Of a DNA stretch of 35,927 bases, positions 1 through 35,927 are shown piece by piece. Position 1 is the first letter of the stretch; the number at the start of each line of letters is the position of its first letter. The notes under the pieces are model-generated. The model saw only the letters and a list, made by a program, of their open reading frames with translations. It searched no databases and was not told the origin of the DNA. The DNA comes from Verrucomicrobiota bacterium (GTDB lineage Bacteria; Verrucomicrobiota; Verrucomicrobiia; Chthoniobacterales; Terrimicrobiaceae): NCBI GenBank assembly GCA_026398255.1, contig JAPLTG010000003.1, positions 1 to 35,927 on the forward strand, given 5' to 3'. The position numbers and the translations under genes are program-made.

Positions 1-965
1 CCCCAGAGGTTCGGCAGGCTTGATGACCAGTGTGAACTCGCGCTCGGCGGTGGCTTTCGGTGATTGGGAGTCACTCGCTACGATTGTGAACTTGAAGGTG
101 CCCTCTGCTCTGGGCGTGCCGGAGATTTTTCCTGCTGCAAGTGTGAGACCGCTTGGCAAGGTGCTGCCGGTTTTCAGCGCATAGGTGTAACTCGGCTTGC
201 CTCCGGTGACGATCAAATCTTGAGTATACGCCACCCCGGCTTTTGCCTCGGGAAGAATGGCTGGCGTTACCCATGATACAGGAGACGGTTGGGTGATGCT
301 TACTACGAGGTTGCGTGTTGCCGACTGCAGATTGCCGTCGGTGACCTTTACCACCACGGTATAATTGCCAATGGCAGCTGTGAGGTTCCCGGAAACCACT
401 CCGGTCTTTGAATTTAGGAGCAGGGCGGCCGGCAAAGCGGGCGTGACGCTCCAAGTGTAGTTCGCCGTGCCGCCGGTCACTGTAAACTGTGCCGGCGTGA
501 TGGCGCTGAATTGCGCTCCAGAAATTGTCGCGGGGCCACTGATCGACATTCCGTAGGGATCGATAATGATTGTGAACTCCTGCTCTTTGGTGGTGCCCTT
601 GGAGTCTTTTAAAACTATCGTGAACTTATAGGTTCCGGCTATGGTGGGCTTCCCCGTGATGGCTCCGGTGGTAGGGGCAAGAGCGAGGCCCGTGGGCAGG
701 GCGCTGCCGGTCTTCAGCGCAAAAGTGTATGGGGGAAATCCACCTGTGGCTCCGAGCGTGCCGTTGTAGCTTGTCGCCACCCGGCCATTCGGAAGCGTGA
801 GGGGATCAAACGCGAGGGCAGCCGGTTCTTTGATGCGGAGGGTGACATTCCTAGAGACAAACTTCGCGTTAGCATCGGTGATCTTGAGAGCGAGCGTGTA
901 GTTGCCGGCGGCAGCGGGCCGGCCTGTGAGGTTCCCACTGGCGGCGGAAAGGCCGCTGAGCAAGG
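1..965 (-). pseudogene. Continuation of the Ig-repeat protein beyond the frameshift; runs off the window
   Basis: Translating the minus strand from about 965 to 1 gives an uninterrupted frame with three and a half more putative-Ig repeats. It includes the motifs ATGGFPPYTFALKTGSALP, VTGGTANYTWSVTPALP and VTGGKPSYTYALKTGSTLP. There is no stop and no natural start, so it is the in-frame remainder of the gene that begins at 2551, offset by one base. With the 5' part, about nine repeats are visible. The true C-terminus lies outside the window, so anchoring signals such as a sorting tail cannot be assessed. Confidence 0.7.
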
Positions 966-2551
966 GGCGTGGAGGTGAACGACCAAACATAGGGAGGTCG
1001 GCCGCCGGTGGCCACAAGCGGGGCCGTGTAATTCGCCCCGGCCGTTCCGTCGGGCAGACTGCTTGTCACCATTACCAAATCATAATCGACTACTGGGAGC
1101 GTGATTTGCTTTTCCGCCTTCGCGACTGTGCCACTGCGTGAATCCGCGACTTCCGCCGTGAATGTGAAGTTGCCTGTGGCGTTTGCCATGCCATTGAGTC
1201 GGCCGATGCTGCTGAGCGTGATAGTGGAGGGAAGCGTTCCCCTGTTTTTCAGACTCCATGTGTAGGGAGGAATGCCGCCCGAGGCAGTCAGTGAAGCATT
1301 TGCCGATACGCCGACAAGGGTTGGAGCAAGAACCGCCGGACTGGTGATCGAGAGCGAACCGCTTGAAATAATGATCGTGAAAGTCTTGGTGCTACCCACG
1401 CCGAGATCGTCAGTCACCCGGATCGGAACCTTGAAAGTTCCAGACGCCGTCGGCAGACCGGAGAAGGTGCCGTCCTGATTGAGAGTCACGCCCGCTGGAA
1501 GATTCCGGAACGGATCAGCATTGGTGCCGATTTTTGCCCACTTGTAGGGTGGACGCCCCTCGGTTGCGGTCAGCGTTGTGCCAATCGTTTGATTAATTGT
1601 CCAATAGATGGGTGATGCGGTTGCTATCTTGGGCGTGGGCGCATTGGAAACATTTAGGGAAACATAAGCCGTGCCAGAGCGGTTGTTGGCATCTGTAACT
1701 GTGATCTTCAGCTTGAAGGTGCCCGCCGTATTTGGAATCCCTGAAATCGTTCCATCCTCTGAAATCAAGAGGCTGCTCGGAAATGTCGCTGCCGTCCTGA
1801 ATTTATAGGGTGGCTTGCCGCCAGTCACCACAAGTTCATCAAACAAATACTCCTGCCCCATCTCCGCGTTCGGAAGATTTTTGGTAGCAATCACCGGCGA
1901 TGCGGCGGGCAGGACAGGCAGTTTATAGGTGCGACTGGAGGACTGGGGGATGGCGTTTGAGCCGGTCACCTTAACAACGATCTTATACTCTACACTATTC
2001 GAGGGAGCTGCCGAGGGTAGTGGCGTCCCAGAAAGCAACCCGCTGGAACTCAATGTAAGCCCCGCTGGCAAAGTCGAATTTGTGCTGAAGGTATAAGGCG
2101 GTTTCCCAGCCGTCGCGTTGAAAGTATACGAGAACGGCTTATCAGCCTGAGCAACAAAGTTTGATTTTGGCGACGCCAGGTTCGGAGCGTCCGAAACGAT
2201 GGAAAGTGTAAAAGTTTTAGATCTCACCAAGGGTGTAGGCGCGCCGGAATCCTTAACGCTGATTCGAAACCCTTGAGTGACCGGACTACTTGGTATCCCA
2301 GAAATCACACCTGTCGAGGAATCCAAGCCCATTCCGGCGGGTAGTGAATTGCCTGCTGGAAGGGTAAAAGTGTAGGGCGGGGTTCCTCCGCTAACGACAA
2401 CCGGAATAGAAGCTGGGGAGCCGGCGGGTTGGCTAGGAAGCGCGGAATTGCTGGAGATAGTGAGTTCTGTCTGCGCCCAAGCAACTGAGGACACACCTAG
2501 CAGCAAGCAAAGCGAGAGCAGAAATTGAGGGAATTGTATTTTTGTTTTCAT
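869..2551 (-). CDS. Secreted tandem putative-Ig repeat protein, 5' part (frameshifted)
   Basis: A 560-residue reading frame starts with a clear signal peptide (MKTKIQ then a hydrophobic stretch ending AWAQ) and continues as tandem repeats of about 90 residues. Each repeat has the pattern (T/V)xGGxPPYxW/F ... LPxGLxLxxxGxxSGxP ... GTFxxxxxVTD, typical of the He_PIG/putative Ig family of cell-surface beta-sandwich modules. The last 30 or so residues of this frame (rich in R, Q and H) break the pattern, while the repeat continues in another frame from about position 965 downward. Removing one G from the run at 964-967 restores one continuous protein. The product is probably exported and structural or adhesive; no catalytic domain is visible. 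Codon use matches the downstream continuation, so this is a recent lesion or a consensus error. Confidence 0.75.
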   Translation of the reverse strand: MKTKIQFPQFLLSLCLLLGVSSVAWAQTELTISSNSALPSQPAGSPASIPVVVSGGTPPYTFTLPAGNSLPAGMGLDSSTGVISGIPSSPVTQGFRISVKDSGAPTPLVRSKTFTLSIVSDAPNLASPKSNFVAQADKPFSYTFNATAGKPPYTFSTNSTLPAGLTLSSSGLLSGTPLPSAAPSNSVEYKIVVKVTGSNAIPQSSSRTYKLPVLPAASPVIATKNLPNAEMGQEYLFDELVVTGGKPPYKFRTAATFPSSLLISEDGTISGIPNTAGTFKLKITVTDANNRSGTAYVSLNVSNAPTPKIATASPIYWTINQTIGTTLTATEGRPPYKWAKIGTNADPFRNLPAGVTLNQDGTFSGLPTASGTFKVPIRVTDDLGVGSTKTFTIIISSGSLSITSPAVLAPTLVGVSANASLTASGGIPPYTWSLKNRGTLPSTITLSSIGRLNGMANATGNFTFTAEVADSRSGTVAKAEKQITLPVVDYDLVMVTSSLPDGTAGANYTAPLVATGGRPPYVWSFTSTPLAQRPFRRQWEPHRPARCRRQLHARSQDHRC

Positions 2552-2630
2552 GGAATTTTCAGTTTAAAAACAGGGATTCAACTAGCAAGTGATACGCAAT
2601 TAGCGCTGTCTTTTAATATCTGGGAGTTGA

Positions 2631-2792
2631 GACACGAATATATCCTATCGACCGCCCGCGCCGCTTGTGAAGGATTTTTTGCGTGATTGTCGTGTTGCCG
2701 AAAAAGCAGGCTGCCAGCGACTCCTCGCCGAAGACCTGAATCCAGGACAAATCTACGGGACCATTCCGGCGGTCAATCCATTCGCCGAATAG
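2631..2792 (+). pseudogene. C-terminal remnant of a PIN-domain (VapC-like) protein
   Basis: The plus-strand frame ending at the TAG at 2790-2792 reads VKDFLRDCRVAEKAGC, then LLAEDLNPGQ and ends IPAVNPFAE. This matches the last third of PIN-domain ribonucleases, where an A(G)C..LLSEDLxxGQ block carrying acidic active-site residues is followed by a terminal (I/V)NPF. Only about 50 residues are open. The frame is closed by a TGA at 2628-2630 and no start or N-terminal PIN sequence precedes it. I infer a decayed toxin gene sitting between the Ig-repeat gene and eno. No antitoxin remnant was recognised. Confidence 0.45.
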
Positions 2793-2824
2793 ACCGGCAC
2801 TTGGGATAGAAAGCAGGAAAAACA

Positions 2825-2859
2825 AAAAAGGCGGCGACCTTTTCGGACGCCGCCTTTTT
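2825..2859 (-). terminator. Strong intrinsic terminator after eno (probably bidirectional)
   Basis: AAAAAGGCGGCG and CGCCGCCTTTTT form a perfect 12-bp inverted repeat around an 11-base loop, with A and T tracts on both sides. It lies 17 bp beyond the eno stop and could also stop plus-strand transcription from the PIN remnant side. Confidence 0.85.
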
Positions 2860-2876
2860 GTTGAAGGGTTATCAGC

Positions 2877-4494
<1,618 letters not shown>

Positions 4495-4499
4495 CAAAA

Positions 4500-4594
4500 T
4501 GAAACACGGAGCTCACGGAGACCAGAACCGAAACAAATCCCAGTTTCAACTTTCCAGCCTTCCTCTGTGCTCTCTGTGTCCTCTGTGGTTAATC
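4500..4594. repeat. Dispersed ACAGAGG-type repeat, copy A (between the small gene and fmt)
   Basis: On the minus strand, 4593-4562 reads as repeated CACAGAG/GACACAGAG units beginning ATTAACCACAGAGGACACAG. An oppositely oriented related block, AACACGGAGCTCACGGAG, sits at about 4503-4520, so the two could fold into an imperfect hairpin. Related copies occur at 7383-7412 and 9162-9193. The element ends 18 bp before the fmt start. Confidence 0.7.
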
Positions 4595-4611
4595 CCTCTT
4601 CCCTGCAATCC

Positions 4612-5559
4612 ATGAGAATTGTTTTTTGCGGCACGGGTGAAATCGGCGCGCCCGCTCTCCATGCTCTTCTGGCCTCGAAAAAACACACCATCGTCGGCGT
4701 GATCACGCAACCCGACAAGCCGGCTGGCCGTGATTTGAAGCCGCGAATGTCCGCGATCAAACAAATCGCCCTCGCCCAAAACCTCCCGGTCCAGCAACCC
4801 GAAAAACTCCGCTCCGCCGCGGCGCTGGAGGATCTCCGCGCCCTCGCTCCCGACCTCATGGTCGTCGCCGCCTACGGCCAAATCCTCCCCAAGAGCGTCC
4901 TCGAAACCCCGCGCCTGGGCTGTCTCAATCTCCACGCCTCACTCCTCCCTCGCCACCGCGGCGCCTCGCCCATCCACGCCGCCATCCTGTCCGGCGACCA
5001 CGAAACCGGCATCACGGTGATGTATATGGACGAGGGCCTCGACACCGGCGACATCCTGCTGGCCCAAAACCTCGCCATCGGCCTCGACGAAACCACTGGG
5101 CAACTCCACGACCGCCTCGCCGCGCTCGCCGCGCCCTGTTTGATCGAAGCCCTCGATCTTCTCGAAGCCGGAAACGCGCCGCGCATTCCGCAAGAAAACA
5201 GCCTCGCTACTTACGCGGCGAAACTCAAAAAAACCGACGGCCTGCTTGATTGGCACGAGCCCGCCGAGGACATTGCCACGCGGATCCGCGCGATGTCGCC
5301 CTGGCCTGGAGCCTATACGCACCTCAACGGCCAAACCCTCAAAATCCACGCCGCGAAAACCGACCCCGCCTCCGGCCCGACCGGCGAAATTCTGGCTTCC
5401 GAGCCCGGCGTTCTTCGCGTTGCCTGTGGCTCGGGCAGTCTGATCCTTGAATCTCTCCAGCTCCAAGGCCGCAAGCGCCTCCCCGCCGCCGAATTTTTGC
5501 GGGGCCACCCACTCCCGCCTGGCACTCGTCTGGATTTGTCCTTCCCTCCCGCCCCGTGA
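4612..5559 (+). CDS. fmt: Methionyl-tRNA formyltransferase
   Basis: Fmt formylates initiator Met-tRNA using 10-formyltetrahydrofolate. The 315-residue product starts [12 protein letters not shown], has the folate-binding core [17 protein letters not shown] with N106 and H108, and the catalytic aspartate D144 in LDTGDIL. A typical C-terminal OB-like domain (about 205-310, including LKIHAAK and [17 protein letters not shown]) follows. The ATG at 4612 is chosen because MRIVFCGT is the family N-terminus; upstream in-frame codons fall inside the dispersed repeat. pyrH begins 23 bp downstream, so fmt probably heads an operon with pyrH and frr. This differs from the common rpsB-tsf-pyrH-frr order. 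Confidence 0.97.
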
Positions 5560-5582
5560 TCCGGTTTGATCCAACATCGCGC

Positions 5583-6329
5583 ATGTCCCAATCATCCCAA
5601 GTCCGCTACAAACGAGTTGTCCTGAAACTCAGCGGCGAGGTGCTCCGCGAGCCAGGCAGCAACGAGAGCATCAGCCCGGAAGTCGTCCAAAAAATCGCTG
5701 CCCAAATCGCCGATGCCACCAAGCTCGGCGTGGAACTCGCCCTCGTCATCGGCGGCGGAAATATCTGGCGCGGCCTCACCGCCAGCCACAAGGGCATGAA
5801 CCGCACCACCGCCGACTACATGGGCATGCTCGCGACCGTCATCAACGGCCTCGCCCTCATGTCCGCCCTCGAGGAACTCGGCGTCGAAGTCCGCGTGCAA
5901 ACCGCGATCGAAATGCAGAACCTCGCCGAGCCGTTCATCGTCCGCCGGGCCACTCGCCACCTCGAGCTCGGCCGTGTCGTGATTTTCGTCGCCGGCACGG
6001 GCAACCCGTTTTTTTCCACCGACACGACCGCCGCCCTGCGCGCCGCCGAGATCGGCGCCCAGGCCATCCTCAAGGCCACGAAAGTCGATGGCATCTACGA
6101 CTCCGACCCGAAGAAAAATCCCGACGCCAAACGCTTCGACCACATCACCTACACCGACGCGCTCTCGAAGCGCCTGCAAGTGATGGACTCCACCGCGTTC
6201 AGTCTCTGCATGGACAACAAAATGCCGATCATCGTTTTTGACATGAACAAGCCGGACAACATTCGCCTTGCCATCTCGGGCGAGCCCGTGGGCACTCTTG
6301 TTTCCGACAAACCAGAATCCGCCAAATGA
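5583..6329 (+). CDS. pyrH: UMP kinase
   Basis: PyrH phosphorylates UMP to UDP in pyrimidine nucleotide synthesis; it belongs to the amino-acid-kinase fold. The 248-residue protein shows [13 protein letters not shown] (phosphate-binding N-terminus), GGGNIWRG, the UMP-binding [17 protein letters not shown], and [17 protein letters not shown]. The length is normal. The start is the ATG at 5583 ([11 protein letters not shown]); an in-frame ATG at 5556 overlaps the end of fmt and adds atypical residues. Its TGA overlaps the frr ATG in an ATGA, indicating translational coupling. Confidence 0.97.
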
Positions 6330-6886
6330 GCATTGAAGAAATCCTGTTCGAAGCCGAGGAGAGCATGGAAAAAGCCGTGGGCTTCATGACTCACGAATTC
6401 TCCGCGATCCGCACCGGCAAAGCCTCCCCGGCCCTTGTCGAAAATATCGATGTCGAGGCCTACGGCTCCTCGATGAAGCTCAAGCAACTCGCGCTCATCA
6501 CCGCTCCCGAGCCGCGCCTGCTCGTCATCCAACCCTTCGATGCCTCGACCGTCCGCGACATCGAGCGCGGCATCAATGAATCCCGCCTCGGCATCAATCC
6601 CGCCGTGGACGGCAAGATCATCCGTCTCCCGATTCCCGAACTCTCCGAAGAGCGCCGGCGCGACCTCACGAAGACCGTCAAAGGCATTGCCGAGGAATCC
6701 CGCGTCCGCGTCCGCTCCTGCCGCCGCAACGCGATCGATACCGCCAAGAAACTCCAGAAAGACGGCAAGCTCACCGAAGACGACCTCCGTGACACGGAGA
6801 CCGAAGTCCAAAAGCTCACCGATAAGATCGTCGTCGAAATCGACAAACAAACCGCCGCCAAAGAAGCGGAGTTGATGAAAGTATGA
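6326..6886 (+). CDS. frr: Ribosome recycling factor
   Basis: RRF, with EF-G, splits post-termination ribosomes. The 186-residue protein is of standard length and shows the domain I hallmark [18 protein letters not shown] near residue 30. It also has [26 protein letters not shown] in the long helix and the C-terminal helix [21 protein letters not shown]. It overlaps pyrH by 4 bp at its start and the following thioredoxin-like gene by 4 bp at its end, so all three are probably co-translated. Confidence 0.98.
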
Positions 6887-7365
6887 AAAGCCTTATCGCT
6901 ATCCTGCTCGCCGCATTGGCAACCACAGCGGCGCTCCATGCCGAAGTCGTCCGCGCCATGCCCGACTTCTCGTGGATCGACTCCACCGGAAAAACCAAAG
7001 CCTCGAAGGACCTCCGCGGCCGCCCGCTCGTCATCCTCATCGCCGACAGCCCAACGGAATGGGCTTTCCGCTCCCAAGTCGGCCAACTCCAAAAAATCTA
7101 CCAACGCTTTGCCGCCGATGGCCTCGTCTGCATCGCCGCCTTCTCGCGCGAGCCCGGCCTCATCCGCTCGAACATCCCCTTCCTCACCGTTCCCGATGGC
7201 ACCGCCGCCGCCGCCGCGTTCGACACCGCGCAAGGATTCTCCATCTCGATCATCGGCATGGATGGCAACCTCGACTATGTCAGCAACCGGGTCGTCGCCG
7301 CCCAGCGCATCCACGACATCATCGACAATTCCTACGCCAAACAAAAACTCCTCCGCCGCGATTAA
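6883..7365 (+). CDS. Exported thioredoxin-fold protein lacking CxxC
   Basis: The 160-residue product begins with a signal peptide ([20 protein letters not shown]). It continues with a thioredoxin-like fold pattern: a MPDFSWIDSTGK entry strand, RPLVILIADSP, then GQLQKIYQRFAADGLVCIAAFS and a C-terminal IIGMDGNLDYVSNRV strand pair. The position where redoxin-family proteins carry CxxC reads SPTEWAF, so it is not expected to be a disulfide reductase; a periplasmic structural or binding role is possible. It resembles DUF4174-type or AhpC/TSA-like proteins only in general shape. It overlaps frr by 4 bp (ATGA), which supports expression, but the functional link to translation genes is unclear. Confidence 0.8.
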   Translation: MKSLIAILLAALATTAALHAEVVRAMPDFSWIDSTGKTKASKDLRGRPLVILIADSPTEWAFRSQVGQLQKIYQRFAADGLVCIAAFSREPGLIRSNIPFLTVPDGTAAAAAFDTAQGFSISIIGMDGNLDYVSNRVVAAQRIHDIIDNSYAKQKLLRRD

Positions 7366-7382
7366 AACCGAATCCAGAAAAA

Positions 7383-7412
7383 TTAACTACAGAGGACACA
7401 GAGGGCACAGAG
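7383..7412. repeat. Dispersed ACAGAGG-type repeat, copy B (before yqeY)
   Basis: The sequence beginning TTAACTACAGAGGACACAGA and continuing GGGCACAGAG on the plus strand matches the minus-strand reading of copy A over nearly its whole length. It lies between the thioredoxin-like gene and yqeY. Confidence 0.75.
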
Positions 7413-7494
7413 CTCAAACAAGGGGCTTCAGGGAATCCATACCATGACGCAACTCCCCGACTCCCAAACCAACCCCAGCCAATTAAAACTTCCC

Positions 7495-7950
7495 ATGACC
7501 TTCCAAGCCCGCATCGACCAAGACATCAAAGCCGCCATGATGGCCCGCGAGGCCGCCAAACTCGGCGTTCTCCGCATGCTCAAAACCTCCCTCATGAACG
7601 CCGCCATTGAAAAAGGTGGCGCCGGCAGCTCGCTCGACGACTCCGAGGCCCTTGCGATCGTTCGCAAAGAGGTCAAGAAACGCCAAGACTCCGTGGAAGC
7701 TTTTGATAAAGGCGGCCGACCCGAAATGGCTGCCGCCGAGAAAGCCGAGATCGACATCCTCAACTCCTACCTCCCCCAACAACTCTCTGCGGAAGAAGTC
7801 GCGAACTTGGTAAAATCCGCCATCACCGAATCCGGCGCCACCTCCCGCAAGGACATGGGTGCCGTGATGAAAATTCTCAACGAAAAAGCCGCCGGACGCG
7901 TCGATGGTCGCACCCTCAGCCAAGAGGTCCAAAAACAACTCTCCGCTTAG
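7495..7950 (+). CDS. yqeY: GatB/YqeY domain protein
   Basis: The 151-residue product matches the stand-alone YqeY family, related to the tail domain of the GatB amidotransferase subunit. It has the N-terminal helix FQARIDQDIKAAMMAREA followed by LGVLRMLKTSLMNAAIEK. The core reads VRKEVKKRQDSVEAFDKGGR, then AEIDILNSYLPQQLSAEEV, then the C-terminal DMGAVMKILNEKAAGRVDG. The exact role is not established; it may bind tRNA. The ATG at 7495 (MTFQARID) fits family N-termini better than the ATG at 7444. The 139 bp after it (7951-8089), up to the integrase stop, show no gene or clear terminator. Confidence 0.92.
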   Translation: MTFQARIDQDIKAAMMAREAAKLGVLRMLKTSLMNAAIEKGGAGSSLDDSEALAIVRKEVKKRQDSVEAFDKGGRPEMAAAEKAEIDILNSYLPQQLSAEEVANLVKSAITESGATSRKDMGAVMKILNEKAAGRVDGRTLSQEVQKQLSA

Positions 7951-8089
7951 TAGGGGATCCTAGTTTCCCGTCAGGTCTCTGGGATTTCCCGGAGGGCGCA
8001 AGGGCTGTCACCGATATGGAGCAGAATTAGGTGTTCGGCGGAGGGGCCACACCGCTTTTTCCACGGCGCCAATGAAAAACCGGCATCCT

Positions 8090-9559
8090 TTACCCATCCA
8101 GCGGACTCCGCACCCCGACACCCGGCCGTCTCAGCACATGTGTGTAGATCATCGTCGTGCTCACATCGCTATGCCCCAGTAATTCCTGCACCGTCCGGAT
8201 ATCCGCTCCGCCCTCCAGCAAATGCGTGGCAAACGAGTGCCGCAGCGTATGCGCCGTGATTTTCTTCGCGATCCCCGCCCGCCGCACCGCCACGCTCAGC
8301 GCCTTACCCACACCGTTGTCATGCACATGATGCCGCCGCCGCACCTCGCTTCGCGGATCCTTGCCCACGCTCTTCGATGGAAATACCCACTGCCACTCCC
8401 AGCGCTCGCCCGCTTTCGGATCCTTCACCCCATACGCACCGGGCAGCCACACGCCAGGCAATCCCGCCGCGCGATCCTCATTGAAAAGAATCCGCACCCT
8501 CTCCAAATGCTCCCGCAACGGCTCGCGAAGGGTCTCCGGCAGCATGACCACCCGGTCTTTCGATCCCTTCCCCTCGCGCACAATCACTTGGTGGCGGTCA
8601 AAATCCACATCCTTCACCCGCAGGCGGATCGCCTCCATCATCCGCATCCCTGTTCCATAAAGCAGCCGGCCGATCAGCGACATCGTGCCCTCCAAACCAC
8701 CCAGCAATCGCCGCACCTCCTCGCGCGACAACACCACCGGCAACCGCGTCGTCCGCTTCGCCCGCAGCGCATCCACTTTGCCCAAGGGACGCTTCACCAC
8801 CTCGCCAAAGAAAAACAATAACGCCGAAAACGCCTGATTCTGCGTGGCTGCCGCCACCCCTCGCCCAACCGCCAATTCCTCCAAAAAAGCCCGCACCTCC
8901 ACCTCGCCAGCCGCCTCCAAGTCCGCGCCACCCCACGCCAGCCAATTCAAAAACCGCCCCACCCAATGCAGATACGACTCCTCTGTGCGCAACGCGTAGT
9001 GCCGCACCCGCAACGCCCGCCGCATCACCTCCAGAGCCTCCTGGTTCCGCTCTGCCCGCGGCGCGGCAGCGCCCAGCGAAACCCCAGGGTAGGGATGGCT
9101 CGCCGAGCTGTCCGACTTCCATGGCGACTCCATTCCATGAACTCGATCGTTGGCCAACACCCTCTCCGTGCCCCCTGTGTCCTCGGTGGCCAATCCCGCG
9201 CGGCTCGCCTTCAACCGAAATTTCGGCCCCACCCGCCCGAAGCGATCCTGCCCCCACGACCAACCCTCCACCTCCGATAAAAACACTTCCAACGCCATCC
9301 GCGCCTGCTCACGCGCAAACTCTTGCGCCGAAGTTCCCATCGGCAACGACTCCAAAAACAACCTCGCCGCCACCTCAGGAATTTCGCTTGATTCCGGCCC
9401 CGCACCCCGACAAAACTTCAGGAACCTCTCAAGATGCACACTCCACCAATACAGCGTCTTATCCGGCACCGCCAAACTCCGCCCCTGCACCATCCGCACC
9501 ACCCAATCCTTTGGATGCTCCGCAACAATTCTCTCTTTCCCCTCGCTCATGCCTCCCAT
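8090..9559 (-). CDS. intI: Integron integrase with duplicated N-terminal SAM-like domain
   Basis: This is a tyrosine recombinase of the integron type. Numbering from the ATG at 9559 (489 residues), the catalytic set is R306 (GTGMRMMEAIRLR), K331 (EGKGSKDRV), H437 and R440 (HTLRHSFAT), H463 (LLGHSDVSTTM) and Y472 (IYTHVL). The IntI-specific insertion is present (GVWLPGAYGVKDPKAG, EWQWVFPS, RRHHVHDNGVGKA), as is the GVRSPLD ending. Residues about 170-489 correspond to a complete IntI. Ahead of them is a second SAM-like core-binding domain (about 10-120) and a linker whose TEDTGGTER part is translated from a dispersed repeat. The frame is open to a TTG at 9634; the ATG at 9559 or 9550 is more plausible. 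Confidence 0.95.
   Translation of the reverse strand: MGGMSEGKERIVAEHPKDWVVRMVQGRSLAVPDKTLYWWSVHLERFLKFCRGAGPESSEIPEVAARLFLESLPMGTSAQEFAREQARMALEVFLSEVEGWSWGQDRFGRVGPKFRLKASRAGLATEDTGGTERVLANDRVHGMESPWKSDSSASHPYPGVSLGAAAPRAERNQEALEVMRRALRVRHYALRTEESYLHWVGRFLNWLAWGGADLEAAGEVEVRAFLEELAVGRGVAAATQNQAFSALLFFFGEVVKRPLGKVDALRAKRTTRLPVVLSREEVRRLLGGLEGTMSLIGRLLYGTGMRMMEAIRLRVKDVDFDRHQVIVREGKGSKDRVVMLPETLREPLREHLERVRILFNEDRAAGLPGVWLPGAYGVKDPKAGERWEWQWVFPSKSVGKDPRSEVRRRHHVHDNGVGKALSVAVRRAGIAKKITAHTLRHSFATHLLEGGADIRTVQELLGHSDVSTTMIYTHVLRRPGVGVRSPLDG
9162..9193. repeat. Dispersed ACAGAGG-type repeat, copy C (inside intI, in frame)
   Basis: The minus strand reads TTGGCCACCGAGGACACAGG followed by GGGCACGGAGAG. 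This is a diverged copy of the elements at 4562-4593 and 7383-7412. In the integrase frame it encodes LATEDTGGTER, in the linker between the extra N-terminal domain and the canonical IntI part. Confidence 0.65.
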
Positions 9560-9599
9560 ACTCCAACGCCCACCCGAATTGTCCACTTTTTTCTCGCCT

Positions 9600-9642
9600 T
9601 GATGGTTAAATTGGACTTTTGTGTGACCAAACAACGTTCTCC
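9600..9642 (+). other. Putative attI recombination site
   Basis: GTTCTCC at 9636-9642 resembles the R' cores of the array (GTTCTGC, GTTCGCC, GTTAGGC). It lies between intI and the first cassette, 77 bp upstream of the favoured intI start, which is where attI is expected. No long inverted repeat is present, consistent with attI rather than attC. The exact extent and the integrase-binding direct repeats were not resolved. Cassette (Pc) and integrase promoters probably lie here, but no convincing -35/-10 pair was found. Confidence 0.45.
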
Positions 9643-10130
9643 AGAGAATTTAAGACACCATGACCAGCACCAACAGCAGAGAAGCCAGCGTCTCCCTCGA
9701 CGGGACGGATCATCGAGTTAAGATACTTTTCGAGCATCTTCCCCGCGCGGGAGATCATATCCGACACCTCGACAAGACTTACCGTGTCGATCAGGTCGTG
9801 TTCAACGCGGCAGATAGCAGTTTGGGGCTTTTCGGGTATCCCAACCTTTATTGCGTTCCTGTCGAATAACACTTGGTCGCGTGGTATTACCGGATCTTTT
9901 AGCAGTTGGACAGTCCTATGCCCTTCGAGTTTATCCTCCCGGTATGGAGCCTGAATGAATGCCTCGATTACAAGACCTCCGACTTCTACTCCGGGGTGGT
10001 TGGCGACTGCCGTCTCCACGAGAGCACCCTCTTTTTGTAGCCCCAGAACGTCAGTTCCGTGCTCGCCTATAACATATCCACACGCAGGCTCTCCGCCCGC
10101 TACGTATTTAAAGCAATAGATGTATTTCAT
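9606..10130 (-). CDS. Cassette 1 reverse-strand hypothetical protein
   Basis: A 174-residue minus-strand frame starts at the ATG at 10130, just inside the attC1 side of cassette 1. Its N-terminal half (MKYIYCFKYVAGGEPACGYV, then VETAVANHPGVEVGGLVIEA and HRTVQLLKDPVIPRDQVLF) looks protein-like. The 320 bp downstream of the plus-strand gene carry no plausible plus-strand gene. The C-terminal third is antisense to the plus-strand gene and reads through the cassette boundary at 9636 into the attI region before stopping. This suggests the natural end is lost or that this part is not coding. No homology is recognised. Confidence 0.35.
   Translation of the reverse strand: MKYIYCFKYVAGGEPACGYVIGEHGTDVLGLQKEGALVETAVANHPGVEVGGLVIEAFIQAPYREDKLEGHRTVQLLKDPVIPRDQVLFDRNAIKVGIPEKPQTAICRVEHDLIDTVSLVEVSDMISRAGKMLEKYLNSMIRPVEGDAGFSAVGAGHGVLNSLENVVWSHKSPI
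9660..9869 (+). CDS. Cassette 1 small protein, unknown function
   Basis: The ORF starts 24 bases inside the first cassette, the usual position for a cassette gene. The 69-residue product reads VKILFEHLPRAGDHIRHLD, then KTYRVDQVVFN, and ends GYPNLYCVPVE. The LPRxGDxIxxxxxTYRVxxVVF pattern suggests a small all-beta protein, as seen in many hypothetical cassette products. No signal or membrane segment is present and no function is assigned. It is overlapped on the opposite strand by another ORF (9606-10130); this one has the more family-like sequence and the expected orientation. Confidence 0.55.
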   Translation: MTSTNSREASVSLDGTDHRVKILFEHLPRAGDHIRHLDKTYRVDQVVFNAADSSLGLFGYPNLYCVPVE

Positions 10131-10190
10131 GATTTCATTTGATCACCGATCAGACCCCACTCGTTGGCAGGGGTCGCCAATAAACAAAGA

Positions 10191-10279
10191 CTCGAACAAG
10201 ACGCTTCATGCAACCCGCCGGAGCGTCTTTCTTACAATCGGAGTATAGCGTGGGCGGGTGCATGAGCTAGGCGTTAGGA
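10191..10279 (+). repeat. attC1
   Basis: R'' CTCGAAC (10191-10197) and R' GTTAGGA (10273-10279) bracket arms TTCATGCAACCCGCC and GGCGGGTGCATGA. These pair fully except for one extra A in the left arm. It is 89 bp long and ends cassette 1. Confidence 0.8.
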
Positions 10280-10284
10280 ATCAA

Positions 10285-10704
10285 ATGAATCGCAAGCTCC
10301 GAACGGTTTTGATTGTTCTCGCCCTCATCATTGGTGGGGGTTTGGTCTGGATTACAATTCAGGATGTATTCGGCGATACGAAATCCATAATTCACAATTC
10401 ATCTGTCATTCTGTCGGTGACGCCCAACTACAAGACTGATCCTCCTGAATGGATTGTTGATTCCGTATTCAAAGGAGAGACAGACCCCCAGTTCAACCTG
10501 CCTCCAGGGACTAAGCTTTCAGCAGCACCGGGACATTTTTCCGTTTCGGGCAAGCGACCAGACTCGTTGATCGTTTGTTATGCCCATCGTATTCTTAATT
10601 TTGGCCCGCTCCAAGCTCAAAACATTGCAGCGGTCTACGCTGATAAGATTCCGGCCTTCGGGATGACAAAAGAGGAATTTATCGCTTTGTGTTCAGCGAA
10701 ATGA
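10285..10704 (+). CDS. Cassette 2 membrane-anchored hypothetical protein
   Basis: The ATG at 10285 lies 12 bases into the cassette. The 139-residue product has a short basic N-terminus (MNRKLRT) and one transmembrane helix (LIVLALIIGGGLVWITIQ). An extracytoplasmic domain of about 110 residues follows (SSVILSVTPNYKTDPPEWIV, then FNLPPGTKLSAAPGHFSVSG). The helix has no lipobox or obvious cleavage site, so it is probably a signal anchor. No family is recognised. A GTG at 10258 lies in frame but inside attC1 and is unlikely. attC2 begins 4 bases after the stop. Confidence 0.7.
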   Translation: MNRKLRTVLIVLALIIGGGLVWITIQDVFGDTKSIIHNSSVILSVTPNYKTDPPEWIVDSVFKGETDPQFNLPPGTKLSAAPGHFSVSGKRPDSLIVCYAHRILNFGPLQAQNIAAVYADKIPAFGMTKEEFIALCSAK

Positions 10705-10708
10705 ATAA

Positions 10709-10822
10709 TCCTAACGAGCCGATGGAGCAAATCCCCGTCCCTTCGGGACTTCTGTCACACATCCTGCTTGCGCAGGCTGTGCGCCAGAAGCAGGCGGGGA
10801 TTCCTCATCGGGGACGTTCTGC
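10709..10822 (+). repeat. attC2
   Basis: R'' TCCTAAC (10709-10715) and R' GTTCTGC (10816-10822). The arms CCGATGGAGCAAATCCCCG and CGGGGATTCCTCATCGG are complementary with small bulges. The loop contains a further CCCTTCGGGAC hairpin. It is 114 bp long and closely related to attC6 and attC8. Confidence 0.85.
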
Positions 10823-10921
10823 TATAAAAATATGAAAACAGAAAACCAAAAACACGAAAGGATGAATAAAGTGAGTATAATCATGAATAACGCCTGCTTC
10901 GCCAGCGGCGGCATTGGCGGC

Positions 10922-12142
10922 ATGAAGCGTGCCGTGACCGCCTTGATGATCTTGCACTTGGCTGGTGGCAGCCTTTGCGCGGAGTCCGCCGGTTCGGCCG
11001 CAGGAGAACAGGCGAAGACCCGACGGTATGATGTCGCGGCCTACGTTTGGCCTGCGTATCAGTTCAAGGACGAACGCTGGAACCAGATTTTCAAGCAGGG
11101 GATCGGCGAATGGGAGATCATCCGCGAATGCAAGCCGGGATTCCCAGGACACGAGCAGCCGAACGTTCCGCTCTGGGGTTATGAAGACGAGTCGGATCCC
11201 AAGGTCATGGAGAAAAAGATCGCCACCGCCGTCAAGTACGGCGTGAATGTGTTCATCTACGACTGGTACTGGTACGAAAACCAGCCGTTTCTTGAAAAAG
11301 GCATCAACGACGGCTTCCTCAAAGCAAAGAATTGCCAGGATATCCAGTTCTACCTGATGTGGGCCAACCACGATGGGGGATCGGGGTGGGACAAGAAGAA
11401 GGCACTGCCCAATCCTGTCGTCTGGCCCGGGGCGGTCGACCGTGCAACCTTCGATACGATCGTTGACCGGGTCATCAGCCGCTACATGAGCCAGCCGAAC
11501 TACTACAAGATCGACGGGAAGCCGGTGTTTTCCGTCTACGAACTGGGCACCTTGATCAAAGGTCTGGGCGGGGTGGAGCAAACCAGGGACGCCCTCGCTA
11601 GCTTCCGCAGCAAGGTCAAGGCTGCCGGATTCCCCGATCTGCACTTTCAGACCATCCTGTGGGGGCAGATTCCTGCCAGCGTCTCGCAGGTGCCCGGCGA
11701 CAAGACCCAATCGCGGAACAATACAATGACGACCCTGGGTATCGATAGCCTGACGAGCTACCAATGGGTCCACACCATTAGTCCCAAGGGGCCGTATAGC
11801 GGCTGGGCAGACCGTGCGGTCGCTCAGTGGCCAGCGTGGGCCAAGGAGTTCTCTATTCCGTACTTCCCCCACGTTTCCATCGGGTGGGACACGAACCCCC
11901 GCCGCAATGCCTATGACCATGCGACCATCGTAGAGCGATCGCCCGAACGGTTCCGGGCGGCGCTCGAATCGGCGCGGCAGCATGTCGATCAGCACGGCCT
12001 GCACCCACTCATCACTGTCAACGCGTGGAACGAGTGGAGCGAGGGCAGTAGCCTGGAACCATGTGAACGCTACGGCTACAAATTCCTCGAAGCGGTCAAG
12101 AGCGTCTTCGGGGCCGACGGGCTCGGGGGCGGCAAGAATTAA
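10922..12142 (+). CDS. Cassette 3 secreted WbsX/GH99-like protein
   Basis: The mature protein begins RRYDVAAYVWPAYQFKDERW and ends with VNAWNEWSEGSSLEP before the C-terminal helix. With WNQIFKQGIGEWEIIRECKP and VNVFIYDWYWYENQPFLEKG, this is the signature of the WbsX / glycoside-hydrolase-99-like family (TIM-barrel carbohydrate-active proteins, found both as O-antigen biosynthesis proteins and as secreted enzymes). The start at 10922 (MKRAVTALMILHLAGGSLCA) gives a clean signal peptide. In-frame ATGs at 10832 and 10862 would add 30 or 20 residues and put the hydrophobic stretch inside. At over 1.2 kb it is much longer than usual cassette genes and has higher GC than its neighbours. The substrate is unknown. 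Confidence 0.85.
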   Translation: MKRAVTALMILHLAGGSLCAESAGSAAGEQAKTRRYDVAAYVWPAYQFKDERWNQIFKQGIGEWEIIRECKPGFPGHEQPNVPLWGYEDESDPKVMEKKIATAVKYGVNVFIYDWYWYENQPFLEKGINDGFLKAKNCQDIQFYLMWANHDGGSGWDKKKALPNPVVWPGAVDRATFDTIVDRVISRYMSQPNYYKIDGKPVFSVYELGTLIKGLGGVEQTRDALASFRSKVKAAGFPDLHFQTILWGQIPASVSQVPGDKTQSRNNTMTTLGIDSLTSYQWVHTISPKGPYSGWADRAVAQWPAWAKEFSIPYFPHVSIGWDTNPRRNAYDHATIVERSPERFRAALESARQHVDQHGLHPLITVNAWNEWSEGSSLEPCERYGYKFLEAVKSVFGADGLGGGKN

Positions 12143-12353
12143 AACAGCCCTCCGCGTGAGACCCAGGGCTCATCATAGCCCATTAGCCTCGGTTGTGGGA
12201 GATTCTTTACGCTGCGATGGATGAAGAGACTGATCCAATGACAGTGCTCGGACGTCTGGCTCAGTAAGAATTCACTGGCGAGATCCAGATCCCTTGGTAG
12301 AAGCAAAGCCATAGATTTCCACATACAATGTCCTATCCGCATTCATCGTTTCG
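12143..12353. other. Non-coding stretch in cassette 3 between the GH99-like gene and attC3
   Basis: About 210 bp follow the stop of the WbsX-like gene before R'' of attC3. A minus-strand frame of 67 codons is open here, but nothing supports it. GCCC/GGGC inverted repeats near 12147-12180 could form a small hairpin without a T-tract. The unusually long 3' tail hints that the gene came from a longer source segment. Confidence 0.4.
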
Positions 12354-12480
12354 GCAGAACAAGCCGCGCCACGCAACCGCTAGTAGCCGTTCTGTTGAGA
12401 TGATTTTCCGTAACTACAACCCTAAACCCGTGAGCGACTTCCGCCGCAGCTACTAGCGGCACGTGCGCTCTACGTTCGCC
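12354..12480 (+). repeat. attC3
   Basis: R'' GCAGAAC (12354-12360) and R' GTTCGCC (12474-12480). The arms GCCACGCAACCGCTAGTAG and CTACTAGCGGCACGTGC pair, with an extra base in the left arm. It is 127 bp long. Confidence 0.8.
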
Positions 12481-12506
12481 CAAGAATCAAGCCCACCGCT
12501 GACACC

Positions 12507-13091
12507 ATGAATAAACTCATCGCACTTTTGTTCGCGTTTACATCGTCGTTCAGCGTGATAGCCGCAGACACGCCATTCACATGCAGCATTTCGGCGGAGA
12601 AGGCCACCATTATGCAGGGAGAGGTTCCGCGAGTGAAGGTGTCCATCGCCAACAAGAGCGGCAAAGATGTCCACTTAGTTGGCAGTCTTGATGGCTCAGA
12701 TGTTGGTTGGAGATTCCCAAAGTGCGGTTTCGAGCTACTCGACACCGCTGGAGAGCCTGTGCCTCAGAAGCAGCCCATGGGCCGGTGCGGGAACATGAAT
12801 ACACTCGAAACCACTGATTTTGTTAAGGTTGCCGCAGGGGCCGAGTTTAATCCATCTGGACAGGGCTTCTTTGGCTCCTGGCAGCTCTATCGCTTCAAGC
12901 AGCTACCGCCGGGAACATACATCTTGAGGTTTTACTATCAGACCTCAACCAAGGGTGTTCAGGACTACTTCGGAGACGAGCGAATGATGGGGCAGAAGAC
13001 TGTTTCCCCTGAGATTCAGAAGCTTTTCGAGGCCGTCCCGTTGACCGACATCAAGAGCAATGACCTCCAGATCACAGTGCAACCGAAGTAA
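12507..13091 (+). CDS. Cassette 4 secreted Ig-like hypothetical protein
   Basis: The 194-residue product has a signal peptide (MNKLIALLFAFTSSFSVIAA) followed by a beta-rich domain. The pattern is ATIMQGEVPRVKVSIANKSG, then WRFPKCGFELLDTAGEPVPQ, a QLPPGTYILRFYYQT strand, and a C-terminal DLQITVQPK. This resembles exported Ig-fold domains of the BsuPI-like kind, which often bind other envelope proteins, but no specific family is claimed. Two conserved-looking cysteines (the C in FPKCGF and in GRCGN) could form a disulfide. It starts 33 bases into the cassette and ends 7 bases before attC4. Confidence 0.75.
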   Translation: MNKLIALLFAFTSSFSVIAADTPFTCSISAEKATIMQGEVPRVKVSIANKSGKDVHLVGSLDGSDVGWRFPKCGFELLDTAGEPVPQKQPMGRCGNMNTLETTDFVKVAAGAEFNPSGQGFFGSWQLYRFKQLPPGTYILRFYYQTSTKGVQDYFGDERMMGQKTVSPEIQKLFEAVPLTDIKSNDLQITVQPK

Positions 13092-13097
13092 AAGCGG

Positions 13098-13190
13098 GGC
13101 GAACAAAACGGATGCAGGCAACGGCTCGTATGGCATCTGTCTTGTCAGTGACGCCCTCCGTTCGCCGTCGCCTGATCCGAGCCGTTAGCC
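13098..13190 (+). repeat. attC4
   Basis: R'' GGCGAAC (13098-13104) and R' GTTAGCC (13184-13190). The left arm CGGATGCAGGCAACGG pairs with the right arm CCGTCGCCTGATCCG except for an extra left-arm base and one mismatch. It is 93 bp long. Confidence 0.85.
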
Positions 13191-13279
13191 AACATAACTA
13201 ACATGCCACTCAAAAGCTATATTCAAATAGGTAAAGAGTATCTATAATATTATATAGAAAAGGTATATCTGTTATTTAA

Positions 13280-13435
13280 ATGAATTTTTATTCCAGAAAA
13301 CTTAGAGCGGCGGGGAGGTTTTGGGGGTATTCCAAGGTTTTTGTGCTTCCGAGGGGTAAGTTTTTCATTAATTTTGGGCAGGATGAAGCATTTCCTTGTT
13401 GGCAAGCCAAGGATTATATAAATTATTGCATTTGA
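13280..13435 (+). CDS. Possible 51-residue protein in AT-rich cassette 5
   Basis: Cassette 5 (13185-13707) is markedly AT-rich between 13200 and 13580, unlike every neighbour. The best plus-strand frame encodes MNFYSRKLRAAGRFWGYSKV, then FVLPRGKFFINFG and ends KDYINYCI. It is rich in aromatic and basic residues, with no signal or membrane segment and no recognised family. An ATG at 13203, close to the cassette start, is followed by only 14 codons, so the original gene may be broken. A minus-strand frame (13250-13573) is low-complexity and looks like chance. The cassette may be non-coding or a remnant. Confidence 0.3.
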   Translation: MNFYSRKLRAAGRFWGYSKVFVLPRGKFFINFGQDEAFPCWQAKDYINYCI

Positions 13436-13581
13436 GAACACTCTTTTATGAGATATATAAGAAAGACTATTCTTTTTACCACTATATAAGATGTTTATAT
13501 AAGTATTATAGTTTTTATGAGTATTATTTTCCAAAGTATTTTGGGGCGGCGGCTTGTTTGTTTGAAATCTCAAAAAGCAGA

Positions 13582-13713
13582 TGCTAACAAAGCGATCCTG
13601 CTAACGGCAACCCGTCCGGACTTTACTTCAGAAAGCTGCTGGCAACTCATCGCCGCCCCGTTCACAACCTGCCACTTTCCACGGGATGCCGCAGCAGATC
13701 GCGGACGTTGGGC
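13582..13713 (+). repeat. attC5
   Basis: R'' TGCTAAC (13582-13588) and R' GTTGGGC (13707-13713). The left arm GCGATCCTGCTAACGGCA and the right arm TGCCGCAGCAGATCGC pair over nearly their full length, with extra left-arm bases. It is 132 bp long, the longest in the array. Confidence 0.85.
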
Positions 13714-13766
13714 AAACAAATAACGCTTCCTTTTTCGCCTCATTTTACTATCAATAAGGCGCTATA

Positions 13767-14342
13767 ATGAAACCCATACTAACCACAATACTTGCAGCCA
13801 CTCTCGGACTCACGTCGGCTTTAGCACAGTCGGCAAAGTCAGACTTTTTTACGTTTTCTGCCAAATCAGCGCAAAGAGGAAAAACGGAAGACAAATACAA
13901 AGACAGTTCTGGAGCGTCAGTGCGAGAGACTGTAAGAAGCCAAGCGGTTGATGCCTCTGTGTTTTTTACACGTGGACCCTCAGTGCAGTATTCGGTTCAG
14001 TGCTTTTTTATAGCACAAGACGATCACACCAAAGAACAGTATATTTACGACGCAAAGACCCAACCGGTCGAAGGAAGTAAAGGAACTTTCACATTCACCG
14101 CGCCGCCACTCACTGGAACTGTGCGGCGATCAAAAAGCTTTCCGGTGTCAGGGATGACTACCTCTGGAGAGCTTGTCTCAGGTTCATTGTATTATAGCAG
14201 CACATCAACCGGATCAAAAATATATGGCTGGCTCACACGTTTGATAGCAGATGGGAAACCTGTTCGTATCGAGACCAACCAATCGCAATTGAAAACATTA
14301 ACTGAGAAGAATCCACAGTATTTTGATGCAGCATTTGAATAA
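13767..14342 (+). CDS. Cassette 6 secreted hypothetical protein
   Basis: The 191-residue product has a clear signal peptide (MKPILTTILAATLGLTSALA, cut before QSAKSD). The beta-rich mature part includes FFTFSAKSAQRGKTEDKYKD, VQYSVQCFFIAQDD, GTFTFTAPPLTGTVRRS and SKIYGWLTRLIADGKPVRIE. The strand pattern suggests a single exported beta-sandwich domain. No family is recognised and no catalytic residues stand out. It starts 60 bases into the cassette and stops 9 bases before attC6. Confidence 0.75.
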   Translation: MKPILTTILAATLGLTSALAQSAKSDFFTFSAKSAQRGKTEDKYKDSSGASVRETVRSQAVDASVFFTRGPSVQYSVQCFFIAQDDHTKEQYIYDAKTQPVEGSKGTFTFTAPPLTGTVRRSKSFPVSGMTTSGELVSGSLYYSSTSTGSKIYGWLTRLIADGKPVRIETNQSQLKTLTEKNPQYFDAAFE

Positions 14343-14350
14343 CACAAAAG

Positions 14351-14475
14351 GCCCAACAAGCCAGTCGACCTAATCCCTGTCCCTTCGGGACTTTCGGCAC
14401 AGTTCCTGCTGATCCGCTTCGCGGGCAGGAACAGTGCCGAAAGCAAGCAGGGATAGGTCACTGGGGACGTTCGCT
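14351..14475 (+). repeat. attC6
   Basis: R'' GCCCAAC (14351-14357, a perfect RYYYAAC) and R' GTTCGCT (14469-14475). The inner arms CGGCACAGTTCCTGC and GCAGGAACAGTGCCG pair, and the CCCTTCGGGAC hairpin is shared with attC2. It is 125 bp long. Confidence 0.85.
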
Positions 14476-14480
14476 AGCAT

Positions 14481-15008
14481 ATGAAATGGGGTAGACAAAT
14501 CGGCGTTGCAATGAGTGAGCCGGCTGAGGAATTGTTTCTGCAGTTTCTCCGCCGCACGGCCAGCATCAGAATTTTTGTCTCCCACGCTCCTCAGCCGGAG
14601 TTGCTGTGCTTGGATCGTCTGCCTCCGCGCAAGTCCGGAAAAACACAGTTCTTCCTGTGGAACACCGATTACCCGTGGACTCCAGACATAGCCGTGGCCA
14701 GTAATGGGGCGTCATACATTCGTGACATTGACTCAGCTCCGGTCATTGAGTATGACCGCGATCCATTGACACTGGGATGCTATAATAGCCATAGGGGGCG
14801 CATATTCTGGAGGAAGGGCCTCACGCCCGGCGGCTCTTATTCTTTTCAAAACGCAGCTTATACCTACTCGTATGACGCCGAGCAGTTTGCCGGCTGGTAT
14901 AGCCAGGCGGTGCATTGGATCAAAAAAAACAGCAAACCTGTGAAATTGAAAAACGGAGACATTCAGTATCGTGTCAACTCGCCCTCGCCGTGGTGGAAGT
15001 TCTGGTAA
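14481..15008 (+). CDS. Cassette 7 first hypothetical protein
   Basis: The 175-residue product starts 12 bases into the cassette; an in-frame ATG at 14511 (MSEPAEELFLQFLRR) is an equally good start. It is probably cytoplasmic, with an N-terminal helix, then RKSGKTQFFLWNTDYPWTPD, DIDSAPVIEYDRDPLTLG, SHRGRIFWRKGLTPGG and a final aromatic tail SPSPWWKFW. The VIEYDR...GRIFW pattern resembles uncharacterised proteins of phage or cassette origin, but no family is named. No complete attC separates it from the next gene. Confidence 0.7.
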   Translation: MKWGRQIGVAMSEPAEELFLQFLRRTASIRIFVSHAPQPELLCLDRLPPRKSGKTQFFLWNTDYPWTPDIAVASNGASYIRDIDSAPVIEYDRDPLTLGCYNSHRGRIFWRKGLTPGGSYSFQNAAYTYSYDAEQFAGWYSQAVHWIKKNSKPVKLKNGDIQYRVNSPSPWWKFW

Positions 15009-15028
15009 CCGCATGCTGACCGTTCGCC
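15003..15028 (+). repeat. Possible remnant of an attC right arm inside cassette 7
   Basis: GTTCGCC at 15022-15028, preceded by GGTAACCGCATGCTGACC, resembles the L'-R' half of the neighbouring attC sites. No matching left half is present between the stop at 15008 and this site. Two cassettes may have fused by loss of most of an attC. Confidence 0.35.
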
Positions 15029-15050
15029 GAGGTAAACAACGCTGATCGCC

Positions 15051-15497
15051 ATGGGTTATTCCATCACGCTCAACAGACCTGAGCCGAGCACTGGCATCTC
15101 CGAGCAAGAGTGGAGAGACTTTGTGACCAGTCGACCCGAACTCAAGATTGTAAAAGAGACCGCAAACTTCATCACCGTCATTCTTGATGGAGACGACAGC
15201 CTTGCTCTTCATTATTCAACAGTGGATGCCTCAGTTTTCACCAATAATCCGAAAGGGCCGAGGATCATCGAGTATATGGCGTCTATTGCTCCTCACTTTG
15301 GGGGAGTTGTGACTGGCGATGAGGGAGAAACCTTTTCGTCTCGCGCAGATTGGGGCACCCAGAGTGATTGGGACAGTCAGCCGATCTTTGCGGAGAAGCC
15401 TTGGTGGAAGCGCGAGCTTTCCGGTGGTAAAAAGGTTGTTTTAGGAGTGCTTCTCGGAGTTGTTGCCATAATTATCAAGCAGTTGTTTTTTCCATGA
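15051..15497 (+). CDS. Cassette 7 second protein, C-terminally membrane-anchored
   Basis: The 148-residue product has a soluble N-terminal part (MGYSITLNRPEPSTGISEQE, then RDFVTSRPELKIVKETANFI and DASVFTNNPKGPRIIEYM). It ends in a single hydrophobic helix (KVVLGVLLGVVAIIIKQLFF) preceded by basic residues. This is the layout of a tail-anchored inner-membrane protein with its domain in the cytoplasm. The opening residues resemble small proteins of about 110 residues found in many bacterial accessory regions, but no function is known. It starts 22 bases after the attC remnant and ends upstream of attC7. Confidence 0.7.
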   Translation: MGYSITLNRPEPSTGISEQEWRDFVTSRPELKIVKETANFITVILDGDDSLALHYSTVDASVFTNNPKGPRIIEYMASIAPHFGGVVTGDEGETFSSRADWGTQSDWDSQPIFAEKPWWKRELSGGKKVVLGVLLGVVAIIIKQLFFP

Positions 15498-15528
15498 TTG
15501 CGCTACAGAAGACAATCGACCAAACAAG

Positions 15529-15655
15529 GGCGAACAAAGCGCTGGTGCCAACCGCCGGGGCTGCTTTTTCGTCCATGCTTTCCGGAACTCTAACCCGCTA
15601 TCCCGTCTCCACGCTTACCCCCGCCCCGGCGGCCGGCACAGCTTAGACGTTAGCC
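15529..15655 (+). repeat. attC7
   Basis: R'' GGCGAAC (15529-15535) and R' GTTAGCC (15649-15655). The left arm GCGCTGGTGCCAACCGCC with GGGGC pairs with the right arm GCCCCGGCGGCCGGCACAGC, with bulges. It is 127 bp long. Confidence 0.85.
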
Positions 15656-15735
15656 AAGAAATATCACATTATGTTGATTGAAAAGCTGCTTTACCAGATC
15701 CACATCGTCATTCCCTTCTTTTTCCCACGCTTGCG

Positions 15736-16017
15736 ATGCTTTGCATCAAGTCTGTGTGCAAGGATTTGCCTGCCCGCGCAGTCTCAATATCAATATTCGC
15801 AAGTATTGTATCGCTGGCCGTCTTCTATTTCCTGCACCTCACGCTCAATGGACGGTTCCCATATGTTTACCCAGCATCAAAACCAGATGGGCAAACGGGA
15901 TTGGGAGACGCTCTGATTGTAATGATGGCCGTGGCCGCCTACCCTGTTGCGGTCGTCGCGGCGGGACTTACAGTATATCGAAACCGAGACCAGGTGAATA
16001 AAAACAGAAATGGCTAA
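15736..16017 (+). CDS. Cassette 8 small membrane protein (probably frameshifted at its 5' end)
   Basis: The 93-residue frame has two transmembrane segments, VSISIFASIVSLAVFYFLHL and ALIVMMAVAAYPVAVVAAG. A short loop separates them (NGRFPYVYPASKPDGQTG) and a basic tail follows (YRNRDQVNKNRNG). The start at 15736 is 86 bases into the cassette, unusually far. An ATG at 15671, 21 bases in, opens another frame reading MLIEKLLYQIHIVIPFFFP. One extra T in the run at 15719-15723 would join the two into a protein of about 115 residues. Either the gene is damaged or the consensus is one base short. It ends at attC8; the stop overlaps R''. Confidence 0.65.
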   Translation: MLCIKSVCKDLPARAVSISIFASIVSLAVFYFLHLTLNGRFPYVYPASKPDGQTGLGDALIVMMAVAAYPVAVVAAGLTVYRNRDQVNKNRNG

Positions 16018-16125
16018 CGAGCCGATGGACCCAATTCCCATGCCTGCGGCACTTTTGGCACGTCGCCTGCGGTGCGGGCTCGCATGCCAAAAGCATGTGG
16101 GAGCAAGTGATCGGGGACGTTAGGC
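16012..16125 (+). repeat. attC8 (last of the array)
   Basis: R'' GGCTAAC (16012-16018) and R' GTTAGGC (16119-16125, canonical GTTRRRY). The arms GCCTGCGGCACTTTTGGCA and TGCCAAAAGCATGTGGG pair, and the outer arms CCGATGGACCCAATTCCC and GGGAGCAAGTGATCGG pair. It is 114 bp long and very similar to attC2. Confidence 0.88.
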
Positions 16126-16169
16126 AACAAAATAATCGCCTTCCCGCAATTTCAGGGTAAAATTCCTAA

Positions 16170-16589
16170 ATGATCACTCAAGAGATCAGGACCCTACCGA
16201 TCGACGAGAAAGTTCGGATTATGGCGGCGATTTGGGAAGATATGCGTGATCACTATGAGGACGCGCCAATTTCCCAAGATGTCATCGATTTATTGAAGGA
16301 GCGCCGATCACGGATTAACCGTGGCGAAGCCCAACTTCTCGATTGGGACAAAGTGAAGTTCGCAATCGGACGAGGACGAAGAAAATCCTCATTTCAGAGG
16401 ATGCCTTCGGCGCGTGCCACAACCTACCTTCCAGTCGGTGGATGTTTCAGTTTTTCCCTCCATGAAAAAATTGGCACGAGAACTGCGGGATACTCCTCGC
16501 CGCATGGAAAAATGCTAAAAAAGAAACAAATCGCACCCTCGAGCGGCTTGAAGGTGCTCAAAAAAACACACCAAACACAGAATGGCTAA
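16170..16589 (+). pseudogene. Addiction-module antitoxin (PF09720-type) whose stop is lost; partner toxin start also lost
   Basis: Residues 1-69 (MITQEIRTLPIDEKVRIMAA, then WEDMRDHYEDAPI, DLLKERRSRINRGEAQLLDW and DKVKFAIGRG) match the addiction-module component family (TIGR02574/PF09720), normally about 70 residues. At 16376-16379 the DNA reads ACGA. If it were ATGA, the antitoxin would stop at exactly 69 residues, and a toxin would start in the overlapping frame as MKKILISEDAF, like the usual RelE/ParE partner. Here the antitoxin frame reads on for 70 atypical residues to 16589, overlapping the glnII start. The toxin frame ends after about 28 codons without a toxin core. The pair looks dead. 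Confidence 0.7.
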
Positions 16590-17622
16590 ATACAAACTCG
16601 AATACATCTGGCTCGACGGCTACGAGCCCGTCCGCAACCTTCGCAGCAAGACCCAGCTCAAAGACTTCGCTTCGTTCCCCAAGCTAGAAGCCCTTCCTAA
16701 ATGGGGCTTTGACGGCAGCTCCACTCAACAAGCCCCTGGCGGCAGCTCTGATTGCGTGCTCGTGCCCGTGGCCGTCTACCCCGACAGCACCCGCAAAAAT
16801 GGCGCGCTCGTCATGTGCGAAGTTTATAATGCCGACGGCACACCCCACCCATCCAATGACCGCGCCACCATTTTGGATGATTCCAATGCCTGGTTCGGCT
16901 TCGAGCAGGAGTATTTCTTTTATCAAGACGGACGCCCCCTCGGCTTCCCGGAAAATGGATACCCGGCTCCACAAGGACCTTACTACACTGGCGTCGGCTA
17001 CAAAAATGTTGGCGATATCGCCCGCCAGATCGTCGAGGAGCATCTCGACATCTGCCTCGATGCCGGCATCAACCACGAAGGCATCAACGCCGAGGTCGCC
17101 AAGGGCCAGTGGGAATTTCAAATCTTCGGCAAAGGCTCCAAGCGCGCCGCTGACGAGGTCTGGGTCGCTCGCTACATCCTCCAGCGCCTTTGTGAAAAAT
17201 ACGGCATTGATATCGAATACCACTGCAAACCGCTCGGCAATACCGACTGGAATGGCTCGGGCATGCACGCCAATTTCTCCACGAAATACATGCGCGAAGT
17301 CGGCGGCAAGGACTACTTCGACAAGCTCATGGCAGCATTCGACAAATTCAAAAACGAACACATCGCCGTGTATGGCCCCGACAACCACATGCGCCTGACC
17401 GGTCTCCACGAAACCCAGAGCATCGACAAATTCTCCTGGGGCGTCGCAGACCGAGGAGCCTCGATCCGTGTTCCGCACAGCTTCAAGAACAATGGCTGGA
17501 AAGGCTACTTGGAAGATCGCCGTCCGAACTCCCAAGGAAATCCCTACCAAATCGCCAGCCGCATCCTTCAGACGATCGCCTCGGTTCCGACCGGCAAGGC
17601 GCCCGCCAAGAAGGGCAAATAA
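16582..17622 (+). CDS. glnII: Glutamine synthetase type II
   Basis: The enzyme makes glutamine from glutamate, ammonia and ATP. The 346-residue length and sequence are of the eukaryote-like GSII class, not the 470-residue GSI. Motifs are LPKWGFDGSSTQQAPG, WFGFEQEYFF (metal-binding Glu pair), GINAEVAKGQWEFQIFG, NGSGMHANFSTKYMR (substrate and ATP site), GLHETQSIDKFSWGVADRGA, and the C-terminal GYLEDRRPNSQGNPY. The start MAKYKLEYIWLDGYEP fits the family. GSII is not regulated by the GSI-type adenylylation loop, which is absent here. A strong terminator follows, so the gene is probably monocistronic. It marks the return to core genome after the integron. Confidence 0.97.
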   Translation: MAKYKLEYIWLDGYEPVRNLRSKTQLKDFASFPKLEALPKWGFDGSSTQQAPGGSSDCVLVPVAVYPDSTRKNGALVMCEVYNADGTPHPSNDRATILDDSNAWFGFEQEYFFYQDGRPLGFPENGYPAPQGPYYTGVGYKNVGDIARQIVEEHLDICLDAGINHEGINAEVAKGQWEFQIFGKGSKRAADEVWVARYILQRLCEKYGIDIEYHCKPLGNTDWNGSGMHANFSTKYMREVGGKDYFDKLMAAFDKFKNEHIAVYGPDNHMRLTGLHETQSIDKFSWGVADRGASIRVPHSFKNNGWKGYLEDRRPNSQGNPYQIASRILQTIASVPTGKAPAKKGK

Positions 17623-17640
17623 CCAACCATTCACTCAACA

Positions 17641-17674
17641 AAAACGCCGTCCGAGACCCGGACGGCGTTTTTTT
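17641..17674 (+). terminator. Intrinsic terminator after glnII
   Basis: ACGCCGTCCG and CGGACGGCGT pair perfectly (10 bp) around a five-base loop AGACC, followed by seven T residues. It begins 18 bp after the glnII stop. Confidence 0.92.
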
Positions 17675-17731
17675 ATTTCGAAATACTTCGGCGGAGCTAC
17701 GGAGCCCACCGCAACAAATAGGGCAACCGGA

Positions 17732-17887
17732 CTAATTATTCTGAATGCTACGCTCGACGCTACGGGCTCCGGCGCTCACATCACGACCAACAGCACTGAC
17801 ATCATTGCCGGCCCCGGCGATGGTATTGCAGGCGCTGAAGCCGCAGAGAACAACTGCCGCGACGAGAAGGAGAATGGTATATTTCAT
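17732..17887 (-). CDS. Entericidin-like small lipoprotein 1
   Basis: A 51-codon minus-strand gene encodes MKYTILLLVAAVVL followed by a lipobox-like CGFSAC with the lipidated Cys at 20. The mature peptide NTIAGAGNDVSAVGRDVSAG is the hallmark of the entericidin EcnA/EcnB family of tiny outer-membrane lipoproteins. It ends SVERSIQNN. Family members are induced by stress and proposed to influence cell lysis; that role is not shown here. It is the second of two tandem copies, 58 bp downstream of the first, and converges on the glnII terminator. Confidence 0.8.
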   Translation of the reverse strand: MKYTILLLVAAVVLCGFSACNTIAGAGNDVSAVGRDVSAGARSVERSIQNN

Positions 17888-17945
17888 AAGCAGTTGTTTT
17901 AAATTCCCCACGGCGAGAATGTCAATTCCCGCAGCTTCCGCGTGC

Positions 17946-18086
17946 TTACTGGCCGATTTCTTTAACCCAATTTCCAGCCGAGGTCAGATCACTGCCCGCG
18001 CCGGAAAGCGCACCACCGACCGTGCCGCATCCAGACAGCGAGAGTCCAACCAACGCGAGAAAGAGAAGGGTGATTTTTATCATCAT
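17946..18086 (-). CDS. Entericidin-like small lipoprotein 2
   Basis: A 46-codon minus-strand gene (ATGATG start at 18086 or 18083) encodes MMIKITLLFLALVGLSLSGC with a good lipobox LSGC. The mature peptide GTVGGALSGAGSDLTSAGNW then ends VKEIGQ. It is of the same family as the neighbour at 17732-17887, with which it probably forms an operon, but the two differ in sequence. The 87 bp upstream, to the end of aat, may hold the promoter; none is recognised. Confidence 0.75.
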   Translation of the reverse strand: MMIKITLLFLALVGLSLSGCGTVGGALSGAGSDLTSAGNWVKEIGQ

Positions 18087-18173
18087 GATTTTTTCAAAAA
18101 ACAGAAGCCGCGTGGGACTTCAAGGCGTTTCTGATGGCAGAGCAATACTCGTCCATCACTTTCCAGAAAATCC

Positions 18174-18767
18174 TTACTCCCAAAAGCTCGTCTTCATCTC
18201 CACCGCTTTCGCGAGTTTTTCCAAATACTCGCTGCGAGGGATTTCGCAGGCCCCAAATTTTTCGAGGTGCGGGGTGACCCATTGCGTATCGAGAAGCACG
18301 AAGCCCCGGCCGCGCAGCCGCTCGACCAAATTCGCCAGAGCCACTTTCGATGCCCCGGGCACGCGACTGAACATCGACTCGCCGCAAAACGCCGCGCCGA
18401 TCGCCACGCCATACAGCCCACCCGCTAACTCGCCATCCCGCCAGACCTCGATCGAATGCGCGTGGCCGAGGTGGTGGAGCTCCGCGTAACTCCCAAAAAT
18501 AGTTTCGTCGATCCAGGTTTCGTCCCGCTCCGCGCACCCAAGAACCACCTCCTCAAACGCCGCATTCACCGTCACCTTCCACTCGGGGTCGCGCAGGGTT
18601 TTTCGGGAGCCATGGGGAACGCGGAATTTCTCAAGTGGAATCACTCCGCGCGGGTCGGGCGAGAAGAGCCGCAGCTCGCCATCCATCGCCATCGGGAAAA
18701 CCCCGCGACGATAGAAATCCAGCAGGATATCGGGCGGAATGATGGTTGCCATGGCGACTCGATTCAT
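18174..18767 (-). CDS. aat: Leucyl/phenylalanyl-tRNA--protein transferase
   Basis: Aat adds Leu or Phe from aminoacyl-tRNA to proteins with N-terminal Arg or Lys, marking them for ClpS/ClpAP degradation (N-degron pathway). The 197-residue product shows YRRGVFPMAMDGELRLFSPD, then RGVIPL, YAELHHLGHAHSIEVW, GGLYGVAIGAAFCGESMFSR, ASKVALANLVERLRGRGF and LLDTQWVTPHLEKFGA. The start at 18767 (MNRVAMATIIPPD) has a GGAG five bases upstream; 18752 is an alternative. It is divergent from the small lipoprotein at 18782, only 14 bp away, so the promoters must overlap or lie within the genes. Confidence 0.96.
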   Translation of the reverse strand: MNRVAMATIIPPDILLDFYRRGVFPMAMDGELRLFSPDPRGVIPLEKFRVPHGSRKTLRDPEWKVTVNAAFEEVVLGCAERDETWIDETIFGSYAELHHLGHAHSIEVWRDGELAGGLYGVAIGAAFCGESMFSRVPGASKVALANLVERLRGRGFVLLDTQWVTPHLEKFGACEIPRSEYLEKLAKAVEMKTSFWE

Positions 18768-18781
18768 TATTCTCCGCCGCG

Positions 18782-18958
18782 ATGAAAGGCGTGATCTTTT
18801 TTTGTATGTCAGGGCTTCTCGGGCTTCTTTCGGGATGCGCAATTTCCGAGCAATCGGTCGAAGATGTCGGCACTCGGTTCGAGGAGGGAATCCAAGGCCG
18901 CGGCCAGATCGTCCCGAACAACCCGCTCTCCGACGACTTCGGCCCAGACTTCAACTAA
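18782..18958 (+). CDS. Small lipoprotein upstream of guaA
   Basis: The 58-residue product has an N-terminal hydrophobic segment and lipobox (MKGVIFFCMSGLLGLLSGC, Cys 19). A short hydrophilic tail follows (EQSVEDVGTRFEEGIQGRGQ, then IVPNNPLSDDFGPDFN). No family is recognised. It begins 14 bp from the divergent aat start and ends 12 bp before guaA, so it may be co-transcribed with guaA. An ATG at 18746 in the same frame lies within aat and would bury the signal segment. Confidence 0.6.
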   Translation: MKGVIFFCMSGLLGLLSGCAISEQSVEDVGTRFEEGIQGRGQIVPNNPLSDDFGPDFN

Positions 18959-18970
18959 GCGCCGCCCATC

Positions 18971-20539
18971 ATGCCATCACAGCCCGCTGAGGAAAAAATC
19001 CTCATTCTCGATTTTGGTTCCCAATACACCCAAGTCATCGCACGCCGCGTTCGCGAGTGCCGCGTCTACTCCGAAATCCTCCCCTTCCGCACCAAAGCCT
19101 CGGAGATCAAAAAACTCCGCCCTTCTGGAATCATCCTCTCAGGCGGTCCCGCTAGCGTTTATGCGGCAAAGGCTCCGCAGGTGGACAAAAAAATCTACGA
19201 CCTCGGCATCCCAGTTCTCGGCATTTGCTATGGCATGCAACTCATCGCTCACGGCCTCGGCGGTAAGGTCGAACGCTCCGCCGCCCGCGAATACGGCCCC
19301 GGCCAACTACAGGGCGACCCGAAGTGCGCCCTCTTCGACAAGCTCCCCGCCAAGCTGGAAGTCTGGAACAGCCACGGCGACAAAATCACCAAGCTCCCCG
19401 CCGGCTTCCGCCCGCTCGGCAAAACCGAAAACTCCCCCCACGCCGTCATCGGCGACACCAAGCGCCACATCTACGGCCTCCAATTCCACCCCGAGGTCGT
19501 CCACACGCCACGCGGCAAGGAAATCCTCGCGAATTTCGTTCACCGCATCTGCGGCTGCAAATCGAACTGGACGATGGAATCCTTCATCGACCGCACCTGC
19601 CGCGAAATCCGCAAGCAAGTCGGCGAAGGCCGCGTGATCCTCGGTCTCAGCGGCGGCGTGGATTCCTCCGTCGCCGCCGTCCTCCTGCACAAAGCCATCG
19701 GCGACCGCCTCACCTGCATCTTTGTAAACAACGGACTCCTCCGCGCCAACGAAGCCACGGCGGTGGAAAAACTTTTCTCCCGAGAGTTCCGCATCCGGAT
19801 GAAAACGGTGGACGCCTCCGAGCAATTCCTCAAAAAACTCAAAGGCGTCACCGACCCCGAGCGCAAGCGCAAGATCATCGGCAACGAGTTCATCAAAGTC
19901 TTCGAAAAAGCCGCGCGCGATTTGAAAAAATCCGACCCCGGCCACTACCGCTTCCTTGCCCAAGGCACGCTCTACCCCGATGTGATCGAGAGTGTATCCA
20001 TCTCCGGCAACCCCGCCGCGCTCATCAAGAGCCACCACAATGTCGGCGGCCTCCCCGAGAAGATGAAATTCGAACTCGTCGAGCCACTCCGCCAGCTTTT
20101 CAAGGACGAAGTCCGCGAAGTCGGCGCCGAACTCGGGCTCTCCAAGGAAATCGTTCACCGCCAACCCTTCCCCGGCCCCGGCCTTGCCGTCCGCGTGATT
20201 GGCGAGATTACCGCCGAGCGCCTCCGCATCGTGCGCGAAGCCGACGCCATCGTGCTTGAGGAAATGAAAGCCTCGGGTTGGTATTACAAAGTCTGGCAAT
20301 CCTTCGCCGTTCTCCTCCCCGTCCGCAGCGTGGGAGTCATGGGTGACGAGCGCACCTACGACGACACGATCGCCCTCCGCATTGTGAATAGCCACGATGG
20401 CATGACCGCCGACTGGGTGCGCCTCCCACACGAACTCCTCGCCAAAATTTCCGCCCGCGTCATCAACGAAGTCAAAGGCGTGAACCGCGTCTGCTACGAC
20501 ATCTCCAGCAAGCCACCAGCCACGATCGAGTGGGAGTAA
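18971..20539 (+). CDS. guaA: GMP synthase (glutamine-hydrolysing)
   Basis: GuaA aminates XMP to GMP using glutamine and ATP. The 522-residue protein has the full two-domain architecture. The class I glutamine amidotransferase has nucleophile C86 (GICYGMQ) and H173/E175 ([10 protein letters not shown]). The ATP-pyrophosphatase domain has the PP-loop [14 protein letters not shown] (225-236). The C-terminal dimerisation domain ends [32 protein letters not shown] and [20 protein letters not shown] are intact. Its stop lies 6 bp from the probable true end of the convergent beta-propeller gene. Confidence 0.98.
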
Positions 20540-20545
20540 AAATCC

Positions 20546-20661
20546 CTAGCGGATTTCGATAAAGCCCCAAAATGTGGAGCCGTGGGCGCCATTGTTGTAG
20601 CGGTGGCCAATGACCGCCGGATTGGCCGGAAGCGCAAACATTGATTCAAGCCGGAAAATCA
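20546..20661 (-). pseudogene. Probable true C-terminus of the beta-propeller gene, out of frame by one base
   Basis: After ...EYGVELLER-stop, another frame continues as KVIFRLESMFALPANPAVIG, then HRYNNGAHGSTFWGFIEIR, ending at the TAG at 20546-20548. Adding one A to the GAAAGG run (plus-strand TTT at 20664-20666) joins the two smoothly as VELLEKVIFRLESMF. The IEIR ending is shared with the protein encoded at 23850-25130. With this tail the gene ends 6 bp from guaA rather than 119 bp. Confidence 0.5.
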
Positions 20662-23600
20662 CCTTTCAAGCAGCTCCACCCCATACTCTCCCGAGGGCGA
20701 TAAGACGGCTTTCGGCGTTGATTCAAGAGCGTTCAAATCGAACCCTTGGGAAGTTTGCCACTCGGTCGCAGAGGACGGGAACCCTTGTAGTGGTGAACAA
20801 AGAAGGTTTTTGCTGTCGGCCACAAGCAGGGTGTCTTTCAAAATCCGAAGGCTTTCGGCTCTCCACTCCAATGGCATGGTTCCGATCGGCTTGGGAACCC
20901 CCGAGTCGGGGACATTAAAGCCTCTGATTTGCTTTCCAGAGATTGCATAGAGTTTTCGTCCGTTTGCGGCAACTTGGCCGAGATCGGGTATGGTCAGGGC
21001 AGAAACCAGATAAGAGGATTTCAGATCCGAAGCACTCAATACGACCCCTTGGGATTCTCCTTTGGAAGATGGATTCTCTGACCAAGCAAGAAACCCACGT
21101 TTGTCGAGGTCGGTGGCAGCAAGCAGCCTGCCAGGCAAGGCAACCGGGGAAAGAGAGAGCGGAGCCGCGGGATTCGAGACATCCAGCAGGCCGACATAGT
21201 GGTTTCGCGGACTCTTGGAATCCATCCCACTGGAAAGTTTTTCCGCACAAGGATAAGCCACGATTCCATCACCAGCGGCTCCTTTGCGAATATCTATTGT
21301 TTTTTGGGAATCAAATTGTGTGGAAGAAGAGGTAAAATTGACGGTGTCAAAAACCGCAGCGATCGCCGGGCCCGATTTAGGAGCCCAATCCCATGGCCAC
21401 ATAATCGCAGAGGATGCTTTAGCGATCAATGCATCGCCTCGAAGAATAGGCATAGGGCGAATCCAATAAAACGGTTGGCTTCGAGCGAGCACGACTGCGG
21501 AATTTTCGGAAGGAAACAAAATCCGCCCGGTTTCCAAATTTCCTGACTCTCCACCTAAATCGAGAGACGCAGACCCGGCAAGAACCGGGGAAACAGGGAC
21601 CGTGATATTAAAAACATCCAAGTGGATTTTGGGATTTGATGGGGCGGTGGCGGAACTGCCGAATGGCATCAACATGAGTCTCGGGTAAAAACCATTGGAA
21701 AGCCCCTCGGCCCGGAGAATGTGGAGTCGGCCGTTGTGAATGGCCGCATCGCGAATCGTCCCGGATTCGAGAGGAACCTCGTTGATAATAGAATCCGGAT
21801 CGTCGGTGCTCGAAATACGAAGAGCGGGAGTCGAATCCCACCAAGTCGATCCATCACTGATCTGGTAAAGGTAGTCGCCATTCGCAACCACCCGGTGGAC
21901 TGGCCAAGCAAGCAACAAGTCGGCCAGCACAGCGGGTTGGTCGGGGTTGGAGATATCCGCCGTTACGAGCTGGCGCTGGGAAATCGAGGCCAGCACCCCG
22001 CCAACCATGGCTGCGCGGCGGGGTTCAAAGTCATGGTTGATACGGCCGCGAGTGCTGAGAGTTTTGGAAACGCTGTCGATCTCGAGGATTTGGATGCGGT
22101 GGCCAGAATCCTCCGAAGCCCAAGCATGGAGCGTGAACGGAATGAGCACGAGATTTTGATCAGGAAGGATTTTGAGGGCCTTCTCATCGTAAAGGGACTC
22201 GGAGAACCCGCCCCAGGAATCGGAGAGAAAAACTCGGCTCGCCAGAGTGGGATTGGCTGGATTTGAGACATCAAAGAGCGAAGCAGCCACTCGCCCATCG
22301 TCCCACCCGATGCTGAACAGCAAATCCCCCATCGGCTCGATGTGTGTGGACCAACCGGGCACTTCGAGATGGCCGCTGATCACCGGAGCATAGGGAACCT
22401 TGAGATCGATCACCCACAGGGGATCGGTTTGTCGAAAAGTCACGGCATAAGCCGTATCCCCCGCGAATCGAGTGGCGTAGAGCTGCTCGCCGCGGATGAT
22501 CTCCAAGCTTGCGAGTGAGCTTCCATCAGTGGAGAAATTCTCCAGAGTGGTGACCGGAGTCCCCCACCATGCCCAGTCGTTGTCCGAGTTTTGCCAACCT
22601 TGGGAAATTGCTGTGAAGACGCCATCGCGCACTTGCATTTTGAATTTGTCGCCAACTCGGCCAGCCGTGCGGATTGGGTCAGGATTCAAGGACTTTAGAC
22701 CCGTCTCGGAGATGGAAAACAGGTGAACTTCGGAGATGTTCCCTTCGGACCACTTGTTCAAAGCCAGTGCGAACCAATCGTTGCCAGCGGAAACAACCGT
22801 CGAGTCCGCGGCGAATTCCAATGAATTTTCCAAAGAGAGTCTACCGGTTGCAGTATCAATCGAGACCTCGCTGAGTAAGGCGCGGCCAGATCCATACTTG
22901 GAGTAGTCCTTCCAAGTCTGCGTGGCGATAAACAATCGGTTGCCTTGAATCCTGCTGTCATTGGGCGTGCCGGTAATTTCGATCGAGCCGACGATGGATG
23001 CCTCGTTGCCGGAGATTCTCACCAAGTGAATCTCTGAGGAATCCCAACTCCCCGACTTTCTCGCAAGGAGAACGGCATGCGTGTCACCGTCCCCACCTGG
23101 AAGAATGTAGAGATCCTGGCCAACCTCCGGCAGACGCAATTTGGCCACAAGCGAGGGTTTCGAGGGATCCGAGAGATCGAGAACTTGCAAGCCACGGAGC
23201 TGGTTGAAGAAATAGACTTTTGATCCATCGGATTTCCAAATATCAGCCTCCTGCACTGTGGCGGTTTCCGTCTTGGTTACTGCATCCGAAGAGGTGTTCG
23301 CCGCTACCAAGACGTCATCTGCCGAATTGGCCAATAAACGAGCAGACTCTGAGGAAAAATCCTGCTCCCCGTAGCCGGAGGATGCGGCTTTTCCTGTCGG
23401 CTTCTTGCCGCGGTAAAAAGCCGTTGGATATTTCAGCGCCGAAGGCACCGCCGCCCAAGCCCGCCAAGAGCGGTTCAAAAGATTTTTGGGAACTTTGATC
23501 GACATCGCACCGGCACTCGCGGTTCGGCGAACCGACCAACGCACCCAAGCGCCTTTGGAATTCTGAACCTCCAAAGCTACCCGCTTCGCCCCCTCGGGGA

Positions 23601-23793
23601 TCGACACCGAAATCGAGCTTTGGCCCTTCAACACCGAAAGGGAAGCTTCTCGCCAAGTCGGCCCGGGGCTTGCCAACGCAGGCCAAGCGCTAAACAGGAC
23701 CAAGAAAACCGCCAAGATTTGGAGAAATCTTTTAGGATTTAAAGAAAGTTGATTGGCAGAAAGCGGGGGAAAATACACGACGTTTATATTCAT
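20659..23793 (-). CDS. Large secreted beta-propeller protein
   Basis: The 1044-residue product has an N-terminal signal sequence (NPKRFLQILAVFLVLFSAWP then ALA). A coil-like region follows, then from about residue 180 a long array of blade-like strands. It opens with VQEADIWKSDGSKVYFFNQL and RGLQVLDLSDPSKPSLVAKL. Repeated LDLSDPSKP / FDVSNPANP / ADISNPDQP / LDVSNPAAP segments mark successive blades. This resembles the secreted C-terminal beta-propeller family (PF09826, LVIVD-like repeats). No catalytic motif is visible; an extracellular binding role is likely. One base missing near 20664-20666 probably cuts off the last 38 residues (see the 20546 entry). It is monocistronic, upstream of guaA's 3' end. 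Confidence 0.85.
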   Translation of the reverse strand: MNINVVYFPPLSANQLSLNPKRFLQILAVFLVLFSAWPALASPGPTWREASLSVLKGQSSISVSIPEGAKRVALEVQNSKGAWVRWSVRRTASAGAMSIKVPKNLLNRSWRAWAAVPSALKYPTAFYRGKKPTGKAASSGYGEQDFSSESARLLANSADDVLVAANTSSDAVTKTETATVQEADIWKSDGSKVYFFNQLRGLQVLDLSDPSKPSLVAKLRLPEVGQDLYILPGGDGDTHAVLLARKSGSWDSSEIHLVRISGNEASIVGSIEITGTPNDSRIQGNRLFIATQTWKDYSKYGSGRALLSEVSIDTATGRLSLENSLEFAADSTVVSAGNDWFALALNKWSEGNISEVHLFSISETGLKSLNPDPIRTAGRVGDKFKMQVRDGVFTAISQGWQNSDNDWAWWGTPVTTLENFSTDGSSLASLEIIRGEQLYATRFAGDTAYAVTFRQTDPLWVIDLKVPYAPVISGHLEVPGWSTHIEPMGDLLFSIGWDDGRVAASLFDVSNPANPTLASRVFLSDSWGGFSESLYDEKALKILPDQNLVLIPFTLHAWASEDSGHRIQILEIDSVSKTLSTRGRINHDFEPRRAAMVGGVLASISQRQLVTADISNPDQPAVLADLLLAWPVHRVVANGDYLYQISDGSTWWDSTPALRISSTDDPDSIINEVPLESGTIRDAAIHNGRLHILRAEGLSNGFYPRLMLMPFGSSATAPSNPKIHLDVFNITVPVSPVLAGSASLDLGGESGNLETGRILFPSENSAVVLARSQPFYWIRPMPILRGDALIAKASSAIMWPWDWAPKSGPAIAAVFDTVNFTSSSTQFDSQKTIDIRKGAAGDGIVAYPCAEKLSSGMDSKSPRNHYVGLLDVSNPAAPLSLSPVALPGRLLAATDLDKRGFLAWSENPSSKGESQGVVLSASDLKSSYLVSALTIPDLGQVAANGRKLYAISGKQIRGFNVPDSGVPKPIGTMPLEWRAESLRILKDTLLVADSKNLLCSPLQGFPSSATEWQTSQGFDLNALESTPKAVLSPSGEYGVELLER

Positions 23794-23849
23794 TCATATA
23801 TCTAGACGGAGGCAAATGGGATTTTGCCTAATTTTTTGCGAGGCCCAGT

Positions 23850-25130
23850 TCAGCGGATTTCGATTTGGCCGGCGTTGAGGGGGAGGATGTGGCGGAGGCC
23901 TTCGATGAGGTATTCCTCGACGGCGGCGCCGTTGCCTTGCAGGAAGCGGAGGGAGTCGGGGGCTTTGCCGCGGTGGATGACAGTGCGCCAGATGTCGGGC
24001 TGATTGCTGATGAGCAGCAATGGCAAGCCATCCTCGGTCGCGAGGCGCGAGCCTTGGGCGTCGGCCAGGGCTCGAATTGTGATCGTTTGGCGCTCGCCGG
24101 TCAGCGGGTTTTCCTCAAGGCGGAAACGGAGGGATTCGAGTTGCGGTTCATCGCCGGCATCGGCGGTCACCTCGCCGTTTGCGAATCCAAAGCGCGAGGA
24201 CTTGCGGATGGTTTTTTCCCAATCGACCACCCATTCGCCGGATTCGTCGCGGGTGAGGGAGCGCAGGCGCTGCGAGCCGGAGAGTTCCTCGAGCACGACA
24301 AACCCTGAGCCGGATTTTGCGGCGCGGATTTTTTTTGGAACGGGTTCGTCGGCCTCGTAGGGGAGCGCACGGAGGATTTCGCCGGAGAAATCAGCCTGGC
24401 CGACCATCGGGGGCTGGTCCGCCTCGCCGCTCGAGCCAATGAACCAAAAGGTGTCGTCAGGGCCCAGCGAGAGGGCATCGACCTTGGAGGGAAGCTCGAT
24501 CTGGAGCGGAGCGGAGCCGTTTTGGGAAAACCAGACGCCTTGGGAATCGGTGGCGAGAAGGGTTTCGCCGAGGGAATCGATGGAGAGGAAAGTCTCGGGC
24601 GATCGGCTGGTGAGTTCGGCGAGCTTTTGGCGGGCGGGGGAGGATTTGTTGGCGGGAGGATTTTTTTCGATGGCGAGGAGGCCGTCCTTGATCGAGGCGC
24701 GGGCCATCACAGTGGATGCAGGGGTTTTCGCAAAAAGCAAAATGTCACCGTCATCCAAAACCTCGAAATCCTCGATCCATGAAATCGGCGGCGTGTCGGA
24801 TTCGGAGATCCAGTCGTTGAAGTGGAACGCCTCGCCGGTGACAGTGGCCTCGCCGATCTGGTAGCCGCGAATGTGGTAGGTGCCGGGTGGGACTTTTTTT
24901 CCCGAGTCGTCGAGCCCGTTCCAGCGCGAGATGAAGCCATTGAGGCCGACTTGGAATGTCTCCTCGCCGTCGAGCGCGTGGAGGGTTCGGACGAGGTGGC
25001 CGTTTTTGTCAAAGACGCCGAGCGTGATCCGGCCGGTGGAGGGAACGGCGAAGACAAACTCGCCCTCGGTCAGCACGGATAGGGCGTTAGTGAGCGGGAG
25101 GAGAAGAAGGAAAAGCGAAAGGAACCTCAC
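23850..25130 (-). CDS. Secreted FlgD-Ig-like / propeller-type protein coupled to the GH57 gene
   Basis: The product of 426 residues starts at a GTG (25130) with a signal peptide (RFLSLFLLLLPLTNALS). Residues about 30-95 form a FlgD-Ig-like module: ITLGVFDKNGHLVRTLHALD, then GFISRWNGLDDSGKKVPPGT and YHIRGY. The rest (VDALSLGPDDTFWFIGSSGE, RFLQGNGAAVEEYLIEGLRH) has a repetitive strand pattern suggesting a propeller. It ends GQIEIR. The GTGA overlap with the GH57 stop indicates translational coupling. An in-frame ATG at 25181 lies inside the GH57 gene and would spoil the signal peptide. The function is unknown. Confidence 0.8.
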   Translation of the reverse strand: MRFLSLFLLLLPLTNALSVLTEGEFVFAVPSTGRITLGVFDKNGHLVRTLHALDGEETFQVGLNGFISRWNGLDDSGKKVPPGTYHIRGYQIGEATVTGEAFHFNDWISESDTPPISWIEDFEVLDDGDILLFAKTPASTVMARASIKDGLLAIEKNPPANKSSPARQKLAELTSRSPETFLSIDSLGETLLATDSQGVWFSQNGSAPLQIELPSKVDALSLGPDDTFWFIGSSGEADQPPMVGQADFSGEILRALPYEADEPVPKKIRAAKSGSGFVVLEELSGSQRLRSLTRDESGEWVVDWEKTIRKSSRFGFANGEVTADAGDEPQLESLRFRLEENPLTGERQTITIRALADAQGSRLATEDGLPLLLISNQPDIWRTVIHRGKAPDSLRFLQGNGAAVEEYLIEGLRHILPLNAGQIEIR

Positions 25131-26707
25131 AGGTAGTGCTTCCAATTCACATTCGGGAAGAGGTTGTCGCGCTCCTCGCAAGCCGCGAGAAGGGCTCCGT
25201 CAGGCTGGCCGGATTCGAGCATTTCCCAGAGCCGCGTGAAGCGGAGCAGGTGCTCGTTCGTGCGGCGCGTGGCGTAGTCGACGGCGGTGCCGGTTTTCAT
25301 GAGGAACGCCCAGTCGCTGGACTGCGCGAGAAGGAGTTCGCGTGCGAGCTGCTTGAGGGTTCGATCGGTGAACGCCGAGCGGGTCTTAGCGTGCTGGCGT
25401 GCGGCTTGGGTCATGCGGCGTGCGGCGGCGTGGAGGTGCGGGTAGATCCAGGAATTGCAGTGGTCGAGCCAGACCTCGGAGTAACCCTTGTTTCCCCAAC
25501 TGGAGGGGGATGGACAGACCATTTGTTGCGTCGGATTTTTGTGGAGATAGTCGCTGGGTGTGGTGAGGCGGAAGGTCTTCTGGTCATAGGCCGCCTTGCG
25601 CAGAAAGAGATCGAGGAATTCCGGGCCTTCATACCACCAGTGGCCGAACAGCTCGGCGTCGAACGGGCTGAGCACGATGGGCTCGACAGGGAGGTTTTGG
25701 CAGAGGTGCTCAATCTGGCCGATGCGGGCGTTGAGAAAGTCTCCCGCGTGGTGGTCGGCGGCGGCCATCGCCCAGGCGCGGTTGTAGACTTCTTTGTGAG
25801 GTGAGCCGGTGATGCGGTGGTATTTGATGCCGGTGTTTCGCCGGTGGCCTGTGGCGGGCAGGACGGTGTGGAGGTAGTCCTCGGGCAAATCCATGCCGAT
25901 ATCGCGGTAGAAATCCCGATAGGCAGGATCGCCGGGATACCCCTCGCGGGCACTCCAGACCTGCTTGCTCGACTCGCGGTCGCGTCCAAAAACCGCCGGC
26001 CCGGCAGGCGTGAAATACGGGGCGTAAATCGCAAAGCGCGGCCTCGGCTCGCCATACATCAAGCCGTGCGCATCGACCACAAACCAACGGATGTTGGCCT
26101 CCTGCAAAATGGAATCGATCTGGGGAACATACCCGCACTCGGGCAGCCAGATTCCGGCGGGATCAACGCCGAAGCATTCGCGGTGGGAATCCCGGCCGAT
26201 GAGGATTTGGGCGCGCATCGCCTCGGGAACGGCTTCCATCAATGGCAGGAAGCCGTGCGTGGCAGCGCAGGTGATGATTTCGAGGATGCCGTCTTTTTGG
26301 AGCTGGGCAAACGAGCCGACGATGTCGCAGCGGATTTCATCGCGGTAGAAACGCAATGCCTCGCCAAAGGCGGCTTGGTAGTGACGGGCGATGTGCTGGA
26401 GCGGCTCGTCGCGCGAGGTGCGGTCCACTTCCATCGCGGCGAGTTCACATCCCCGCTCGAGGTAACGCTCGGCGCGGCTTTGCAGGAGCGGATCGCGGAG
26501 CATCGCGCACAGGGTCGGGGTCAGCGTGAAGGTGATTTTCGCGGGAACCTTGTCCGCAACCATGCGGCGCAGGATTTTCAGCAGCGGGATGTAGCACTCA
26601 GTAATGGCCTCGAATAGCCAGTCCTCTTCAAGAAACTCCTCGTGCTCGGGATGGCGCACCCAAGGCAGATGGGCGTGGAGGAGGAGGGCAAGCGAACCTT
26701 GGCGCAT
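25127..26707 (-). CDS. GH57 family 1,4-alpha-glucan branching enzyme (DUF1957 type)
   Basis: The 526-residue cytoplasmic protein is a glycoside hydrolase family 57 member of the branching-enzyme subgroup, acting on glycogen-like alpha-glucans. It has the N-terminal LLLHAHLPWVRHPE (motif with the metal/substrate histidines), GIWLPECGY with the presumed nucleophile E190, and SPFDAELFGHWWYEGP with the presumed acid/base D350. The DUF1957-type C-terminal helical domain begins at SSWGNKGYSEVWLD. The start MRQGSLALLLHAHLP fits the family. It is translated with the downstream secreted protein through a GTGA overlap. Branching rather than amylase activity is inferred from the C-terminal domain, not shown. 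Confidence 0.93.
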   Translation of the reverse strand: MRQGSLALLLHAHLPWVRHPEHEEFLEEDWLFEAITECYIPLLKILRRMVADKVPAKITFTLTPTLCAMLRDPLLQSRAERYLERGCELAAMEVDRTSRDEPLQHIARHYQAAFGEALRFYRDEIRCDIVGSFAQLQKDGILEIITCAATHGFLPLMEAVPEAMRAQILIGRDSHRECFGVDPAGIWLPECGYVPQIDSILQEANIRWFVVDAHGLMYGEPRPRFAIYAPYFTPAGPAVFGRDRESSKQVWSAREGYPGDPAYRDFYRDIGMDLPEDYLHTVLPATGHRRNTGIKYHRITGSPHKEVYNRAWAMAAADHHAGDFLNARIGQIEHLCQNLPVEPIVLSPFDAELFGHWWYEGPEFLDLFLRKAAYDQKTFRLTTPSDYLHKNPTQQMVCPSPSSWGNKGYSEVWLDHCNSWIYPHLHAAARRMTQAARQHAKTRSAFTDRTLKQLARELLLAQSSDWAFLMKTGTAVDYATRRTNEHLLRFTRLWEMLESGQPDGALLAACEERDNLFPNVNWKHYL

Positions 26708-26760
26708 AAACGGGGAAAAGACTTACGATGCGGTGCGGGCCGCGACAAGCGCGCAGAACC

Positions 26761-27378
26761 CTACCGCACCCAGCCGGGCCAACTTTTCAAACCCGCCAGC
26801 GCGCGTCCCCGGTGGCTCAGGCGGTTTTTGGTTTCAGCGCCCAGCTCGGCGAAAGTCTCGGCGAACCCCTCAGGCATAAAAAGCGGATCATAACCAAATC
26901 CTCCCGCACCTTTTTCACTCCCGATGATCGCGCCTTCGACCGATCCGCTGAAGTGCGCCAAAACCTCGCCACCCCGCGCCAGCGCGATGACGCAACGGAA
27001 CCGCGCGGAGCGTTGATTGGAGGGAACGCCCGCAAGTTTTTCCAAAAGCAGGGCGCGGTTCGTGACATCGGTCGCGCCTTCGCCGGAGAACCTCGCCGAG
27101 CGAACCCCAGGAGCGCCGCTGAGCGCATCGACTTCGAGTCCCGAGTCGTCCGCCAGCACCCAACCGTCAAAATGCGCCGAGGCCGCGAGGGCTTTCAGCG
27201 CGGCGTTTTCCTCAAAGGTCGTGCCGGTTTCCTCCACCTCGCCGAGCGCGGGGATGGACGACAGATCGAGCAACTCGAAGGATGGGCCGAGGATTTGGCG
27301 GATTTCCACGAGCTTGTGGGCGTTCCGCGTCGAGACGAGCACGGTGTATGGATTTGCAGGGTTGGCGGGTTCCAGCAT
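26761..27378 (-). CDS. rdgB: XTP/dITP pyrophosphatase (RdgB/HAM1)
   Basis: The enzyme hydrolyses non-canonical purine triphosphates (XTP, dITP, ITP) to monophosphates, keeping them out of DNA. The 205-residue protein has [18 protein letters not shown] (substrate-binding N-terminus), the metal-binding [30 protein letters not shown] and [10 protein letters not shown]. It also has [13 protein letters not shown] and the C-terminal [13 protein letters not shown]. The ATG at 27378 gives the normal N-terminus; the frame extends upstream to 27519, antisense to leuS. Its start is only 19 bp from the divergent leuS start. Confidence 0.96.
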
Positions 27379-27397
27379 AGGCTTCGCGCTTTTTACG

Positions 27398-29932
<2,535 letters not shown>

Positions 29933-29937
29933 CACCC

Positions 29938-31380
29938 ATGTCTCGCCTCCTCTCGATCGTCCTTGCATTGAGCTTTTCGTCCCTGCTGAAGGCCGCACCG
30001 ATCGCTGAAAGCCTTGTTCGCATCGAGGCGACTTCGCAGGAGCCCGATTACAAATCGCCGTGGAGCCCAGGCACGGTCCTTTCCGGTGTGGGGGCGGGAT
30101 TTGTGATTGATGGCGACCGGGTAATGACGAATGCCCATGTCGTCAGCAACGCGCGCTTCCTGACAGTCTCCAAAGAAGGCGACCCAAAGCCCTACACCGC
30201 GCGCGTGCTCCATATCGCGCACGATTGCGACCTCGCGTTGTTGAAGGTCGACAAGGCCGAGTTTTTTAATGGCACGACGCCGCTCGAATTCGGCGGCCTC
30301 CCCGAAATCGAGTCCGTCGTATCCGTTTACGGATACCCGATCGGAGGCAAGCGGCTGTCCGTCACTCGCGGCATCGTTTCGCGGATCGATTTCCAGACCT
30401 ACTCGCATTCTGCGATGGACTCCCACCTCACGATCCAGATCGATGCTGCCATCAATCCCGGCAACAGCGGCGGCCCGGTGATGCAGGATGGCAAGGTCGT
30501 TGGAGTCGCCTTCCAAGGCTATTCGGGAGATGTCGCGCAGAATGTCGGTTACATGATTCCCGTGCCGGTGGTGGAGCGTTTTCTCAAGGATGTGGAGGAT
30601 GGAAAATACGACCGCTACATCGATCTCGCCATCAGCTACCAAAACCTCTTCAACCCCGCCGCGCGACGGGCACTTGGTTTGGAAGACGACGACCGCGGCG
30701 TGATGTTGGGAGCGGTCTACGGCGGTGGTTCGTCGGATGGAATCCTCAAGCCGGGCGATGTGTTGCTCGAGATCGACGGCTACCCAATCGCCAGCGACGG
30801 CTCGATCCGTTTCAAAAACGGCGTCGTGCCACTCACCGAGGTGGTCGAAAGAAAATTCCGGGGCGATAAAGTCCATCTCGTCATTCTCCGCGACCGGAAA
30901 AAACAAACCGTCGCCGTGCCATTGGACGACCCCTGGCCCTTTACACTTCAAAGCAACGCCTACGACGAAAAGCCGCGCTTCGTCATTTACGGCGGACTTG
31001 TTTTTCAACCGGTGGACCGGAATTTCCTCGCTGAGCATGACCCCTCGAACCAACGCCTGAATTACTCGTATGACTTCTTTGTCGAGGACGGCATCTACCG
31101 CGACCGCAAGGAGCTCGTCGTTTTGAGCAACATCCTTCCCGATCCCGTGAATGCCCACACGGGAGATTTTCGCTACTCGCTCATCAATGAAATCAACGGA
31201 CGCCGAATCCAAACTCTCCAAGATGTCGCCCAGGCTTTCGCGAAGCCTGAGGAATATTATGTGATCAAAACCGCCGATGTCGGACCCCCGATTGTCCTAG
31301 AGCGCAAAGCTGTCCTAGCCGCTACGGAAAACATCCTTAAGCGCTACGGCATCGCCTCGGAGCAAAATCTCGAAAAATGA
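29938..31380 (+). CDS. HtrA/Deg-like serine protease with PDZ domain
   Basis: The 480-residue exported protein has a signal peptide (MSRLLSIVLALSFSSLLKAA) and a trypsin-like domain. The catalytic triad is intact: H67 (VMTNAHVVSN), D98 (HDCDLALLKV) and S177 (NPGNSGGPVMQDGK). A PDZ domain follows (about 245-315, GVMLGAVYGGGSSDGILKPG then DVLLEIDGYPI). A C-terminal domain of about 150 residues with a second PDZ-like end (LINEINGRRIQTLQDVAQAF) resembles the Deg9-type architecture more than DegP. It probably works in the periplasm on misfolded or regulatory substrates. It overlaps the next, degenerate homologue by 4 bp (ATGA). Confidence 0.93.
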   Translation: MSRLLSIVLALSFSSLLKAAPIAESLVRIEATSQEPDYKSPWSPGTVLSGVGAGFVIDGDRVMTNAHVVSNARFLTVSKEGDPKPYTARVLHIAHDCDLALLKVDKAEFFNGTTPLEFGGLPEIESVVSVYGYPIGGKRLSVTRGIVSRIDFQTYSHSAMDSHLTIQIDAAINPGNSGGPVMQDGKVVGVAFQGYSGDVAQNVGYMIPVPVVERFLKDVEDGKYDRYIDLAISYQNLFNPAARRALGLEDDDRGVMLGAVYGGGSSDGILKPGDVLLEIDGYPIASDGSIRFKNGVVPLTEVVERKFRGDKVHLVILRDRKKQTVAVPLDDPWPFTLQSNAYDEKPRFVIYGGLVFQPVDRNFLAEHDPSNQRLNYSYDFFVEDGIYRDRKELVVLSNILPDPVNAHTGDFRYSLINEINGRRIQTLQDVAQAFAKPEEYYVIKTADVGPPIVLERKAVLAATENILKRYGIASEQNLEK

Positions 31381-32897
31381 ACCCGCTCCTCCCCATCGTC
31401 ATTCTTCTGTTTTTCATCCAAGCCTCGGTGCTCGGCGGAACCTTCCAGCCGCGATTCAAAAACCAGACGACTGCGCCAGAAGTTACCAGCAAGTCGATCC
31501 TCCGGGTTAATTCCACAAACCAAGTCTACGACCTCGGCTCTCCTTGGCAGAAAAAACCACCCACTGGCCGGCGAGGTCTCGGGGTGCTGGTCGGCGATGG
31601 CTCGATCCTCGTCACGGCCGACCTTGTGGCGAACTCGAACTTCATCGAACTCGAACTCCCGGCGAATGCCAAAAAATCCACGGCGACGATTCAGCACATC
31701 GATTACGAGAGCAATCTCGCGTTGCTCCGGGCAACCGATCCCGAATTTCTCGCCGGGATGATTCCCTTGAAGCTCGCGGAGAAAATATCCATCGGCGATT
31801 CCGCAACCGTTCTTCAGTTCGAACCAAACGGCGAGATTGCGCGCACGACGGGACGCATTTCTTCGATCTCGATCGCGCCCTACCCGCTGGAAAATGTCGG
31901 CCTGCTCGTTTTCAAGATCAGCATGCCACTCCAGCAGCGAGACGGAAGTTTCACTCTGCCCGCAGTGCATGGCGGGCGATTGGTCGGCCTCCTCATGCGC
32001 TACGATTCCAGAAACCAAACGGCCGACATCATTCCCATGCCGATCATTTCGCGGTTTCTGGCCTCGACGACGCAACCCGATTTCAAAGGCTTTCCGCGCC
32101 TCGGCGTTTCGTTCGCTCCGCTCCGCGACCCTCAACTCCGCCGCTTCATCGGGCTCACCGAACCCGGCGGGATTTATGTTACAAAGGTCACCCCGAAAAG
32201 CTCCGCCGCCTCGGCAGGACTCCGCGAGGGCGATGTGATTCTTGCAGTGAACGGCCTCCCGCTCGATCAGGACGGCAACTACGAGGATGCCGACTATGGC
32301 CGCATACTTTTCAGCCACATCACCGGCACGCTCACCCCGGCCGGTGGGAAGGTGGTTTTAAAAATTCTTCGCTCAGGAAAAATCGAGGAAGTCCCCGTGG
32401 CGATGAAGCCGCTCGATCGCTCCAGCGTGGTGAGCCCCTCGTTCCTTTCCGATGCCGCGCCGCCGTATTTCATTTTGGGAGGGATGGTTTTTGTGGAGTT
32501 GTCCCGACCCTACCTGCAGGAATGGGGCGCCGAGTGGACCAAGAATGCTCCCCAGCGCCTTGTGAATTACGACGCCTTTCAGGACGAACTCCCCGCCGAT
32601 CGAGGCAAAATTGTCGTCCTCGCCCAAATCCTCCCCACGCCGGACACGATTGGCTACGAGAACATCGAGAATGTGGTGATCAAGGAACTCAACGGCCGAC
32701 CGGTCAAAAGCATCGCCGATCTCGCCGAGGCCGCGAAACATCCGGTCGAGGGTTTCCAGAAAATCAAACTCGAGGAAGATCCCACGTGGCTTTTCCTCGA
32801 TGCCGCTTCCATCGAAGCCAACCGCACGCAATTGATGGAACACTACGAGCTGCCGGCGACGGAGAGATTGAATCCGGCGACTTCCGGCCAGCCATGA
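31377..32897 (+). CDS. HtrA-like pseudoprotease with PDZ domain (catalytic triad lost)
   Basis: The 506-residue exported protein (signal MNPLLPIVILLFFIQASVLG) follows the active protease domain by domain. The triad is replaced: the His site reads VTADLVAN (D82), the Asp site ESNLALLRA (N113), and the GNSGGP loop reads DGSFTLPAVHGG with Phe 192 at the Ser position. The PDZ domain is well kept (GGIYVTKVTPKSSAASAGLR then EGDVILAVNGLPL), as is the C-terminal domain (VVIKELNGRPVKSIADLAEA). It is therefore probably a non-catalytic partner or regulator of the upstream protease. It is coupled by 4-bp overlaps on both sides. Confidence 0.88.
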   Translation: MNPLLPIVILLFFIQASVLGGTFQPRFKNQTTAPEVTSKSILRVNSTNQVYDLGSPWQKKPPTGRRGLGVLVGDGSILVTADLVANSNFIELELPANAKKSTATIQHIDYESNLALLRATDPEFLAGMIPLKLAEKISIGDSATVLQFEPNGEIARTTGRISSISIAPYPLENVGLLVFKISMPLQQRDGSFTLPAVHGGRLVGLLMRYDSRNQTADIIPMPIISRFLASTTQPDFKGFPRLGVSFAPLRDPQLRRFIGLTEPGGIYVTKVTPKSSAASAGLREGDVILAVNGLPLDQDGNYEDADYGRILFSHITGTLTPAGGKVVLKILRSGKIEEVPVAMKPLDRSSVVSPSFLSDAAPPYFILGGMVFVELSRPYLQEWGAEWTKNAPQRLVNYDAFQDELPADRGKIVVLAQILPTPDTIGYENIENVVIKELNGRPVKSIADLAEAAKHPVEGFQKIKLEEDPTWLFLDAASIEANRTQLMEHYELPATERLNPATSGQP

Positions 32898-33763
32898 AGC
32901 TCCTCGTCGCCGCCCTGCTCTGCGCCACGGCCCTCTTGCGGGCCGAAAAGCCGCTCGAGGAATTTCAAAAATGCGAATTGGTTCCCGCCGAGCGGGCTGA
33001 TGGCGACAGCTTCCCGGTGCGCCTGCCTGATGGCCGCGAGATCACCGCCCGCCTCTACGGCGTCGATTGCATCGAACTCCATGTGAAAACCGAAAATGTT
33101 GCCCGGCGCCTCCGCGACCAGCAGCGCTACTTCGGCATCGGCGGGGAAGATGCCGCAAAGGCCTCCAGCCTCGCTCGCGACTATGGACGCCATGCCGCCG
33201 ACTTCACCGTGAAGGCTCTCGCCAGGCCCTTCGCGATTCATACAGCCAACTCCGATGCCCGAGGGGGCGAATCCTCGAACCGAATTTATGTTTTTGTAAA
33301 AACCCACGACGGGCACGATCTCGCGGAGCTTCTTGTCGAGGCCGGCTTGGCCCGCGCTTTTGGCGTGACCCGTGAGACTCCCGCCAAAATTTCTGCAAAT
33401 GACTACCGCGACCAATTGCGCGATGCCGAACTCGTCGCAGCGGCTGCCAGTAAGGGCATTTGGGCGTCCACCGACTGGCAGAAAATTTCTGCGGCCCGAG
33501 CCGAGGCGCGCCGCGAAGCCGCCGAACTTCTCAAGATTTTTCAACCCAAGGTTCCTCCGGAAGGCATCGACCTGAACACCGCAAGCTCCGAGCAACTCGA
33601 AGCCCTGAACGGAATCGGACCCGCTCTCGCACAAAGGATCATCGCGGCCCGACCTTTCAGCTCCGTGAAGGATCTTGAACGCGTCAATGGGCTCTGGCCC
33701 GGCTTGATTTCGAAAATTTCCGGCAGCGTTCATGTCAACGCCGCCAAGAAAAAATCTCCCTAG
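32894..33763 (+). CDS. Exported staphylococcal-nuclease-like protein with C-terminal HhH
   Basis: The 289-residue protein has a signal peptide (MKLLVAALLCATALLRA) and an SNase domain (about 28-195). It carries ADGDSFPVRLPDGREITARL and YGVDCIELH; R53, E61 and R130 correspond to the catalytic Arg35, Glu43 and Arg87 of micrococcal nuclease, and D36 and D38 to its calcium-site region. A charged linker leads to a ComEA-type helix-hairpin-helix (about 226-283, LNTASSEQLEALNGIGPALA then QRIIAARPFSSVKDLERVNG), a DNA-binding module. A periplasmic or surface nuclease acting on captured DNA is likely. It overlaps the pseudoprotease gene by 4 bp; its stop overlaps the convergent FGE-like stop in CTAG. 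Confidence 0.88.
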   Translation: MKLLVAALLCATALLRAEKPLEEFQKCELVPAERADGDSFPVRLPDGREITARLYGVDCIELHVKTENVARRLRDQQRYFGIGGEDAAKASSLARDYGRHAADFTVKALARPFAIHTANSDARGGESSNRIYVFVKTHDGHDLAELLVEAGLARAFGVTRETPAKISANDYRDQLRDAELVAAAASKGIWASTDWQKISAARAEARREAAELLKIFQPKVPPEGIDLNTASSEQLEALNGIGPALAQRIIAARPFSSVKDLERVNGLWPGLISKISGSVHVNAAKKKSP

Positions 33764-34482
33764 CGCTTCGCCGGCACGCCGAGCACGACGCGGAATCCGA
33801 AACTGGTGAAACGCGAGGTCGGGTAGCCGAGGTCGTTGCGGAATGAGGATTTCATTCGGTCGGAATAGCCATTGAACCACGAAGCGCCACGAAGAACGCG
33901 GCATTCATTCGCCCGGTCGTGGTAGTCCAGGCACCACTCCCAGACATTGCCGCCGAGGTCGAAAATCCCGAATGCATTCGCGGCGAAACTTCCGACCGGC
34001 GAGGTGAATTCAAAGCTGTCGATGCCGAGTTCCTGCGAGTAGTTGCCCGCATCTTTTGGCGGCGGCCACTGGGTTCCCCATGGGTAGCCATCGAGTTGTC
34101 CGCTGCGTTGGTCAGGACGGGCTCCCTCCTCGGCGGGAAGACCCACTGCGGCGCTCCACTCGAGATCGGAAGGCAGTCGGTAAACGAGGCCCTCGGGGAG
34201 TTTGCCCGCAGCGCGCTCGCGCTCTGTGAGCCACTCGCAAAAATCGCTCGCCTCTTTCCAGATGATATTCACCACAGGATGGTCGGAGCCGGAAGCCGGG
34301 GTCTGCGAAGGAACCTCCAAGCCTTTCTCCGGCGCGAAGGCGGTGTAGTCCTGAACCCGTGTCGGCCAGATGCAAAAGAGGGTTTCAAAATGCGGCACCG
34401 GAACAAACGGCATGCCGAGGCTGTTGACAAAGGGTGAGGTTTTCTTGGCTTCGCCGGGTGATTGGGCAGTCGGAGTGCTCAT
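33760..34482 (-). CDS. FGE-sulfatase (SUMF1) domain protein without the catalytic Cys
   Basis: The 240-residue cytoplasmic protein has the formylglycine-generating-enzyme fold. It contains HPVVNIIWKEASDFCEWLTE, YRLPSDLEWSAAVGLP, DGYPWGTQWPPPKDAGNY, NAFGIFDLGGNVWEWCLDYH, RVLRGASWFNGYSDRMKSSF and FTSFGFRVV. In true FGE the region after RGGSW carries the redox-active cysteine; here it reads YSDRMKSSFRN, so sulfatase activation is unlikely. Such proteins often serve as ligand-binding or regulatory modules. No signal peptide is present. It is convergent with the nuclease gene and divergent from the lipoprotein gene at 34647. Confidence 0.85.
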   Translation of the reverse strand: MSTPTAQSPGEAKKTSPFVNSLGMPFVPVPHFETLFCIWPTRVQDYTAFAPEKGLEVPSQTPASGSDHPVVNIIWKEASDFCEWLTERERAAGKLPEGLVYRLPSDLEWSAAVGLPAEEGARPDQRSGQLDGYPWGTQWPPPKDAGNYSQELGIDSFEFTSPVGSFAANAFGIFDLGGNVWEWCLDYHDRANECRVLRGASWFNGYSDRMKSSFRNDLGYPTSRFTSFGFRVVLGVPAKR

Positions 34483-34646
34483 ATAGAAGAAGGTGCGGTT
34501 TTTATCCGTTCCAAAAAACGCTGACCACCCTTTTGTTCTCGTCCCTGGGCGTCAAGGGAGGGGAAAACATCGCCATCTTTGATTTGCCATCCCAATTTGA
34601 CGGGGGTAGTAGTCACTGCCCCTCGGCTAAATCAACACTTCCCGCC

Positions 34647-35159
34647 ATGAAATTTCCCATGTCACTCCGCCTCGCTCTTGGTGCCTCCGTCCTGCTCCTC
34701 GCCGCCTGTTCCAGCGGCCCACAAGTGAATTCCGCCGTGCTCTCGGCCGCAACCTCACGGGGCGTGGCCCAAAGCACTGAGGAAAAAATGTCGAATGCCC
34801 GACCGCTGAATTTGGATGATTTGGAAAACCTCGTTTCCAAAGGCGTCCCTTCGCCAACGATCATTGCCTACCTCACCAGCATTCGCCAAACCTTCCGCTA
34901 TTCGGCGGAGCAACTGGCCGACCTGCAATCCCACGGCGCCGACCAGCAACTCCTCGCCTTCCTGCGCGAAACCGGTGGCTTTTACAATTCCTCCTCACCA
35001 GCCCGCACAGCGGGTCACTCGCAGGAACCCGCCGGCCAATACACGAACTCGCGCGGTTATCAGAACGAGCAACCTTTTGCCTACAACGAACCGGCCGTCG
35101 ATGGTTTCTACGATTCCGCCTACGAGGAGTCGCTCTACAGCCCGTTCTCCTTCAACTAA
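34647..35159 (+). CDS. Lipoprotein of unknown function
   Basis: The 170-residue product has a lipoprotein signal (SLRLALGASVLLLAAC, Cys 21). A helical segment follows with two related halves, NLDDLENLVSKGVPSPTIIA and FRYSAEQLADLQSHGADQQL. This resembles the short 'DIIxLxKAGVSDEVIxxxL' repeats of many Verrucomicrobia and Planctomycetes lipoproteins. The C-terminal third is low-complexity and rich in Tyr, Asn and Ser. The 164 bp upstream (34483-34646), between the divergent genes, should hold both promoters; a TTGACG at about 34597 is visible but has no good -10 partner. comEC follows after 24 bp. Confidence 0.8.
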   Translation: MKFPMSLRLALGASVLLLAACSSGPQVNSAVLSAATSRGVAQSTEEKMSNARPLNLDDLENLVSKGVPSPTIIAYLTSIRQTFRYSAEQLADLQSHGADQQLLAFLRETGGFYNSSSPARTAGHSQEPAGQYTNSRGYQNEQPFAYNEPAVDGFYDSAYEESLYSPFSFN

Positions 35160-35183
35160 GCGCTCAACCCAGAGGGCCTCGGG

Positions 35184-35927
35184 GTGACGGATCGAGCATT
35201 CCCATGGCAACAGCGCCTGCCGTTCGCAGGCCTTCTATTTTCAGCCATCGGCGGCATCTTGCTGGGCGCCTTCCTTCCGCTCGACCCCCGGCCGTGGCTG
35301 GTGGGGCTTGGAGTTTTTCTAATCGTCTGGGTAAACCACCGGAGGCCTGTGTGGGTTTATTTCGCGGCCGGTTGCGCCTTTGCGGCTCTGCAGGTCTGGC
35401 AAACGCGGGACTCGCCCTCGGCCCGCTTGGCAGAATTGGTCGGTAACGAACCGGCCGTGGCTACCGTGCAAGGGCGGGTGGTGGGATACAGCGATGGAAA
35501 ACCCGGAGCAAAAATCCGCTTCCTGATAGAGGTCGAGGAATTGGAACTCCGCGGCGAAACCCTCCGGCCAGCCTGCCGGATTTTGGTTTCCGCCGCTGTG
35601 AAACCACCGTTGTGGAATGACCGTGTCGTAGCCTCAGGCAACCTGCGACTCCTGCCCGGCCCGCGCAATCCCGGGCAATTCGACATACGCGCCTACTTGG
35701 CGAGGCAGGGCGTGACATGCGAGTTGATCGTCCCCTCACCCGCCGACATCCGCCTAGAACCAGCCACCGGATTTTCCATTCCCCGTTTCGCCTCGACCTG
35801 CCGCCGCTGGATGGAGGCGACCTTGCGCGAAGGAATTTCGGGAGACCCACTCGTTTGTGAACTCCTCGCCGGCCTCGTGCTGGGCGCGACCTCCGAGATT
35901 CCTGAGACCCTCCAAGACCAATTCCGC
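35184..35927 (+). CDS. comEC: ComEC/Rec2 competence protein, N-terminal part
   Basis: The frame starts at a GTG (35184), stays open to the window end (248 codons) and continues beyond it. The N-terminus has membrane segments (LPFAGLLFSAIGGILLGAFL, then WLVGLGVFLIVWV and WVYFAAGCAFAALQVW). It is followed by the DUF4131-type extracytoplasmic domain with the family signature GPRNPGQFDIRAYLARQGV. The start of the competence channel domain is LLAGLVLGATSEIPETLQDQ. ComEC carries single-stranded DNA across the inner membrane during natural transformation. The nearby secreted nuclease with a ComEA-like HhH fits a DNA-uptake theme, but this is inference. Confidence 0.9.
   Translation, partial: MTDRAFPWQQRLPFAGLLFSAIGGILLGAFLPLDPRPWLVGLGVFLIVWVNHRRPVWVYFAAGCAFAALQVWQTRDSPSARLAELVGNEPAVATVQGRVVGYSDGKPGAKIRFLIEVEELELRGETLRPACRILVSAAVKPPLWNDRVVASGNLRLLPGPRNPGQFDIRAYLARQGVTCELIVPSPADIRLEPATGFSIPRFASTCRRWMEATLREGISGDPLVCELLAGLVLGATSEIPETLQDQFR

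Follow-up and report, generated by a model that had tools for sequence, protein, structure and literature searches.

The DNA analysed here (the window; 35,927 nucleotides of contig JAPLTG010000003.1, from a Verrucomicrobiota bacterium) raises the question of how an antitoxin gene came to run in frame into the start of a glutamine synthetase gene. Antitoxins of the PF09720 type are expected to be about 70 residues long and to have a stop codon that adjoins or overlaps the start codon of their toxin gene. In contrast, the frame that opens with the ATG at 16170 is 139 codons long, and ACGA stands at 16376-16379 in place of ATGA. A sequence-only reading of this locus had proposed that a single T-to-C change removed the antitoxin stop and the toxin start at once, leaving a dead toxin-antitoxin (TA) module.

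The antitoxin frame and the remains of the toxin

The bases of the window are indeed ACGA at the point where a 69-residue antitoxin would stop and a toxin would start: the frame has GGA as codon 69 (16374-16376) and CGA as codon 70 (16377-16379). The match to PF09720 spans residues 9-62 of the 139-residue product, with 38.9 bits against a cut-off (gathering score) of 23.3. As had also been proposed, the fused frame enters the start of glnII, closing with TAA at 16587-16589 and overlapping that gene by 8 bp (ATGGCTAA, 16582-16589). The features of this region are as follows (G015 is the sister genome described below and L103 a homologous locus).

16135 to 16169, plus strand: block kept upstream of the antitoxin in all close homologs (alignment of five homologs), probably the cassette's own promoter
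16170 to 16376, plus strand: antitoxin body, 69 codons, PF09720 (Unstab_antitox; Pfam, 38.9 bits)
16376 to 16379, plus strand: ACGA, derived state of an ATGA overlap (antitoxin stop TGA and toxin start ATG), from homologs
16377 to 16589, plus strand: read-through extension of the antitoxin frame, 70 codons and stop, with the 8-bp overlap with the glnII start (translation)
16379 to 16412, plus strand: toxin remnant, codons 2-12 (KKILISEDAFG) and one base, aligned to the intact G015 toxin
16412 to 16413, plus strand: junction of a 294-bp deletion, no microhomology (alignment with G015)
16413 to 16457, plus strand: tentative remnant of the cassette's attC, right half, to the inferred end of the array (homology to G015 and L103; 9-bp arm ATCCACCGA/TCGGTGGAT)
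about 16471 to 16487, plus strand: sigma-54 type promoter of glnII, TTGGCAC-N5-CTGC (motif in relatives)
16582 to 17622, plus strand: glnII, glutamine synthetase type II (377 bits with NF041605, short of the 500 that this model requires; relatives share the start codon)

The frame from 16376 reads TKKILISEDAFGACHNLPSSRWMFQFFPP*, in which the toxin start motif is present and the toxin core is absent. Only toxin codons 2-12 are left in the window, and this toxin gene no longer shows the sequence type of the ParE toxin family (PF05016). By homology, the lost toxin is nevertheless assigned to that family: PF05016 is matched by seven of eleven intact toxin homologs, and when all eleven are combined into a profile, it hits PDB 8c26, Toxin ParE2, with an E value of 3.9e-5. 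None of the curated models matches the G015 toxin itself. The possibility that the toxin had relocated within the genome was rejected, as there is no second copy and the two nearest toxins elsewhere (at C34 and C26) are only 45-46% identical. The same genome has a second PF09720 match (L004, G000:C44:3169-3282), which covers profile positions 1-37 only and has no toxin noticed behind it.

The block at 16135-16169 is probably the cassette's own promoter, based on its retention in the close homologs. A plain sigma-70 consensus scan gave no match.

An intact copy at the same site in a sister genome

In a DNA search of relatives, a genome of the same genus, G015 (uncultured Spartobacteria MAG ERR2206776_bin.60, record CALFPA010000015.1), matched the window at 98% over 16130-16412 and at 97% over 16413-16800, with 294 bp between the two matches in G015. 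At the same place upstream of glnII, G015 carries a 69-codon antitoxin, ATGA, and a 99-codon toxin (MKKILISEDAIGDLNDGFLFYEAQ...), followed by glnII; the flanks of the orthologous locus are about 97% identical to those of the window at the DNA level. The proposal that one base change had removed both the antitoxin stop and the toxin start is upheld by this locus, and the resemblance of the window to a toxin start reading MKKILISEDAF is not a matter of chance, since the same G015 locus carries the intact toxin.

The comparison also accounts for the toxin frame lacking its core downstream, which the sequence-only reading had noted: the cause is a separate lesion. Between 16412 and 16413, 294 bp of the G015 sequence (exactly 98 codons) are absent from the window, and the junction can be placed to the base (GGCG/CGTGCC). 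The missing piece ran from toxin codon 13 through codon 99 and the stop codon, and it took in the left half of the attC that belonged to the cassette. The distance from the end of the deletion to the sigma-54 promoter of glnII is 58 bp.

Intact homologous pairs were found at other loci as well, and the close ones all have ATGA: G015, L103 (antitoxin 86% identical), G056 (77%) and G039 (58%). Most remote PF09720 homologs of the order have the same one-base overlap, with TGA overlapping an ATG or GTG start. The overlap in close and most remote homologs alike indicates that T is the ancestral and C the derived state. The ACGA allele is carried by one assembly only. Intact close homologs have antitoxin frames of 70-78 codons and a length of 139 occurs only in the window; the idea of a natural family of 139-residue antitoxins was rejected, as no close homolog is that long. 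Two broken antitoxin relatives without a toxin were also seen, L106 (G002:C154, 1414-1512) and L105 (3001-3186), of which one lacks the N-terminal half and the other the start codon and the C-terminal end. No relatives were found on plasmids or in viral contigs.

The antitoxin protein is 99% identical to that of G015, and its coding sequence differs at two of 207 bases. In glnII, 30 of 1041 bases are changed, of which 25 are synonymous. The few changes in the antitoxin compared with glnII imply either that the decay is recent or that the antitoxin body is still somewhat constrained, and two differences are too few to separate these.

The extension of the antitoxin frame spans the sigma-54 promoter and the leader of glnII. 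In other members of the genus that lack the module this frame is open for only 4 to 61 codons, so that it does not amount to conserved coding sequence, and the final frame is already open in G015 by chance (72 codons). The second half of the 139-codon frame is of non-coding origin and ends in the glnII start by chance. In nearly all family relatives examined, a distance of 105-119 bp separates a sigma-54 type motif from glnII, and a sigma-54 gene (rpoN) is present in the genome. Much of the genus shares the glnII leader (16494-16581) at approximately 77%, and its GCCG and CGGC blocks do not vary. No known RNA family was detected in the window, including the leader, at Rfam gathering thresholds. 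A structured RNA in the leader was considered unsupported, as RNAalifold on 12 leaders gave six pairs and zero compensatory change.

The integron setting

Upstream of the antitoxin is an integron integrase gene followed by a series of attC-like sites, a context that the sequence-only reading had overlooked:

8090 to 9634, minus strand: integron integrase gene intI (TIGR02249, 414.6 bits against a cut-off of 265)
10191 to 10279, plus strand: attC-like site 1 (arm scan; folding)
10709 to 10822, plus strand: attC-like site 2 (arm scan; fold z -6.5)
12354 to 12480, plus strand: attC-like site 3 (arm scan)
13098 to 13190, plus strand: attC-like site 4 (by eye, below the scan threshold; GGCGAAC ... 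GTTAGCC)
13582 to 13713, plus strand: attC-like site 5 (arm scan)
14351 to 14475, plus strand: attC-like site 6 (arm scan; fold z -7.9)
15529 to 15655, plus strand: attC-like site 7 (arm scan)
16012 to 16125, plus strand: attC-like site 8, immediately before the antitoxin cassette (seen by eye, under the threshold of the scan; GGCTAAC ... GTTAGGC)

The locus has the hallmarks of an integron, with an integron-type tyrosine recombinase beside an array of eight attC-like sites that share one orientation. Six of these sites were found by an arm scan that returned almost none in shuffled sequence, and two by eye. Single-strand folds of sites 2 and 6 are far better than those of shuffles, while for site 8 five of 200 shuffles fold as well. 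One additional arm-scan match (13433-13499) is AT-rich and was taken as false.

The start of the TA cassette abuts the 3' end of an attC-like site in the window, G015, L103 and G056, with differing sequences upstream. In L103 and G056 there is also an attC-like site behind the toxin, so the pair looks like a complete cassette there. In the window, the attC at the end of the TA cassette has lost its left half to the deletion. Past the toxin stop, G015 carries a homolog of the left half of the L103 attC. A complete attC behind the G015 toxin was not accepted: the left half is clear from the L103 homology, and the fold is no better than those of shuffles, for which reason the right half and the right-hand end of the cassette are tentative. 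Judged by this sequence context, the TA module closes the cassette array of a chromosomal integron, and the array stops a short way before the sigma-54 promoter of glnII.

The G015 assembly is itself a MAG, with the integron split over two contigs. One contig ends with eno, fmt, pyrH, frr, yqeY and intI, and near the end of another lie the TA pair, glnII and the gene that follows it, a layout that fits the same integron at the same place. The proximity of intI to glnII is observed in the genome of the window (G000) only and is likely for G015. It was rejected as a genus-wide trait, as the other genus members fetched have the two genes on different contigs.

Most of the cassette ORFs in this Spartobacteria-type verrucomicrobial genome (window 8090-16125) have no Pfam match. 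One cassette (10832-12142) encodes a 436-residue protein, which is long for an integron cassette, with a strong match to PF14307 (Glyco_tran_WbsX; 165 bits) and weak similarity to glycosyl hydrolase family 99. The segment at 13195-13580, between two attC-like sites, is very AT-rich (down to 18% G+C per 60 bases) and is apparently a cassette without a clear gene. Relatives of the integrase in other genus members (L086, G010:C2; L092, G013:C35) have stop codons or are split, suggesting that the integron decays in several lineages.

Decay of the cassette and alternative readings

We consider that the locus is a decayed type II TA cassette, comprising a PF09720 antitoxin and a ParE-family toxin, that was the last of a chromosomal integron and was damaged by the deletion and by the T-to-C change at 16377 (probability approximately 0.92). 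Ancestrally, ATGA served as the overlap of antitoxin stop and toxin start. This lineage lost nearly the whole toxin and one half of the cassette's attC to the 294-bp deletion, and ATGA became ACGA through the T-to-C change, with the antitoxin body staying intact as the start of the 139-codon frame. Once the toxin was lost, the shared stop and start would have had no function and the T-to-C change would be expected to be neutral; the reverse order, with the base change before the deletion, is equally possible. The earlier view of the module as dead is supported by this account and its loss of activity appears probable, but the point change is not required as the sole cause of its death, the deletion being a separate event.

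Integron TA cassettes are reported to carry their own promoters and to turn toxic to the cell upon excision (PMC11023631). With its toxin gone, the cassette in the window should be unable to turn toxic on excision, and with half of its attC gone, no excision would be expected through that site.

Selection on the antitoxin alone is possible, as the body is nearly unchanged and still scores well above the Pfam cut-off. We consider it unlikely, however, that this is a solitary antitoxin kept by selection, for example against related ParE toxins, with only the toxin discarded. The two ParE-like toxins elsewhere in the genome would provide potential targets, and L105 and L106 are likewise antitoxin remnants without a toxin. 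However, closeness to G015 by itself accounts for the few changes, the protein now bears 70 extra residues of non-coding origin, and the truncation of L105 and L106 themselves is in keeping with drift.

It is improbable that the C arose from faulty sequencing or assembly, or the 294-bp gap from misassembly, and that the real genome has an intact module. Only a single assembly of this species was seen, but the two lesions are separate yet mutually consistent, the junction is clean with flanks matching the sister at about 97%, and there is no second toxin copy able to cause a collapse. Least probable of all is a co-option in which the fused frame would couple translation from the cassette promoter to glnII through ATGGCTAA, allowing sigma-54-independent glnII expression: the end of the frame falls exactly within the glnII start, the antitoxin is preceded by a conserved block resembling a promoter, and overlapping stop and start codons can couple translation (PMC6728339), but the final frame is open by chance in G015 too and unconserved in the genus, and the sigma-54 promoter is retained. 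If this very doubtful reading were true, the addiction cassette would have become an upstream translated frame feeding ribosomes into glnII, and a dying integron cassette would influence nitrogen assimilation.

The decayed cassette resembles the TA cassettes of the Vibrio cholerae superintegron and other sedentary chromosomal integrons (PMC11023631, PMC8618304) in its two-gene TA organization, its attC neighbours and a chromosomal integron integrase. It differs from these in having lost the toxin and half of the attC, such that killing of cells that lose the cassette is not expected, and in that the host belongs to a Spartobacteria-type verrucomicrobial lineage. It shares with PF09720/ParE-family (PF05016) type II pairs the antitoxin domain, the gene order and, in the intact homologs, the one-base ATGA overlap; unlike these pairs, the window has lost the stop and start, and its toxin is cut after codon 12. 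Similar to orphan or degraded TA modules, it retains the antitoxin and has lost the toxin, but its ancestral state can be read base by base from the intact copy that the sister genome carries at this site.

For annotation, the locus carries a warning, as half of the 139-residue "antitoxin" is derived from non-coding sequence. What happened here is ordinary decay of a mobile addiction cassette, recorded with unusual clarity through the intact module in the sister genome, which fixes the ancestral state. The locus is a clean natural example of the death of an addiction module in an integron, in which the toxin and the shared stop and start are gone and the antitoxin remains, with the mobility of the cassette probably lost too.
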